Positions 1 through 64,000 of a stretch of DNA of 64,000 nt are shown one piece after another; position 1 is the first letter of the stretch, and the number at the start of each line of letters is the position of its first letter. The position numbers and the translations under genes were made by a program. This DNA comes from Methanoplanus limicola DSM 2279 (GTDB lineage: Archaea > Halobacteriota > Methanomicrobia > Methanomicrobiales > Methanomicrobiaceae): contig NZ_CM001436.1 of NCBI RefSeq assembly GCF_000243255.1, positions 1,152,077-1,216,076 of the forward strand, given 5' to 3'. A model generated the notes under the pieces. It was not told where the DNA came from and ran no database searches. It worked only from the letters and a program-made list of their open reading frames with translations.

Positions 1-1
1 C

Positions 2-661
2 ACCTGGAATTATACGCAGGAGCGTCCTTACAAAGGAGATACTCTTCAGGAATCACGCCGCCTTTACATTCATTATTACTACAACATCGACCGGGCAGCC
101 GAAGATGAGAAAAACTTCGACCGTAAGCTAATTGCACTAAAAAAAGAACTGGAATCAGGAGAGCGTGTTCCAGGACACGCTAAACTTTACAAGCAGTACT
201 TCATTACCAAAACAACACCTAAGAGAGGAACAAAGGCACAGATTATTGATGAAAATGTCATCAAAGCCAAGCGATATTTTGGGTTTTTTGCTCTGATTAC
301 CAATGAAAAGATGGATGCAGTAACTGCTCTTGAACTCTACCGCAACAAAGATGTGGTTGAAAAGGCCTTTGGAAATCTCAAAGAACGCCTGAATATGCGC
401 CGTACACTCGTTTCTTCAGAACAGAGCCTTGATGGGAAACTGTTTGTGCAGTTTGTGGCACTGATCTACTTATCTTATCTCAAAAAGCAGATGCAGGATC
501 ATAACCTTTTCAGGAATTACACATTGCCTGGTATGTTGGACAAACTGGATGTCATCGAGTGTTTTGAACAACCAGGAAAATCTCTCAGAGTGGGTGAGAT
601 ACTCGATAAACAGGAGCAGCTGTACCGGGACCTGGGGGTGACACCACCCACATCGTTATGA
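2..661 (+). CDS. IS4/IS1634-type transposase, C-terminal part
   Basis: DDE transposase that would cut and join the ends of an insertion sequence. The frame is open from the first bases of the window, so about 220 C-terminal residues are visible and the N-terminus lies outside. The stretch LYRNKDVVEKAF followed by GNLKERL fits the IS4 Y-(2)-R-(3)-E-(6)-K signature, with Lys in place of Arg; its Glu would be the last acidic catalytic residue. The stop at 659-661 is followed directly by a GGGAATCCAGG-containing sequence that may belong to the element end. No inverted terminal repeat can be paired because the left end is missing. Family assignment is from motif and length. Whether the complete copy is active cannot be judged here. 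Confidence 0.8.
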   Translation, partial: TWNYTQERPYKGDTLQESRRLYIHYYYNIDRAAEDEKNFDRKLIALKKELESGERVPGHAKLYKQYFITKTTPKRGTKAQIIDENVIKAKRYFGFFALITNEKMDAVTALELYRNKDVVEKAFGNLKERLNMRRTLVSSEQSLDGKLFVQFVALIYLSYLKKQMQDHNLFRNYTLPGMLDKLDVIECFEQPGKSLRVGEILDKQEQLYRDLGVTPPTSL

Positions 662-678
662 ATGGGCGGGAATCCAGG
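661..678 (+). repeat. 18-nt sequence shared with 21362-21379, possible IS end
   Basis: AATGGGCGGGAATCCAGG directly follows the transposase stop codon. The same string with one mismatch (G to T at position 8) occurs at 21362-21379, next to a broken gene. It may be part of an insertion-sequence right end. A chance match of this length within 64 kb is unlikely but not excluded. Confidence 0.35.
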
Positions 679-809
679 TTATAGTGTGTAGACAGCACTG
701 AAAAAAATTTGTCCACATTGAATAAACAAACTCAAGCAAAATCCATACCGACCTGAGGCAGATAAAACCTCTGTATTTCCTGACCGACAATGACAATAAG
801 GGCACAATT

Positions 810-1487
810 ATGAAATTATCTTTTAAAAATGTTGTATTATTTGGGATGATATTCTGTATTATTACATTATCATCAGGATGTATAGATGAAACAGATTATG
901 CCTCATACCAAAACAATAACCAGGATTATCAAAAAGTTGAGTCTGACTGTCCGGAGGACTACGTACCATCACTGTATAGTGACGCATGCCAGTCATTTCT
1001 TAAAAATGGTTCATGGGTGCCCACATTAATTTTTGATTCAGATGTTTCAGACAGTTCTATTAAAGCAGTTATGGAGCGGTATTTTGGGGAATATGATAAT
1101 GAATGGCGAATCTTTAATTTTTCCTCAGATTTTCCATACTATCTGAAATCACCTAAAGAAAAATACAATTACTATACGTCCCAGATTAAGGAAAACTGGG
1201 AATTATGTTTAAACTGCCATTACGGCTGTTATGATGAGGGAATTATCTCTTTTGAAAAAGAAAGGGGAGATTATGTAATACTTGGACTTAATAACTGCCG
1301 TATAAAGTATAAGAACTGTTTTGAAGAGATGAAAAAAGCAGGGATTCCGGTAAAGAAAACAAAATGTGCATTTCCAAGGAAATACAGAACAAATAATTCA
1401 GATGTCGAAATGATCAATCTGCTGAAAGAAATAGACAAAGATGAAGAGGTTCTTTTCGTTATGAAGTCATATATCAACGACAGATAA
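810..1487 (+). CDS. Cysteine-rich predicted lipoprotein
   Basis: I do not recognise a family. The N-terminus is a lipoprotein signal: a short Lys-containing head, a hydrophobic run of about 15 residues, then LSSGC with Cys24 as the lipidated residue. The mature part has many Cys (CPEDY, DACQ, the CLNCHYGC cluster, NNCRIKYKNC), suggesting disulfides or metal binding outside the membrane. It starts at ATG 810, about 150 bp after the transposase, and its codon use is A/T-rich. It stands alone, with the next genes on the opposite strand. It may be an accessory gene next to the insertion sequence. Function unknown. Confidence 0.65.
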   Translation: MKLSFKNVVLFGMIFCIITLSSGCIDETDYASYQNNNQDYQKVESDCPEDYVPSLYSDACQSFLKNGSWVPTLIFDSDVSDSSIKAVMERYFGEYDNEWRIFNFSSDFPYYLKSPKEKYNYYTSQIKENWELCLNCHYGCYDEGIISFEKERGDYVILGLNNCRIKYKNCFEEMKKAGIPVKKTKCAFPRKYRTNNSDVEMINLLKEIDKDEEVLFVMKSYINDR

Positions 1488-1577
1488 TATTATATCCTCT
1501 AATAATTCAGGGAATTTTCAAAAGGAGAGCAGAAAACTAATGAAATTCCTAATCATTTTTTAAACCCAAATGAATGG

Positions 1578-1781
1578 TCACCCTCTCGAAGCAGTGGTTA
1601 CAACATCATAATCAGCTTCCTCTGCCGGCTCATCCTCCGGTATAATTCTGCCGTTAAGCTCAATTATTACAGTATCCGGAATTATTCCACAGTTAAACAG
1701 GAGATCTGAAAGTGGAGTTCCTTCTTCAAACTCTGCCTCCTTTGTAATATTTTCTTTTGTTAATGTGAATTTACATCTCAT
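1578..1781 (-). CDS. ThiS/MoaD-like beta-grasp protein
   Basis: Small ubiquitin-like protein of 67 residues. The pattern of an N-terminal beta hairpin (KFTLTKENITKEAEF), a central LSDLLFNCGI helix, VIIELNGRIIPED and a final VVTTASRG matches the ThiS/MoaD sulfur-carrier fold. In ThiS-like carriers a C-terminal Gly-Gly is activated by an E1-like enzyme; here the protein ends in Arg-Gly, so only one terminal Gly is present. It may still be a carrier, or a relative that has lost the role. It lies 66 bp downstream of the acetyltransferase gene on the same strand, possibly co-transcribed. No E1-like or thiazole gene is nearby. Confidence 0.65.
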   Translation of the reverse strand: MRCKFTLTKENITKEAEFEEGTPLSDLLFNCGIIPDTVIIELNGRIIPEDEPAEEADYDVVTTASRG

Positions 1782-1847
1782 ATTATCATCTTAGTTATAT
1801 TATCCCAGCCATTTTATCATGGCTATGCTATCTCAGCCCATATCATT

Positions 1848-2687
1848 TCATTTTACAGGTCTATTCATGATATTCTCAAAACGGCTGTTGCTTATCGGGT
1901 GGTGGCTGATAACCTTCCCGTTGTATATTATGCAGAAAGTCCCGAACGGGCAGGGTGACTGCTGAGCCCCCACGTGGCTCTTCAGGTCGATTAAAACCGG
2001 AGTTATGCCAAATTTTCCCTCAACCGTCTTCATAATCGCATTTACATTCTTGACTGAATACGGGCACTGGGGTGACCGGATGATCGTCAGACCTTCAGGA
2101 TATCCTGCCGCCTTTTCGCTTAAACCTTCCCTGAACTTTGGCAGTTTGGACCCAGGCAGTTCTGACACAGGGTGCTCTGAAAGGGACTTTAGCCCAGGAT
2201 TTTCTGAATATTCATCAAATCTCAGGACAAGCAGTTCAAAATCAGGTTTTGCCGTATCTGCGACAGTAAACCCGGACTTAATGAAAATATCCTTCTTCGC
2301 CATAAAAGAGCCATTTCTTGTCACAACTGCAACGCCATTCATATTATGACTCTCTGCGTCTCTTATGCACTCATTAATCAGTGCAGAACCATATCCCTTA
2401 CCTTTATACTCCTTCTTAAATCCGGTAAATATGCAGTGAATAAACATATATCCGGCAGCGTCAACCGGGCGGTGGGCATAATCTCCGGGAATATACTCAA
2501 TCATCCCCTGATAACCGCCCTTTTCAGATACAAGGGCTTTAATCCTAAGGCCCTTAGGATAATATTCCTCATACCATGCAATTTTTCGCCGGAGTTCCTC
2601 ATGCTTATTTACGTCTTTATAACCGCAGACACCATATAAAGAAATATTTTCAGGGGTAAGACTGATAATCCGGATTTCGTCTTCCAT
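1848..2687 (-). CDS. GNAT N-acetyltransferase with YoaP-like C-terminal domain
   Basis: Residues 1 to about 160 form a GNAT acetyltransferase: the acetyl-CoA loop is visible as KKEYKGKGYGSALI, followed by AVVTRNGSFMAKKDIFIKSGF. The C-terminal part (about 200-279) resembles the YoaP/thioredoxin-like extension, with SPQCPYSVKNV and a second CPFGTFC. The first motif is CPYS rather than CPYC, so a classical dithiol active site is not present. The substrate is unknown. The gene is monocistronic or followed by the ThiS-like gene. Start at ATG 2687. The domain fusion is known in this family; the biological role is not established from the sequence. Confidence 0.75.
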   Translation of the reverse strand: MEDEIRIISLTPENISLYGVCGYKDVNKHEELRRKIAWYEEYYPKGLRIKALVSEKGGYQGMIEYIPGDYAHRPVDAAGYMFIHCIFTGFKKEYKGKGYGSALINECIRDAESHNMNGVAVVTRNGSFMAKKDIFIKSGFTVADTAKPDFELLVLRFDEYSENPGLKSLSEHPVSELPGSKLPKFREGLSEKAAGYPEGLTIIRSPQCPYSVKNVNAIMKTVEGKFGITPVLIDLKSHVGAQQSPCPFGTFCIIYNGKVISHHPISNSRFENIMNRPVK

Positions 2688-2766
2688 TTATCTAATTATT
2701 ACATGAGAGAAGTATCATACTTTGCCATTCCGATTAATGTCAGAATATCAGAAACTAATCTCACAG

Positions 2767-3537
2767 TTACAAACTGGATTTTGAACTCTTAATTTCCTTT
2801 ATATTTTTCAGAATTGTCCTTGACTGGTATACTGCATGGATATCATTTGAGAGAAACACCCCCTCAAGAATTCCGTTTCTCTCAAATACAAGCAGAGATT
2901 CATGCCGGTCGGTATAGATGACAAGCTTAATTGTGCTGATCTCCGTTACTTCTGACGGTGGAGAAAAAAAGGCAGAATTAATATCCTTATCACCAAGATA
3001 ACACTTTACACGGAGTTTTCCTGCGGTTTCCACATTACTTACAACAGGATATACCGGAATTCGTTTCTGAGTGCGTATAATTTCCGCTGAGAACTTCTCT
3101 AAGAATGATAAATCATTGCAGAGAATTATCATTTCAGATTTAGCTCTTGCAAAACTAAGCCGGATCTGCTTATCTATTGACCACGCAGTTCTAAGTTCAT
3201 AAGCCTGCAATACCTGTTCCGGCCTCTCTTTTTCAAAATTCTGAAGCCTTGTGCTGAGTCTGTCAAGAAATATCAGTTTTTCACGCTTAAGCCTGTCAAA
3301 CGTCCGGGAAACATCCGTTGCACTGTATCTTGCAGGGTTATCAGATGAAGAATTAACAAACCCCTTTTCGATCAGGGCATTCAGGGTTTCATATACTCTT
3401 CCACGCGGGATATTTGTGATCTCGTGAACTTCACGTGCACTGGCCACCCGCAGAGCGAGAAGAACTGTATATGTCTTCGCCTCATATTCACTCATACCCA
3501 GTTTATTTAATTCAGGAATAAGTGATTCATCTATCAT
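2767..3537 (-). CDS. TrmB-family transcriptional regulator
   Basis: The N-terminal winged helix (about residues 8-75: LNKLGMSEYEAKTYTVLLAL, then IPRGRVYETLNALIEKGFV) is the typical TrmB DNA-binding domain. It is followed by a coiled segment and a C-terminal effector domain. TrmB proteins control sugar transport or metabolism, but more distant members sense other ligands, so the ligand here is open. The gene is divergent from an MFS transporter, and the 115-bp gap contains a perfect 8-4-8 palindrome, so local control of the transporter and itself is likely (inference). Confidence 0.85.
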   Translation of the reverse strand: MIDESLIPELNKLGMSEYEAKTYTVLLALRVASAREVHEITNIPRGRVYETLNALIEKGFVNSSSDNPARYSATDVSRTFDRLKREKLIFLDRLSTRLQNFEKERPEQVLQAYELRTAWSIDKQIRLSFARAKSEMIILCNDLSFLEKFSAEIIRTQKRIPVYPVVSNVETAGKLRVKCYLGDKDINSAFFSPPSEVTEISTIKLVIYTDRHESLLVFERNGILEGVFLSNDIHAVYQSRTILKNIKEIKSSKSSL

Positions 3538-3601
3538 AACAAAAACCCCGGAATAAGAATTAATTACTGAATAATATCTGCCGGAAGTCTATTTATCCTG
3601 T

Positions 3602-3621
3602 TGCTCCTGACACCAGGAGCA
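3602..3621. promoter_or_regulatory. Palindromic operator candidate between TrmB and MFS genes
   Basis: TGCTCCTG-ACAC-CAGGAGCA is a perfect 8-bp inverted repeat with a 4-bp spacer. It lies between the divergent genes, just after an AT-rich TATA-like stretch (CTATTTAT near 3590) and about 30 bp before the preferred ATG of the transporter. Location and symmetry suit a TrmB-type repressor site. It could also form an mRNA hairpin in the leader. Confidence 0.5.
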
Positions 3622-3651
3622 CCACATATTTATCAAAATAATTCTGAATGT

Positions 3652-5001
3652 ATGGGAATGCAAAACTCAATATTTAACTCCATTTTCAAACCAGTGAAAT
3701 TTCAGCCCACAAAATGGACTCTGGTGTTTCTGCTTGCGTCTGCGATGCTCATATTAATGGGCGGCGCAGCAGTCGCACCTGCGCTCCCGTTAATCAGTGA
3801 AGCATTTCCTGATTGTTCCGAGGCTTTAGTTTCATTAATTGTAACACTCCCGTCACTTGCAATTGCCATTACCGGTTTTTTTATCGGCGGCCTGTCAGAC
3901 AGAATTGGAAGACTGCCCATACTCTCTGCATCCCTCTTAATATTCTCAGTTGCAGGAGCATCCGGTTTCTTTCTTAATTCGCTTCCGGCAATCCTTGCAG
4001 GAAGATTTATTCTGGGTATAGGAATTGCAGGCATTACCACCACAACAACCGCCCTTATAACAGACTATTATTCCGGAATGACACGCACAAAAGTTCTCGG
4101 ATATCAGGGAGCCTCAATGGGTGCAGGTGTTTTAATCCTTGAAACCAGCGGAGGATTTCTTGCAGGAATCTCCTGGAGACTTTCATTTCTGATATATCTC
4201 ATAGGTCTTGTGATACTTATCGGTGTCCTTGCAACAATGAAAGAGCCACTGAGAGAACAAAAAACATTCTTACATGAATCCACAGATAAAAGCACAGCAG
4301 AAACCGGGAAAGACGCAATACAGAGAGAGAAGGGATTAATAAAACCCAACAGAAAAAGAGAAAGTAATACCAGACCAGTTTGTGAAATCCTTTCGGTCTA
4401 TATCACACTTTTCCTGAGTATGGTTATGTTCTTTTTACTGCCGACAAAACTCCCCTACCTTATACCGGATATTCTTACCACAATGGATCTTTCTGAAACC
4501 GGAGGGATCTTTGCAAACCCCGCATTACTCAGCGGTATGTTTCTCGGAGTAGTCGGTCTGGTCTCAGCCCTTATGGGAGTTTTTTACTGGAAAATTGCAG
4601 TACATATGCACAAAAACTTAATTCTTGTCCTGACATATTTCATGCTTTGTGCCGGATTTATTACACTCGGATTATCTCATTCACTGCCGGTAGCCGGAAT
4701 AGCAGTAGTAATTATAGGCATTGGAAACGGCCTTATGATACCAACACTTTTAAACTGGCTGACATCAGTTACACCAATGGCAGTTATGGGGAGAATAATG
4801 GGAGGATATTCAGTATCACTCAATCTGGGACAGTTCGCATCATCTCTGATCATAGTGCCGGTCTTTGCAGTTGTAGGGACATACTCCGGCCTGTATCTGG
4901 CATTCAGCATTCTGGCGGCACTCCTCACTGTTGTTTATCTTATAGCCTACCTGAAAACAAGAGCTTTGAATCTCGCAGAACCCAGCCCCGTCCGGAATTA
5001 A
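3652..5001 (+). CDS. Major facilitator superfamily transporter
   Basis: Polytopic membrane protein of 449 residues with about 12 hydrophobic segments and the MFS loop motif GGLSDRIGRLPIL between segments 2 and 3. A long charged cytoplasmic loop (about residues 205-250) separates the two halves. An upstream TTG (3601) is in frame but lies in the palindrome; ATG 3652 gives a normal N-terminus and is preferred. It probably exports small molecules or drugs; the substrate is unknown. It is divergent from a TrmB regulator that may control it, and it converges with ilvC through a small hairpin. Confidence 0.85.
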   Translation: MGMQNSIFNSIFKPVKFQPTKWTLVFLLASAMLILMGGAAVAPALPLISEAFPDCSEALVSLIVTLPSLAIAITGFFIGGLSDRIGRLPILSASLLIFSVAGASGFFLNSLPAILAGRFILGIGIAGITTTTTALITDYYSGMTRTKVLGYQGASMGAGVLILETSGGFLAGISWRLSFLIYLIGLVILIGVLATMKEPLREQKTFLHESTDKSTAETGKDAIQREKGLIKPNRKRESNTRPVCEILSVYITLFLSMVMFFLLPTKLPYLIPDILTTMDLSETGGIFANPALLSGMFLGVVGLVSALMGVFYWKIAVHMHKNLILVLTYFMLCAGFITLGLSHSLPVAGIAVVIIGIGNGLMIPTLLNWLTSVTPMAVMGRIMGGYSVSLNLGQFASSLIIVPVFAVVGTYSGLYLAFSILAALLTVVYLIAYLKTRALNLAEPSPVRN

Positions 5002-5012
5002 AAAAATCATTC

Positions 5013-5034
5013 CCCGGTTCCAAATCAAACCGGG
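5013..5034. terminator. Hairpin between convergent MFS and ilvC genes
   Basis: CCCGGTT and AACCGGG form a 7-bp stem with an 8-nt loop in the short gap between two convergent genes. No strong T-tract follows on either strand, so it may be a bidirectional terminator or a stabilising 3-prime hairpin. Confidence 0.4.
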
Positions 5035-5087
5035 ATCTGGTTTAAATCTGAGATTTAATAGGATTATGGTGATATAAAAAGAGGAAT

Positions 5088-6233
<1,146 letters not shown>

Positions 6234-7757
6234 TTATTTCAGGACCTGACCGGAATCCGCAGATCCTGCTAAGCCTGGTTCTCTGTTTGCACGATATACA
6301 AGGTTCAGTGCATTCACCATCGCCTCTACCGAGGCCAGGACAATATCACTGTTTGTAGCAGACGAGTCAAATACTCTTCCGCGACTGTCCTCAACTGCAA
6401 TGGTAACACAGCCGATTGCATCTGTACCGCCGGATATTGCCTCAACCTGATAGGACTTCAGCTCAACGGGCTTTGGTATAATGCCCATCAGCGCATTCAT
6501 GGCAGCATCAACAGGGCCATCACCCGTGCTTGAACAGACCTTCTCCTTACCATAGACAAACGCCCTGACACTGGCAGTCGGAATCGCATGTATGCCTGTG
6601 AATATTGAGATGTCATCGATTTCAATCGCCTTTTCGGATACATCCGAATCCATAACCGTATCGGCAATCTGGAAGAGGTCGTTGTCAGTGACCTTCTTAC
6701 CCCTCCCGGAGATCTCCTTCATCCTTCTGACAATCTCTTCAAGTTCTTTGTCATCCGGATTTATGCCTGCATCAACGAGAGTCTGCCTTACGGCATGGCT
6801 GCCGGCGTGCTTTCCGAGTTTAAACCTCCTCCTGTGGCCGACCATCTCAGGAGTCATAATTCCCGGCTCGAAAGTTCCCGGATTTGAGAGCACACCATGG
6901 GAGTGTATGCCGCTTTCATGTGAGAAGGCATTATCACCCACAACCGGCTGAACCGGCGGTACGGCGATTCCTGAGAACCGCGATACAAGCCTTGAGGTCT
7001 CAACCAGTTTTTCGGTTACAATTCCGGTCTTAATCCCGTAAATCGCCTCCATAATCATCACAGTCTGGGAGATGTCGGCATTTCCGGCACGTTCACCGAT
7101 CCCGTTCACAGTCACCTGGACCTGATCTGCACCTGCCTCAACCGCAGATACGGTATTGGCAACGGCAAGACCAAAGTCATTGTGGCAGTGGACATCAATC
7201 CGGCAGTTAACGTGCTCACGGACAGCAGAGACCATATCCTTCATCGCAGTAGGAGTAAAAATTCCGACAGTGTCCGGAATATTTACAATCTCGGCACCGG
7301 CACCCGATGCGGTGGAATAAACCTCAATAAGGTCTTTAATTCCCGTTCTTGTGGCATCCATCGCAGAGAACATCACACGATCGCACTTTGAGGCGGCATA
7401 ACGGACAATATCATCGGTTATTTCCACTACCTGCGGGTGTGTTTTTTTAATCGTATGAATTCTCTGTATCTCCGAAGTAGGGATGAATACATGCACCATG
7501 TCAACTCCGGCATCAACGCACCTGTCAACATCGCCTTTTACAGAACGTGCAAGTCCGCATATCGGAGCACCGGTATCTGCCTCAACAATACGTCGGACAT
7601 TATCAAATTCCGCGTCAGAAGAAGCCGGAAAACCTGCTTCAATCATTGAAACACCGATATCGGAGAGACGGCGGGCGATCTCTATCTTCTGATCAATCGT
7701 AAATGAAACTCCGGGAGTCTGTTCTCCATCCCTGAGTGTCGTATCAAAAACTGACAC
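6234..7757 (-). CDS. leuA: 2-isopropylmalate synthase
   Basis: Condenses acetyl-CoA with 2-oxoisovalerate, the first step to leucine. The TIM-barrel has FDTTLRDGEQTPGV at the N-terminus, the metal-binding HCHNDFGLA and the NGIGERAGN loop; residues about 380-500 form the LeuA allosteric domain that usually binds leucine. MIEAGFPASSDAEF and MVHVFIPTSEIQ favour LeuA over CimA among the methanogen paralogues. The start is GTG 7757; no ATG lies upstream before the in-frame stop. It is divergent from cimA, with a 274-bp gap rich in GGTGC dyads, and ilvC follows on the same strand. A homocitrate synthase (AksA) role is a less likely alternative. Confidence 0.85.
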   Translation of the reverse strand: MSVFDTTLRDGEQTPGVSFTIDQKIEIARRLSDIGVSMIEAGFPASSDAEFDNVRRIVEADTGAPICGLARSVKGDVDRCVDAGVDMVHVFIPTSEIQRIHTIKKTHPQVVEITDDIVRYAASKCDRVMFSAMDATRTGIKDLIEVYSTASGAGAEIVNIPDTVGIFTPTAMKDMVSAVREHVNCRIDVHCHNDFGLAVANTVSAVEAGADQVQVTVNGIGERAGNADISQTVMIMEAIYGIKTGIVTEKLVETSRLVSRFSGIAVPPVQPVVGDNAFSHESGIHSHGVLSNPGTFEPGIMTPEMVGHRRRFKLGKHAGSHAVRQTLVDAGINPDDKELEEIVRRMKEISGRGKKVTDNDLFQIADTVMDSDVSEKAIEIDDISIFTGIHAIPTASVRAFVYGKEKVCSSTGDGPVDAAMNALMGIIPKPVELKSYQVEAISGGTDAIGCVTIAVEDSRGRVFDSSATNSDIVLASVEAMVNALNLVYRANREPGLAGSADSGQVLK

Positions 7758-7890
7758 TTTCCTGTTCGCAAATTTAGTACCGAATAAGAAAGCGATCTGC
7801 CACTTGTGCAGTGACTTTCCCGGTCCCGAAATTATTCTGAGACATACAAATTAAAACGCACTAATAGATAATAAAACTTTGCCGAATTGC

Positions 7891-7898
7891 GGTGCACC
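7891..7898. promoter_or_regulatory. GGTGCACC dyad, operator candidate
   Basis: A perfect 8-bp palindrome inside the divergent leuA/cimA intergenic region. It is one of three GGTGC-type sites within 70 bp, so probably part of a regulator-binding array controlling one or both directions. Confidence 0.4.
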
Positions 7899-7920
7899 AC
7901 ACCAGAAAACATTACAAATA

Positions 7921-7936
7921 TGGTGCATGCGCACCA
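7921..7936. promoter_or_regulatory. TGGTGC-N4-GCACCA operator candidate
   Basis: TGGTGCATGCGCACCA is a perfect 6-4-6 inverted repeat located about 45 bp upstream of the cimA TATA box. A further half-site, TGGTGC, lies at 7953-7958. Upstream position suggests an activator or co-repressor site for the branched-chain amino acid genes (inference). Confidence 0.5.
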
Positions 7937-7980
7937 CACACCCCACAGCATCTGGTGCAAAAAATGCCTGACCCGGACAA

Positions 7981-7993
7981 ATTATATATATTA
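7981..7993 (+). promoter_or_regulatory. TATA box of the cimA-ilvBN-leuCDB operon
   Basis: ATTATATATATTA is a near-ideal archaeal TATA box. Transcription would start about 25 bp downstream, near 8012-8018, just before the GGGAG Shine-Dalgarno-like sequence at 8013-8017. Confidence 0.7.
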
Positions 7994-8031
7994 GGTTGAA
8001 CACTATCATAAGTGGGAGTGAAAACCTATGA

Positions 8032-9549
8032 GTGATTACTTTATTTTTCGATAAAAAAGAGATAAGATTTTTGGACACCACCCTGAGAGACGGGGAACAG
8101 ACGCCGGGAGTATCACTGACTCCGGAACAGAAGCTCGAAATCGCCACTGCACTCTCTGACATAGGTGTGAATGTCATTGAAGCTGGTTCTGCCATAGCAT
8201 CCGAAGGTGAAAGAGAAGCAATCAAACTGATCTCTGAGGCAGGTCTCCCTGCTGAATGTTGCACATATTCCAGAGCACGCACCGGAGATATAGATCTGGC
8301 AGTGGAAAGTGGTGCAGACTCGGTTCATCTTGTTATTCCGGTATCTGACCTGCACATTGAAAAGAAGATGGGCAAAACCCGTGATGAAGTCTTTAAAATG
8401 GCAATGGAGACTACAGAGTATGCCAAAGAGAGAGAGCTTATTGTTGAACTCTCCGGGGAGGATGCTTCAAGGGCAGATCAGGATTTCCTGAAAGGGCTTT
8501 TTAAAGCCGGAGTTGAACACGGGGCTGACAGACTATGCTTCTGTGACACTGTGGGCCTGATGACGCCCGAGAGAGTAAAGGATTACATACCAAAGCTTTG
8601 CTTTGCACCCCTCTCAATACACTGCCACAATGACCTCGGATTTGCACTGCCAAATACGGTTGCAGCACTTGGAGCAGGAGCATCATGTGCTCATGTGACA
8701 GTAAACGGGCTTGGAGAAAGAGCAGGAAACACCTCCTTTGAAGAACTTGTAATGTCGCTTGAGAAACTCTACGATTTCCGCACCGGAATTCAGACAGAAA
8801 AGCTTTACAAGCTCTCAACGCTTGTTTCAAGACTTACAAGGGTGCCTCTTGCGACAAACAAGCCGATAGTGGGTGCTATGGCATTCACACACGAGAGCGG
8901 AATCCATGCCCACGGCCTTATGAAGGACTCAGGGACCTACGAACCTATGCACCCTGAGACCGTCGGCAGGACGAGAAGGATAGTTCTGGGCAAGCATTCC
9001 GGTTCGGCATCCGTTCAGGCGGCGCTCACCGAACTTGGATATAAACCAAATGGGAAGCAGCTTGCAGAGATAGTAAAACGGATAAAGGAGCTCGGAGATT
9101 CCGGAATAAAAGTTAGTGATGCAGACGTTATGGCAATAGCAGACGCAGTAATGCTCCTTGAGTGCAGACCGGTTCTGAGTATGAAGCAGTTCACGGTTGT
9201 AAGCGGGAATACGGTCATACCAACAGCCTCGGTTACAATGTCTGTAAACGGCGAAGAGGTTACAGGCGCTTCAACAGGTACAGGCCCTGTAGATGCCGCA
9301 CTGAAAGTGCTTCAGCAGTCAGTCAGTGTCGGAGGTGACATCACACTTGAGGATTATCATGTGGATGCCATAACAGGCGGCACTGATGCTGTCGTTGACG
9401 TGACAGTCAAACTAAGCAGGGACGGAAGAGTAATAACATCCCGCGGTGCAAGAACAGATATAATAGAAGCAAGTGTTGAAGCAGTCCTTTCGGGGATGAA
9501 CAGACTTCTCAGGAGAGAAAATGAAGACAGGAGCACAGATACTGATTGA
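8032..9549 (+). CDS. cimA: (R)-citramalate synthase
   Basis: Condenses pyruvate with acetyl-CoA to citramalate, giving 2-oxobutyrate for isoleucine without threonine. Diagnostic CimA-like stretches are VIEAGSAIASEGEREAIKLI, ADSVHLVIPVSD and ELSGEDASRADQDF, with catalytic DTTLRDGEQTPGV, HCHNDLGFA and NGLGERAGN. A C-terminal regulatory domain (about 370-500) is present. The start is uncertain: the frame opens at GTG 8032, but ATG 8028 with better Shine-Dalgarno spacing lies in another frame and stops after eight codons. The gene overlaps ilvB by 29 nt and heads the operon. A LeuA role is the main alternative. Confidence 0.82.
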   Translation: MITLFFDKKEIRFLDTTLRDGEQTPGVSLTPEQKLEIATALSDIGVNVIEAGSAIASEGEREAIKLISEAGLPAECCTYSRARTGDIDLAVESGADSVHLVIPVSDLHIEKKMGKTRDEVFKMAMETTEYAKERELIVELSGEDASRADQDFLKGLFKAGVEHGADRLCFCDTVGLMTPERVKDYIPKLCFAPLSIHCHNDLGFALPNTVAALGAGASCAHVTVNGLGERAGNTSFEELVMSLEKLYDFRTGIQTEKLYKLSTLVSRLTRVPLATNKPIVGAMAFTHESGIHAHGLMKDSGTYEPMHPETVGRTRRIVLGKHSGSASVQAALTELGYKPNGKQLAEIVKRIKELGDSGIKVSDADVMAIADAVMLLECRPVLSMKQFTVVSGNTVIPTASVTMSVNGEEVTGASTGTGPVDAALKVLQQSVSVGGDITLEDYHVDAITGGTDAVVDVTVKLSRDGRVITSRGARTDIIEASVEAVLSGMNRLLRRENEDRSTDTD

Positions 9550-11224
9550 AAGCCTGAAAGAAGAGGGAGCAGATATAATATTTGGATATCCGGGAGGATC
9601 AGTCCTCCCAATCTATGACGTTCTCTATGATTCAGGCATTAAGCATATTCTTGTCAGGCATGAACAGGCAGCCGTTCATGCGGCAGACGGATATGCAAGG
9701 GCATCGGGCAGAACCGGAGTCTGCCTTGCGACATCAGGACCGGGGGCATGCAACCTCGTATCCGGAATAGCAACCGCAAATATGGACTCTGTTCCGGTTG
9801 TGGCCCTGACAGGGCAGGTTCCGACAGGCATGCTTGGAAATGATGCCTTTCAGGAATCTGACATAACCGGAATCACAATGCCGGTTACGAAGCACAATTA
9901 TCTCGTAAACGAGGCGGGCAGCATCCGGAGAGTAGTAAAGGAGGCCTTCTTCATCGCCGGAACAGGCCGTAAAGGTCCTGTGCTCATCGACCTGCCAAAG
10001 GATGTCCAGACCGGGCTGGTTGATGAATCTGAGGTTTTAAACGAGGAAATTAACCTGAGAGGCTATAAGCCCACATACAGGGGCCACCCCAGACAGATCA
10101 AGAGTGCGATAAAGCTCATTGCGGAGGCAAAAAAGCCTATAATCTATGCAGGAGGCGGCGTAATCGCATCTGATTCCTCAGCTGATCTCGTAAAGCTTGC
10201 AGAGATGCTTGACCTTCCGGTTACGACAACAATGATGGGCCTTGGAGCAATTCCGGCACACCATCCGTTAAACCTCGGAATGCTCGGTATGCACGGGACA
10301 GAGGCTGCCAATTATGCAGTTACCGAGTGTGATCTGCTCATCGCAGTCGGTGCAAGGTTTGATGACAGGGTTACAGGCAAGATTGAAGAGTTCGCCCCCG
10401 GTGCAAAAGTTATCCACATAGATGTCGATCCGGCTGAGATCGGTAAGAATAAAGCTGTGGATGTTCCGATTGTCGGCGATGCGGGTGAAGTTCTGAGGGA
10501 GATGATAAACCTTTCAGAAACTCTGGATATTAAAAAGAAGGACCCCTGGCTTGAAAAGATAGAAAACTGGAGGGAGAACCATATGATGAAATACAGGGAT
10601 GACGAAGGGCTTCATCCGCAGTACATCATAGAGCAGCTCTCCGGAATTCTGGAAGGGAAAGGCATAATAGTATCCGAAGTCGGCCAGAACCAGATGTGGG
10701 CCGCACAGTATTACGGCTTTAAGTCGCCCAGGCAGTGGATAAGCTCAGGCGGCCTTGGAACTATGGGATACGGATTTCCGGCAGCGATTGGCGCACAGTT
10801 TGCAAAGCCTGACGAGACCGTTGTGCTGATAGCCGGGGACGGCAGTTTCCAGATGAATATACAGGAGCTCGGGACAGTATCACAGTATAATGTCCCTGTA
10901 AAGATGCTCATCCTGAATAATATGTACCTCGGCATGGTAAGGCAGTGGCAGGAACTCTTCTACGAGAGGAGGTATTCATATACCGAACTGCCCCAGGTAG
11001 ACTTTGTCGGAATAGCGGCAGCATACGGCATTCCCGGCCTGAAGGTCGAGAAGAGGGAAGATGTCGGAGAGGCTCTGAAAAAGGCTATGGAGACAAAAGG
11101 TCCGTTCCTAATCGACTTCAGGATCGAAAGGGAGGAGAATGTATTCCCTATGGTTCCGGCAGGTGCGGCGATAAGCGATATGATCGGATGCCACATACCG
11201 GAGGAAAAGGAGGCCGGAAGATGA
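9521..11224 (+). CDS. ilvB: Acetolactate synthase, large (catalytic) subunit
   Basis: Thiamine-diphosphate enzyme that joins two pyruvates, or pyruvate with 2-oxobutyrate, at the start of valine/leucine and isoleucine synthesis. The 567-residue protein has the ThDP Glu region (FGYPGGSVLPIYDVLYDS, then RHEQAAVHAADGYAR), a central FAD-binding-like domain with VGARFDDRVTGK, and the ThDP-binding GDGSFQMNIQEL ending in NN. ATG 9521 has AGGAGAG just upstream and overlaps the end of cimA. Its stop overlaps the start of ilvN (ATGA), as expected for a coupled large/small subunit pair. Confidence 0.97.
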   Translation: MKTGAQILIESLKEEGADIIFGYPGGSVLPIYDVLYDSGIKHILVRHEQAAVHAADGYARASGRTGVCLATSGPGACNLVSGIATANMDSVPVVALTGQVPTGMLGNDAFQESDITGITMPVTKHNYLVNEAGSIRRVVKEAFFIAGTGRKGPVLIDLPKDVQTGLVDESEVLNEEINLRGYKPTYRGHPRQIKSAIKLIAEAKKPIIYAGGGVIASDSSADLVKLAEMLDLPVTTTMMGLGAIPAHHPLNLGMLGMHGTEAANYAVTECDLLIAVGARFDDRVTGKIEEFAPGAKVIHIDVDPAEIGKNKAVDVPIVGDAGEVLREMINLSETLDIKKKDPWLEKIENWRENHMMKYRDDEGLHPQYIIEQLSGILEGKGIIVSEVGQNQMWAAQYYGFKSPRQWISSGGLGTMGYGFPAAIGAQFAKPDETVVLIAGDGSFQMNIQELGTVSQYNVPVKMLILNNMYLGMVRQWQELFYERRYSYTELPQVDFVGIAAAYGIPGLKVEKREDVGEALKKAMETKGPFLIDFRIEREENVFPMVPAGAAISDMIGCHIPEEKEAGR

Positions 11225-11724
11225 AGAAGCAGATATTGAGCGTTCTTGTCGAGAACCAGTCCGGTGTCCTTGCCAGGGTATCGGGTCTTTTCAGCAGGAG
11301 GGGATATAATATCGAGAGCCTCGTCGTCGGAAGGTGTGAATCTCCCGATATAAGCAGAATGACGATAGTCGCCTGCGGTGACGAGGCACAGATTGAGCAG
11401 GTAAAAAAGCAGCTCAATAAGCTGATCGAGGTCATCAAAGTGACTGACATCACTGAAAAGAAGCATGTTGAAAGGGAGCTTGCGCTTATAAAAGTGAACG
11501 CAGAACCGGGGGATATGAGGTCCGAGATTATGCAGATCGCAGGCATATTCCGGGCGAAGGTTATCGATGTCGGACCAAAGACGGTTGTCCTAGAGATCAC
11601 CGGAGATTCGGGAAAGGTAGATGCGATAGAAGAACTTCTTGGCCCGTACGGAATAACCGAGATGGTACGGACAGGAAAGGTGGCACTCCAGAGAGGGTCT
11701 GCTACTGTGCTTAATTCAAAGTGA
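11221..11724 (+). CDS. ilvN: Acetolactate synthase, small (regulatory) subunit
   Basis: ACT-domain partner of IlvB that raises activity and usually confers valine feedback inhibition. It begins [20 protein letters not shown], the standard ACT start, with [10 protein letters not shown] and a C-terminal ALS_ss_C domain ending near [11 protein letters not shown]. At 167 residues it has the usual length. The open frame extends upstream inside ilvB to 10945, but ATG 11221 in an ATGA overlap with ilvB gives the family N-terminus. Symbols ilvN and ilvH are both used for this subunit. Confidence 0.96.
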
Positions 11725-11729
11725 CAAGT

Positions 11730-12980
11730 ATGAAACAGACATATGTTGAGAAGGTCTTCTCTAAAAAATGCGGCAGGGACTACTCTGCCGGAGATATGGT
11801 GATGGCGCCTGTTGACGGTGCGATGATACATGACATCACCGGCCCGCTGGCGATAAATGTATTCAGGGAGATGGGTGGAAAGCAGGTTTTTGACCCGGAA
11901 AAAGTCATAATGCTCTTTGACCACCAGATCCCGGCTGATTCAATACCGGCGGCGAAAAATCACGTCATGATGAGGGATTTTGCAAAGGAGCAGGGCATCT
12001 TCAACTACGATATAAAAGAGGGAGTCTGCCACCAGGTTGTGCCTGAGAAAGGCAGGGCAAGGCCGGGAGATATAATCGTAGGCGGGGATTCCCATACCTG
12101 TGCATACGGGGCACTCGGTGCTTTCTCCACCGGAATCGGCTCCACCGATATGGGCTTTGTGCTGAAGTTCGGGGCACTGTACTTCAAAATTCCGGAGAGC
12201 ATCAGGCTTGAAATAGAGGGTAAATTCCCAAGGAGGACAGGTGCAAAAGATTTGATCCTGAACCTTGCAGGCGACATCGGGGCTGATGGTGCAACCTACA
12301 AAGCACTTGAATTTTACGGCGGGACTGTGTCAGATATGGACATATCCGGCAGGATGACCTGCGCCAACATGGCAATCGAGATGGGAGCAAAGGCAGGCAT
12401 TGTTCCTCCGGATGCAAAGACATGGGATTATCTCTCCGGAAGGGCAGATGTCACACCTTTTGAGATGACCGGTGATGAGGATGCCGGTTATGCTGAGGTG
12501 AGGCATTATGATGTCTCCGGTCTCGCACCAAAGGTGGCAGTGCCGCATAATGTGGACAATGTAGTGGATGTGACCGAGGTTGCCGGACGGAAGGTTGACC
12601 AGGTATTTATCGGATCATGCACCAACGGACGTTTTGAGGACTTTGCCGAGGCGGCAGAGGTTCTTGGAGACGGGAAGTTCTCAGATGACTTAAGGGTCAT
12701 CATAGTTCCGGCATCAAAGGAAGAGTACCTGAAAGTCTTAAGGGCCGGACTTGTTGAGAAGTTTGTTGAGGCAGGGGCACTTGTTGAGGCTCCCTGCTGT
12801 GGCCCCTGCATGGGCGGGGCTTTCGGACTGCTTGCACCGGGCGAGGTCTCACTTTCGACATCCAACCGTAATTTCAGAGGCAGGCAGGGCAGCACTGAAG
12901 CCGGAGTATATCTCTGCTCACCTGCAACCGCCGCTGCCAGTGCAATGACCGGCGTGATAACCGATCCAAGGGAGGTCTGA
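11730..12980 (+). CDS. leuC: 3-isopropylmalate/methylmalate dehydratase, large subunit
   Basis: Aconitase-family large subunit that, with LeuD, isomerises 2-isopropylmalate and probably citramalate, serving leucine and isoleucine. The [4Fe-4S] ligands are visible as one Cys in [13 protein letters not shown] and two in [29 protein letters not shown]-type residues match the substrate loop. ATG 11730 gives [15 protein letters not shown]; an in-frame GTG at 11721 overlapping the ilvN stop is an alternative. leuD follows after 3 nt. A homoaconitase role cannot be fully excluded, but the operon favours LeuC. Confidence 0.92.
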
Positions 12981-12983
12981 ATT

Positions 12984-13472
12984 ATGAGAGTGTGGAAATT
13001 TGGCAGTGATATCGACACCGATGCAATAATCCCAGGGCGGTACCTGACGATATACGATGAAAAGGAACTTGCATCACATGCCTTTGAAGGCACAAGGGAC
13101 GAGTTCTCAGCTGAGGCAAAGGACGGCGATGTCATTGTCGCTTCAAGGAATTTCGGCTGCGGATCTTCAAGGGAGCACGCACCTCTTGCACTGAGGGGTG
13201 CAGGGGTTAAGGTGATTCTTGCAAAATCCTTTGCAAGAATCTTTTACAGGAATGCCATCAATACCGGACTTCTGCCTGTCATCTGTCCCTGTGCGGATGA
13301 GATCGAAGACGGTGCCGGGATTGAGATAGACTCTGAATTCAGATACGTAATGAGTGGCGGGAATAAATATGAACTAGAGCCTGTGCCGGAATTTATGAAA
13401 CATATCGTTGATGCCGGCGGACTTGTTAACTATGCAAAAGAGATGGATGAGGTGAAGACTTGTACAGAGTAG
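12984..13472 (+). CDS. leuD: 3-isopropylmalate/methylmalate dehydratase, small subunit
   Basis: Swivelling-domain subunit that completes the active site of LeuC. It carries [16 protein letters not shown], the [12 protein letters not shown] loop and [17 protein letters not shown]. The loop that separates isopropylmalate isomerases from homoaconitases reads YLTI; it lacks the Arg of the YLRT type known from homoaconitase, consistent with LeuD (family knowledge plus inference). At 162 residues it is of archaeal length. The 3-nt gap to leuC and 13-nt overlap with leuB indicate one transcript. Confidence 0.93.
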
Positions 13473-14578
13473 CCTGCATGCCGGGTGACGGAATCGGACC
13501 GGAGATCGTTGCAGAGGGCAGGAAAGTTCTCGATGCTGCCGGAGAGAAGTTCGGCTTTGATATCGAGTGGACTGACTATGAGATCGGTGCAGAAAGATAT
13601 CTTAAGACCGGCGAACTGATAACCGAGGATGAGTTAAAGGAGCTTTCTAAGTTTAAGTCGATATACTTCGGATCAATTGGAGATGACAGGGTTAAACCCG
13701 GAATTTTAGAGAAGGGAATTTTACTTGCCATCCGGTTCTACTTTGACCAGTATGTGAACTTAAGACCGATTAAGCTCCTGCCCGGAGTTTCAACTCCGCT
13801 TGCTGATAAAGGCCCTGAGGAGATCGACTTTGTCGTTGTCAGGGAGAATACCGAGGACTTCTATGTAGGAATCGGTGCAAGGGCAAAGGCGGGTAAACAG
13901 AGGGATGAACTTGAGGTTATGAGAAACCTCTACAATGTCAGGTTTGGCATTGATGTTGAGACTGATGCGGATGAGCTTGCATACCAGATAGGGGTCTTAA
14001 GCAGAAAAGGGTCAGAGCGTGTGATGGAGTACGCCTTTGACCTTGCAGGGACCAGGGATAAGAAGCTTACATCGGTTGACAAGGCAAACGTGCTGACCGA
14101 GGTATATGGTCTCTGGCGTGAGGTTTTTGAGGAGACAAAGAAGAGATACCCTGACGTCACCACCGAATACAACTTTGTTGATGCCATCACCATGTGGTTT
14201 GTCAAGAATCCGGAATGGTTCGATGTTGTTGTAACACCCAATATGTTCGGCGATATTATAACTGACCTTGGCGCTATGATCCAGGGCGGACTTGGCCTTG
14301 CTCCGGGAGGGAATATCAACCCTAAAGGCACTTCGATGTTTGAACCTATTCACGGTTCTGCACCGAAGTACAAAGGCAAAAATGTTGCAAACCCGCTTGC
14401 GACAGTCTGGGCAGGATCACTGCTGCTGGATCACATAGGAGAGAAGGAAGCCGCTGCTGCAGTAATCACTTCAATCAGCCATTCAATTGAGAAGGGAGCT
14501 GTCACAAAGGACATGGGCGGCTTTATGAAGACATCGGATATCGGTGACTGGATTGCAAAGGACATCCTGAAGGGATGA
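13460..14578 (+). CDS. leuB: 3-isopropylmalate/methylmalate dehydrogenase
   Basis: NAD-dependent oxidative decarboxylase of the isocitrate/isopropylmalate family. It acts on 3-isopropylmalate and, in methanogens using citramalate, also on 3-methylmalate. Landmarks are [24 protein letters not shown], the Mg-binding Asp in [19 protein letters not shown], and the NAD loop [18 protein letters not shown]. The start is TTG 13460, inside leuD, with GAGGTGAAG a few bases upstream; no ATG is available before MPGDG. It is the last gene of the operon, and a T8 run at about 14597 may end transcription. Confidence 0.93.
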
Positions 14579-14611
14579 GCTTTCATCACTGACACTTTTT
14601 TTTCAGACTGC

Positions 14612-15094
14612 TTAAATTCGGGTTATCTTCCAGTCGGGGAAGTTTTTATTCCATCTCTCTACATTGACAACAAAGCACTTATCCACAGGTTTTTTCCGCC
14701 ACCTGCCGGGAAGGTTTTTACTTGGAAGCCGAAGCCTTAAGTCCTTCATAATTTTGGGAATCATAGGATTTTCCAGTTCAAGAAGGCAGACATATATTAT
14801 TGGTTTGTCCAGTCTGTCCTCTGCCCATCTGTACAAAAAGGAATCACGGAATTTTATATTCAGGGAATTTATTACATCCATGTAATTATCTTCAAAGTAA
14901 TTTTCAGAAGCAGTTGAATAGTCTTTCACCTCAACAAAATGATAATACTCCTCCGTCTCGATGATGAAATCAACCGCTTTCATGCAGTGAGATAGACCAT
15001 GAAATGTTTCTTTTGACCGGTCTTTCTCATCAAATTTAAATGCATCAATCACATTATTGAATTCAAACTGCAGATCTCCCTCCTGCAATATCAT
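14612..15094 (-). CDS. PD-(D/E)XK-like nuclease candidate, partner of the ATPase gene
   Basis: 160-residue protein without a family I can name. AVDFIIETEEYYHFVEVKDY (Asp42, Glu55, Lys57) fits the D-(10-13)-E-x-K core of PD-(D/E)XK nucleases, with Glu11 as a possible extra ligand. The gene starts in an ATGA overlap (15091-15094) with the upstream ATPase, so the two are translationally coupled. ATPase plus small nuclease pairs of this type are typical of phage- or plasmid-defence modules. The motif could be a chance match in a protein of other function; the fold is inferred, not shown. Confidence 0.6.
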   Translation of the reverse strand: MILQEGDLQFEFNNVIDAFKFDEKDRSKETFHGLSHCMKAVDFIIETEEYYHFVEVKDYSTASENYFEDNYMDVINSLNIKFRDSFLYRWAEDRLDKPIIYVCLLELENPMIPKIMKDLRLRLPSKNLPGRWRKKPVDKCFVVNVERWNKNFPDWKITRI

Positions 15095-16128
15095 TTAAGA
15101 CTGCTCCCCATCTCTTTCGCAATATCCCGATCAATAATGTCCGCAAATGTATCATCAATCGCATTGGGAGAAATCTTTTCATAATCCGGAGTTGAGGAGA
15201 TGGAGATCTCACTGGTTTCTTTGTCCCTGAAAAGGCTGTGATAGATTATCTGATCATTTTCAGTCGTCTGGAGGTCAAATTCTTTCAGGATAATATAATC
15301 ATGGGTTGAAATCAGTATCTGAACACCCATTCTCTGCAGTTCAACCAGAATTTCCACAACCGTTCTCATCAGTTTTGGGTTCAGATTTGCCTCAGGTTCA
15401 TCCCAACAAAGAACAGAACCATTCGTGAGGGTACCGTTCTGTATCAAAAGCCATAGAAGTGCCAGTTTTCTAAAGCCCTCTGCAACCAGTGTAAATTCAA
15501 GCTCACCGTGCCTGTTTTTCAGGAAGAACTCTTCATTTTTGATCACAACCCTTCCGTCAATGGACTTATGGAGGATATCCATGAGTCTTTTTCTTTCAGC
15601 ATCCATAGGACCTTTAAGAGAACCAAGGAAGGCACGGTCAATAATATCTGCATAAACCTCCTCAAAATGAATATCCCGCAGACTGTACAATGAACGGAAT
15701 CCCGGAGCATTGGCCATCATATCTTTAACAGGAATATATACAGACTCAATTGGCTCATCAGACCATGATTTGTACGCACCGGAAATTTCCGCACCTGCCG
15801 GACTCTCTGCACGGCTCATAATTTTGAGCCGTATAACCGGACTTTTATTTATCTTTGGTTCCCTACGGAGTTCCACAAAGCCATTGGAACTTCCTTTGGT
15901 TCTTTTAACAAGGCGCCCGGTATGCTCTCCGGATGGAAGAAAAACTTTGGTCAGTTTTTCTGCAAAACTTTTCCTACTTTTAGTAATCTCACAACCGGCA
16001 TACACTGCTTTTAGTATGTGTGTCTTACCAGTACCGTTTTCTCCGGTAAAGACATTTATTCCGGAAGAAAGACCAACCTCCAGTTCCTTAAAAGCAGTAA
16101 AGTTTTCAAATTTAATGAATTTTATCAT
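15091..16128 (-). CDS. AAA15/AAA21-type ATPase (OLD/SMC-like)
   Basis: 345-residue P-loop ATPase of the group with an SMC/ABC-type head. Walker A is GENGTGKT at residues 29-36, preceded by FIKFENFTAFKELEV. The signature-like EGFRKLALLWLL precedes Walker B VLCWDEPEANLNP, and the H-loop is ILISTHDYIILKEF. There is no long coiled coil and no fused TOPRIM domain. It overlaps the putative nuclease gene by 4 nt, indicating a two-gene system. Probably senses or moves on DNA and activates its partner (inference from related ATPase/nuclease defence pairs). Confidence 0.8.
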   Translation of the reverse strand: MIKFIKFENFTAFKELEVGLSSGINVFTGENGTGKTHILKAVYAGCEITKSRKSFAEKLTKVFLPSGEHTGRLVKRTKGSSNGFVELRREPKINKSPVIRLKIMSRAESPAGAEISGAYKSWSDEPIESVYIPVKDMMANAPGFRSLYSLRDIHFEEVYADIIDRAFLGSLKGPMDAERKRLMDILHKSIDGRVVIKNEEFFLKNRHGELEFTLVAEGFRKLALLWLLIQNGTLTNGSVLCWDEPEANLNPKLMRTVVEILVELQRMGVQILISTHDYIILKEFDLQTTENDQIIYHSLFRDKETSEISISSTPDYEKISPNAIDDTFADIIDRDIAKEMGSSLK

Positions 16129-16324
16129 TTTCCTACCTGTTATGAGATTTTCAGAAGATATATTTTTAATTCCCTGAAATTAGAATAACTACTCAGATCT
16201 CTTTATTCAGTGATAATAAAATTTTGCGCTGGAGAATCAAATGAAAAAGCTCCGGCGAATTCACCAATCGACCTTTACGGAAAAGATCATTTTGCAAAAC
16301 GGATAGTTTTTACAGAACGGGCAC

Positions 16325-17767
16325 TTACGCTCTGGAAAGATAAGGTCTGCTTAATTCTCTTAAATCCTCCAGATCAAAGACCTGGTAACCTTCTGCTCTC
16401 ATATTTTCTTTCCCGGAAATCTCCTTTGCTATGAGGCCATAGACCTCAGATCTCTTCTGGTTTTTCCATTCAACAAGTGGTGCTTTTTTTGTCAGTGATT
16501 TTAATATACCTCTTGCTTTCTTCTCAGAGAGATTCACCCACTTGCACTCACAGAACAGTGCTTTCTCTGACGATTCATCAAAGCCGACAATATCAATCTC
16601 ATTCTCCTTAAACCACCATCGCCCCAGTTTAGAGAAATACATATCCTCAAAGAAAAAGCTGTTTCGTACAAGTTCCATGCAGAGATTTTCAAACATTTTG
16701 CCAAAATACGGGGGCAGTTCAGCTTTGACAGACTCAAGCACATCAGAACCTTTCTTTGTCTCAATATCCATCCTGTGCGGATATACAACTGCAAACCAGA
16801 AGTTAAGGTATGGATCTAAAATCCTGTAGTGTCTCTTCCGGTAGCCTGCATGTGCAGTTACAGGTATCTCATCCGCAATGAGATGAATACCTGTCAGAAC
16901 TGAAAGGTATTTCGATACCATACTCTTATCAAGGCCGGTCTCCTGACAGACCGAAGAGAGATTTGTAAATCCGGATGAAAGGGCACGGAGGATTGATATG
17001 TAATTACCCGCTTCACGGAATTCATAGTGCAGCAGGATCTCGGCCTCAAGGTACAGGTATGAACCCTTGCTTAGCATCTGCTGCAAAATGTTCTCCCACA
17101 GGCCGGTATCAGGATTGAAAAACCTGAGATATGCCGGCACTCCCCCGATGACCGACCAGACCATTACAAGTTCCTCCTCTCTATAAGGAAGAAATTCCCG
17201 GAGATACGGATAAAAGAGAGGTTCAACCTGCCACTGTCCTGTTCTCCTGCCGTACAGCGGACTTTTGTAACCCAGCACCTCAGTTTCCATCGTGCTGACC
17301 GAAGAACCGGAGAGTATAAGCATTATATTTTCATCTGAAAGTATCAGATCCCAGATCTTCTGAAACGCAGATGGAACACCTTTATCCTTTGAAATAAGAT
17401 ATGAGAACTCATCAATTACAATTATAACCCTCTCACCGGAAGCAGGACTAAAATTTCTGTGGCTGACGAGGGACTTTAATACAACCTGCCAGTCCGGAAA
17501 AATGGTTCTTTTAAAGTCCGGATCTTTGAGGTAATCACCTGCAACATCTGCAAAATCACGGATATTTCCGGCCCTGCCCTCCTCTGAGGCCATGAAGTAA
17601 AATCCCGGACGGTTTTTGAGAAAACGGGAGATAAGAGTAGTCTTTCCAACCCTTCTCCTGCCGTATATTATTATCAGTTCCGGAATTCTGGAATTATAAT
17701 GACCGGTTAAGAACTCCATCTCATCATTCCGGTCAACAAACTCCGGCACAGACTTTTGTTGAGACAT
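16325..17767 (-). CDS. DUF234-type archaeal ATPase
   Basis: 480-residue protein of the archaeal ATPase/DUF234 family. The P-loop is IIIYGRRRVGKTTLISRF (about residues 32-49), followed by VIIVIDEFSYL as Walker B and LILSGSSVS as sensor 1. A winged-helix segment (SSVCQETGLDKSMVSKYLSVL) is in the middle. The C-terminal region contains EIDIVGFDESSEKALFCECKW, which fits the PD-(D/E)XK-like core of DUF234. These proteins are expanded in archaea; their job is poorly defined and often linked to mobile or defence regions. Start at ATG 17767; no operon partner. Confidence 0.85.
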   Translation of the reverse strand: MSQQKSVPEFVDRNDEMEFLTGHYNSRIPELIIIYGRRRVGKTTLISRFLKNRPGFYFMASEEGRAGNIRDFADVAGDYLKDPDFKRTIFPDWQVVLKSLVSHRNFSPASGERVIIVIDEFSYLISKDKGVPSAFQKIWDLILSDENIMLILSGSSVSTMETEVLGYKSPLYGRRTGQWQVEPLFYPYLREFLPYREEELVMVWSVIGGVPAYLRFFNPDTGLWENILQQMLSKGSYLYLEAEILLHYEFREAGNYISILRALSSGFTNLSSVCQETGLDKSMVSKYLSVLTGIHLIADEIPVTAHAGYRKRHYRILDPYLNFWFAVVYPHRMDIETKKGSDVLESVKAELPPYFGKMFENLCMELVRNSFFFEDMYFSKLGRWWFKENEIDIVGFDESSEKALFCECKWVNLSEKKARGILKSLTKKAPLVEWKNQKRSEVYGLIAKEISGKENMRAEGYQVFDLEDLRELSRPYLSRA

Positions 17768-17821
17768 AAGTATACTACTTTATACTCAACAAACTGATTT
17801 AATGTTTTCTCCGGGAATCTT

Positions 17822-18682
17822 TCAGCGACCCGAATCTGCTCTCAATAGAGGCACCTGTTGTAAGTTATCATACTGCCCAAAATAAGATGAAATACTCAGA
17901 TATTGAAATATTGTATCATAGTAATTATCCGAAATATTGTATTTAATTATCCTACCATCTATTTTTCCAACAATTAAACCATTATTTTTCAGATCCCTTA
18001 GATGCCTGCTGACAGTTGAAGGTGAAAGCAATGTTTTCTCACTGATCTCTTTATTGCTTGCACTGAGATTGAAAAATATTGTCGAAAGAATCTTCATTTT
18101 AGTTTCATTTTTAATTACGGAAATAACAGTTATATCTTCCGGACTCAGTGAGTTCTCAGTAAAATATCTCTTTTTATTGTTACTTTTATAGGTCGTAACA
18201 ATTTTCAGAAGTTCCATAACCCTCAGGTGGTATTCAATTGTACCTCTGTTTAAATTACAGTTCCTCTCGATCTCTCTGAAATAGACTCCCGGATTATCTC
18301 CGATGTACTTATATAATAACCGTCTGTTCAAATTATTAAGGGTGTTTTTCTTATTTATCTGCTTAAAACCAAGATATGATATGCCTTTTAATGAAATCAA
18401 AAATTCCATTGGAAGGGCAGTCATATGAGGGAATAACAGGAATACAATTGCAAGCCAGGCAGGAATTGGCTGAATTTCTTTAACTTCTTCTCCAGCCACC
18501 GATGCACCAGGTACCTTCCCGATATTCAATGATGGTCTTGCAGTATATTCTGTTGCACTTACAGCAGGTGTTAGCAGCACCAATAAAAAGAAAAAAAGAA
18601 GTGTTAATTGTAACACCCTTCTAAAATTAATGGCTGATAATACTAAAGGTATATGATCTCTGGGATGACACACTCTCACCAT
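17822..18682 (-). CDS. Membrane-anchored winged-helix regulator
   Basis: A hydrophobic signal-like segment (LTLLFFFLLVLLTPAVSA) is followed by about 30 extracytoplasmic residues, a second membrane segment (AWLAIVFLLFPHMTALPMEF) and two cytoplasmic winged helices. The first is FREIERNCNLNRGTIEYHLRVM, the second NKEISEKTLLSPSTVSRHLRDL. This is a one-component sensor design with the DNA-binding part in the cytoplasm. The start is uncertain: the frame opens at 18754 inside the upstream gene. ATG 18682 keeps RR before the signal; GTG 18616, 10 nt after the upstream stop, is also possible. It is probably co-transcribed with the secreted protein gene before it. Confidence 0.7.
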   Translation of the reverse strand: MVRVCHPRDHIPLVLSAINFRRVLQLTLLFFFLLVLLTPAVSATEYTARPSLNIGKVPGASVAGEEVKEIQPIPAWLAIVFLLFPHMTALPMEFLISLKGISYLGFKQINKKNTLNNLNRRLLYKYIGDNPGVYFREIERNCNLNRGTIEYHLRVMELLKIVTTYKSNNKKRYFTENSLSPEDITVISVIKNETKMKILSTIFFNLSASNKEISEKTLLSPSTVSRHLRDLKNNGLIVGKIDGRIIKYNISDNYYDTIFQYLSISSYFGQYDNLQQVPLLRADSGR

Positions 18683-19079
18683 AAACATCAAATGTCCATG
18701 TTCCCTGATCAACATAATTTCCGTTAGGTACGATATCAATATGAATTTTTCCATCTAATATTCCATCATCTGAATCATGGAAATTACCAATATTTGTCCA
18801 TGAAGGTGTATAAACCGTTAGAGCAAGTGAGTCAGAGTCAGACTGCCAGTTAAGATACATTTCAAAGTATTTCACCTCATTCCCAATATACATCTGATGT
18901 CTGTTTGTTTCAGACTGCGTAATTGTATCAGAGAGTTTCACGCTGACAAACGGCTCTTTATGAACTGAAGGGCGCACCGAATAACTGCAATCCTCTTTTG
19001 CCGAAACAACCGGTACAGAAATCAGAATTATGCTTAATACAAGCAAAACTGTGAACATTTTTTGTTTCAAATCATTCAC
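18627..19079 (-). CDS. Secreted protein of unknown function
   Basis: 150 residues with a clear signal peptide (KMFTVLLVLSIILISVPVVSA, cleavage after VSA). The remainder looks like a small beta-sandwich: NEVKYFEMYLNWQSDSDSLALTVYTPS and NYVDQGTWTFDVYGESVS resemble prepeptidase C-terminal-like domains of secreted archaeal proteins. I see no catalytic motif. The gene sits directly upstream of the membrane winged-helix regulator, so it may supply the external signal or be its target (inference). Confidence 0.65.
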   Translation of the reverse strand: MNDLKQKMFTVLLVLSIILISVPVVSAKEDCSYSVRPSVHKEPFVSVKLSDTITQSETNRHQMYIGNEVKYFEMYLNWQSDSDSLALTVYTPSWTNIGNFHDSDDGILDGKIHIDIVPNGNYVDQGTWTFDVYGESVSSQRSYTFSIISH

Positions 19080-19151
19080 CGGTTTACTGTATGAAAAAAG
19101 CTGCCTATAAATTTTCTATGACAAAGTACGAATTGATTCTGGTTTTGTCAT

Positions 19152-19165
19152 ATAAGAGGTATATA
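19152..19165 (+). promoter_or_regulatory. TATA-like element in the 19.1-19.4 kb gap
   Basis: GGTATATATTTTTA lies in the 281-bp gap between the divergent secreted-protein and peptidase genes. If used on the plus strand it gives a leader of about 175 nt before the peptidase. The leader also holds the tandem 8-mer GTTCCGTA twice (19266-19281). Confidence 0.4.
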
Positions 19166-19360
19166 TTTTTAAATTCTATCGAGTAACTGGAGGCAGATTG
19201 TGTCTTCTCTGATATTAGCCGGGTAAAAGTGTAATTTTAACAGACCCTACTTTGCCAGTGCCAAAGTTCCGTAGTTCCGTAAAATCCCTTTATCCGAAGC
19301 TTAAAACTCAAAATGAGAGTATAGAATTGAAGAAGAACAGGAATTAAATTAAGGTGAAAA

Positions 19361-20485
19361 ATGATAACAAAAAAAGAAAGGTGGACCTTAGGTCTGCTTT
19401 TGGTAGTTACACTTGTCGGGGCGATGTTTGTTCCGGTGGTTAGTGCAGTTGCACCTCAAAAATTAATTGTTGAAAATCAAATAGATCTAGAAACCGCATA
19501 TGACTCAGCAGTTGCAGCATTTAAATTGCACATAAACAGTATTGAAAGTACTGACACTAAAATTTGGAAAAAGGCAAATATCCAAAAAGAAAATGTCTTA
19601 AAAGTTTATGACATCTCTAAAAATTTACAATATTATGAATTTGATATCGTAGATAATGGCATTGTTGTTGGTGAAATCAGAGCATCAGCAAATAAATTGC
19701 TTGGTACTCCGGTTCTATCTATTGAATGCCAACCAAATAATTTAAAGAAAAAATTATCTGAAACAAAGAATTATTACGATAAAAAAGGAATAGATTCAAC
19801 GATTGTAAGTTATTCTACATATCAGGGCTTATTGATCGAATCTGCTCCGGGTATTAAGTCAAATAATTATGTCTATGATTTATATTGGAACTCTAAAGTT
19901 TTGGCTTCTGATCTTAAGTCATGTTATGAGATGGAAGATATAACAGCGTATAATATGATAAAAAACTGGAACCATTTATACAAATTTGAGCAGGATGCAT
20001 CTGTAAATTTAACAAAATCCAAAACATTACAGAATTATTATGAATTATCAGGGGTACCCTTTCAGCACTGGGACCATGACAAATGGTGTGGAGTAGCATC
20101 AGCTCAAATGGTAGCTGGCTTTAATGGAGATTATGAGTCTCAATCTGAAATTGCAGATTATATGGGAATTAATACAACTCAAGGTTGTACATTTAATGAC
20201 CAATACAGGTATTTTTACTTCCACCTGAACTACAATCATTTCAGTGATGATGACGATATTCCATTTGATGACTATATAGATGCAATTGGTACTGATTCAA
20301 ATCCAGGATATCCTGTAATTGATGAAATACTTACTTCACTGGGTTATCATGACCGTGTTGCAGTTGGTTGGCAGGAATATACAGGAGGATCAAAAATATT
20401 AAAAGTACATGACCCTGCTAAAAGTTCAAGTAGTTATGAGTATTTTGTCTCAAATCACCCATTTGCAGCATTTACTTATCCCTAA
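19361..20485 (+). CDS. Secreted C39-like cysteine peptidase with prodomain
   Basis: 374 residues. A signal peptide (ERWTLGLLLVVTLVGAMFVPVVSA) is followed by a roughly 200-residue prodomain-like region (LKVYDIS, YEFDIVDNG, SANKLLGTPVLSIECQPN). The C-terminal half is papain-like: WCGVASAQM supplies nucleophile Cys243 and KVHDPA the likely His350, the arrangement of C39/streptopain-type peptidases. It acts outside the membrane; the target is unknown. AAGGTG precedes ATG 19361. The next gene encodes a membrane-anchored homologue of only the prodomain, 27 bp downstream on the same transcript, which suggests a built-in inhibitor or docking partner. Confidence 0.75.
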   Translation: MITKKERWTLGLLLVVTLVGAMFVPVVSAVAPQKLIVENQIDLETAYDSAVAAFKLHINSIESTDTKIWKKANIQKENVLKVYDISKNLQYYEFDIVDNGIVVGEIRASANKLLGTPVLSIECQPNNLKKKLSETKNYYDKKGIDSTIVSYSTYQGLLIESAPGIKSNNYVYDLYWNSKVLASDLKSCYEMEDITAYNMIKNWNHLYKFEQDASVNLTKSKTLQNYYELSGVPFQHWDHDKWCGVASAQMVAGFNGDYESQSEIADYMGINTTQGCTFNDQYRYFYFHLNYNHFSDDDDIPFDDYIDAIGTDSNPGYPVIDEILTSLGYHDRVAVGWQEYTGGSKILKVHDPAKSSSSYEYFVSNHPFAAFTYP

Positions 20486-20512
20486 TTAATTTAGTTTAGG
20501 AACGATAATACA

Positions 20513-21343
20513 ATGAGAATAAAGAAAATATCCATATTACTTCTAATTTCATCACTCCTTTTTTTTATTTCTATTTCAAGTGCAGAACTTGAACTTAGAG
20601 CACCCATAGAGCTGGATGAAAAAACAATTACTGAATATGAAGTAATTCCGGATATTGCTTACCAGGCAGCATTACTTGAAGTAACTCCATACATAGAAAG
20701 AGATCTCTGCTGTGAATATCCCGATACCTGGAATGGAGCATACGTTAAAAGAAGTAATCCGCTAAAAGTATATGACATTTCTGGAGAGATTCTTTTTTAT
20801 GAATTTGATATAGTTAGAGATAACGCTGTATTAGGAAAAGTAAGATCATCTGCCAATAAATTAATCGGCTATCCTGCACCAGTTATTGATTGCAGCCCAA
20901 ATACTGAGATTAAAGCCAATTTATCAAATTATACTGATTATTTCAATAATCAAGGCTATCATGTAATGGTAGTAGGTTCATATTATGGAAATAATTACCT
21001 CTTCGTAAATTGCAGTGATTCCGATAAAGAAAGTTTTATCTTTGATACCTGGTGGAATAAGGAACTATCAGTTGATAAATTTAAATCATACTACAAAAAT
21101 TATCCTTACGACCCAAAAGAAGCAGTAGATTCATGGAACGATCATTTTCCCAATTCCGTGGGTTGCTTTACTCAGCTAAATGAAAGTCTGAATATTTCTA
21201 AAGAGTCTGATTCCAGAGAGTTAGTCCTTTTAACGGAAGAAAACAACAATGAAAAAGCTGAAAGAGTTAATAATTCAGGTTTGTCTGTTTTTACAGTACT
21301 AATGGTTTTTGTACTGTTAATTTTTAGACTAAAGAAATTTTAA
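20513..21343 (+). CDS. Membrane-anchored homologue of the peptidase prodomain
   Basis: 276 residues: signal peptide (ISILLLISSLLFFISISSA), an external domain, then a C-terminal membrane helix (GLSVFTVLMVFVLLIFRLKKF) with a basic stop. The domain aligns over about 130 residues with the N-terminal half of the preceding peptidase: both have LKVYDIS, YEFDIV, SANKL-G-P and a C-x-PN turn. No catalytic Cys motif is present. Probable roles, by analogy with stand-alone propeptide inhibitors, are to inhibit or tether the peptidase at the cell surface (inference). Start at ATG 20513, 27 bp after the peptidase. Confidence 0.6.
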   Translation: MRIKKISILLLISSLLFFISISSAELELRAPIELDEKTITEYEVIPDIAYQAALLEVTPYIERDLCCEYPDTWNGAYVKRSNPLKVYDISGEILFYEFDIVRDNAVLGKVRSSANKLIGYPAPVIDCSPNTEIKANLSNYTDYFNNQGYHVMVVGSYYGNNYLFVNCSDSDKESFIFDTWWNKELSVDKFKSYYKNYPYDPKEAVDSWNDHFPNSVGCFTQLNESLNISKESDSRELVLLTEENNNEKAERVNNSGLSVFTVLMVFVLLIFRLKKF

Positions 21344-21361
21344 AGCGAGGTTATAAGGAAC

Positions 21362-21379
21362 AATGGGCTGGAATCCAGG
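21362..21379 (+). repeat. Second copy of the 18-nt IS-linked sequence
   Basis: AATGGGCTGGAATCCAGG matches 661-678 (directly after the transposase stop) at 17 of 18 positions. No transposase remains here. It may be a scar of a lost insertion sequence in the accessory region, just upstream of a gene with an in-frame stop. Confidence 0.3.
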
Positions 21380-21445
21380 CACTAAAAAGTGGAATATAAT
21401 TTTTGAAAATACTGATACACTAGATTCCAAGGTGATGATACAATT

Positions 21446-21946
21446 ATGAACATAAATCATTTAGTCGTGATAATAACAGGATTGGTGATATCAGTAATTG
21501 TAGTTATAATGCTCTTTAACTTTGGGGAACTGTTACCTGAAAGCCCTGAAAATAATTCATGGACACCTCCGGAGATTACTCCCGGTGTATCACTCATGAA
21601 CGCACCAGTGCTGATCCATCCTGAAATTGTTGAGTTGAAAGCAGGGGAAAGCAAGAAATTAAATATCACCCTGGAAACAAAAGAAAACGGACCGGGAGAG
21701 GTTCATCATACTCTCCTCTCCCGTGTTGAAGAGATTAATTCCAATGTAAAACTTCCACAGCCAGATGGATAAAATATCAGAATTAAACCATCTGACATTA
21801 TGGCATACCAGAACAGAACTTATGATTCTGCCGTCATTATAACAACCAACCATGATCTTTTAAAAGGTGATTATGTGTTCTGTTTTGGGATGACTTTTGA
21901 GGATTCTGTGGAGGAGAAATGGTGGATTACACTTAAAATTGTGTAG
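21446..21946 (+). pseudogene. Membrane-anchored external protein broken by an in-frame TAA
   Basis: An N-terminal anchor (VVIITGLVISVIVVIMLFNF) is followed by an external region with PEIVELKAGESKKLNITLETK, the look of a beta-sandwich surface domain. The frame stops at TAA 21770-21772, then continues in the same frame for 57 codons (SDIMAYQNRTYDSAVIITT to WWITLKIV) to TAG 21944-21946. The part after the stop completes a natural domain, so a single nonsense change is the simplest reading. No homologue is known to me. It could also be two adjacent pieces or a sequencing error. Confidence 0.6.
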
Positions 21947-22023
21947 AGAGAATAACCTAAAATCTCAGAAATTCTGGTTTTGACCTCGTATTAAGAGAAT
22001 ATGAGATGGTTATTCATCAGAAG

Positions 22024-22653
22024 TTACAAAAAAACCGGTATCTCAATACTGTCAGTGCCACAAATATTTATGCCGTCTTTTTCATCAGAACCAACTGAAA
22101 CCAGAATACCCGGAGCTTTAGCATTTACTGATTCGCTGTTCTCAACCGGAACAAGGTCAATTAAAACAGTTCCTGTACCGCCGCCAACAGGCGTAAAAGT
22201 ACGATCCCTGCCAACTTCTACCATAGTACTCCAGTTATATCCGGTTCCCGCTGTAGTCCATGCTGACACATAGTATTCAGGAGGCATTGCTCCGGATTTA
22301 TTCTCCGGAAAACTGCTTGTTATGCCTGAAATATGCCATCCATCAGGGATATAAAAAGCAACACCGCCCCAGTCACCCGGATCTATCTCAACCCCGGCAA
22401 CAATCTGAACATTTTCAGGAACTCCTTCACTTCCTCTGATAAATACAGTTCCTTTTGCCGATGTATTTATACCCGCAGATTCGGAATTTACGCTAAAACC
22501 CCTGATCAGAATGATATTCTCATTTTCAACCGCAGCAGTATAAGAATTATTTCCGCTGAAAATGCCAGAATAAATTACAGCAGCAAAAATAATTACCAAC
22601 ACGACAATTACAGAAATTATAGCATATCCGGATTTATTGTTTATATTTATCAT
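22024..22653 (-). CDS. Membrane-anchored external protein, function unknown
   Basis: 209 residues with one N-terminal membrane helix (YAIISVIVVLVIIFAAVIYS) after a short polar head, then an external, Gly/Ser/Val-rich domain. FSVNSESAGINTSAKGTVFI, IDPGDWGGVAFYIPDGWHI and GTVLIDLVPV suggest a beta-sandwich of the kind seen in archaeal surface proteins. The anchor resembles pilin-type leaders, but I see no clear processing site. It is convergent with the broken gene at 21.4-21.9 kb and of similar overall design. Confidence 0.6.
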   Translation of the reverse strand: MININNKSGYAIISVIVVLVIIFAAVIYSGIFSGNNSYTAAVENENIILIRGFSVNSESAGINTSAKGTVFIRGSEGVPENVQIVAGVEIDPGDWGGVAFYIPDGWHISGITSSFPENKSGAMPPEYYVSAWTTAGTGYNWSTMVEVGRDRTFTPVGGGTGTVLIDLVPVENSESVNAKAPGILVSVGSDEKDGINICGTDSIEIPVFL

Positions 22654-22725
22654 ATCTGACTATTACGCACACAAATGGATTTATTCAGGGATTTTAAAAT
22701 CTTACGACCCCTGAATTATCAATGA

Positions 22726-23799
22726 TTAAGAGAAATCACCAAATGTTGTATTGGCAGAAACCTTTGATTTCTTAGACCCTGTTAAAGAAAGTTCCTGCTC
22801 TGATTCCTCCGCTATTTCCGGAACTTCAGGAGTATAATTGGTTACAACAATCTCATTAATCGCAGATCTGGAATTACCTTTTGAGTTTATCATCCTCTTC
22901 GCAGGCACCCTTTCGATATTAAAATCACTGTAGAGGTCATCAAAGAAGTTGTCATCCGGAGAATTGTTCTTTGGGTCGGAATTGCTGAGCATGACCTTTG
23001 CTGACTTTTCACTGCACATCCTGAAAAATCCTGCAAGCCTCCTCTGATCGTCATCAGTAAACCCGCCCTTTGCATAGCTGTTGAAGCTTGATGTCTTATT
23101 TAAGGGACGGTATGGCGGATCGAAGTAGAGGAATGTATTCTCATCCACAAGCCTGCCAGCCTCTTCAAAATCTCCATGATGAACCTGAGTATTCTCAAGG
23201 GATTCTGATGCTGGAATGAGATAATTCTTTATTGCTATTGTCGGGTTTTTGTATTTTCCCATCGGAACATTGAATCCGCCGCTGCTGTTCACCCTGTACA
23301 GACCGTTAAAACACGTCCGGTTCAGAAATATCAGTTTTGCAGTCCTCTCTATTCCTTTAGCACCGGAAGCCGGGTAATCAAACCCATCCCTTTCGTCATT
23401 GTATGAGGACCGGATATTGTAATAGTACTCCTTTCTCCCCTCTTCATCAAGAGGGAGATATTCACCCTGATGATTCTCTAAAATCTCAATAAGCTCTTCG
23501 ACCGAATCCTTCACCGTCCGGTAGCAGAGGACAAGTTCAGGGTTTATATCAAAGATGTGGCATTCTTCCGGGCGGTAACGGTAATTTACCCTGAAATATA
23601 CTGCACCTCCACCAATGAACGGCTCAATAAACCGGGTGATCTCAAAACTATCTCCGCCTTCATACTTACCCTTCCGGTTGCCCGGACCTCCGGTAAGCTC
23701 TTTTGGAAACCTCTTCTCAAGTTCAGGAAGTATCTGCGACTTCCCACCGGCCCATTTTAAAAAAGGCCCTGCATCAATATTTTTTCTTGCTATTGCCAT
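22726..23799 (-). CDS. Dam-type DNA adenine-N6 methyltransferase
   Basis: D12-class adenine methylase. The order is FLKWAGGKSQILPEL, the SAM loop FIEPFIGGGAVYF, and the catalytic DPPY motif in LYFDPPYRPLNKTSSF, as in Dam/M.DpnII-type (alpha group) enzymes. A C-terminal tail of about 45 Glu/Ser-rich residues exceeds the usual length. No matching restriction endonuclease is recognisable. The gene is divergent from an ATPase/TOPRIM pair, 234 bp away. It may protect host DNA for a neighbouring system, or be an orphan methylase (inference). The target, perhaps GATC-like, cannot be read from the sequence. Confidence 0.9.
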   Translation of the reverse strand: MAIARKNIDAGPFLKWAGGKSQILPELEKRFPKELTGGPGNRKGKYEGGDSFEITRFIEPFIGGGAVYFRVNYRYRPEECHIFDINPELVLCYRTVKDSVEELIEILENHQGEYLPLDEEGRKEYYYNIRSSYNDERDGFDYPASGAKGIERTAKLIFLNRTCFNGLYRVNSSGGFNVPMGKYKNPTIAIKNYLIPASESLENTQVHHGDFEEAGRLVDENTFLYFDPPYRPLNKTSSFNSYAKGGFTDDDQRRLAGFFRMCSEKSAKVMLSNSDPKNNSPDDNFFDDLYSDFNIERVPAKRMINSKGNSRSAINEIVVTNYTPEVPEIAEESEQELSLTGSKKSKVSANTTFGDFS

Positions 23800-24032
23800 G
23801 AAATATTCCTTATTTTAGAGTTATGTCTCCATTACAGCATTTTAGCCTTAAATTGCTCAATTCATAGGAATTTGTAACTCAGCCAGATACAGTATCTGTA
23901 TATATTTTGAATTTCAGGGTTCAAATATGATGCCGTTATATAACAAAAATAAGACTCCTGACCGGAGAAAGATCATGGATTCTATCTCAACAGAAAATTA
24001 AATTACACACATTAAACAAATAAAGACATATT

Positions 24033-25382
24033 GTGAACAGTATCTCAGGTGTTTCGATTAAAAATTACAGGGCTATTGACAACGCAGAATTTAAGGCAAA
24101 ACCAATTACAATAATTGTTGGACCAAACAATTGTGGGAAATCTTCAGTTCTGGAAGCAATGTCACTGGCTATTTCTGAAGATAATAATTTTAAAGATTCT
24201 CTTGGCTATTCTGTCCTCCAATATCTTAGCAATAAATATTCTATCGGGAATCTGGCCAGAAATCCAAAAGATTCGGTTCTGATAGATATTGACAACTGCA
24301 AAACTGAACTTACAGTTATTTACTCAGGATATCCTGATAATGAAAAAGGCAGAGTAATTCAGGACTTTCTGAAAAAAAGCATAGATTCCTTCTTTGAGAG
24401 AGCGGACATCATAAAAGAGATAAACTATTCATTTAATGAAAACAGTAAATACAACCTGAAATCCGGGCAGCAATCACAACCTGCACCAATAAATATACAT
24501 GACTGGAATTTAAGGGATACTTACCCGGATAAAAAGCAAGACAGCAATATTATTTCAGATGAAGAAAATGACATTTATATTAAAAACATTGAAAATTCCT
24601 TTTCAGAAAATTTAAACAGATATATTCATTCCCTAAAGGAAGACATTAATTCAGAGATATTCAACGCAAAAAAACTAATATTATCCAGATTTAAATCAGA
24701 ATCTCTTGAAAATATCCAATTCAGACTTATATTCAGGGACAATTTAAAGAACCAGATGTTGAAGAGGTTTATGAATTATTTCCAGGATAAATTTCCTTTT
24801 GGAATACAGATAAACAATAATTGCCAAAAAAGAACACTAATCTCAGGCCTTGAAAAAAAAGCTGTACCGCTGGAAAAACTGCATGACCTTGTTGTGGAAA
24901 AAAACCTGATAAACGAGACAATCACCAGAATTGTGAATGAAATTCCGTATATAAACGATATCAGGAAGACAGACAAAGGAATGATGGTATCATTAGCCGG
25001 ACATGACAATATGCTACCAATATCTTCAATGGGTGACGGTTTTAAAAGCATTCTTGAAGTATTCTTTTTAAGTGCACTGGCAAAACAGGGCGTTGTTATA
25101 CTTGAAGAACCGGAGGTATCACTGCATCCCGGATATATTCAGATGTTCTGTGAGATGGTTATAAATTCATCAAAAGAGACACAGTTTTTCTTTTCCACTC
25201 ATTCCAGAGACATCATAGAAGAGATACTGGAAACTGCCAGACAGAAGAATTCCTTAGATGACATTGCAATATTAAGAATGCATAACCGTATGGACCTGCA
25301 TGCCAGTGAAATCGAGATCTTATCCGGAACTGAAGCACTGGACGATATTGAATCAATAAACTGTGATTTAAGGGGCGTATAA
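24033..25382 (+). CDS. OLD-like AAA ATPase
   Basis: 449-residue ATPase with an SMC/ABC-like head. Walker A is GPNNCGKSS (residues 30-38) after VSIKNYRAIDNAEF; Walker B is VVILEEPEVSLHP, and FFFSTHSRDIIEEIL is the H-loop. The middle (about 90-290) is long, charged and partly helical. It resembles the ATPase half of OLD/Gabija-like proteins, but the TOPRIM part is not fused: it is probably the next gene, 3 nt downstream. Start is GTG 24033 with no clear Shine-Dalgarno, so it may be leaderless. Likely a defence ATPase. Confidence 0.8.
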   Translation: MNSISGVSIKNYRAIDNAEFKAKPITIIVGPNNCGKSSVLEAMSLAISEDNNFKDSLGYSVLQYLSNKYSIGNLARNPKDSVLIDIDNCKTELTVIYSGYPDNEKGRVIQDFLKKSIDSFFERADIIKEINYSFNENSKYNLKSGQQSQPAPINIHDWNLRDTYPDKKQDSNIISDEENDIYIKNIENSFSENLNRYIHSLKEDINSEIFNAKKLILSRFKSESLENIQFRLIFRDNLKNQMLKRFMNYFQDKFPFGIQINNNCQKRTLISGLEKKAVPLEKLHDLVVEKNLINETITRIVNEIPYINDIRKTDKGMMVSLAGHDNMLPISSMGDGFKSILEVFFLSALAKQGVVILEEPEVSLHPGYIQMFCEMVINSSKETQFFFSTHSRDIIEEILETARQKNSLDDIAILRMHNRMDLHASEIEILSGTEALDDIESINCDLRGV

Positions 25383-25385
25383 TTT

Positions 25386-26084
25386 TTGATAGACCCGATA
25401 TTGTGTGAGGGGATAAACGATGGCTGGTTTCTCCAGGAATTAATTACCAGAGATTATCAGAAAGAACCATTACTATATGACAACAAAATTTCAGAATTTT
25501 TAAGGGCTGTACAAAGCAGCAGCAGTTACTACAAAGAGAGATATCCATGCCTGATCTTAAGTGATAACGGCCATCAGCTGATGGACAAATACCTCCCACA
25601 GACCATACGTGATTTATTTGGCAAAACAAACGCGGGGAATACCACATTTATAGTTCTGAAGGATAACGATGGCTCCCCGGATGAAATGCTTATGAGACAG
25701 TACCTGGCTAAAACAAAAAGAATTCTGCCAGCTAAAAATCTAAAAAAAGCTGATATATCTCTTGACAGAAATACTCAAAATCTGTTAATTACTTCAACAG
25801 AAGACAATTCTTATTCCTTTACTTTCTCTTTCATCTTTGTATCCGGCAGTCTTGAAAGTGAGATTGTGAGCAGATATTCAGATAAATATCGACCAAACAA
25901 AACGGAATCAAAAAGGCTGAAAGGGATGGACCCACACAAAGCCCTTGAATATATCGCCGCCGTCAATGAAAAATTCAAAAACAGGGAAGAAGTCATAAGG
26001 ACTTCTGTAAATGAAAACTGGTTCTCAGATGAGAGATGGTTTCAGGATCTCTGTGTAAAAATAAGAGAGATTCCACCACTATAG
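25386..26084 (+). CDS. TOPRIM-like nuclease candidate, partner of the OLD-like ATPase
   Basis: 232 residues. ILCEGINDGWFLQEL (Glu8, Gly9, Asp12) fits the TOPRIM EGxxD motif and FIVLKDNDGS (Asp93, Asp95) the DxD motif, the metal ligands of topoisomerase/OLD-type nucleases. SGSLESEIV and a Lys/Glu-rich end follow, as in DUF3226/DUF4435-like proteins. It starts at TTG 25386, 3 nt after the ATPase, so the two form one unit. Together they look like a split OLD or PARIS-like two-protein system. The fold is inferred from motifs only. Confidence 0.6.
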   Translation: MIDPILCEGINDGWFLQELITRDYQKEPLLYDNKISEFLRAVQSSSSYYKERYPCLILSDNGHQLMDKYLPQTIRDLFGKTNAGNTTFIVLKDNDGSPDEMLMRQYLAKTKRILPAKNLKKADISLDRNTQNLLITSTEDNSYSFTFSFIFVSGSLESEIVSRYSDKYRPNKTESKRLKGMDPHKALEYIAAVNEKFKNREEVIRTSVNENWFSDERWFQDLCVKIREIPPL

Positions 26085-26142
26085 AGAAGATTAACGCCCC
26101 CTAAATAAGTGAATTCGCAGGAATCCTTTCCGGAAAAAATAT

Positions 26143-26604
26143 TCAGAGGGAATCTCCCTCAATGCGATAGAGATACCAGTCCTGCCTCTCTGCACCCCTG
26201 TTTTCATAGAAATCTATTGAAGGCTGATTCCATGTCAGAACAGTCCAGTCCATTCTCCCGCAGCCTCTCTCTTTTGCAACATTCCGGCAGAAATCAAAGA
26301 ACATACCGCCTATGCCCATCTTTCTGTAATCCTTTGATACAAATATGTCCTCAAGGTACAGGGTTGGTTTTGCAAGAAATGTCGAGTAGGTGAAGTAGAA
26401 TGTGATGTAGCCCACCGGAATTTCATCCAAAAAGGACAGATATGCCTCATATTTTGGATTTTCAGAGAAGGCATCCTCTTTCAGGCGCAGGACTGCATCA
26501 GCGTCCGGAGGAGTTAATTTTTCATAATCCGCAAGCTCACGGATTAGTGATACAAAATCCGGAAAATTCTCCGGAGATACTTTGATTATTGAAATATCAC
26601 TCAT
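26143..26604 (-). CDS. GNAT N-acetyltransferase, SSAT/thialysine-like
   Basis: 153 residues of the single-domain GNAT fold. LYLEDIFVSKDYRKMGIGGMFFDFC is the acetyl-CoA-binding strand-loop-helix, and RMDWTVLTWNQPSIDFYENRGAERQ is typical of the diamine/thialysine acetyltransferase branch. It may acetylate polyamines or small amines in the cytoplasm; the exact substrate is not evident. Start ATG 26604; it is convergent with the TOPRIM-like gene. Confidence 0.85.
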   Translation of the reverse strand: MSDISIIKVSPENFPDFVSLIRELADYEKLTPPDADAVLRLKEDAFSENPKYEAYLSFLDEIPVGYITFYFTYSTFLAKPTLYLEDIFVSKDYRKMGIGGMFFDFCRNVAKERGCGRMDWTVLTWNQPSIDFYENRGAERQDWYLYRIEGDSL

Positions 26605-26784
26605 CTGTATCTGTTATATCACCGGCCTTCCAGAAAATAGCTTTGAAATATCCAAAAATGGGATTGGGGAATAAGAAAATTAAGCAAAAGGCAGTAATAC
26701 CTAATAGTCTGAATAACTCAATTACAGTAAATAACAGGATAAATCTCCTGCAAAAGAAGAAATTAAAAGGGAAAGCTGATCAAA

Positions 26785-27423
26785 ATGACTGACAAAATAA
26801 GAAAACCGGAAGATTTTAAATTTCTCAGGGAAGCTGCCCTGAAAATGGGCGTGAAGGAAGCAAAAATAATCCCGGCGTCCGACATAATTATTGAGAACAG
26901 GGTCACCCTGAAATGCAGGTCAGGATGCATCTCCTACGGAAATAAACTGACATGCCCCCCTTACGCTCCAACCCCGGACGAGTTCCGTAAGATTGCCAGT
27001 GAATACAGTTTTGCCCTTCTGGTGAAATTCCCGTCTGATGCTGAACTTGAACCGGAGGTATTACACTCAATATACAGATACTGCCTCGACCCGAATTCCC
27101 CCCCCGATAAAAAAGAGAAAACAGATAAATTCTGGAAAGACTGGTTTAAAGGTACAAACGTAATTCTACCGGTAATGCTTGAACTTGAAAAAACCGCGTT
27201 CAATGCCGGATACACTCTGGCCGTCGCACTTGCAAACGGACCGTGCAACCTCTGTGAAACATGCAATGTAAAAGGCGGAATATGCCTGCACCCGACAAGA
27301 GCGAGGATATCAGGAGAAGCAGTCGGGATAAATATAATAAAGACAGCCGAACGTGCAGGAATGCCAATCGTTTTCCCGTTTGTTAAAAATCCCGAACCAA
27401 TAGCTCTCTTACTGATAGACTAA
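26785..27423 (+). CDS. DUF2284 metal-binding protein
   Basis: 212 residues with the DUF2284 cysteine pattern: VTLKCRSGCISYGNKLTCPPYAP near residue 45, and CNLCETCNVKGGICLHP near 155. The eight-odd Cys probably bind Fe-S clusters or zinc. The family is common in methanogens and anaerobes; the reaction is unknown. The start ATG is in AAAATGACTG, with no other good start. A C_GCAxxG_C_C protein, another redox-type Cys protein, follows 76 bp downstream on the same strand. Confidence 0.85.
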   Translation: MTDKIRKPEDFKFLREAALKMGVKEAKIIPASDIIIENRVTLKCRSGCISYGNKLTCPPYAPTPDEFRKIASEYSFALLVKFPSDAELEPEVLHSIYRYCLDPNSPPDKKEKTDKFWKDWFKGTNVILPVMLELEKTAFNAGYTLAVALANGPCNLCETCNVKGGICLHPTRARISGEAVGINIIKTAERAGMPIVFPFVKNPEPIALLLID

Positions 27424-27499
27424 AAAATGAAAAAACTGGTTTTACTTTGGAAAAGAACAATAAATCACCAGATACAAATCAATCATTACGGTAATTAAC

Positions 27500-28003
27500 A
27501 TGATTAAAGACATTACTGATATTACGGGGAAAGCAGAACATGCCCTGAAAAACTTCTCAGCCGGATACAACTGTGCACAGTCGGTTCTCAGTGCATTTAC
27601 AGAAGATTTCGGCATTAAGGAGGAAGATGCCATAAATTATGCAACAGGGTTTGGAAGCGGGATGGCAACCGGAAGGATATGCGGTGTATGCACCGGTGCG
27701 GTTATGGCAGCCGGCCTTTATACTGCAAAAATTCCGGATATAAAAGAGAGAAAGAAAGAGGCATACAGGCTCTCAAAGGAATTCCAGAAGAGATTTGAAG
27801 AAACTCACGGTGCAACGGACTGCATAGATCTTCTTGGATATGACCATACAGACCCCAAAGAAGAGGAAAAACAGCCTGTGGAGAAGAGGCCAAAGACCGT
27901 GTGCCGGAAATTTATCAGAAGTGCAGTAATAATCCTGAGTGAAATCATAGAGGAGGATAAAAAAAGAAAAGCAGATATGACATTATTTCAGTCAGAACAT
28001 TAA
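27500..28003 (+). CDS. C_GCAxxG_C_C family redox protein
   Basis: 167 residues with the family pattern: NCAQSVL, then GFGSGMATGRICGVCTGAVMAAGL, DCIDLLGYD and TVCRKFI. The spaced conserved Cys are thought to bind a metal or form redox disulfides; members are often found with anaerobic redox genes and transporters. No biochemical role is assigned with certainty. The C-terminus is Lys/Glu-rich. It sits behind DUF2284 and may share its transcript. Confidence 0.85.
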   Translation: MIKDITDITGKAEHALKNFSAGYNCAQSVLSAFTEDFGIKEEDAINYATGFGSGMATGRICGVCTGAVMAAGLYTAKIPDIKERKKEAYRLSKEFQKRFEETHGATDCIDLLGYDHTDPKEEEKQPVEKRPKTVCRKFIRSAVIILSEIIEEDKKRKADMTLFQSEH

Positions 28004-28072
28004 AATAATTAAAACAGCCGAAAGATAACCAGAGGAAATTCCGGATGAAAAATAATATCTTTTAAGATTATT

Positions 28073-29029
28073 ATGAAAGGAACCACTGAGATAAAAAAGA
28101 TACGAAGAATGGTTTACGGTGTGATGTCTGAGAGTGCACCGGAAACTCCCTTAAAGAGGATATTCAATTATCTGATGTTCCTTGTAATTACAGTCAATAT
28201 CATCTTTGTAAACCTTGAAACAATACCAAATCTCTCCTCAGCCGTCCTAAACCTGTTCTATGCATTTTACGGACTTTCAATGCTCATATTCATCATCGAA
28301 TATATCCTGAGAGTCTGGTTCTCAGTTGAGGATAATAGATATAAATATAAATACTCCATAAAGGGCCGCATAAAATACATACTCTCACCATATGCAATTA
28401 TTGATCTCCTTGTATTGATCCCGTTCCTGATACCGGACCTGATTCCGGCAGATTACAAAACAAACGCCTTAAGGCTCCTGAAACTATTCATAATACTCAA
28501 ATTAATCAGGTATTCACAGTCTTTGCAGGGAATTACAAATGTATTTTACTCAAAGAAAAAAGAGCTTGCAATGCTCATCTACATGCTCTTTTTCCTCCTG
28601 GTGCTCGTCTCAACCCTGATGTACTATGTAGAAAACAAGGCCCAGCCGGAGAGTTTTTCAAGCATTCCGGCAACAATGTGGTGGGGAGTAATCACACTTA
28701 CGACAGTCGGCTATGGTGACATGTATCCCATAACTCCGCTTGGCAAAGTGCTTGGTGCACTTGTTGCAATACTTGGAATCGGACTCTTCGCCCTTCCGGC
28801 CGGTATTCTCGCCTCCGGGTTCTACGAGCAGTTTTCAGATAAAAAAGAAGAAGAAAATATGGAAGATAATCAGGAAAATGAAAGACAAAAAGAGACAGAC
28901 CCCGGCACCACAGATAAAGAAGAATACGGAAACGAACCTCAATACAACAATTCAGACAACCCGGATATAAATATGATTAAATGCCCGGACTGCGGTGCGG
29001 AAATCATTCTGACAGTGAATAAGAAATGA
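28073..29029 (+). CDS. Voltage-gated-type potassium channel
   Basis: 318 residues with six membrane segments and a pore. The S4-like helix NALRLLKLFIILKLIRYSQSL carries regularly spaced basic residues; the selectivity filter is TLTTVGYGDMYP in the P-loop between S5 and S6. After S6 (GALVAILGIGLFALPAGILASGF) comes a highly charged, probably disordered cytoplasmic tail of about 65 residues ending in CPDCGAEIILTV. That end looks like half a zinc knuckle and might pair between subunits. It sets membrane potential or K+ flux and fits a salt-adapted lifestyle. Convergent with ilvD. Confidence 0.9.
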   Translation: MKGTTEIKKIRRMVYGVMSESAPETPLKRIFNYLMFLVITVNIIFVNLETIPNLSSAVLNLFYAFYGLSMLIFIIEYILRVWFSVEDNRYKYKYSIKGRIKYILSPYAIIDLLVLIPFLIPDLIPADYKTNALRLLKLFIILKLIRYSQSLQGITNVFYSKKKELAMLIYMLFFLLVLVSTLMYYVENKAQPESFSSIPATMWWGVITLTTVGYGDMYPITPLGKVLGALVAILGIGLFALPAGILASGFYEQFSDKKEEENMEDNQENERQKETDPGTTDKEEYGNEPQYNNSDNPDINMIKCPDCGAEIILTVNKK

Positions 29030-29088
29030 GATACTGTCAGAACCCGATAAACAGATAAATACACAATAATAAAAAAATATATTCTGGA

Positions 29089-30738
29089 TTATTCGGTGAC
29101 GGCACCTTTATCCGCCTGACCGACCATCTTTGAATATCTGGCTAAAACACCTTTGAGATCTTTTTTCAGAGGCCTGAAATTATCAAGACGGCTCTTCATC
29201 TCATCCTCTGAAATATTCAGGTCAAGCCTCCTCTCAAAGAGGTCGATCTCAATCTCATCGCCTTCCTCAACAATACCAATCGGCCCGCCTGCCGCTGCTT
29301 CCGGAGCCACATGGCCTATGCACGGCCCCCTTGTCCCGCCGGAGAATCTCCCGTCAGTAATAAGAGCGACCTTAGTGTAACCAAGACCCATCAGGGCAGA
29401 TGTCGGAGAGAGCATCTCCGGCATCCCCGGCCCACCTTTTGGCCCTTCATACCTGATAACAATGACATCACCTTCACTTATCTTCTTAGCAAGAATCGCA
29501 TCCATAGCATCCATCTCACCCTCAAAAACCCTTGCAGGTCCTCTGTGCCTCCACATATCATCGTTGACAGCCGCACATTTAATGACACAACCTGAAGGAG
29601 CAAGGCTTCCTTTCAGAATTCTGAGTCCTCCTCCGGCATGTTCAGGAGAATCAGGACATTTTATAACCGCTTCATTGAGGTATTTTACAGAATCGGCAAT
29701 CGCCTGTACAGAAATACCTGAAACTGTCATCGTATCCTCAAGGTACCTCTCAATCTGTTTAAAAACCGCCGGAATACCGCCTGACCTGTGCAGAGTCTGC
29801 ATCGAATGAGGCCCTCCGGGCTGCATCGCACATATATGCGGCACAACATCCCCCACCTTATTGAAATCCTCAAGGTTGAAAGGAAGTTCTGCCTCGGTTG
29901 CGATAGCCATAAGATGAAGAACTGTATTCGTTGAACCGCCAAGTGCCATATCGACCCTGACGGCATTTCTCATACTCTGCATCGTAATGATATCCCTCGG
30001 CTTAATATCGTCTTTTACAAGCTGAACCGATCTCCTGCCGGTCTCATATGCAATCCTCATCTTAGCGGCATCAACCGCAGGAATTGCAGCACATCCCGGA
30101 AGGGACATACCCATAGCCTCAGTCATGCAGGCCATAGTATTGGCAGTATAAAGCCCCTGGCAGCTCCCGCACCCGGGCATTGCATCGCACTCAATCTCAA
30201 AAAGTTCATCCTCAGTCATACTTCCGGCTGCGACCTTACCGACACCCTCAAATACATCAGTCAGTGAAACTTCACAGCCCTCATGGTAACCCGGAAGCAT
30301 ATTACCTCCAGTGATAACAATCGCAGGAATATTGCATCGTGCGGCTGCCATAAGCATACCAGGCACAATCTTATCGCAGGTGCAGATGCAGACAAGTCCG
30401 TCAAACCTGTGCGCCTGAATCATAAGTTCAACAGAATCAGCTATATTCTCCCTTGAAGGAAGTGAGTATCTCATACCCTCATGTCCCATTGCAATTCCAT
30501 CACAGATGCCTATTGTATTAAACTCAAAAGGAACACCGCCCTCTGCTGCAATACCCTCACGCACCCTTCCGGCAACCAACCGGAGGTTGATATGCCCCGG
30601 AACAATATCATTCCATGAGTTTGCAACACCTATAAAAGGCTTATGCATCTCATTTTCAGTGATTCCAAGGGCACGGATCAGTGACCTGTTGGGTGCACGC
30701 GCATACCCTGATTTGACTTCGTCACTTCTCATATTCAT
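29089..30738 (-). CDS. ilvD: Dihydroxy-acid dehydratase
   Basis: Fe-S enzyme that dehydrates the dihydroxy acids made by IlvC to 2-oxoisovalerate and 2-oxo-3-methylvalerate. Cluster-binding Cys are in [12 protein letters not shown] and [31 protein letters not shown] and [19 protein letters not shown] are family hallmarks. At 549 residues it has the normal length. It is the one step missing from the 5-14.6 kb cluster and stands alone here. Two in-frame ATGs lie at the start (30738 and 30732); either works. Confidence 0.97.
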
Positions 30739-30948
30739 TACCCAGTTAAAAGGTTATAATCAATAATAAAACCGCCCCGGATATGCGAATATGTACAATT
30801 AAAAAAAATCGCAGAGAAGAAAATTATTTATCAATTCAGCCCAATTCAACCATTACAGAGAACCGGAAATCAGCAATAAAAACTATATCACATTAATAAA
30901 ATATGTAAAACATCGGAGGACTACTTTTTTTTAACAGGAGAAAACAAT

Positions 30949-32163
30949 ATGAATGATGAACAGGCAGATGATGACAAAATCATCATAAAAGCGGAGAACA
31001 TCTACAAGATATTTGGCCCTAAACCACAGAAAATACTAAAATATCTTGATGAGAAATGCTCCAAAGACGATATTCGTGAAAAAACAAACCACATTGTTGC
31101 ATTAAACAATGTCTCTTTTGAAGTCTTTGAAGGGGAAACCTTTGTAATTATGGGCCTTTCAGGTTCAGGAAAATCAACCATTCTGAGATGCATCAACAGG
31201 CTGATAGACCCTACAAAAGGAAAGATCACAATAAAAGGCAGTGACATAACCGCCATGGACGAAGAGGAACTCCTCCAGGCAAGACGCCATCTGATGGGGA
31301 TGGTATTTCAGAATTTTGCACTCCTCCCACACAGAAAAATTATTGACAATGTTGCATTCGGCCTTGAAATACAGGGAAAATCCGAGGAAGAGAGATATAA
31401 AGCAGCAGAAGAGGCACTTGACCTTGTCGGGCTTGAAGGATATGGCGACAGTTATCCGGACCAGCTTTCAGGCGGAATGAAGCAGAGAGTCGGCCTTGCA
31501 AGGGCACTTGCAAGTTCTCCGGACATTCTGCTGATGGATGAGGCATTTTCTGCACTTGACCCCCTTATCAGGCGTGATATGCAGGACGAACTCATAGAGA
31601 TCAGGGAACGACTGAACAAAACGATAATCTTTGTGACACATGACCTTGATGAAGCCCTGAAACTGGGTGACAGAATTGCACTTATGAAGGACGGAAAGGT
31701 AATCCAGATAGGAACACCCGAAGAGATCCTCACAAACCCCGAAAATGCCTATGTAGAGCGTTTTGTTGAGGACGTTGATATGGCAAGGGTTCTATTTGCA
31801 AAAGACATAATGAAAAAACCTGAACCACTGGTATCCCTCACAGCCGGGCCAAATGTTGCCCTTCACATGATGAAGGAGTACGGAATTTCAAGTGTCTTCG
31901 TTGCCGGAAGAAACCGCGTCCTTGAAGGCCTTATAATGGTGGATGACGCAGTGCGCGCAGCAAAGGAGAAGAAGACAATAAATGAAGTTATGGTACGTGA
32001 CATTCCGGTTATAAACCTTGAAGAACCTGTTACCAGCATAATTCCCATGATAGCAGACAGTCGTTATCCTATAGCGGTTGTAAACAGTGAAAGGAAAATA
32101 AAAGGAATAATAGTCAGAGGAACTGTTCTTGCAGCAATTGGCAGAAAGGAGGGTGAAGAATAA
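30949..32163 (+). CDS. opuAA: Glycine betaine/proline ABC transporter ATPase with CBS pair
   Basis: ATP-binding subunit of an OpuA/ProU-type importer for the compatible solute glycine betaine. Walker A is GLSGSGKST, the signature QLSGGMKQRVGLARAL, Walker B ILLMDEAFSALDP. After residue 280 come two CBS domains (DIMKKPEPLVSLT, then MVRDIPVINLEEP), which in OpuA sense ionic strength. AACAGGAG precedes ATG 30949, and an AT-rich TATA-like box lies near 30890-30905. It overlaps the permease gene by one base. Confidence 0.94.
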   Translation: MNDEQADDDKIIIKAENIYKIFGPKPQKILKYLDEKCSKDDIREKTNHIVALNNVSFEVFEGETFVIMGLSGSGKSTILRCINRLIDPTKGKITIKGSDITAMDEEELLQARRHLMGMVFQNFALLPHRKIIDNVAFGLEIQGKSEEERYKAAEEALDLVGLEGYGDSYPDQLSGGMKQRVGLARALASSPDILLMDEAFSALDPLIRRDMQDELIEIRERLNKTIIFVTHDLDEALKLGDRIALMKDGKVIQIGTPEEILTNPENAYVERFVEDVDMARVLFAKDIMKKPEPLVSLTAGPNVALHMMKEYGISSVFVAGRNRVLEGLIMVDDAVRAAKEKKTINEVMVRDIPVINLEEPVTSIIPMIADSRYPIAVVNSERKIKGIIVRGTVLAAIGRKEGEE

Positions 32164-33074
32164 TGTCAGCGCAGCCTTCGATCCCAAAACTGCCCCTCGG
32201 CGGGATAGTCGAAGCGATCGTGGAATGGATACAGATCAACCTTGGATGGCTTCTTGACGGGATAACTGAGATACTTGATGCACTTATTGGGGTGGCAGAA
32301 TATATTCTGACAGTAATTCCTCCTGTCCTTATGGCACTGGTAATCTCCGGAATTATGTATTTCCTTGTCAGAAGAAAAGCATTGTTCAATAACGAACCAA
32401 CATCACCCAGGACTAAAAACGGACTCAAACTCCTTCAGCTCCCGCTAATGACATTAGTGTGCCTGCTTCTGATATGGGACCTCCAGCTATGGGACGACGC
32501 TATGGAAACTCTGGCTCTCGTAATTGTCGCAGCAGTGATCTCACTGATAATCGGAATTCCAATAGGGATCCTCGCAGCAAAAAGCGAGAGTCTTGAGGGT
32601 CTGATGAGGGTTATTCTTGACTTCATGCAGACAATGCCGTCCTTTGTATATCTTATACCGGCAGTGATATTCTTCGGGCTTGGTGAAGTTCCGGGTGTCA
32701 TCGCTACTGTCATCTTCTCAATGCCCCCGGCAATCAGGCTGACCGAACTTGGAATCAGGCAGATTCCAAAGGAACTTGTTGAAGTTGCAGATGCCTTCGG
32801 TGCAAAGCCGTCCCAGAAACTCGTAAAGGTCGAACTTCCGGTGGCGATGCCCACCATTATGGCCGGCGTGAACCAGTGTATAATGCTGGCACTCTCAATG
32901 ACCGTCATTGCATCCATGATAGGTGCAGGCGGACTTGGATATCAGGTATTATACGGAATTCAGAGGGTGGATATCGGCACCGGATTTGAGGCAGGACTTG
33001 CCATTGTAATCATCGCAATTATCCTTGACAGACTGACACAGAATATCATCCATGTCAGGGGACAGCAGGGTTAA
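32163..33074 (+). CDS. opuAB: Glycine betaine/proline ABC transporter permease
   Basis: ProW/OpuAB-type membrane subunit of 303 residues with about six or seven helices. The EAA-like coupling loop is visible as ELVEVADAFGAKPSQKLVKVELPVAMPTI, and GAGGLGYQVLYGIQRVDIGTGFEAG is typical of betaine permeases. An N-terminal amphipathic stretch of about 60 residues precedes the first core helix. It overlaps opuAA and is followed by the binding protein after a 89-bp gap with a hairpin. Confidence 0.94.
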   Translation: MSAQPSIPKLPLGGIVEAIVEWIQINLGWLLDGITEILDALIGVAEYILTVIPPVLMALVISGIMYFLVRRKALFNNEPTSPRTKNGLKLLQLPLMTLVCLLLIWDLQLWDDAMETLALVIVAAVISLIIGIPIGILAAKSESLEGLMRVILDFMQTMPSFVYLIPAVIFFGLGEVPGVIATVIFSMPPAIRLTELGIRQIPKELVEVADAFGAKPSQKLVKVELPVAMPTIMAGVNQCIMLALSMTVIASMIGAGGLGYQVLYGIQRVDIGTGFEAGLAIVIIAIILDRLTQNIIHVRGQQG

Positions 33075-33119
33075 TTATAAATAATATCTACAGGTTAAGT
33101 TTAGATGTAAAACTGAAAT

Positions 33120-33139
33120 TTTTGCCCAGTTTGGCAAAA
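33120..33139 (+). terminator. Intercistronic hairpin between permease and binding-protein genes
   Basis: TTTTGCC and GGCAAAA form a 7-bp stem with a 6-nt loop, followed by ATTAATTTTTT. It lies inside the transporter operon, so it more likely tunes or stabilises the downstream message than ends all transcription. Confidence 0.45.
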
Positions 33140-33163
33140 TATTAATTTTTTGGTCGTGTATTT

Positions 33164-34048
33164 ATGAAATTAATCAACAAAAGAATAGTTATGGTCGCTC
33201 TGATCGCAATTGCAGCGGTAATGATTGCAGGATGTACAGATCAGGGAACAGAAACAGCCCAGAAAGGGAAAATAACAGGTATTGAGCCGGGCGCAGGAAT
33301 CATGATGATGACCGAGAAGGCCATTGAGGAATATGGCCTCGATTATGATCTTGTCTCAAGCAGCAGCGCAGGAATGGCATCCGAACTCACAAAGGCAATA
33401 CAGAATGAGAAATGGATTGTCGTTACAGGATGGACACCACACTGGAAATTTGCAAGATATGATCTCAAGTACCTTGATGATCCAAAAGGAGTCTATGGCG
33501 GAGAAGAGTACATCGCCACACTTGCAAGGACGGGACTTTCGGAGGACAAGCCCGATCTATATTCAGTTCTTGAGCGTTTCCACTGGACACCGGCAGACAT
33601 GGAATCCGTAATGCTTGATGCAGAAAACGGAATGAAACCGGAAGACGCAGCAGAGAAATGGGTTGAAAACAATCCGGAAACTGTCACGGAATGGATCGGA
33701 GATGTATCATCAGACGGTGAGAAAGTTAAGATCGGATATGTCCTCTGGGATTCCGAGATTGCAAGCACAAATGTTGTAAAACTGGTCCTTGAAAAGGCAG
33801 GATTTGACGTTGAAACATCTGCTGTCGATGCAGGCCCGCTCTATCAGGCGGTCTCAGATGGTGATGTTGACTTTACAGTTTCAGCCTGGCTTCCGGCAAC
33901 CCATCAGAGTTATCTGGACAAATACGGCGATAAAATCGTAGTTGTCAGAAAGAACCTTGAAGGAGCAAAAGTCGGACTTGTTGTTCCGGCATATGTTACT
34001 ATCAGCTCTATTGACGAACTGAACAGTGTCAAAGAGAAATTTGCATAA
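33164..34048 (+). CDS. opuAC: Glycine betaine-binding lipoprotein
   Basis: Substrate-binding protein of the OpuA system, held at the membrane by a lipid: VALIAIAAVMIAGC gives the lipobox with Cys24. The type II binding fold has GWTPHWKFARYDLKYLDDP and VSAWLPATHQSYLDKYGD, whose Trp residues form the aromatic cage for quaternary ammonium groups in this family. Length 294. A strong terminator follows directly. Only one binding protein is present, after the permease. Confidence 0.93.
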   Translation: MKLINKRIVMVALIAIAAVMIAGCTDQGTETAQKGKITGIEPGAGIMMMTEKAIEEYGLDYDLVSSSSAGMASELTKAIQNEKWIVVTGWTPHWKFARYDLKYLDDPKGVYGGEEYIATLARTGLSEDKPDLYSVLERFHWTPADMESVMLDAENGMKPEDAAEKWVENNPETVTEWIGDVSSDGEKVKIGYVLWDSEIASTNVVKLVLEKAGFDVETSAVDAGPLYQAVSDGDVDFTVSAWLPATHQSYLDKYGDKIVVVRKNLEGAKVGLVVPAYVTISSIDELNSVKEKFA

Positions 34049-34060
34049 ATTTTTTTAAAG

Positions 34061-34086
34061 AGAAAGCCTCAGGCTTTCTTTTTTTT
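34061..34086 (+). terminator. Intrinsic-type terminator after opuAC
   Basis: AGAAAGCC-TCA-GGCTTTCT is a perfect 8-bp stem with a 3-nt loop, followed by T7. It lies 13 bp after the opuAC stop and ends the transporter operon. Confidence 0.75.
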
Positions 34087-34287
34087 ATGACGGATCTAAT
34101 GGCCAAAGGAGGCACATAAATCCGTATTTTTTCCAGGATTAACTGTAATTTTGGCTATTAAAGAGTTATTCAGTTCATGCAGGGTATATTAGCCTGTACA
34201 TGATCTGAATGCTAAAAACAGGACCTAAACGAAAAATCTGAAAAATTACAGATATAATAAAAATCAATCAGAGAAGAAGGAGATAAA

Positions 34288-35607
34288 ATGACAGTATATT
34301 CAGAAAACCAGGAGAAGATGGGGAGAATAATTGATGCAAAGGTAACAAAATCCAAGTGGAAGGACTGGAAATGGCAGATTGCACATTCAATAAAAGACCT
34401 GGATACCTTTGAGAAAGTCACCGGAGTGAAGTTTACAGAAGATGAGAGAAGTTCTTTCAAAAAAACTACAGAGAAATTCCCGTTCAGCACAACGCCATAT
34501 TATGCATCGCTGATAGATGCCGATAATTTCAGGAATGACCCCGTATTTATGCAGGCATTTCCTTCAGAATCAGAACTGATTATTGACAGGAAATGTGAAA
34601 TGTCTGACCCTCTTGCAGAGGATAAGGACAGACCTGTTGAATGCATAACCCACAGGTACCCTGACAGAGTTCTCTTCACTGTAAGCAATGTCTGTGCAAT
34701 GTACTGCCGGCACTGTACACGGAAGAGAAAAGTTGGTGATCAGGACTCAATACCCGGAAAAGATAAGATTAAAGCCGGAATTGAATATATAAGAAATAAT
34801 CCGTCTATAAGGGACGTTCTGCTCTCCGGAGGAGATCCCCTCATGCTTCCGGACGAATATCTCGACTGGATATTGTCTGAAATACGGGCAATACCCCATG
34901 TTGAAATAATCAGGATTGGTTCAAGAGTACCTGTTGTTCTTCCCTACAGGATTACAGAAGAGCTTGTCGGTATTATAAGAAAGCACCATCCGGTATGGCT
35001 CAATACCCATTTCAACCACCCAAAAGAGATCACTGCATCGTCAAGAGAAGCACTGAGAATGCTTGCAGATGGCGGAATTCCGCTTGGAAACCAGTCTGTT
35101 CTTCTTTCAGGCATAAATGACTGCCCGAGAATTATGAAAGCGCTCAATCAAAAGCTCGTCTATAACCGTGTAAGGCCGTATTATATGTACCAGTGCGATC
35201 TGTCAGAGGGCCTGACCCATTTCAGAACACCTGTCGGAAAGGGCATTGAGATAATCGAGAGCCTGATTGGCCATACGAGCGGTCTTGCAGTGCCGACTTA
35301 TGTAATTGACGCTCCCGGAGGAGGAGGTAAAATTCCGATTATGCCAAACTACCTCATCTCCTGGTCAACTAACAAGGTTATTCTCAGGAATTATGAGGGA
35401 GTTATCACAACCTACAAAGAGCCTGACAGCTACGAGCAGATCTACTGCGACCGTAACTGCGAGGAATGTCAGCTTCAGCTGATGCTTGATGACGCAGACG
35501 AATCAAAAGCAGTCGGAGTCGAGAAACTGCTCTCAGATTACGATAAAACCATCGCGCTTGTCCCTGAGAACAATGAAAGGATGGAAAGAAGAAATGAGTC
35601 CCGATAG
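34288..35607 (+). CDS. ablA: Lysine 2,3-aminomutase
   Basis: Radical-SAM, PLP-dependent enzyme that turns L-lysine into beta-lysine, the first step to the osmolyte Nepsilon-acetyl-beta-lysine. The cluster motif is CAMYCRHC (C-x3-C-x2-C); [21 protein letters not shown] and [15 protein letters not shown] are hallmarks. The C-terminal [12 protein letters not shown] is also present, as in KamA. AAGGAGA precedes ATG 34288. The acetyltransferase gene overlaps its end by 14 nt, so the pathway is one operon. Confidence 0.95.
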
Positions 35608-36433
35608 TCTCACAGAAATCGGGAATTCACTCATCCAGCACGGAAATTTAAACAGCCGAATTTATATTATGAAGATGGGGGAGGACGATCCATCCAATCT
35701 CATTTCAGAGACTGAAAAACTTGCCTCAGAAAATGGCTATGGAAAGATATTCGGCAAAATTCCGGAGGTGAAGGCAGGATATTTCAGAGACGCCGGGTAC
35801 ACTGAAGAGGCTTTCGTGCCGGAATTTTTCAGGGGCAGGGAAAATGCAGTATTTCTCTCCAGATTTCTCAGTGATGAGAGAAAAATCAGTAAAACCTGGG
35901 AAAAAGAAGATGAAATTCTCAGAAAATGCCTTGAAAGGAGGAGTAAAAAAAGAGAGAATAAAGCCCTTCCTGAAGGGCTTACAGTAAAAGTCGCAGGAGA
36001 AGAAGACATATTATCTCTGTGCAGACATTTTGCAGCGGTATTTGAGACCTATCCCTTCCCTGTAGATGACCCTGATTTCATCCGGAAATCAATAGATGAA
36101 GGGACAGTATATCTCATTGTAAAGAGAGGAGATGAGATAATTGCCGCATCATCTGCTGAAGCAGATTATGATTACAAAAATGCCGAGATGACCGACTTTG
36201 CCGTAAGTCCGGCTGCACGCGGGATGGGAATTGCGGGGTACCTTCTCCGGGAGATGGAGAAGATAATGAAAGAGAGGGGCATAATATTATTTTACACAAT
36301 TGCAAGGTCACTTGAGGCACCGATGAATTATACATTTGCAGGTGCAGGCTACTCATATGCCGGAAGACTTCTCAATAATACAAATATCTGCGGAAGTTTT
36401 GAGAGCATGAATGTCTGGTATAAAAAAATATAA
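35594..36433 (+). CDS. ablB: Beta-lysine N6-acetyltransferase
   Basis: GNAT enzyme that acetylates the epsilon-amino group of beta-lysine, finishing the compatible solute Nepsilon-acetyl-beta-lysine known from methanogens under salt stress. The acetyl-CoA motif is [53 protein letters not shown] is the typical AblB end. Length 279 from ATG 35594, which lies within the last codons of ablA. Longer in-frame starts at 35486 or 35573 would run through ablA and are not family-like. Confidence 0.93.
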
Positions 36434-36510
36434 CACATAAATACAGAAACTAAAAAAAAGATCTCCCCCACCCCGGTTTACAGTGTTAAAAGCACCGCCC
36501 GGACAGTATT

Positions 36511-36918
36511 TCACCTGCTCTGGGAAATTACAGACAATGCCTCCCCTGCAAAATCAAAGTAGGAATGAACAAACTGGAATACAAGTGCAACCGAGTAGAT
36601 CAACAGAAGAAAAACAAGCATAAATACAAGATACCATCTTTTTTCCCGGATACCATTAACTATCTCTGAAATCAGCGGCACTGAAGGTATTGCAACAAAA
36701 ACTATCAGAAAGGCTGCAAACATCAGAATTACAGCTATATGAGCATCACCTATACCCGAATCATTATAGATAAAATCAAAGCCGGCAGCGAATATAGTCT
36801 TATAGCTGAGAATGGTTGCAATTAATAACAGGCCAAAGAAAGATGAGTATGAACCGATAATTCCTGTCTCTTCTGCGTCAAAATAAATTTTTCCTGAAAA
36901 TCCCGCCTTTTTATTCAT
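36511..36918 (-). CDS. Small membrane protein, function unknown
   Basis: 135 residues from ATG 36918, with three hydrophobic segments: SYSSFFGLLLIATILSY, IAVILMFAAFLIVFVAIPSVPL and WYLVFMLVFLLLIYSVALVF. I do not recognise the family. An in-frame TTG at 36942 overlaps the TATA box, so ATG 36918 is chosen; it sits about 29 bp from the box, the spacing of a leaderless archaeal message. A dyad between box and start suggests tight regulation. Confidence 0.6.
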   Translation of the reverse strand: MNKKAGFSGKIYFDAEETGIIGSYSSFFGLLLIATILSYKTIFAAGFDFIYNDSGIGDAHIAVILMFAAFLIVFVAIPSVPLISEIVNGIREKRWYLVFMLVFLLLIYSVALVFQFVHSYFDFAGEALSVISQSR

Positions 36919-36924
36919 CAGATA

Positions 36925-36954
36925 GTGGTATTTGCACCACAATTTAAATATATC
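36925..36954 (-). promoter_or_regulatory. TATA box with overlapping GTGGT-N6-ACCAC operator
   Basis: Reading leftwards, a TATA box (ATATTTAAAT at about 36943-36954) is followed by GTGGTGCAAATACCAC (36940-36925), an exact 5-6-5 dyad, then ATG 36918. A regulator bound here would cover the transcription start. The half-site TGGTGC recurs in the leuA/cimA region. Confidence 0.5.
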
Positions 36955-37102
36955 ACTATTATATGAGAGGATAACCAGTTATTTTTAATCAGGTAGATTG
37001 CGATATATTTATGACTGAATTTGACCTAACCATTAAAATTAAATTCAACATTACTTTTTACAAAAAAACGCCGGAAACAGATAATGGCACCGGACAATAA
37101 AA

Positions 37103-38149
37103 ATGTCACAGATTACAAATAAAAAAGAAAAAATCAGAGAGACAGTACGTAACCGGAGTTTTACTAAACTTCTGGACTTCTCAGGTGAGGAGATACTGTA
37201 CTTAATTGACCTTTCAAAGGAAATTAAGCAGGCAAAACTTGAGAAGAGAGAGAAAAAATACCTAAGCGGCAGAAACATTGCCCTGATATTTGAAAAAAAC
37301 TCCACAAGGACACGCTGCGCCTTTGAGACGGCAGCATATGATCAGGGGGCAAATGTTACATATTTAGGCCCTGAAGGATCGCAGCTTGGCAAAAAGGAGA
37401 CCATAAAAGATACTGCAAGGGTACTCGGCCGGTACTATGATGCAATAGAATACAGGGGTTTTTCACAGGATAATGTAGAGATTTTAGCGGATTCTGCCGG
37501 GGTCCCGGTATACAACGGACTTACGGATGAGTTCCACCCCACTCAGATTATGGCGGACCTTCTGACCATTACCGAGCACTCAGATAAGCCCTTAAACGAG
37601 ATTAAACTCTGCTACATGGGAGATGGCAGGAATAATGTCGCCAATTCGCTTCTTGTCGGCGGTGCGAAACTAGGCATGGACATCAGGATTTGCAGCCCGG
37701 AAACTCTGCGTCCCGCAGAATCATTGATAAAAAAATGCTCAGAAATCGCTGAATCTACCGGAGCAAGGCTCAAACTTACGGAAGAAATCAGTGAGGCAGT
37801 GAATGGTGCAGATTTCCTGTATACAGACGTATGGGTATCTATGGGCGAGCCTGAAGAAGTATGGAATGAAAGAATCTCCCTCCTTCTTCCGTACCAGATA
37901 AATATGGACATTATTGAAAAGACCTGTAACCCGGATGTCCTCTTCATGCACTGCCTGCCGGCATTTCATAACCGGGACACAATTATCGGGGAGAAGATCT
38001 ATGAGAAGACAGGGCTTGAATGCCTGGAAGTCTCTGATGAGGTCTTTGAATCAGACTACTCCATCGTATTTGATCAGGCTGAAAACCGTATGCACACCAT
38101 AAAGGCAGTGATGATTGCCACGCTTTCAGATTATCCTGAAACCATATGA
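37103..38149 (+). CDS. arcB: Ornithine carbamoyltransferase, catabolic type
   Basis: Cleaves citrulline with phosphate to ornithine and carbamoyl phosphate in the arginine deiminase pathway. The carbamoyl-phosphate site is [12 protein letters not shown], with [14 protein letters not shown] and [40 protein letters not shown] is the form seen in catabolic enzymes. Length 348. It heads the arcB-arcC-arcA operon with ATGA overlaps. GCGATATATTTATG at about 36999-37012 is the likely TATA box, giving a leader of about 65 nt. An anabolic ArgF role is possible but less likely in this context. Confidence 0.9.
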
Positions 38150-39096
38150 GAATTGTAATTGCACTCGGCGGAAATGCACTCCTGAAGAGAGGTGAGGCTA
38201 TGACCGCCGAAGCGCAGAGAAGAAATATCAGAGAGGCGGCAGTGGCTATTGCACCTCTTGCTGATGAACATGAGATCATCATTACACACGGCAACGGCCC
38301 TCAGGTAGGGCTTCTTGCCCTCCAGTCCGAATGCCTGAAAGATTCCGGGTCATACCCCCTTGATGTGATAGGTGCTGAGAGCGAGGGAATGATCGGCTAC
38401 CTGATTGAACAGGAGCTTGGAAATGTTCTGCCTGAGGATAAGCCGATTGCAACACTTCTGACTATGGTCGCGGTTGACCCTGATGATCCCGCGTTTCTTA
38501 ATCCCGCCAAGTTTGTGGGAGGGATTTATTCTGAGAGCGAAGCAGCCGGAATTCAGGCGGATAAAGGCTGGACATTTAAAAAAGACGGTGATCATTTCAG
38601 AAGGGTTGTCCCGTCCCCTGCTCCGCTGAGAATTTTCGAGATAAAGCCGATAAAATGGCTTATTGAGAAGGGAGCGATTGTGATCTGTGCAGGCGGCGGA
38701 GGCATACCTACAGCCTTTAAAGACGGGAAAAACTGTCTCGCCGGTGTTGAAGCGGTCATTGACAAGGATCTTGCAGCTGAACTCCTTGCAGAGGAGACTG
38801 ATGCCGACCTCCTTATTCTGGCAACTGATGTCGGAAATGTCTGCATTAATTTCAGGGAGTCAGATGAAGAGAGAATCGGGCTAATCAGCGCTTCAGAGCT
38901 TAAAAAATACTCTTTTCCGGCAGGCTCAATGGGGCCGAAGGTTGAGGCGGCAGTAAAATTTGCAGAAAATACCGGCAGAATTGCAGCCATAGGAGCCTTA
39001 AAGGACATAGGAAGAATTGCAAACGGGGAGGCAGGAACAGTTGTCCTGCCATCCTCTGGTTGCCTGCCGGAATTTTCAGCAAAGGAGGAAGTATGA
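38146..39096 (+). CDS. arcC: Carbamate kinase
   Basis: Transfers the phosphate of carbamoyl phosphate to ADP, yielding ATP, CO2 and ammonia: the energy-gaining step of arginine deimination. [14 protein letters not shown] is the nucleotide and substrate Gly loop; [14 protein letters not shown] and [11 protein letters not shown] follow, with [10 protein letters not shown] and [15 protein letters not shown] near the C-terminus. Length 316, as usual. Start ATG 38146 overlaps the arcB stop (ATGA), and its own stop overlaps arcA in the same way. Confidence 0.95.
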
Positions 39097-40424
39097 GGCA
39101 TTACGGTGTTTTTTCAGAGACCGGAAGGCTCAGGAAGGTCCTTATGCACAGGCCTGATATTGCCATATCAAGGCTGACACCAAAAAACAGGGAGAGATAT
39201 CTCTTTGATGAGACACTGTGGGTCAGCAGGGCATGTGAAGAGCATGACAGTTTTGCCGGTGAGATCAGGGGTGATGGTGCAGAGGTCTTATACCTTCATG
39301 ACCTTCTGACTGAAACAGTCTCAAAAAATCCTTCCGCAAGGAGCAGAATAACTGATGTTATTCTGAATGAGGGGAATGCCGGGGTTTCCATTAAGGATAA
39401 ACTGAAGGATTTTCTGCTGGACGCTGAACCTGAAATTATCTCAGGCTATCTTACAGGCGGACTTATGCTGGGTGAAGCAGAGGAGGAGGTCGGTTATAGT
39501 TTCAGAGAAAATTCACTTGTCGGGGCACTTAAAGGAGATGACTCATTTCTCATTCCGCCTCTCCCCAATTCAGTTTACACAAGAGACCCTTCAACATGGA
39601 TATACAGCGGAGCGCTTCTGAATGTAATGAAGCACCCGGCGAGATGGCGGGAAGTGCTCAATACAGCCCTTGTCTTTTATTCCCATCCGGAATTTCAGGG
39701 AGGCGGATTTGAGGTAATATTTCCGGGGAATGATCCAAATCTTATCTTTGAGGGCGGCAAACTCTGGAATTTCTCTGCCGAGGGCGGAGATATAATGCCT
39801 GTCGGAAACCGGACCGTTATTGCCGGAATAAGCGAGAGAACTGATGCACAGATGGTTGAGCGAATTTCAGCCGCCCTCTTCAGGAGAGGAGAGGTTGAGA
39901 GGGTAATTGCATGCAGTATCGGCAGGGACAGATCGCATATGCACCTTGACACTGTCTTTTCAATGCTTGACTACGGGACTGTGACCGTTTTTCCGGAGGT
40001 GACAGATAAGGCGGATACATGGGTTATAACTCCGGGAAAAAAAACAGAAGAGAATGACGGGATAGATTCCGGATATGAAATGAGTGATAAAAAGAGGCTC
40101 TCTGCATCTTCAGATGCCGGTATGTTCAGGATTGAGAAGGCAGAGAGCTTCATAAAGGCTGTTGAAGATGCTCTCGGTGAAGGCAGGCTGAATGTGATAC
40201 CTACGGGCGGAGATTCATTTATGGCCAGAAGGGAGCAGTGGGACGAGGGAAACAATGTCTTTGCCCTTCGCCCCGGAAAGGTGATAGCCTACGAGAGAAA
40301 CGCCTCCACAAACAGCAGTTTCAGGAAGGAAGGGATTGATGTGATTGAAATTTCCGGATCAGAACTCTCAAGGGGAAGGGGCGGGACACACTGTATGACT
40401 TGTCCTCTCTCAAGAGACGCTTAG
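39093..40424 (+). CDS. arcA: Arginine deiminase
   Basis: Hydrolyses arginine to citrulline and ammonia. Guanidino-group-modifying fold with [14 protein letters not shown], the catalytic AEGGDIM (Asp/Glu), [11 protein letters not shown] (His) and the nucleophile Cys in [15 protein letters not shown] at the C-terminus. Length 443, slightly longer than typical bacterial enzymes. AAAGGAGG lies 4 nt before ATG 39093; an in-frame TTG at 39060 is inside arcC and rejected. With arcB and arcC it completes the fermentative pathway. No arginine/ornithine antiporter is seen in the operon. Confidence 0.95.
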
Positions 40425-40578
40425 GTTACCGGAGCAGAGATTAAAAACAGAGAAAATACCACCCACCCCTATAGCGTTATCCTTATGTCAGGAGAACGCC
40501 AATATTAACTGCATAACCCAGGCAGGATTTCAGGATCAAAAGTAATGATAACTCAGTTCTGCCGGCAGTTTACTTTTT

Positions 40579-40663
40579 GCCGAGATTGTCTAGTCCGGAA
40601 AGGCGGGGGCCTCGAAAGCCTCTGGTGCTCTGCACCGCGGGAGTTCAAATCTCCCTCTCGGCG
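40579..40663 (+). tRNA. tRNA-Ser (anticodon CGA)
   Basis: Acceptor stem GCCGAGA/TCTCGGC, D-arm GTCT...AGGC, anticodon stem GGGGC/GCCTC with loop CTCGAAA (anticodon CGA at 40613-40615), a long variable arm TGGTGCTCTGCACCG typical of serine tRNAs, and T-arm GGGAG-TTCAAAT-CTCCC. The discriminator is G; CCA is not encoded. Reads UCG codons. No intron. Confidence 0.95.
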
Positions 40664-40808
40664 TACGTATTTAAAGATTTAAACATCACCAAAAATCTCT
40701 GTACTTATTTAACTGCCACCAAATACCGCAGATAACCTGAAATACATCTGAGTCTGACCTTAACTCACGACAGACCAGACACTAATTCCGGTTGCAGTTC
40801 TTCTGATA

Positions 40809-42038
40809 GTGCTCATCCTGATAGCGGTCAGGAACAGTACAGGAGATAAATTAGGAATTAAGCCAGGAATATGGCAGATAATGCTCGGGGGAGCGGTTGC
40901 TGTCCTAATCACAGGTCAGATTAGTCCTTCTGAGGCCGCCGCATCCATAAATCCGGATGTGATGATCTTTCTCTTCGGAATGTTTGTTGCAGGTGAGGCT
41001 ATCCACCGGAGCGAGTCTCTGATACTGATCTCTGAAAAATTATTCCGCCGGCAGATGAGTATGAATGTCCTCATAATAATGCTCATTGCATTAACAGGCC
41101 TTTTTTCCGCCATACTTATGAATGACACAATTGCAATTATCGGGACATCGTTTGTTCTGTACCTCTCCCGGAAGTACAATATAGAGCCATCAATGCTGCT
41201 TCTAACCCTTGCATTCTCCGTCACAACCGGAAGCGTGATGAGTCCGGTGGGAAACCCGCAAAACCTCCTGATTGCAGTTGAAGGCAGCCTTGAAAATCCC
41301 TTTCTAACATTTGCTGAATATCTTGCAGTCCCATCTCTTATAAGCCTGATTCTGATTTTTGCAGTCATCAGACTGTTATATCCGGAAGAGTTCATGAAAT
41401 GCATAATACCGATAAAATCTGAAAGGCCAAAACTTCCCGGGAAAAATCCACTCATCCGGCTGACAAAAATATCCATCACCCTCATATTGGCAGTAATTCT
41501 TCTGAAAATCGGACTTGTCCTTTTCAACACCGGAATCACAGTGCCGCTCACGGCAGTTGCAGTCGCCGCAGCACTGCCAATATTAATCTTCTCGCATGAG
41601 AGATTCAGGATTCTCAGAAATATCGACTGGGAGACACTCATATTCTTTGCAGCGCTCTTTATTCTGATGCAGAGTGTCTGGAATACAGGGATTATTCAGA
41701 GCAGTGCGGAATGCCTGCCATATTCATTCACAGAACCGGATATTATATTTCTCCTTGGTTTAACTGTAAGCCAGATCATATCCAATGTCCCCTTTGTGGC
41801 ACTCGCACTGCCATTTTTCTCCGGAGAAACAGCAACAGATGCAGGGCTTATGGCCCTTGCAGCCGGAAGCACGCTTGCGGGAAATCTCCTCATATTCGGC
41901 GCCGCAAGCAACATCATAATTATACAGAACGCCGAGAAAAAAGGAATATCACTCAGATTTACTGATTTTGCAAAGGCAGGAATTCCGCTTACGCTCCTTC
42001 AGACAATTGTATATTACATCTTTTTTGCAGTTTTGTGA
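40809..42038 (+). CDS. ArsB/NhaD-like (ion transporter superfamily) permease
   Basis: 409 residues from GTG 40809, with 10-11 hydrophobic segments. AILMNDTIAIIGTSFVLYLS and SVMSPVGNPQNLLIA are the repeated half-signatures of the ArsB/NhaD/SLC13-like superfamily; SQIISNVPFVALALPFF and GSTLAGNLLIFGAASNIIII are those of the second half. It may move Na+/H+, arsenite or an anion. GTG 40809 cuts the first helix; the same frame runs back to a stop at 40761 and a more natural N-terminus, TDQTLIPVAVLL, would begin after ACG 40767. It follows tRNA-Ser. Confidence 0.8.
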   Translation: MLILIAVRNSTGDKLGIKPGIWQIMLGGAVAVLITGQISPSEAAASINPDVMIFLFGMFVAGEAIHRSESLILISEKLFRRQMSMNVLIIMLIALTGLFSAILMNDTIAIIGTSFVLYLSRKYNIEPSMLLLTLAFSVTTGSVMSPVGNPQNLLIAVEGSLENPFLTFAEYLAVPSLISLILIFAVIRLLYPEEFMKCIIPIKSERPKLPGKNPLIRLTKISITLILAVILLKIGLVLFNTGITVPLTAVAVAAALPILIFSHERFRILRNIDWETLIFFAALFILMQSVWNTGIIQSSAECLPYSFTEPDIIFLLGLTVSQIISNVPFVALALPFFSGETATDAGLMALAAGSTLAGNLLIFGAASNIIIIQNAEKKGISLRFTDFAKAGIPLTLLQTIVYYIFFAVL

Positions 42039-42352
42039 TACTGAATTACCAAAACATGGAGCGGAAAATAAGTAAAATCATATACAGGTTTATTATACAA
42101 TGAGTGTTAATTTTTTTATAGGTGAATGTAAAATATAAATTACATTTCAGAATTAACCTGTGGCAAAATGATGATTCGACCTGAGAAGAAGGTGATGAAA
42201 CGACACTTCATTTAAGCGGTAATGAATATATAATCCTTGAAAATACAATAATTAATGTTAAAAATATTAATTTTTGGCTTTATCTTACAGACAGAAGAAT
42301 TATTCTTGTACCCTCCGGGAATACGTCAGATCATATCGAAATTCCGGTTCCT

Positions 42353-43624
42353 GTGATATATTCTGTAGTGCCTGAATCAGGAATTTACAAAGAACCGTCA
42401 TTATCAGTCTCTTTTAATGCTCCGGACGGCTCAAAAAAAAGAATTATCCTGAATTTTTCCGGATATGCCGGAGAAATTGAGAGGAATCATCTTAAAAATG
42501 AAATTGAGAATATTATATTTCATCACCGAAAGTCCGGTGCAGAAAATAATCATATACGCACATCCGGTTATTCACCGGAACATTCTGTAAAAAAAAGTCC
42601 GCCACAGACAGGAACATTTCAGTACACTGCCACAGAGAGGCAATATCCACAGAATTACCAGAGAGATCCTTTCCAGACGAATCCCGGAAATAATTCTTTT
42701 GAATCCGAAAACTACTCCCGGTCATGTGAGATTCCTTATAATGAGAGAAGAACTGCAAATCAGAACAATCTCTACAGAAAGAGGAAACAGACTGAGAGCT
42801 ACGGCAGTTATGGAGATCAGAACCATTATTCCGGACAGAGAGGGAGAGATGAATATGATTCATATGATTACGAATCAAAGAACCGTCCTTATGGTTATCA
42901 AAAGGAGGACTATGATTATCACGCATCTGAAGAATATCCTCCCCCTGTCAGAAGAACAAGGCAGAGTAAAGTAAAAACAGCCCGCCCTAAGAAGAGAAGA
43001 AGCAGAAATACGGATATTCTCGGCGGAACATATTCCGGAGGGTTTGCAGGCAGTGATTCATTAACCGGCACATTAATTGGCCTCATAATCTCTCCCGATC
43101 AGACATTTAGCAGCAACAGAAGTAAGGAGCTTATAGAAGCAGTTCCGGTGATGATAGTATCACTGGCATTATTCGCACTTCTCAGTTCAGTCATTCTCGG
43201 AATGATGACTTCATCCTCCGCCACTGCCTATCCCGGATTATCTGCCCTTTCTGACTTTGGTACACTCATATTCATAGTCATTGAAAGTGTAATATTCGGG
43301 TCCATGGCGATGTTTTTATGCGGAATAATACTGTACTTTGTTGGGTCATACGAAGGTTTTGACAATGATATGCAGGATTATATTAAGGTCGCGGCATACT
43401 CTTCGGCGCCTTTTGCATTAGCCGGAATAATCCCTGTTTTCGGGATAATAATCGCTCCGGTATGGAGCATTATACTTCAGATTAAGGGACTCCGTGAGAC
43501 ATTTTCAATGAACCAGGCACAGTCCATGTTTGCAGTACTTATTATGGTATTAATATTCGCAGTCTTATTCTTCATATTCGTAACTCTGGGTGATGACAAT
43601 TTCTCAATATTCGGGAGCTCATAA
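42353..43624 (+). CDS. PH-like, low-complexity and Yip1-domain membrane protein
   Basis: Listed from GTG 42353, but the frame is open and protein-like back to about 42185. Upstream residues (LHLSGNEYIILENTIINV, then FWLYLTDRRIILVPSG) look like a PH-type domain that the GTG start would cut, so the real start may be near ACG 42200, after GGTGATG. Next is a disordered linker of about 150 residues rich in Tyr, Asn, Gln, Ser and Arg, then a basic patch (TARPKKRRSRN). Last come four or five helices of the Yip1 family with FALAGIIPVFGIIIAPVWSI. Function unknown; perhaps membrane organisation. Confidence 0.65.
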   Translation: MIYSVVPESGIYKEPSLSVSFNAPDGSKKRIILNFSGYAGEIERNHLKNEIENIIFHHRKSGAENNHIRTSGYSPEHSVKKSPPQTGTFQYTATERQYPQNYQRDPFQTNPGNNSFESENYSRSCEIPYNERRTANQNNLYRKRKQTESYGSYGDQNHYSGQRGRDEYDSYDYESKNRPYGYQKEDYDYHASEEYPPPVRRTRQSKVKTARPKKRRSRNTDILGGTYSGGFAGSDSLTGTLIGLIISPDQTFSSNRSKELIEAVPVMIVSLALFALLSSVILGMMTSSSATAYPGLSALSDFGTLIFIVIESVIFGSMAMFLCGIILYFVGSYEGFDNDMQDYIKVAAYSSAPFALAGIIPVFGIIIAPVWSIILQIKGLRETFSMNQAQSMFAVLIMVLIFAVLFFIFVTLGDDNFSIFGSS

Positions 43625-43712
43625 AGAAATACCAATCACAAATATCAACTGGATCAGGCATTAAAAGTGGAATAAAATATGAAAAACACCTTATAAAGAG
43701 GCGCAATAAAAA

Positions 43713-45398
43713 ATGAAGATTAACAGAACCTGTGTATTGTTCATATTCATAGCATTATCTGTGGCATTACTTATTTCACCCGCTGCTGCGGACGGTAACG
43801 AAACAGAAACAAATACAACTGTCACAAATACAACAGTCACATCAACGATAAGTATAGACATTTCAGCCGGAGCTACATGGGACAACTATCTCCGGTTAAC
43901 ATATTCAGGTTCAATTGACGGCGGAACCGCGGATTCATGGGAGTGGAACTTCGGGGACGGCAACTCATCATCCACTCAGTCGGGGACATATACATACTCT
44001 GAAACAGGAACCTATACAGTTTCGCTTAGAGTGACATCATCTGACAGTGAACTGACCGACGACACCCTTTCGCAGGTAATCGTAATCAGTGAACCGGATT
44101 TTGACGCTTCAGCAGATATAGAGATGAGCGAAACTTCGCTTTTAATAGATTACGAAAGCACAACCGAAGGTGCCATATCATGGACCTGGGACTTCGGGGA
44201 TGATGAAGGCACTTCAGCATATAAGAGCGGCTCATATACATATGATGATACCGGGACATATCAGGTAACCCTCACTGCAACAAGTCCTGCGGGTGATACT
44301 GACACCTATACAGAATCCATAACATTCAGTGCAGCACCTGAGGCATACTTTACGGTTGACAATACTACAGGCAGTGCCCCGTTATATGTCGAGTTTACCG
44401 ATGATTCAGATGAAAACCCCTACACAGATGCAGATATTGTAGAATGGTACTGGGAATTTGATGATGACGATAACTCTTATTACCGTGCCGAAGAAGAGGA
44501 TGACGATGACCCTGACACCTCATTCACTTTCGATGAAGAAGGCACATACACCGTAACCTTGACAGTCACGGATGAAAACGGTGAGGAAGACACATATGAG
44601 ATGGATATAGTTGTAGATGATGATGCCGCACCGGAGGCGGACTTCTCTGTTGATGATGACTATGATACTAAAGGAAGTGCACCCCTTACAGTAGCCTTCA
44701 TTGACGAATCAGATGAGTCAGATGATACCGATGCTGACATAATTGCATGGTACTGGGCAATCTACGATGAGGACGGAGACAAATATGACTATTCAACTGC
44801 ACAAAACCCTGAATTCACTTTTGAAGACGAGGGAACCTATACAGTAACCCTGAGAGTCACGGATGAAAACGGCATTTCAGATACCGAAACAAAGAAAAAT
44901 TATATTGAAGTTACTCTGGAACTCTCTGCAACATTTACGGCTTCCCCTACAGCAGGTTACAAGCCCCTGACAGTAAACTTCTATGCAACTGACGGAAGTG
45001 ACAACGAGTATGATATTGAATACTATTACTGGTACTTCGGTGACGGCTTAACCAATCTCGGAAGCGATGACAGCCCCAGCCACACCTATACTTCAGCCGG
45101 TACATATGATGTAAAACTGATCGTCATTGATGAGGAGGACAACAGATATACCTGTGAAAGAGACGGCTACATAGTAGTTTCGGCTGCAAATACAGCCACT
45201 ACAGTCACCGCAACTCCGACCGCTACAGCCACCCGGACAAAGGAGGACACAGATGAGACTGTAATGGCAGCCCCTTCAGCAGGAACAAAGATATTCGGCC
45301 TTCCCGGAACAGAATATTTCAGGACAGAAATTACCAGATACCATGGATTTTACAGGGAATATATCAGACTAATCACAGGAGTATTTGGAATAAAATGA
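43713..45398 (+). CDS. Secreted PKD-repeat protein
   Basis: 561 residues: signal peptide (CVLFIFIALSVALLISPAAA), then five PKD-type beta-sandwich repeats, recognisable by WEWNFGDGNSS, WTWDFGDDEG, WYWEFDDDD, WYWAIYDEDGD and YYWYFGDG, each followed by a YT(V/Y)TL strand. It is strongly acidic (Asp/Glu runs), as expected of a salt-adapted surface protein. A Thr-rich stalk (TATTVTATPTATATRT) follows, then about 50 residues with no membrane helix or sortase-type sorting signal. Probably cell surface or S-layer associated. Translation starts at ATG 43713 about 30 bp after a TATA-like AAAATATG, so it may be nearly leaderless. Confidence 0.8.
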   Translation: MKINRTCVLFIFIALSVALLISPAAADGNETETNTTVTNTTVTSTISIDISAGATWDNYLRLTYSGSIDGGTADSWEWNFGDGNSSSTQSGTYTYSETGTYTVSLRVTSSDSELTDDTLSQVIVISEPDFDASADIEMSETSLLIDYESTTEGAISWTWDFGDDEGTSAYKSGSYTYDDTGTYQVTLTATSPAGDTDTYTESITFSAAPEAYFTVDNTTGSAPLYVEFTDDSDENPYTDADIVEWYWEFDDDDNSYYRAEEEDDDDPDTSFTFDEEGTYTVTLTVTDENGEEDTYEMDIVVDDDAAPEADFSVDDDYDTKGSAPLTVAFIDESDESDDTDADIIAWYWAIYDEDGDKYDYSTAQNPEFTFEDEGTYTVTLRVTDENGISDTETKKNYIEVTLELSATFTASPTAGYKPLTVNFYATDGSDNEYDIEYYYWYFGDGLTNLGSDDSPSHTYTSAGTYDVKLIVIDEEDNRYTCERDGYIVVSAANTATTVTATPTATATRTKEDTDETVMAAPSAGTKIFGLPGTEYFRTEITRYHGFYREYIRLITGVFGIK

Positions 45399-45492
45399 TG
45401 ATTCGGTCCATCATAAATCAACTTTTGGAGAATAAGGGGCAGCTGAAAAATCCGGACGATGCCTGACCGGATTTATGCATCAGTCAGAGTCT

Positions 45493-47568
45493 TCAGCTGT
45501 TTTCCGGAGAGAAACAGAACCGGCATATTGTCCCGCCTTCATCAGGTGACTCAAAAGTCAGTTCACCGTCAAGCTGCATCCGGACGATATTTTTCACCAG
45601 CGAAAGACCGAGTGACGATGTATTTTCCGGGTCAACGGTATTTTTCATGCCTATCCCGTCATCACTCACCTCAATACAGATCCTGCATCCTCCGCTTCTC
45701 TCAGCAGCACCGTACATATTATCCATACCGCTGTCACAATTCCCACCGGCTTCTTTCTCCGGCATATCCTCCTTCCCTGCCTTTATAGTGATTACTCCTT
45801 CATCCCTGCCGGAAAAAGCATATTTTAATGAATTTGTCAGCAGTTCATTCACAACGAGACTTACGGGTATCGCCGTATTCAGACCAAGCCTGATCCCTTT
45901 GCAGTCAACATCAAGCAAAATCAAAGTTCCGGCAGCGTAATTACCTATTATCTCCTCCCCAAGGAGAGTAAAATGCCTGTCCGCATCTATATGCGAGAAA
46001 TCCTCAGATTTATACAGTTCCTCGTGAACAGATGATATTGAAAAAATTCTCATCTCAGCATCCTTCAGACTGTTTCTGATATCACTGCTCTCAACACTCC
46101 TGCCCTGCATTGAAAGGAGGGAATTGACTATTGCAAGATTATTCTTGACCCGGTGGTGAACTTCCTGTAAAAGAATGGTCTTCTCATCAAGTGACCTCTT
46201 AATCTCATCACGGGTTCGCTTCTCCTCCGTAATATCTCTTGTACACCCAAGTGTCCCGATTATATTTCCGGATGAATCAAAGAAAGGTGATTTAAAGACA
46301 TCAAGGTAAACATATCTGCCCCTCAAATAACCACGGTCTTCATACTTAACCGGTTTTCCGGTCTCCATCACCTCAAGGTCTGTTTTTACTGACATATCTC
46401 CGAGGGTAAACCATTCATGATCATCAGGCCGTTCTGCTTTAGTCCGTTCAATGAAATATGTAATCGGTTTTCCAACAGGTTCGCTGGTATCTGATGCAAA
46501 AAGATATTTCCTGCATAATTCACGGTTAGCAAAAGTATAACAGTTATTCCTGTCCTTGGACCAGATCATATCCGGCACATTGTCACACATCACCCTCACA
46601 AGATTATAGAGATATTTGTATCTGTCCTCTTCATTCCTGAGATTTTTTTCAATAATTTCATGCCTTACAGCAGAACCTATCATTGATGCGGCAGCAGTGA
46701 GGGCCTCTTTTTCTGATAAAGACCATACTCTTGAATCATGGCAGTTATCAAAACGGACTATGCCCCACCACTGTTCATCCAGAAAAACAGGTGCTGCCAT
46801 AAAGGAGAATTTTCCGTCAGAATCACTCCCACTACCTCCTGATAAACCGCATCCGGGATGATTGCCTGTTACAACCGCCCCTTTCCTTAAACCGTTAAAA
46901 CATTCCTGATGAATACTTATAGCAGAATATTCAGAAACTACTCCACCACCATTAAACTCTCCATAGCCTTCTTTATGCCAGCTGTATGCTTTCTTTACAG
47001 AAGAGGGAGTTTTATCTCCGTCAGGAAGAATAAAAATGCTGACTCTGTCAGCACCGCTTGCAATACCAAGATTTTTAATTGCGCTCCGGATATTGGTATC
47101 AAAAATATTTTCCGAGAAGAAATTGTTTGCAGACTGGCATACTGCATGAAGAATCGCATCTTTCCTGAGCAGTTCCTCCTCTGCAATTCTGGCTCTGTTT
47201 TTATTGAGAACAATCTCTATGGCAGCCCTTATGTCACGGGATTTTGCCGGTTTGGAGATGAAGCCGTAAGGCTCTGCCTGAAGGGATTTTCTGAGAGTGG
47301 CATCATCATCATGTGCGGACAGAAAAATAACAGGAATAGCCCTGACCTTCTTGATCTCCTCTGCAATTGAAATGCCCTCCATACCTCCGGATGAAAGTTC
47401 AATATCCATCAGGATCACATCAGGGGAACTCTCTTCTACAAGTTTTAATGCAGCTGCCTTTTCAGATGCAATTCCGGCAACATTATAACCCATAGACTGA
47501 AGGATTTTCTCAAGTCCATGCGCTATGAACTCAGAATCTTCAACAATTACAACTCTTGTCTTTTTCAT
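45493..47568 (-). CDS. REC-GAF-PAS histidine kinase
   Basis: 691-residue hybrid kinase. Residues 1-125 are a receiver (VVIVEDSEF, phospho-Asp in VILMDIEL, Lys in GFISKPAKS). A GAF domain follows at about 140-300 and PAS at about 315-450 with LGCTRDITEEK. The kinase core is HisKA_2 type (LLQEVHHRVKNNLAIVNSLLSMQ, phospho-His in HHRVKNN), then HATPase with VVNELLTNSLKYAF and ISDDGIGM-like boxes. There is no membrane segment, so it is cytoplasmic. The N-terminal receiver suggests it acts late in a phosphorelay. Monocistronic. Confidence 0.92.
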   Translation of the reverse strand: MKKTRVVIVEDSEFIAHGLEKILQSMGYNVAGIASEKAAALKLVEESSPDVILMDIELSSGGMEGISIAEEIKKVRAIPVIFLSAHDDDATLRKSLQAEPYGFISKPAKSRDIRAAIEIVLNKNRARIAEEELLRKDAILHAVCQSANNFFSENIFDTNIRSAIKNLGIASGADRVSIFILPDGDKTPSSVKKAYSWHKEGYGEFNGGGVVSEYSAISIHQECFNGLRKGAVVTGNHPGCGLSGGSGSDSDGKFSFMAAPVFLDEQWWGIVRFDNCHDSRVWSLSEKEALTAAASMIGSAVRHEIIEKNLRNEEDRYKYLYNLVRVMCDNVPDMIWSKDRNNCYTFANRELCRKYLFASDTSEPVGKPITYFIERTKAERPDDHEWFTLGDMSVKTDLEVMETGKPVKYEDRGYLRGRYVYLDVFKSPFFDSSGNIIGTLGCTRDITEEKRTRDEIKRSLDEKTILLQEVHHRVKNNLAIVNSLLSMQGRSVESSDIRNSLKDAEMRIFSISSVHEELYKSEDFSHIDADRHFTLLGEEIIGNYAAGTLILLDVDCKGIRLGLNTAIPVSLVVNELLTNSLKYAFSGRDEGVITIKAGKEDMPEKEAGGNCDSGMDNMYGAAERSGGCRICIEVSDDGIGMKNTVDPENTSSLGLSLVKNIVRMQLDGELTFESPDEGGTICRFCFSPENS

Positions 47569-47668
47569 AAAGAAACCTGCTCTAAAAATGTATTAATGCC
47601 GATATAAAATTAAAATCAGCCAGAACAAAAAATTCCACAAAAGAATGGATTTTGTTGTGGATATTCAC

Positions 47669-48115
47669 TTACTTTATAACAAGCGTCGAAATTTTGCTGT
47701 GGCTTACAATATGACTGCTGACACTGCCCAGAATGAGTCTCTCACCAAGTCCCTTTCCATATGACCCGACAACAATCAGATCTGCTCCGATTTCTTCAGC
47801 AGTATCCAGAATGACATGGCGTGGATCCCCTTTCAGAACATGAAGTTCATACCTGACATTTTTACCATTACATACTTCATTAAGGAAGCTGACAACCTTT
47901 TCTTTCTCCTTATCAAGTAAATTCCGCCTTATTTCATGTGGCGACTCAACACCGTCATACCCAACTTCGGATTCAATCGCCTGATAGAGATGTTTACTAA
48001 GTACATGAATGACATGAATTTCAGTACCGTCATCTGCAACATCTTCCAGCGCAATTTTAAGCGCCTTATTTGATTTTGCCGAACCATCAACGGCAACAAG
48101 AATTTTTGAGAACAA
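47669..48115 (-). CDS. Universal stress protein, UspA family
   Basis: 148 residues with the Usp fold: KILVAVDGSAKSNKALKIA at the N-terminus and the ATP-binding GADLIVVGSYGKGLGERLILGSVS (G-x2-G-x9-GS pattern) near the C-terminus. It probably binds ATP and modulates stress responses in the cytoplasm. Start ATG 48115; no operon partner is clear. Confidence 0.92.
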   Translation of the reverse strand: MFSKILVAVDGSAKSNKALKIALEDVADDGTEIHVIHVLSKHLYQAIESEVGYDGVESPHEIRRNLLDKEKEKVVSFLNEVCNGKNVRYELHVLKGDPRHVILDTAEEIGADLIVVGSYGKGLGERLILGSVSSHIVSHSKISTLVIK

Positions 48116-48253
48116 ATTAATAACTCTCCCGGAATAGACATAAACACTACCAGTATTTTAGATTTGTGATGAATTTCCGAAAACAGCACTTTCAGCTTCC
48201 GGAAGGATAAATAAAATTTAACAGCAGATGCAGGAAAAATAAAGCTTATTAAA

Positions 48254-48472
48254 TCAGGTTTCCCATGATTTTATAGCTTTTTGGCGTATCTGGTGAAAGG
48301 AGTGTTTAAGTATATATTTTTTAACTTCAGTGTCACGGGTAAACCTCAGAGCCAGTTCTTCAGACTCTTTGGTCCTCTTGATTAGTTCATCCATATAGCT
48401 CAGAACTTCCCTTCGCAGATCCGGAGACAGCGAATTTATATTCTCTTCCATTAATTCCGGGTAGGATGACAT
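48254..48472 (-). CDS. Small helical protein, function unknown
   Basis: 72 residues, all-helical in appearance and charged: PDLRREVLSYMDELIKRTKESEELALRF. ATG 48472 has an ATTATATAT-type TATA element about 25-30 bp upstream (near 48500), consistent with a leaderless transcript, which supports it as a real gene. I do not recognise a family. It lies between uspA and a divergent ABC exporter. Confidence 0.55.
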   Translation of the reverse strand: MSSYPELMEENINSLSPDLRREVLSYMDELIKRTKESEELALRFTRDTEVKKYILKHSFHQIRQKAIKSWET

Positions 48473-48648
48473 ATTATAATATCTGATTTATCCGGATATA
48501 TAATTTAACTACAAATCATTAATGAGGGAGAGAACATGAGATTTCTCTACAATCAGTAATAATTACAACATACAGGTTTTCTCCGGAATAATAGGGAAAA
48601 ACGTAAAGATACTATGAAATACCATATTAAAACAGAAATATATGTGAG

Positions 48649-49623
48649 ATGTCTGATGAAAACATAATTGAAGTCAGCGCCTTAAGCCACAGTTACGGAG
48701 ACTTTGAGGCAGTAAGAGAGATCAGTTTTGCAGTAAAGAGGGGAGAGATATTCTCATTTCTCGGACCTAACGGAGCAGGTAAAAGTACTGCAATTAATGT
48801 CCTTATTACTCTGCTTAAAATTCAGAAAGGCAGAGTGACAATTTCCGGATATGAACTATCAACAGACCCACAGGGTGTCAGAGAGTCAATCGGGATAGTC
48901 TTCCAGGAGATAACCCTTGATCGGGACATGACCGTTGAAGAGACACTTCAGTTTCATGGCAGACTTTACTCAATGAAGACTGAAGAGATTAAGAGCAGGA
49001 CAGACGAGCTGCTGAATCTTGTCGGGCTGAATGATAAAAGGGATAAATACACAAAGGAGTTATCCGGAGGAATGAAGAGAAGGCTTGAGATTGCAAGGGG
49101 GCTTATGACAAGGCCTGATGTCCTCTTCCTTGACGAACCTACAATAGGGCTTGACCCGCAGACAAGAAGAAAGACATGGGAGTACCTCAGGGATGTCAAC
49201 AGGGAAGGCACAACAATATTTCTGACAACCCATTACATGGATGAGGCCGATGTTCTCTCAGACAGAATCAGCATAATTGATCATGGGGAGATAATCATCA
49301 CCGGAACTCCGGCAGAACTTAAAAATAACCTTGGAGAGGACTTAATATACCTCGAAACATCGGACATTCGGGCTTCAAAAGATATTTTAGGTAAATTTCC
49401 GGGGGTGAAAGAAGTAAGGGGGAAGGAGAGCGGACTGATATTGTCAACAACGAAAGACGGGACAAGAATACTTCCTGAGCTGATTAAAACTCTTGAACAT
49501 GACGGCATCACAATCGAACTTGTAAACCTAAAAAAACCATCCATGGACGATGTATTTATGCATTACACGGGGAAGGAACTAAGGGACGGATCAGACAGGG
49601 ATATTGGCGCAGAGGGCAGATAA
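48649..49623 (+). CDS. ABC-2-type exporter ATPase, DrrA-like
   Basis: 324 residues. Walker A GPNGAGKSTAINVL, signature KELSGGMKRRLEIARGL, Walker B VLFLDEPTIGLDPQTRR, and the C-terminal extension of the DrrA/NatA class ending in LKKPSMDDVFMHYTGKELRD. It energises the membrane partner encoded immediately downstream. The substrate may be a drug, lipid or ion. Start ATG 48649; upstream are TATA-like sequences and a short leader. Confidence 0.92.
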   Translation: MSDENIIEVSALSHSYGDFEAVREISFAVKRGEIFSFLGPNGAGKSTAINVLITLLKIQKGRVTISGYELSTDPQGVRESIGIVFQEITLDRDMTVEETLQFHGRLYSMKTEEIKSRTDELLNLVGLNDKRDKYTKELSGGMKRRLEIARGLMTRPDVLFLDEPTIGLDPQTRRKTWEYLRDVNREGTTIFLTTHYMDEADVLSDRISIIDHGEIIITGTPAELKNNLGEDLIYLETSDIRASKDILGKFPGVKEVRGKESGLILSTTKDGTRILPELIKTLEHDGITIELVNLKKPSMDDVFMHYTGKELRDGSDRDIGAEGR

Positions 49624-49624
49624 T

Positions 49625-50464
49625 ATGGTAGATTTAAGGTTTATCAGCATATATAAGCGCGATATGACCAGATATTTCCGGTTCAAAACCCAGCTCCTCT
49701 CATCCCTCCTTATGCCGGCATTATGGCTGGCCTTCTTTGGTATTGCAATGACCGGAAATTTTGAGAGGATTATGCCTGCCGGAGATGCAGTTACCGGGGT
49801 TCCACAGATAGATTATCTCACATTTATGTGTGCCGGAATTATTGCCGTAACTATACTTTTCACCAATATTTACGGGGGATTTTTCTTCCTGTTCGATAAG
49901 AACTGGGGTATTTTAAGGGAGATTGTGGCAAGCCCGATGCCAAGGAGAAACCTGATACTTGGCTTTGCAATGTCAGGAGTTACAAAATCCTGCATACAGG
50001 CGACAATTGTACTTGTATTCGGAATTTTTCTTGGAGTTTCCTTCTTTGGAGGTTATTCACCATTAAGAATTATCATCTCTGTTGCCGGAATACTTCTCTT
50101 TGTATCCCTCTTTGCTGTAGCCTTCCTCTGCATCTCTGCATCCATTGCCCTCCGGATGGATTCGGCAGAGGGATTTCAGGGTGTCACAACCCTTCTCACA
50201 ATGCCGCTATTCTTCATGTCAAACGCCCTCTACCCGACAAGCGGAATGCCGGGCATTCTGGAGACGGCTTCGGATTTTAATCCTCTTACACACCTGACAA
50301 ACGGAATCAGGTACTTTGCGGTAGGTGATGATTTTACGGCAATAGGGACTCATTTCATCTATTCCACGCAGGACATCCTGATTTCATTCGCATTTCTGGT
50401 AGTATTCACACTCATTATGTTTGCAATTGCCTATAAGACGGTTGAGAGTATTGTGGTGACATAG
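49625..50464 (+). CDS. ABC-2-type exporter permease
   Basis: 279 residues with six helices of the ABC-2 membrane family. FDKNWGILREIVASPMPRRNLILG is the conserved cytoplasmic coupling loop, and MPLFFMSNALYPTSGMPGIL precedes the last helices. ATG 49625 lies one base after the ATPase stop; an in-frame earlier start (49604) would overlap the ATPase and is less likely. It forms an exporter with the preceding ATPase. Confidence 0.9.
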   Translation: MVDLRFISIYKRDMTRYFRFKTQLLSSLLMPALWLAFFGIAMTGNFERIMPAGDAVTGVPQIDYLTFMCAGIIAVTILFTNIYGGFFFLFDKNWGILREIVASPMPRRNLILGFAMSGVTKSCIQATIVLVFGIFLGVSFFGGYSPLRIIISVAGILLFVSLFAVAFLCISASIALRMDSAEGFQGVTTLLTMPLFFMSNALYPTSGMPGILETASDFNPLTHLTNGIRYFAVGDDFTAIGTHFIYSTQDILISFAFLVVFTLIMFAIAYKTVESIVVT

Positions 50465-50559
50465 GCATATCTTAACCGGCAGCAGAGAGACGAGAATTCA
50501 ATAGTACCTCACTTTAAGAGAAGGAAAAATATTTTTACACTGACAGGATGATTACTATC

Positions 50560-51672
50560 ATGTCTTCAAAGGTATGGTATCTTGACCTTAAAAATAAACC
50601 CAGATATGCCAGTATAAATGATCTCATCAGAAGGCTCTTTGAAGTATCCGGCACTGCCGGTGTGCTGGATGAAGGTGACCTCACTGCAATAAAGGTGCAC
50701 TTCGGGGAGAAGGGATGCACCACTTATACAAACCCTGTCTATGTCAGGCAGATTGCAGACATGATAAAATCCGCCGGTGCAAAACCGTTTCTGACAGATA
50801 CAAACACACTCTACTCCGGCTCAAGGAAGAATGCCGTTGATCATATAATGACTGCGCTTGAGCATGGCTTTGGATATGAGGTTACAGGTGTGCCGCTGAT
50901 CATTGCTGACGGCCTTAAATCCGGAATATCAACTGATATTGAGATAAACTGCAAAAACCTTAAATCAGTCAGAATTGCCGACGGCATCGCATCTGCTGAC
51001 AGCATGATTGTGATATCACATTTCAAAGGACATATTGTTGCAGGATTTGGAGGTGCCATTAAGAATCTCGCAATGGGATGTGCAACAGCAGAGGGAAAGA
51101 GGGATCAGCACAGGGTGCTTCAGCCGGTAACAGATGTTGAATTATGCACGGGTTGCGGACTTTGTGCAAAAATATGCCCGGAAAATGCCGTAACAATCAG
51201 AGATGAAAAAGCTGTTATCGATGAAGATCTCTGTGCATCCTGTGGTGAATGTATCTCCCGGTGCCCTGCCGATGCCATCTCATTCATATGGGAGTCGGGA
51301 ATTGCCCCGTTCAATGAGCGGCTTGCAGAATACGCATATGGTGCAGCCCTTAATAAGATGGATAAGGCATTTTATTTCAATTTCATAGTCAATGTGACAC
51401 CTGACTGTGACTGTGTTCCATGGAGCGAGCATCAGATTGTCCCGGACATAGGCATTCTCGCATCCGCAGATCCGGTTGCGATAGACACAGCTTCAAGAGA
51501 CCTTGTCAACGGTGAAAGAGGATTTAAAGGAACACTTCTGAAGACAAACCATGAGCCCGGAGGGGATAAATTCAGGGGGACATGGGCCCACACCAACCCT
51601 GATATACAGCTTAAATACGCCGAAGAGATCGGTCTTGGCAGTATGGATTACGAACTGATAGTGGTGGACTAA
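50560..51672 (+). CDS. DUF362 protein with two 4Fe-4S ferredoxin motifs
   Basis: About 370 residues. The DUF362 core (AIKVHFGEKGCTTYTNPVYV, then VISHFKGHIVAGFGGAIKNLAMG) flanks a ferredoxin insert with CTGCGLCAKICP and CASCGECISRCP, each C-x2-C-x2-C-x3-CP, binding two [4Fe-4S] clusters. Members are common in methanogens and are thought to act in electron transfer or cluster-dependent chemistry; the reaction is unknown. ATG 50560 (MSSKVWYL) is the family-like start; ATG 50548 is also in frame. A TATA-like ATATTTTTAC lies about 25-30 bp upstream. Confidence 0.88.
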   Translation: MSSKVWYLDLKNKPRYASINDLIRRLFEVSGTAGVLDEGDLTAIKVHFGEKGCTTYTNPVYVRQIADMIKSAGAKPFLTDTNTLYSGSRKNAVDHIMTALEHGFGYEVTGVPLIIADGLKSGISTDIEINCKNLKSVRIADGIASADSMIVISHFKGHIVAGFGGAIKNLAMGCATAEGKRDQHRVLQPVTDVELCTGCGLCAKICPENAVTIRDEKAVIDEDLCASCGECISRCPADAISFIWESGIAPFNERLAEYAYGAALNKMDKAFYFNFIVNVTPDCDCVPWSEHQIVPDIGILASADPVAIDTASRDLVNGERGFKGTLLKTNHEPGGDKFRGTWAHTNPDIQLKYAEEIGLGSMDYELIVVD

Positions 51673-51870
51673 AACCGATGCACGCTTCATAAATTAGTGC
51701 CTTTGAGAGGCAACCGGTGAATATAAAATTGCACCCCGGACTTCGTAATATCTAACTACCAGATGAAGCTATGGAAAATATCAGGGCGGCAGGAAAAGAT
51801 CTGAACGGTGAGGGAAAAAAAGTTCAGAGAGCAAAAACGGAGACCGAAACCTAGCCTTAAACAAATGGTG

Positions 51871-51908
51871 AGGTGCCCCAGCCGGATATATTATTGATTC
51901 AGGCACCT
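51871..51908. promoter_or_regulatory. Inverted repeat AGGTGCC/GGCACCT around a TATA box
   Basis: AGGTGCC (51871-51877) and GGCACCT (51902-51908) flank GGATATATTATTG, a good TATA box at about 51884-51895. The rest of the 375-bp gap 51673-52047 shows no gene beyond a doubtful 27-codon frame at 51770-51853. A regulator spanning both arms could block the promoter. The downstream flavoprotein gene would have a leader of about 130 nt. Confidence 0.4.
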
Positions 51909-52047
51909 ATATGACGTAAAACAAAATTCTGACCATGTAAAACAGAATAATTCCCAGGCCGAAATTTACCAGCCATAAATAATATTTTCCGGAAAAGAAC
52001 ACTATTTTAACCTGTTTTACAAATAATACCGGCAGAGGAAGAACTCA

Positions 52048-52632
52048 ATGAGCGATGTAATAATTTTAAACGGAAGTCCGCGTGCAAACGGGAATACAGA
52101 AATTCTATGCAGGGAATGTGCCGCTGAAATTGAAAAATCCGGACTTAAACCCGAGATAATATCATTCAGGGGAAAGGAGTTCAGGTCCTGTATAGCCTGC
52201 GGTTCATGTAAGAAGAAGATTGGGTCCTGTTCAATAGATGACGGCTTAAACGAGATAATTGAGAAGATAAAAGACGCAAAAGGGCTCATTGTTGCATCTC
52301 CGGTATATTTTGGAACCGCAAGAGGTGAAATCATGTCAGCAGTACAGAGAATTTCAATGGTCTCTTACGGGGGAGAGCGCTTCCTCTCAAAAATGGTCGG
52401 CGGCCCGATTGCAGTCGGAAGGCGTGGCGGACACACCTCGACAATTCAGGAACTACTGATGTTCTATTTTATAAACGATATGATTGTTGCAGGCTCTGAC
52501 TACTGGAATATCGCCTTTGGAAAGCAGGCTGGAGAGGTTGCAGAGGATGAGGAAGGTCTGTTAACCGTCAGAAAATTCGGGGGTAATGTTGCAGAGATAA
52601 TAAAAGCCATGAACAGGGATATTACAGAATAA
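52048..52632 (+). CDS. Iron-sulfur-flavoprotein-like FMN reductase
   Basis: 194 residues of flavodoxin-like fold. LNGSPRANGNTE is the FMN phosphate loop, CIACGSCKKKIGSC holds a Cys cluster like that of archaeal iron-sulfur flavoproteins (C-x2-C-x2-C-x5-C), and ASPVYFGTARGEI binds the flavin ring. Likely an electron carrier or oxygen/peroxide detoxifying reductase. GAGGAAG precedes ATG 52048, and a TTTACAAATAA box about 26 bp upstream may serve as a close promoter. Confidence 0.88.
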   Translation: MSDVIILNGSPRANGNTEILCRECAAEIEKSGLKPEIISFRGKEFRSCIACGSCKKKIGSCSIDDGLNEIIEKIKDAKGLIVASPVYFGTARGEIMSAVQRISMVSYGGERFLSKMVGGPIAVGRRGGHTSTIQELLMFYFINDMIVAGSDYWNIAFGKQAGEVAEDEEGLLTVRKFGGNVAEIIKAMNRDITE

Positions 52633-52732
52633 TTGAATAAACCACTATTTTTAATTTCAGAGAAGAAAGTATAACTACTCAGAATTTCTTTAAAATATGC
52701 TGAAAATTACAGATTCACCCGGAACCCGACCT

Positions 52733-52850
52733 GTCTGAGAGGGAGAGAAAAGTTCTCAGACAAAAACACATAAACCGGCATATGGTTTATAGGCATAATA
52801 TTATACATTTATGGAAAGATTTTGGGGTATGGAAGAACATCCACCCCAAA
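52733..52850. other. Three consecutive hairpins in an intergenic region
   Basis: Exact dyads: GTCTGAGA/TCTCAGAC (52733-52761), ATAAACC/GGTTTAT (52770-52790) and TTTGGGGT/ACCCCAAA (52821-52850). A TATA-like AATATTATA (about 52797-52805) lies some 20 bp before the third. A structured leader or small RNA is possible. No gene is confidently visible between 52633 and 52908 apart from a doubtful 56-codon frame from ATG 52811. Confidence 0.4.
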
Positions 52851-52908
52851 TTGGGTTTTACTCTCCTTTCTGCTCAGTTACTGATTCAGATAACAGTCAA
52901 CAGAAAAT

Positions 52909-53049
52909 TCAGTCCGCCTCGTCACGTTCCAGAACCATCATTCTGATCTCCTTAGAACCGTATTTCATAGAGGAGGAGTAATCCTGATAGATGCTGGTAT
53001 GATAACCAGACGGGTATTCGTCGTGCTCAAGAAGATCGTTGTGATCCAT
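52909..53049 (-). CDS. Possible small acidic protein
   Basis: 46 residues from ATG 53049 (MDHNDLLEHDEYPSG to VLERDEAD). Codon choice (CTTGAGCACGACGAATACCCG) looks like that of the real genes, but there is no family match I can name and no clear promoter. The frame is open further upstream, but that part has an atypical composition. Between 53050 and 53532 I see nothing coding, only AT-rich DNA and one dyad at 53420. Confidence 0.35.
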   Translation of the reverse strand: MDHNDLLEHDEYPSGYHTSIYQDYSSSMKYGSKEIRMMVLERDEAD

Positions 53050-53408
53050 AGGTTTTAGAAAGCCTGAATTCTCAGATAATCCGAAATGAAACATATCCTG
53101 TAAAAGATAGATTTGAAAATGCAGCATATAATCTTTGTGGTAGCGACAAGGCTCAAAATTATCCCAAAATATATGAATAAACGACAATATTGAATAATAT
53201 CAACATTTAAGCGAAAAATCACATATTCCGGCCGGCAGAACCAGAACACATATAAAGATATCCTCTTCACAAAAACTCATGATAAATAAATGGGATAATC
53301 CCATAAACAGAGTGAATTTACGTTTTTTAGCAAATTTAAAAAAAAATAAAATGCTTTTTGCGCGCACAATATAAAAATCCATACCTTGATTCCGGCAAAA
53401 TACGGGCG

Positions 53409-53432
53409 AATATATTACGTGGTGCCGCACCA
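53409..53432 (+). promoter_or_regulatory. TATA box followed by TGGTGC-C-GCACCA dyad
   Basis: GAATATATTA (53409-53418) is followed at once by TGGTGCCGCACCA (53420-53432), a perfect 6-1-6 palindrome. The arrangement matches the TATA-plus-dyad upstream of 36918. No plus-strand gene follows, so it may drive a non-coding or antisense transcript into the 3-prime end of the REC-PAS gene. Confidence 0.4.
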
Positions 53433-53532
53433 TCAGACAGATTGCGGTTCAGACAGGATGAAGGGGAACAGACAAACAGACGCAGAAAAATATATTTCAC
53501 AGACGATAATCTGCATACAATGGCCTCCCGGA

Positions 53533-54975
53533 TCATGTCTCCTTTAATCTGTCAATCCTCTTCTCACTTTCATTATGAATCAGTGACTCAGTCTTATATT
53601 CAAAGAACTTCTTAATATTCTCGTACTTAAGCCACATCATATCAATATCAAATAAAATATCACCAATTTCATTGCAGGACTTAAGGACATCCCTTGAATA
53701 AAATGATTTATTCAGCTCGGAAATCCTCCTGATATGACTCAGCGGTTCTTTTATTTTAGTGCAGAGATCTGCGATCTCCTCCATATTCCTGCTGTACTCC
53801 TCTACATTCTCGCTAAGAATCCTTGTCCTGTTCTCCATATCTGTCCTGAAGGTATAATCGGTAACAATAACGGCAATATGAGTCACACCGGAACTGTCAG
53901 AGATCGGGATAGATTCTATTGTGAGATAGCGGTTGCCTTCACCGGTATTGAGCGTTCTCTCCCTCACAAACGTACTTCCGGTTCTGAAAGACTCAATGAG
54001 ATCATATTTCCCTCCAAACACGGAATTTGGCAGGACATCATAGACAGGTTTGTCAAAATCCCTCTGGCTGACACCCATAAGTCCGGAAAATGCTCCAAAT
54101 GCCTTATTATAGATGATAATTTTCATAGACGAATCTATCAGAAAAACAGGCTCATGAATCGCGTCAGTTACAAGCCGGTAATATTTTTCAAGCTTGGACT
54201 CCCTTGATGAAAGATTGATTATTGAATCTCCGGGCACAAGCAGTATAAAGTACTCGTCATCTCTCCATTTAGAACCCGGTACAAAGCCAATATTAAGCGC
54301 AACATCTGTTTTTTTGCCGTTTTTTGACAGGAATTTCAGACCGTCAATCCAGGATAGGAGTGACTTTTTATCCCCGGATTCCTTCCTTAGAGAGATCATA
54401 ACCTCTTCGATCTTATCCCTCTCAAGATCAAATACCGAGAAGAAATCTCTGCCAATAGTCTCCTCACGACTCCACCCTGTAAGTGCCTCAGCCGCAGGAT
54501 TGATCCTTGTAACTGAACCGTCATTATCAATGGAAATTATGGCATCAGAGACAAAGTTGAGTGTTGAATCAACAACCTCCTCAGGCTCAACATTCTTCAT
54601 CACCCTGTGCTTATGAAGGGTCATCTCGATATTGCTGTACAGCTCCCTGTCATTAAAAGGTTTTAAAATATAACCGAAGGCATTTGTCTTCAGAGCTCTT
54701 TTAAGCGTGGAATCGTCCGAATGTGAGGTGAGATAGATCACAGGAGTATTATACAGAGAATATATCCTGTCAGCCGCCTCAATGCCATCCATATCACCCT
54801 GAAGGATTATGTCCATCAGGACAATATCCGGCTGGGTCCGGCCTGCAAGCTCAACCGCCTGCTTTCCTGTCTTTGCCTCTCCGACAACCTGATAGCCAAG
54901 ACCCTCAAGAGTCTCCCTTATCTCAAGTGCTACAAGACCCGAATCCTCGACCACAAGTATCTTTCTGTTGTTTAT
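53533..54975 (-). CDS. Response regulator with PAS sensor domains
   Basis: 480 residues if started at ATA 54975, which gives INNRKILVVEDSG, a normal receiver N-terminus; the first conventional start, GTG 54954, would remove the first strand. GGGGTGAG lies just upstream, overlapping the stop of the kinase gene. The receiver has phospho-Asp in IVLMDIILQ and Lys in GYILKPF. Two PAS domains follow (about 135-250 with LTGWSREETIGRDFF, and 265-385), then a helical C-terminus without a kinase core. It probably works with the kinase encoded directly upstream in the same frame. Confidence 0.82.
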   Translation of the reverse strand: MNNRKILVVEDSGLVALEIRETLEGLGYQVVGEAKTGKQAVELAGRTQPDIVLMDIILQGDMDGIEAADRIYSLYNTPVIYLTSHSDDSTLKRALKTNAFGYILKPFNDRELYSNIEMTLHKHRVMKNVEPEEVVDSTLNFVSDAIISIDNDGSVTRINPAAEALTGWSREETIGRDFFSVFDLERDKIEEVMISLRKESGDKKSLLSWIDGLKFLSKNGKKTDVALNIGFVPGSKWRDDEYFILLVPGDSIINLSSRESKLEKYYRLVTDAIHEPVFLIDSSMKIIIYNKAFGAFSGLMGVSQRDFDKPVYDVLPNSVFGGKYDLIESFRTGSTFVRERTLNTGEGNRYLTIESIPISDSSGVTHIAVIVTDYTFRTDMENRTRILSENVEEYSRNMEEIADLCTKIKEPLSHIRRISELNKSFYSRDVLKSCNEIGDILFDIDMMWLKYENIKKFFEYKTESLIHNESEKRIDRLKET

Positions 54976-54981
54976 AGTATC

Positions 54982-56346
54982 TCACCCCTGGGAATGGCTG
55001 TTGCTGTAATATATTTTATTCGGAAATTTAATGATAATTTCCTTATAGTCAGGAGTTATATCAAAATCACCGTTTAACTGATCCACAAGCGAATTTATTA
55101 TCTTCATGCCCAGCCCGGACTTTTCCTGATTAAATATTAAATCACGGTTTATTGTCCCGTTGTCAGAATAACGGTAAACAAAATACTCACCGCCCTCCTC
55201 TGAAAACGAGAGTTTAATATCTCCGGTTTCACCCTCAGAGAAAGCGTATTTCAGAGAGTTGGTCATCAGTTCATTTGTAATCAGTGCGAGGGGAATTATC
55301 ATATCCAGATCCATCTCAGGATCACCTTCAACATTAACTTTGAGGCCGATGTTCCTGTCCGGAAGAGTGTACTGGACTATAACATCCCTGCCAAGGTTTC
55401 TGAGGAAATTTTTGACATTAATTTCTGACAGACTGTCAGACTGATAGAGATTTTCGTGCACCCTTGCCATAGTATAGACACGGTTTCTGAAATCCCTCAA
55501 TATACGGATGGTATCATAATCATCAGTTCTTCTTATCTGAAGACTTATCATTGCCACAATGATCTGGAGATTATTTTTAACCCTGTGATGAACTTCCTTT
55601 AAGAGAGTCTCCTTCTCACGCAGTGATGTCTCAATCTTCCTCTGTGCAATGATATTTTCAGTGATATCGGTAAGTGATACGATAAAACCCTCATTTTTAC
55701 CCTCATCACTGAAAAGGGGTGCAGAAAAAGCTTTGCAGAAATGAACATCCCCTTTCTTTGAGATGACGTTTATGAATTCCTGCCCGGAATTTTCACTAAA
55801 ACAGCTTATAAGCCCTGATGCGACATCCTTACACTCATCCGGGATTAAAGGCAGCGCCTGAAAATCCTCTCCAACAATATCGTCAGCTGCATAACCAAAA
55901 TTTTCCATGAATTTACGGTTGATTTCAGAGACATTACCTCCCGGAAGTATGGTTATAAGAGGGGATGGGGAAGTCTCAAACAAAAGCCTGTATTTATTCT
56001 CCGTTTTTCCCAGTGCAACCGACATCAGCGTTACAATTCCGGCTGTGCCGACCATGATTATAGCATTATCCCCGGTATTAATTATCAGATATGGATCAGG
56101 GTCAATTACACTGAGCATTGACAGGAATAGCGAAATTATAACGAGCGAAAAGATAAAACCCTTCTTCCGGTAATAAAATGTCGCAATAATTATCGGCAGA
56201 AGAAAAAGATTAGAAGCTGAATCAGTAATATCATAGAAATAAGAGAAATAATTTACAACAAATGCAAGTATGGTCAGCACTATTATAAAGACCATCCAGC
56301 GGAAATCCTTAGAGGTAAACATCTTTTTCAGTGACAAGAGATCCAT
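54982..56346 (-). CDS. Membrane histidine kinase with PAS domain
   Basis: 454 residues. The N-terminus has three to four membrane helices (WMVFIIVLTILAFVVNYF, FSLVIISLFLSMLSVI, AIIMVGTAGIVTLMSVAL). A PAS domain follows at about 120-235 ending SLTDITENI. The kinase core is HisKA_2 type with LLKEVHHRVKNNLQIIVAMISLQ and ITNELMTNSLKYAF in the ATPase domain. The REC-PAS gene follows 6-27 nt downstream, forming a two-component pair. A 60-bp repeated element lies 84 bp upstream of its ATG. Confidence 0.92.
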   Translation of the reverse strand: MDLLSLKKMFTSKDFRWMVFIIVLTILAFVVNYFSYFYDITDSASNLFLLPIIIATFYYRKKGFIFSLVIISLFLSMLSVIDPDPYLIINTGDNAIIMVGTAGIVTLMSVALGKTENKYRLLFETSPSPLITILPGGNVSEINRKFMENFGYAADDIVGEDFQALPLIPDECKDVASGLISCFSENSGQEFINVISKKGDVHFCKAFSAPLFSDEGKNEGFIVSLTDITENIIAQRKIETSLREKETLLKEVHHRVKNNLQIIVAMISLQIRRTDDYDTIRILRDFRNRVYTMARVHENLYQSDSLSEINVKNFLRNLGRDVIVQYTLPDRNIGLKVNVEGDPEMDLDMIIPLALITNELMTNSLKYAFSEGETGDIKLSFSEEGGEYFVYRYSDNGTINRDLIFNQEKSGLGMKIINSLVDQLNGDFDITPDYKEIIIKFPNKIYYSNSHSQG

Positions 56347-56429
56347 ACTGCCTGAAGAGAAAATAGACTGAATAACAGATAATGTTTGTTGTGTATGCAG
56401 GTGAGACGGAATGGTTATTGCGGATCAAA

Positions 56430-56488
56430 AAAGTCACTCATGAACCAGCCGGTTCACAGATGATGAATGAAACTGCGCACTGTTTCAT
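56430..56488 (-). repeat. Inverted 60-bp element, copy A (upstream of the histidine kinase)
   Basis: About 60 bp that match 58014-58073 in inverted orientation with roughly six mismatches and one indel. The core is TGAACC-AGCC-GGTTCA, a perfect dyad, followed by CACAGATGATGAATGAAAC. It lies between the 3-prime end of the DUF523 fusion gene and the histidine kinase start. Confidence 0.75.
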
Positions 56489-56584
56489 AGGAGAAGCCGG
56501 CGCAGATATTAAAAAAAAGATTGGGAAAGGAGAATATAACAGCCTGCCGGCTTTGCAGACGCAATTCTCACGAAGAAATCTTCT

Positions 56585-57427
56585 TCATGGCCGATCATTC
56601 AGGTTCAGGGAGGGCATGATAATGAATGGGAGATCTTTTGGGTGTAAAGCAACATCGGATGACTCCTCAAGCATAAGATTGACAAGCTCACCGTCCCCGA
56701 AAGACCTGAAATCAGTTCTGAGCGAGATTACCCGTTTACCCTTTGCATATGCATAGCCCATCTCCCATGCGGTGCCGGAATCTGCATCTGCACCGTCAAT
56801 TACAGCCACAACAATGTCAGAATGATCAAGGGCTGACAGGTTTCGCTCAAATATTATTCTCATCCTGTCATCAGCACGCTCTTCTCCGTCATCCCCGTGC
56901 TCCTGCGGGATGAAAACCTCAAAATAACTCCTCCGGAGAATTTCAGCAACCTTCAGATTGAACTCCTGTTCTGCCTGTGAGAAGAGAGGCGCTGCAAGAT
57001 ATATTCTGTAATCAGCAAATTCCTTCACATCAACTGCAGGAACCTCAGAAAAACGGGATAAAAAGGCACCTCTTCCGGGAATTTTCCTCTCGCTGTAATA
57101 TGTCATACCAACCCCGCATGACGGCGAGGAGTCAACACCGAGAATAAAGAGCGGTAACCCTCTCTTACAGAAAATTTCGCGGACATTCTTCTCCCTCTCA
57201 TCAAGAATTGCTGAAAATTCAGAATTGTCAAGTGATTCAGTGAAGTTTGTCGGTTCTCTGCCGGGGCCCAGATATTCAGTTTCAGGACATGGCAGGGGTA
57301 CAGTCTCTATGCCAAAACTCTCACATCTCTTAAGGCAGGCAGAAAATATCCTCAGGTCCTCATCGCTTGTTATGCCTTTTGCTCTCAAAGAAGGATTTAT
57401 TATGCAGGGGCAGACCAGAATATACAT
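56585..57427 (-). CDS. DUF523 / nucleoside deoxyribosyltransferase fusion
   Basis: 280 residues. The N-terminal half is DUF523-like: VCPCIINPSLRAKG, PCPETEYLGPGREP and VDSSPSCGVGMTYY give the conserved Cys set (the family includes 2-thiouracil desulfurases). From about residue 145, YRIYLAAPLFSQAEQEFNLKVAEILR and SDIVVAVIDGADADSGTAWEMGYAYAKGK are hallmarks of nucleoside 2-deoxyribosyltransferases, with a catalytic-type Glu in the latter. A combined role in modified-base or nucleotide salvage or clearance is plausible (inference). ATG 57427 lies only 26 bp from the divergent Tsr3 start. Confidence 0.78.
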   Translation of the reverse strand: MYILVCPCIINPSLRAKGITSDEDLRIFSACLKRCESFGIETVPLPCPETEYLGPGREPTNFTESLDNSEFSAILDEREKNVREIFCKRGLPLFILGVDSSPSCGVGMTYYSERKIPGRGAFLSRFSEVPAVDVKEFADYRIYLAAPLFSQAEQEFNLKVAEILRRSYFEVFIPQEHGDDGEERADDRMRIIFERNLSALDHSDIVVAVIDGADADSGTAWEMGYAYAKGKRVISLRTDFRSFGDGELVNLMLEESSDVALHPKDLPFIIMPSLNLNDRP

Positions 57428-57453
57428 CAATAGAGTTTGGTGAATACATAATT

Positions 57454-57948
57454 ATGACAATGCCGCTTTTTGCATGGCGGGACAATTCCTGTGACCCAAG
57501 GGTATGTTCAGTAAAAAAACTCCAGCGTGCAGGCCTGATAAGGGTATTTCCGGAGATGAAAAAGATCCCAAAATCGACAATAATCCTCGACCCGACAGCA
57601 GAGCAGGCAATTTCTCCGGCAGACAGGATCGCGCCATCCATTACAGTTCTGGACTGTTCATGGGAGGTACTCAATACATCAGCCCTTAGTGAATGGAAGA
57701 GGAGAAGGGCGCTCCCATTTCTTGTTGCCGCAAATCCGGGACATTTCGGGAGGCCGTTTATGCTGAATTCAGTTGAGGCACTTGCCGCAGCTCTATATAT
57801 ACTTGGTGAGAAAGAGCAGGCAGAGACAATACTTGCAAAATTCGGCTGGGGCCTGAGGTTTTTAGAGGTCAACAAAGAACCGCTTGACGAATATGCACAG
57901 GCGAAGAACTCATCCGAAATAATAAAAATCCAGTCCTGTTACTACTGA
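57454..57948 (+). CDS. tsr3: Tsr3-type rRNA aminocarboxypropyltransferase
   Basis: 164 residues of the DUF367/Tsr3 family, which transfers the 3-amino-3-carboxypropyl group of SAM to small-subunit rRNA during ribosome maturation. Landmarks are WRDNSCDPRVCSVKKLQRAGL, ILDPTAEQAISPADR, ITVLDCSWEV and FLVAANPGHFGRPFMLNSVEALAAALYILG. ATG 57454 follows GGTGA by about 10 nt; the frame opens earlier at 57367, inside the opposite gene. Cytoplasmic and conserved in archaea. Confidence 0.9.
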   Translation: MTMPLFAWRDNSCDPRVCSVKKLQRAGLIRVFPEMKKIPKSTIILDPTAEQAISPADRIAPSITVLDCSWEVLNTSALSEWKRRRALPFLVAANPGHFGRPFMLNSVEALAAALYILGEKEQAETILAKFGWGLRFLEVNKEPLDEYAQAKNSSEIIKIQSCYY

Positions 57949-57960
57949 AAACATGCAATA

Positions 57961-57974
57961 GTTCAGAGATGAAC
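57961..57974. promoter_or_regulatory. GTTCA-N4-TGAAC dyad
   Basis: GTTCAGAGATGAAC is a 5-4-5 palindrome 12 bp after the Tsr3 stop. It shares the GTTCA/TGAAC half-site with the core of both 60-bp elements (56441-56456 and 58046-58060); another GGTTCA half-site is at 58084. A single regulator might bind all of them. Confidence 0.35.
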
Positions 57975-58013
57975 AGCCATATTTCATCTCCGGCATAACT
58001 ATAGATCAATCTC

Positions 58014-58073
58014 ATGAAAAAGTGCACTGTTTCATTCATTATCTGTGAACCGCTGGTTCATGAATGACTTTTT
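58014..58073 (+). repeat. Inverted 60-bp element, copy B (upstream of the REC gene)
   Basis: Inverted partner of 56430-56488, with core TGAACC-GCT-GGTTCA-type symmetry (TGAACCGCTGGTTCA). It lies in the 417-bp gap between Tsr3 and the lone REC gene. The rest of the gap (58074-58365) is AT-rich with TATA-like runs (for example AAAATATATTTTAAATATAG near 58141) and no visible gene. Confidence 0.75.
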
Positions 58074-58365
58074 AAAAGTAAATGGTTCAGACATTACAAT
58101 CTGCCAGAAAATAAAATATAATCTACACAGGATACCAATAAAATATATTTTAAATATAGTCACACCTCGCAAAAACTATATATTGATGATTCAGATTATG
58201 TAATATCCTTTCGGGACCGCATTCACAGGAACCGGGAGGTGCCAGTACATATTCATAAGAGGAATAAATCCGTCTGAGAATGAATATTTCCGAAGAACAA
58301 AATCCAGAACAGCATAAATACACCAGAACAGCAGAACATCATAAAATAACAACAGAGATCAGAAG

Positions 58366-58845
58366 ATGAATTCAGCCGGAATACTGCTTGTCGATGAGAG
58401 CAGAGATGTAGCCGCGACAGTATCCACAATGGCGGCATTTTACGGCCACTATATATGTGCACATGCCACCACATGCAGAGAGGCAATGCAGTTTATGTCG
58501 GAGAATTCACCGGATATAATAATGATTGATATTGATTTCATCCGGAATTTTGGTGGAATAAAAGCAGCAGGACATCTGAGGCGCTATTCACACAGACCTG
58601 TAATCTTTCTGTCCACAAATCCCGATTCAGATGATGTGAAGAAGGCGAAAAAAGCAGGCGCACTTGGGATCCTGAAAAGGCCATTCCTGATCCAAAATTT
58701 TGATGTCATACAGTTCATCACACTCTTAAAGAGATATAATTCCCAAAACAACAATATATACGATTTTTCAGGACTAAAACCCGGCATACATAGAACACAT
58801 GACCAGAACCTGAAGATAACAGCAGCCGGAAGAAACGTGGCATAA
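58366..58845 (+). CDS. Single-domain response regulator
   Basis: 159 residues, a receiver domain plus a short basic tail. ILLVDESRD provides the acidic pocket, IIMIDIDF the phospho-Asp, VIFLSTNPD the Thr/Ser switch and GILKRPFL the Lys. No output domain is attached, so it may relay phosphate or act on a protein partner. It could be served by one of the kinases in this region. It has a long upstream region with element B. Confidence 0.85.
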   Translation: MNSAGILLVDESRDVAATVSTMAAFYGHYICAHATTCREAMQFMSENSPDIIMIDIDFIRNFGGIKAAGHLRRYSHRPVIFLSTNPDSDDVKKAKKAGALGILKRPFLIQNFDVIQFITLLKRYNSQNNNIYDFSGLKPGIHRTHDQNLKITAAGRNVA

Positions 58846-58882
58846 ACCGTAGATATTATTCAGTCCCCTGCCAGGTTCTTAT

Positions 58883-60613
58883 TCAGCCCCTTTTTCTGAC
58901 GGCATAGAGCACTACCAGAAGAGCAACGAGTAGCAGCGCCACATTCTGCTTCTGAAAGAGCATTTCTGCAATTCCCGGACTTCCGGGTGAAAAAAAGTCG
59001 GAACTACTCTTACCCGGAGTTATCCCCACACCACCGGCAAACTCCCAGTCATGACTGAAGACATCCCCGTAATACCCGGCAATACCAGACCCTTCTGCAA
59101 TAATTCCTGCCTCACGGTTCATCTGAGGTGAATTTTCATTCCAGTTCACCGAGCTTATAAGCACCTTTTCAGAGTCAACAATTACCCCCTTGTTGTGAAC
59201 CTTGACAGGCATTCCGGAACCGGTTCTGGCAAGCCTGGCCTGAAGATTCAGGGACTCTGCATCTGCGACAGAGTTGATATATGCCGCCATCTCGTCATTG
59301 TCGTCATCACCATCGACATTATAATAATATGAATCCAGAATTATCCTGACAGATGCCCCCCTCCTCGCAGCATCTATCGCCTCTTCAAGATACGGATTTT
59401 CACCGGATGACCAGTTTTTGATGTACGCCTGTTCAATATCCACCGACTCTTCCGCACCTGAGATCATATCCTGTATCAGATAACTTGTATCGGGCGAAAT
59501 TACGGGTGTGACAGTTACACCATCAAACCTTTGGGGAGTGAAGACTGAATTATAGCCACCATAATACCCTGATGAATCGGTCTCATCAAACCGGCCAGAA
59601 TCCTCACCAGGTGACCCCGACCATCCTCCGCTGAAGTCGTATGCAAATACCCCGTCAAAATAGTCTGACACCCCGGCATCGTTAATTACAATACCCCATC
59701 CCCGGTTGCCATTGCACCCTGTCTGCGGAAAACCGGTCTCGCCGAAGTTTTCACTGGCAACAAGTACGCTCTCTCCGTCAGAGACCAGATATTTGGCGTG
59801 GTCATACCTGTATGGTGCGTGCGAACCCTTATTTTCGGTCAGCATCATCCTCACTTCACCGCCGGAATTCTGCACAACATTTACTGCCGCATATTCGGAA
59901 TCTGAAACTCCGCCGACAGGAGAACCTTCAAGCAGCACCTTCACATCCACACCTGCCGATGACCTCTCTGAAAGCTCATATGCTATTCCGGATTTTGTCA
60001 GTTCATAGACATTGAGACGGATGGATTCACATGAAGAAGAGATCAGGGACTTAAGAACTTCATAAGAGCAGTCAGGTGAGACAAAAGCGGTAACTGCTGT
60101 ATCAAAGAACGTCTCCGGCTCAAAAGATGACTGACCCTCATAATATACTCTTAAGTCCCATTCACCGTCAGATAGAATATGTACGCGCCCTTCACCGGAG
60201 ATAACTGCTCCCGGCCAGACGACCTCCTGTATCTTTCTTCCGTCATCTAAAAGCACCAGTTCATCGGCTTTGTTTGCCATCCGGAAATTCCCGATCCGTA
60301 TCATATCAGGGACTGACTTATCAGTCGGAATTATCTCATAGTCCGGGTTTTTTCCATATACGCTGTAATATGCCACTGCTTCCCTTGCCACAACTGTACT
60401 GCCTGAGAGATATGATCCATCAGGAAATCTGACACTGCCTTCATTGTCAGTTATAAGGAGTTTCTCACCATTCCCCGTTCCGCTTATAACAAAATATTCA
60501 TCTCCTTCACCAGACAGCCATGTATCCGGGCAGAAGGCTGTTATCTCAAAGCATGAACCCGCATTTACAAACACTGCGGAGAGCAGAAGAAAGATGAGAA
60601 ACCGTGACCTCAT
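58883..60613 (-). CDS. Secreted phospholipase D-like protein, membrane-anchored
   Basis: 576 residues. Signal peptide SRFLIFLLLSAVFVNAGS, then a lamin-tail-like beta domain (FEITAFCPDTWLSGEGDEYFVISG), then two PLD catalytic motifs: HAKYLVSD and HNKGVIVD, both HxKx4D. A C-terminal helix (NVALLLVALLVVLYAVRKRG) with a basic end anchors it outside the cell. It may cut phosphodiesters such as lipids or nucleic acid at the surface. The frame extends 210 nt further upstream, but ATG 60613 gives the signal peptide and clears the divergent kinase gene. Confidence 0.88.
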   Translation of the reverse strand: MRSRFLIFLLLSAVFVNAGSCFEITAFCPDTWLSGEGDEYFVISGTGNGEKLLITDNEGSVRFPDGSYLSGSTVVAREAVAYYSVYGKNPDYEIIPTDKSVPDMIRIGNFRMANKADELVLLDDGRKIQEVVWPGAVISGEGRVHILSDGEWDLRVYYEGQSSFEPETFFDTAVTAFVSPDCSYEVLKSLISSSCESIRLNVYELTKSGIAYELSERSSAGVDVKVLLEGSPVGGVSDSEYAAVNVVQNSGGEVRMMLTENKGSHAPYRYDHAKYLVSDGESVLVASENFGETGFPQTGCNGNRGWGIVINDAGVSDYFDGVFAYDFSGGWSGSPGEDSGRFDETDSSGYYGGYNSVFTPQRFDGVTVTPVISPDTSYLIQDMISGAEESVDIEQAYIKNWSSGENPYLEEAIDAARRGASVRIILDSYYYNVDGDDDNDEMAAYINSVADAESLNLQARLARTGSGMPVKVHNKGVIVDSEKVLISSVNWNENSPQMNREAGIIAEGSGIAGYYGDVFSHDWEFAGGVGITPGKSSSDFFSPGSPGIAEMLFQKQNVALLLVALLVVLYAVRKRG

Positions 60614-60653
60614 AGATAAGCTATTTGCATAATCAGGTATTATATCTGGCGGA

Positions 60654-61265
60654 ATGAATGATTTTTCAGATAAAAATCCAGTCATTAAAATCGGGGGAAG
60701 CCTGACCAGGTGTGCGGAGGAGATTATCCGGGCCATACAGGCAAGCGGGGTAAGCGCACTTATAGTTCCGGGAGGCGGAGAATCGGCTGACATAGTACGC
60801 CGCCTTGATCCTGATGACGACACTGCGCACTGGATGGCTGTACTTGCGATGGAGCAGTTTGGATTCTATCTCTCAGGATTTGGAGTTCCTGTTACTTTTA
60901 ACCCTGAAAAGAGAGATGGTCTACATATACTACTGCCTTACAGGATTCTGTATGAGAGAGATCCCCTGCCGCATTCCTGGGACGTAACATCAGATTCAGT
61001 TGCAGCCTGGGTTGCCGGACTGAGAGGGTCAGATCTGGTTCTTGTGAAATCTGTTGACAAAATAAGATCTGGAGACAGTTATGTCACTGAGATCAGTGAC
61101 GCGGCAAAATTCAGAAATTCGGGCGATGTGGACAATTATTTCGTTGATTATGCCCTTGAAAATAACATTAATTCTTATATGATAAACGGGCGTGACCCCG
61201 GAAAACTGAAGAATTTCCTGAAAACCGGGACTGGTTTCGGGACACGCATTATCAGAAGTTATTAA
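60654..61265 (+). CDS. mfnE: Amino-acid-kinase-family kinase, probable MfnE
   Basis: 203 residues of the aspartate/glutamate/uridylate kinase fold: VIKIGGSLTRCAEEI, LIVPGGGESADIVRRLD, SDSVAAWVAGLRGSDLVLVKSVDKI. Short archaeal members of this type include MfnE, which phosphorylates 5-(aminomethyl)-3-furanmethanol phosphate in methanofuran synthesis. That fits a methanogen, but the assignment rests on family resemblance and length. Divergent from the PLD gene, 40 bp away; the zinc-ribbon and aEF-1beta genes follow. Confidence 0.7.
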   Translation: MNDFSDKNPVIKIGGSLTRCAEEIIRAIQASGVSALIVPGGGESADIVRRLDPDDDTAHWMAVLAMEQFGFYLSGFGVPVTFNPEKRDGLHILLPYRILYERDPLPHSWDVTSDSVAAWVAGLRGSDLVLVKSVDKIRSGDSYVTEISDAAKFRNSGDVDNYFVDYALENNINSYMINGRDPGKLKNFLKTGTGFGTRIIRSY

Positions 61266-61309
61266 GAGTTTAAAGGATGAAATTATAAGATAATTCAGGA
61301 GATAAAATA

Positions 61310-61471
61310 ATGTCAGTTGATAAATGCACTTCCTGCAAAGCACCGCTCTCTGAGCCGGGCTGGACAAAATTCGAGTGTCCTAAATGCCGCGAGACCATCT
61401 ACAGATGCCACAGATGCAGACACCAGAGTGTCCCTTACACATGTCAGAAATGTGGATTTGAGGGGCCATAA
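61310..61471 (+). CDS. Small zinc-ribbon protein (HVO_2753-like)
   Basis: 53 residues with four CxxC pairs: CTSC, CPKC, CHRC and CQKC, enough for two zinc ribbons. This is the tiny archaeal HVO_2753-type zinc-finger protein usually encoded next to translation genes. AGGAGATAAA lies just before ATG 61310, and aEF-1beta starts 2 nt after its stop, so both are on one transcript. Its role is probably linked to translation or RNA binding (inference). Confidence 0.85.
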   Translation: MSVDKCTSCKAPLSEPGWTKFECPKCRETIYRCHRCRHQSVPYTCQKCGFEGP

Positions 61472-61473
61472 TC

Positions 61474-61731
61474 ATGGGTGACGTAGCAGTTATCTTCAAG
61501 GTTATGCCGGAATCACCCGAAGTGGATCTTGAAGCACTTAAAGCAACAATTAAGGAATTACTCCCGGGAACACAGGATATTCAGGTAGAGCCAATCGGAT
61601 TCGGCCTGTCTGCACTTAAAATGATAATTGTAGTTCCTGACGGTGAAGGTACACCGGAAGACGCAGAAGCTTCACTCAAGGCAATTGAGGGAGTAGAAAG
61701 CGCAGAGATTGAATCTGTAACACTTACCTGA
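61474..61731 (+). CDS. Translation elongation factor aEF-1beta
   Basis: 85 residues, the archaeal EF-1B guanine-exchange factor for aEF-1alpha. VAVIFKVMPESPEVDLEAL, IEPIGFGLSALKMIIVVPD-like central strands (QVEPIGFGLSALK) and GVESAEIESVTLT at the end are typical. GAGGGGCCATAATC provides the upstream ribosome site region. A T-rich run (61735-61741) after the stop may end the transcript. The 260-bp gap 61732-61991 holds no gene that I can see, only a GGAGA/TCTCC dyad. Confidence 0.93.
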   Translation: MGDVAVIFKVMPESPEVDLEALKATIKELLPGTQDIQVEPIGFGLSALKMIIVVPDGEGTPEDAEASLKAIEGVESAEIESVTLT

Positions 61732-61991
61732 ATATTTTTTTAATTAAAGGAGATATTTCTCCACAAAACATTAACATAAAATCCTTACCGGATTTTTCAG
61801 AAATTTTTTCTCAGGGAGCGGATGCTACCTTTCCGAACCATCATAAGGGCAAATCTTTGATTATTAAAAAAACTAAATCCGATACAGAGAAAGCTCCGAC
61901 GAAAGAATTGCCGGTCAGGAAAAATAACTGTAATAACATAATTTCCGGATAAGCCAGAAGATAATTAAGTGAATCTGAAAAGATAATTCAT

Positions 61992-63005
61992 TCAGAATAA
62001 AAGATCATTTTCATGAACTACGTTATTTTTCTTATCTATTTCGGCGTTCTCTGATTTGAGATCAGATAATACCTCAGATGTTATTGACTTAATTCTGTCA
62101 ACAGATCTCTGAAATCCTGAGACCTCTTCCTCGCTAATTCTTATAGGCACTGGAAATACACCCTTACGGTTGATCCTTACAGGTACACCTATACAGACAT
62201 CACCGATGTCGTTCACTTCACTTCTGATATATGCAGAGACGGACAGTATCCTGTTTTCATTGCCAAGAATTGTTCTTACTATCGTTGCTATAGCTTCACC
62301 CGGGCCATAGATTGTAGCACCACATTTGTTTATGATCTCTGACCCTGCAACTTTTACGCATTCGACAAATTCATCCTTTGGAAGACTTGAAAACTCAGGC
62401 AGATTCTGAACCTGAATACCTCCTATTGTCGTTGCGGACCACAGAGGGACCATAGTCTCGCCGTGCTCACCGATAATCCTTGTATGAACTTCACTTACGT
62501 GCACACTGAAATGGTTTGCAATATACGATTTCAGTCTCATAGAGTCAAGATGCGTGCCAAGCCCGAATACTCTTGAAGGAATAAACCCTGAACACTCAAG
62601 GGCAACTGCCGTCATAACATCGACAGGGTTTGAGACTACCATGATTATTGCATCAGGTGCATATCCGGCAATCATTTTAGAATAGTATGCAACCACTCTT
62701 GCATTCTGCTTTGCGAGATCCAGCCTGTCCTGTCCCGGTGACCTTGGAACTCCGGATGTGATAATCACAACATCAGAACCTTCGATATCTCCCGGATTTG
62801 TCGAAGCAGAGAGCTTTACATCCCGGCCAAGGGCCGAAAATGAGTCAATAAAATCTAATTTTATGCCTTCGAGAAAGTCCTCATTGCCTTCTCTTCCAAA
62901 TAAGACGAGGCGCGATACAAAAGGGATCTTGGAAACCGCATACGCAGCAAACTGCCCCACTTTGCCCGATGCTCCGATAATACAAACTTTGGTCACAAAA
63001 TTCAC
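61992..63005 (-). CDS. mdh: Malate/lactate-type dehydrogenase
   Basis: NAD(P)-dependent dehydrogenase of 337 residues that interconverts malate and oxaloacetate in methanogen carbon metabolism. VCIIGASGKVGQFAAYAV is the dinucleotide loop; VPRSPGQDRLDLAKQNARV holds the substrate Arg that favours malate, and GEHGETMVPLWSA holds the catalytic His. The start may be GTG 63005 or 62996, or TTG 63008; none has a clear Shine-Dalgarno. A polar tail of about 25 residues extends beyond the usual end. The SRP RNA gene ends directly upstream. Confidence 0.9.
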   Translation of the reverse strand: MNFVTKVCIIGASGKVGQFAAYAVSKIPFVSRLVLFGREGNEDFLEGIKLDFIDSFSALGRDVKLSASTNPGDIEGSDVVIITSGVPRSPGQDRLDLAKQNARVVAYYSKMIAGYAPDAIIMVVSNPVDVMTAVALECSGFIPSRVFGLGTHLDSMRLKSYIANHFSVHVSEVHTRIIGEHGETMVPLWSATTIGGIQVQNLPEFSSLPKDEFVECVKVAGSEIINKCGATIYGPGEAIATIVRTILGNENRILSVSAYIRSEVNDIGDVCIGVPVRINRKGVFPVPIRISEEEVSGFQRSVDRIKSITSEVLSDLKSENAEIDKKNNVVHENDLLF

Positions 63006-63011
63006 CAAAAA

Positions 63012-63319
63012 GGGACGTGATCGGGGTGGGAATCGCGTGCCTTTCTTTCGCGTGATACCCTTCCTCCACCCTGCAACCCTGTGGGCACCAGATGTCTGCG
63101 GTAAGTCTGCTCCCTTCCGGGCCTGAACCGGTCTCCGCAGCTAAAAGTCTCCATCCCCTCCGGAATTTTGATACTTTTCCACTGATCTCACAGGACAAGG
63201 CTTCGCAGTCAGGGCGGGCACGCTCCGGAAAGATCGCCAAAGCCGCTCCCGACCTATCACCCCCCGCATAACGGCGGTTTCGGGTAACAGGTGACGCCTA
63301 ACCACCCGGGTTAGTCCCC
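63012..63319 (-). ncRNA. Signal recognition particle (7S) RNA
   Basis: About 308 nt. The hallmark domain IV (helix 8) is at 63096-63140: TGCGG and CCGCA close a stem around GGTTCAGGCCCGGAAGGGAG with a GGAA tetraloop and AGCAGA side, the SRP54 site. The 5-prime part CCTGTTACCCGAAACCGCCG matches the archaeal Alu-domain region. The ends GGGAC and GTCCC pair as helix 1, and GGGTGG pairs with CCACCC. A short T-run ends it just before mdh. Ends are estimated from this pairing. Confidence 0.92.
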
Positions 63320-63333
63320 AGATATATTATCAT

Positions 63334-64000
63334 TCAAGGAATAAAAGAGTCACCGCCAGTCTCATCATTCCACCACCGGATAAGCTCATCTGTTCCGGCA
63401 GTATTCTCCTTGTCAAATACATCAATTGCGGCAATAGAAGTCATTTTTTTGTCATCAGGAATCATTTTGAGGATGGATCTGTAATCACCGTGTATGACCT
63501 TTAGACTCCTGCCTGCGCCTGATGCCTCAGCCACCACAGAGGGTGGATCACCAGGGCGCATTACAGGTTTCTCTGAAAGCTTTTCCAGACCTGATCTGAA
63601 TATAACTTCATCTGCCCCAAGAAGAGACCTGTTTGCCAGGATGTTTATAGCTGACCACCATGCAGATGAGTACCATGCATCATTGAGGATGACATTCTGA
63701 GCGCCGGTTATGGAGGCTGCAATACCAAGTGTTCCGCATCCGCAGAAGGCATCCACAAAAATATCGGGCTGATTGCGGAGGACATTCTTCCGGACTGCCT
63801 CTATCTTTGGATCTGAACCTTTGGGATATTCGATATGGCAGAGAGACTGCTGCTTATAGATGATGAATCTCTTCTTCTGAACCTGAAATATATCTCCTCT
63901 CACATCGCAGCCACAAATCAGTTCGTTGCTCCCGGAATATCCATCAGGCCCTATTCCGGGCAGAGCTTCCCTGTCCAGTATGACTCCCTTTATCTCCGGA
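63334..64000 (-). CDS. SAM-dependent methyltransferase-like protein, partial
   Basis: The frame is open to the window end, so the N-terminus is outside; about 222 residues are visible. The visible start (IKGVILDREALPGIGPDGYSG) flows into VRGDIFQVQKKRFIIYKQQ, so GTG 63903 is not the start. The SAM loop is IFVDAFCGCGTLGIAASITGA, followed by VILNDAWYSSAWWSAINI. A typical catalytic box is not obvious; AAIDVFDKEN near the end may replace it. Probably an RNA or small-molecule methylase found in methanogens; substrate unknown. Confidence 0.75.
   Translation of the reverse strand, partial: PEIKGVILDREALPGIGPDGYSGSNELICGCDVRGDIFQVQKKRFIIYKQQSLCHIEYPKGSDPKIEAVRKNVLRNQPDIFVDAFCGCGTLGIAASITGAQNVILNDAWYSSAWWSAINILANRSLLGADEVIFRSGLEKLSEKPVMRPGDPPSVVAEASGAGRSLKVIHGDYRSILKMIPDDKKMTSIAAIDVFDKENTAGTDELIRWWNDETGGDSFIP

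Follow-up and report, generated by a model that had tools for sequence, protein, structure and literature searches.

The closest described systems to the gene pair analyzed here are PARIS, the PADLOC candidate PDC-M38, and the TOPRIM of type I-C retrons, and the pair looks like a divergent archaeal relative of these. In PARIS (AriA/AriB, OLD class 4), a hexameric AriA sequesters AriB, a viral protein serves as the trigger, and tRNA is cleaved. Prior work has described AriA as an ATPase that retains the TOPRIM nuclease AriB and lets it go when a viral protein gives the signal (PMC12409363), and PARIS has been reported to be restricted to bacteria (PMC12796447). The active site of the Retron-Eco2 TOPRIM comprises E374, D378, D460, D462, S513, and E515 together with a lysine, K562 (PMC12405507). 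For PDC-M38, a literature search found no paper.

The pair lies within a 64,000-nucleotide stretch of the Methanoplanus limicola DSM 2279 genome, referred to here as the window (Table 1). Three open reading frames proposed by an initial annotation, made from the sequence alone, proved real and their coordinates stood unchanged. The TOPRIM gene begins 3 bp past the ATPase stop codon, and the GC content of the two genes is 35.7% compared to 43.0% for the window, a modest signal given that 6 of 125 2-kb segments are equally low. We estimate at roughly 70% the probability that the pair is a self-contained two-gene defense module of PARIS-like design, in which an OLD/AriA-type ABC ATPase holds a separate TOPRIM nuclease, and that it was inserted beside an unlinked DNA methylase.

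Table 1. Features at the locus, elsewhere in the window and genome, and at related loci
Feature	Location	Strand	Details
Dam-family N6-adenine methylase	window 22726-23799	-	357 aa; TIGR00571, PF02086
OLD/AriA/PDC-M38A-like ABC ATPase (AAA_15)	window 24033-25382	+	449 aa, GTG start; proposed sensor and cage
TOPRIM nuclease	window 25386-26084	+	232 aa, TTG start; proposed effector
GNAT acetyltransferase	window 26143-26604	-	right-hand boundary of the variable site
PADLOC HEC-02A match	window 15091-16128	-	1.4e-126
PADLOC HEC-02B match	window 14612-15094	-	2.8e-63
ATPase_2/DUF234 archaeal ATPase	window 16325-17767	-	PADLOC candidate PDC-S27, 2.6e-47
Dam-type methylase and DUF6996/6997/7226 protein	L055:12935-15068 (G120)		likely type II restriction-modification
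Dam-type methylase and DUF6996/6997/7226 protein	L138:4099-6214 (G116)		likely type II restriction-modification
Single-chain OLD-like TOPRIM protein	G000:C1:2396048 (L104)		same genome as the window
DUF4435 protein	G000:C1:2509136 (L120)		same genome as the window
ATPase of the Methanogenium pair	L049:7134-8466		in two ORFs
Second, fragmentary pair	L050:3359-5034		
TOPRIM frame change	L052 ~3430-3560		
TOPRIM frame change	L053 ~10800-10980		

Comparison with described ATPase/TOPRIM systems

We found that the pair has the features of a split OLD-like pair of class-4-like layout, namely an ATPase of the OLD/AriA group, an adjacent TOPRIM gene with EGxxD, DxD, and SxE motifs, and co-travel of the two genes. 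The two-gene arrangement of an ATPase and a TOPRIM-type protein is shared with PDC-M38 (components A and B). The PDC-M38A model is the best ATPase model for two related loci (L045 and L054), ranks second behind AriA for the window ATPase, and covers its C-terminus, and PDC-M38B is the model most often matched by TOPRIM members (5 of 11). The window protein matches PDC-M38B weakly and in part, with a best E value of 2.1e-4 over approximately 140 of 250 positions of a model that has no curated cut-off.

PARIS likewise separates an ABC ATPase from a TOPRIM effector, and AriA is the best PADLOC match of the window ATPase (5.9e-27). The effectors differ, however, since the window TOPRIM is not a DUF4435 protein: PF14491 is matched by none of the 11 members, and the window TOPRIM profile aligned to archaeal DUF4435 proteins with an E value of only 0.067 over 25 columns. 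The initial annotation had read the genes as OLD or PARIS split in two; the OLD-like ATPase and TOPRIM in separate genes hold up, while membership in PARIS does not. Retron-Eco2 (Ec67, RT-Toprim I-C) resembles the window protein in its TOPRIM profile, active-site residues, and near-identical spacing, but the pair comes with neither a reverse transcriptase nor msDNA; the 232-aa protein consists of a TOPRIM only, with an ABC ATPase as its partner. Profile comparison relates the pair to OLD and Gabija GajA through both the ATPase superfamily (E value of 1.9e-23 against archaeal OLD ATPases) and the TOPRIM core (4.4e-4 against the TOPRIM domains of 27 archaeal OLD-type proteins). Gabija was rejected, as GajA is a single chain whereas the window has separate genes, and no UvrD-like GajB helicase lies adjacent. 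MADS was also rejected: the AAA_15 ATPase resembles mad3 (3.6e-17) but scores far below the NCBIfam cut-off (41.6 versus 420 bits), and the methylase is unlinked to the pair. The same genome separately encodes a single-chain OLD-like TOPRIM protein and a DUF4435 protein (Table 1).

The ATPase, the TOPRIM protein, and their proposed function

Judged by its sequence, the window ATPase is an OLD/AriA/PDC-M38A-like protein of the OLD/AriA group. It matches AAA_15 in Pfam (E value of 1.8e-27) and, after AriA, PDC-M38A in PADLOC (8.2e-25). The Walker A (GPNNCGKSS) and Walker B (LEEPEVSLHP) motifs recognized in the initial annotation are both there, and their motif residues are kept in 10 homologues. 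A conserved C-terminal sequence, GxEALxxIExIxxDLRG, lies just ahead of the TOPRIM start and is specific to this ATPase family. The predicted ATPase structure is of too low confidence for use (pLDDT of 52).

The 232-aa protein matched no Pfam family, and sequence searches of solved structures gave nothing useful for it. It is a TOPRIM protein, on the basis of profile alignment, conserved residues with Eco2-like spacing, weak PADLOC matches, and the strand order of a structure model, and these bear out the earlier TOPRIM call. In an alignment of homologues from 11 further genomes in the class, G9, D93, D95, S155, and E157 are invariant (11 of 11), E8 is kept in 10 and D12 in 9, the two rows without D12 being those for which the ORF used does not include the N-terminus. 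The EGxxD and DxD metal motifs described previously are thus conserved, as part of an acidic and serine set formed by E8, D12, D93xD95, and S155xE157. Each of these six residues has a counterpart in the Eco2 active site; the short spacings are identical and the gap between the second and third residues (D12 to D93) is 81 residues compared to 82 in Eco2. The catalytic lysine K562 of Eco2 has no strict equivalent in the alignment, in which position R205 is basic in most members.

The profile alignment to OLD TOPRIM domains has these motifs in register (EG pairs with EG and DxD with DxD), and 10 column-shuffled control profiles all gave E values of 0.4 or worse. Beyond PDC-M38B, PADLOC returned RT-Toprim_I-C for the window protein (1.6e-4), the best member for this model being that of L054 (1.1e-6), and the NCBIfam match to NF038237 (8.5e-6) is far below the family cut-off. 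The predicted structure (pLDDT of 80.7) has the expected order of strands and helices, with E8 following the first strand and D93 ending the strand at residues 85-93. Foldseek of this model against the PDB found nothing below an E value of 1e-3, the weak matches being AriB chains (0.07-0.23) and Retron-Eco2 (0.30) with low TM-scores. Structure prediction, which the initial annotation had suggested as a check, recovered the TOPRIM strand order and no fold match at that threshold.

By analogy with PARIS, the ATPase is likely the sensor and cage and the TOPRIM protein likely the effector. The ATPase would oligomerize, keep the TOPRIM protein inactive, and sense an infection cue; once freed, the TOPRIM protein would cut nucleic acid, and this cleavage would halt the growth of an infected cell. 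RNA is a more likely target than DNA, as both AriB and the TOPRIM of Eco2 act as RNases. The pairing, the domain assignments, the conserved active site, the defense-type neighborhoods, and the occupied and empty states of the site are observations; from them we infer cage-and-release logic, an RNase substrate, and the defense role itself. The pair might further represent a not yet characterized archaeal lineage of split ATPase/TOPRIM defense, PARIS-like except in its effector family, where an OLD-type ATPase controls an Eco2-like TOPRIM RNase that in other settings serves a retron as effector; this proposal is tentative, and we give it slightly less than even odds. If the pair is defensive, cultured methanogens would provide an archaeal example of split ATPase/TOPRIM systems, in a setting where class 4 was reported to be absent (PMC12796447), and a test case for an Eco2-type TOPRIM re-wired to an ATPase sensor.

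We consider it unlikely that the pair is instead an OLD nuclease in two parts that targets DNA rather than RNA, nicking or degrading that of invaders as GajA or P2 Old would. Against this, PADLOC favors PDC-M38B and the TOPRIM of type I-C retrons, a model that includes the RNase type of Eco2, and PARIS, the best-studied split pair, is a tRNase. The closest profile match in our direct test was nevertheless to OLD TOPRIM domains, and both OLD and GajA cut DNA (PMC10568477).

Pairing and distribution

At 10 of 11 other loci in the class, the ATPase gene is directly upstream of the TOPRIM gene on the same strand; at the eleventh (L051), the contig ends before the ATPase position. The two genes belong together. 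Their distribution is patchy: of the 232 genomes in the class, 12 carry the pair, and a sample of the phylum gave 10 of 393, where only two matches fall outside the order. A contig search of a closer set yielded five loci, all in Methanomicrobia methanogens (Methanocalculus, Methanocorpusculaceae, and Methanogenium). Searches of plasmid and phage proteins gave no match, and none was found among viral contigs.

The neighbors of the pair include type I restriction-modification genes at three loci (L044, L047, and L048, the last HsdR-like by an identical protein start), a type III-like restriction-modification methylase and helicase (L046), SLFN_AlbA_2 together with a KAP ATPase (L049) or without it (L050), and a zeta-toxin-like gene (L054). 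An upstream alanine/glycine-rich ORF and an ASCH gene were considered as a third component and rejected, as they recur only in some Methanocalculus-type loci.

An OLD-type protein need not be defensive: Cran1, an archaeal OLD protein of Sulfolobales, is a cell-cycle factor (PMC12796447), and the pair could by comparison be a housekeeping or cell-cycle/repair ATPase and nuclease. This is improbable, more so than DNA targeting, as the pair is missing from a genome of the same genus, several copies look broken (the ATPase is split in L049, and the TOPRIM frame is broken in L052 and L053), and restriction-modification and other defense genes lie nearby. Patchy, broken, and defense-flanked copies are unlike essential genes, and we retain the two-gene defense module as the preferred reading.

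Several individual copies are listed in Table 1. The division of the Methanogenium ATPase into two ORFs suggests decay. The fragmentary second pair of L050 is on a contig that also carries an intact one. In two distant relatives, L052 and L053, the TOPRIM frame changes at a similar place, soon after CEGKxD; a run of seven T is found at this site in L053 and none in L052, and the change could be an assembly error, decay, or a programmed frameshift.

The methylase and the variable site

The methylase belongs to the Dam-family D12 N6-adenine methylases (271 bits for TIGR00571 and 1.7e-60 for PF02086), which agrees with its initial annotation as a DNA adenine methylase. Its acidic tail, pointed out as unusual, is real but is a local extension and no hallmark of a system: it is kept in a remnant from the same genus, at 84% identity across residues 215-357, is missing from a 67%-identical orthologue that stops at 320 aa, and most other methylase homologues in the class align only up to about residue 323-334. 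It was also correct that no restriction enzyme adjoins the methylase in the window, so that a type II restriction-modification system lacks its cognate enzyme there, yet the same-genus genome G120 has a candidate enzyme at the same site. Homologous methylases elsewhere show a comparable arrangement, as that of L033 adjoins a candidate restriction enzyme of the DUF6996/6997/7226 type and L037 has a similar protein.

At a threshold E value of 1e-20 or better, 156 of the 232 class genomes have a methylase homologue, and most of these lack the pair. Such a homologue occurs in 11 of 12 genomes with the pair, the exception being G107, and in 145 of 220 without it, a difference that is not significant (Fisher p = 0.11). 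None of the flanks of the 11 other TOPRIM loci contains it (144 kb in total, several flanks being short). The initial annotation had staked a methylation-linked system on all three genes traveling together in other genomes; the ATPase and TOPRIM genes do so, and the methylase, within the available flanks, does not.

Comparison of the site across genomes accounts for the arrangement in the window. In a genome of another genus of the same family (G114), the 67%-identical orthologue is 18 bp from the GNAT gene, in the same order and strands as in the window and with no pair between them; the pair occupies this same interval in the window, encoded on the other strand. Alignment of G120, in which the pair was not found, breaks off inside the window methylase at 23151 and picks up again at 26142, at the end of the GNAT gene. 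The G120 site holds a different Dam-type methylase and a 434-aa DUF6996/6997/7226 protein, a complete, likely type II restriction-modification system that has cut the resident methylase to its last 143 residues. We read the 434-aa protein as a candidate restriction enzyme, from its position and its repeated pairing with such methylases; our literature search found no paper naming a DUF6996/6997 enzyme family. The same two-gene system (80% and 67% identical) adjoins the GNAT gene in G116.

Different defense modules have thus entered this site, which is a defense-swap spot and a clean natural record of modules replacing one another at one chromosomal place. From the site states and the low GC content together, and with the direction taken from these rather than from a tree, we infer that the pair was inserted in the window and not lost in G114. 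The methylase would neighbor the pair because the pair was inserted between the resident GNAT gene and the resident methylase.

A three-gene system, in which the methylase marks self DNA and the pair attacks unmarked DNA, is therefore very improbable and was rejected on linkage and site comparison: in its favor are the divergent layout in this one genome and the methylase homologues found somewhere in nearly all pair genomes, and these are outweighed by the absence of the methylase from the flanks of every other locus, by its frequency in genomes without the pair, by the pair without methylase in G107, by the GNAT-adjacent methylase of G114, and by the quite different restriction-modification types at most other pair loci. 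The methylase was probably there first and is a solitary resident of the chromosome, a neighbor by chance with no functional link to the two-gene defense module. The three-gene reading is tempting, and its correction illustrates that a divergent gene neighbor is weak evidence.

Elsewhere in the window, the HEC-02A and HEC-02B matches form a second two-gene ATPase pair (14612-16128), which is mostly alignable to the same-genus genome at 76-82%.
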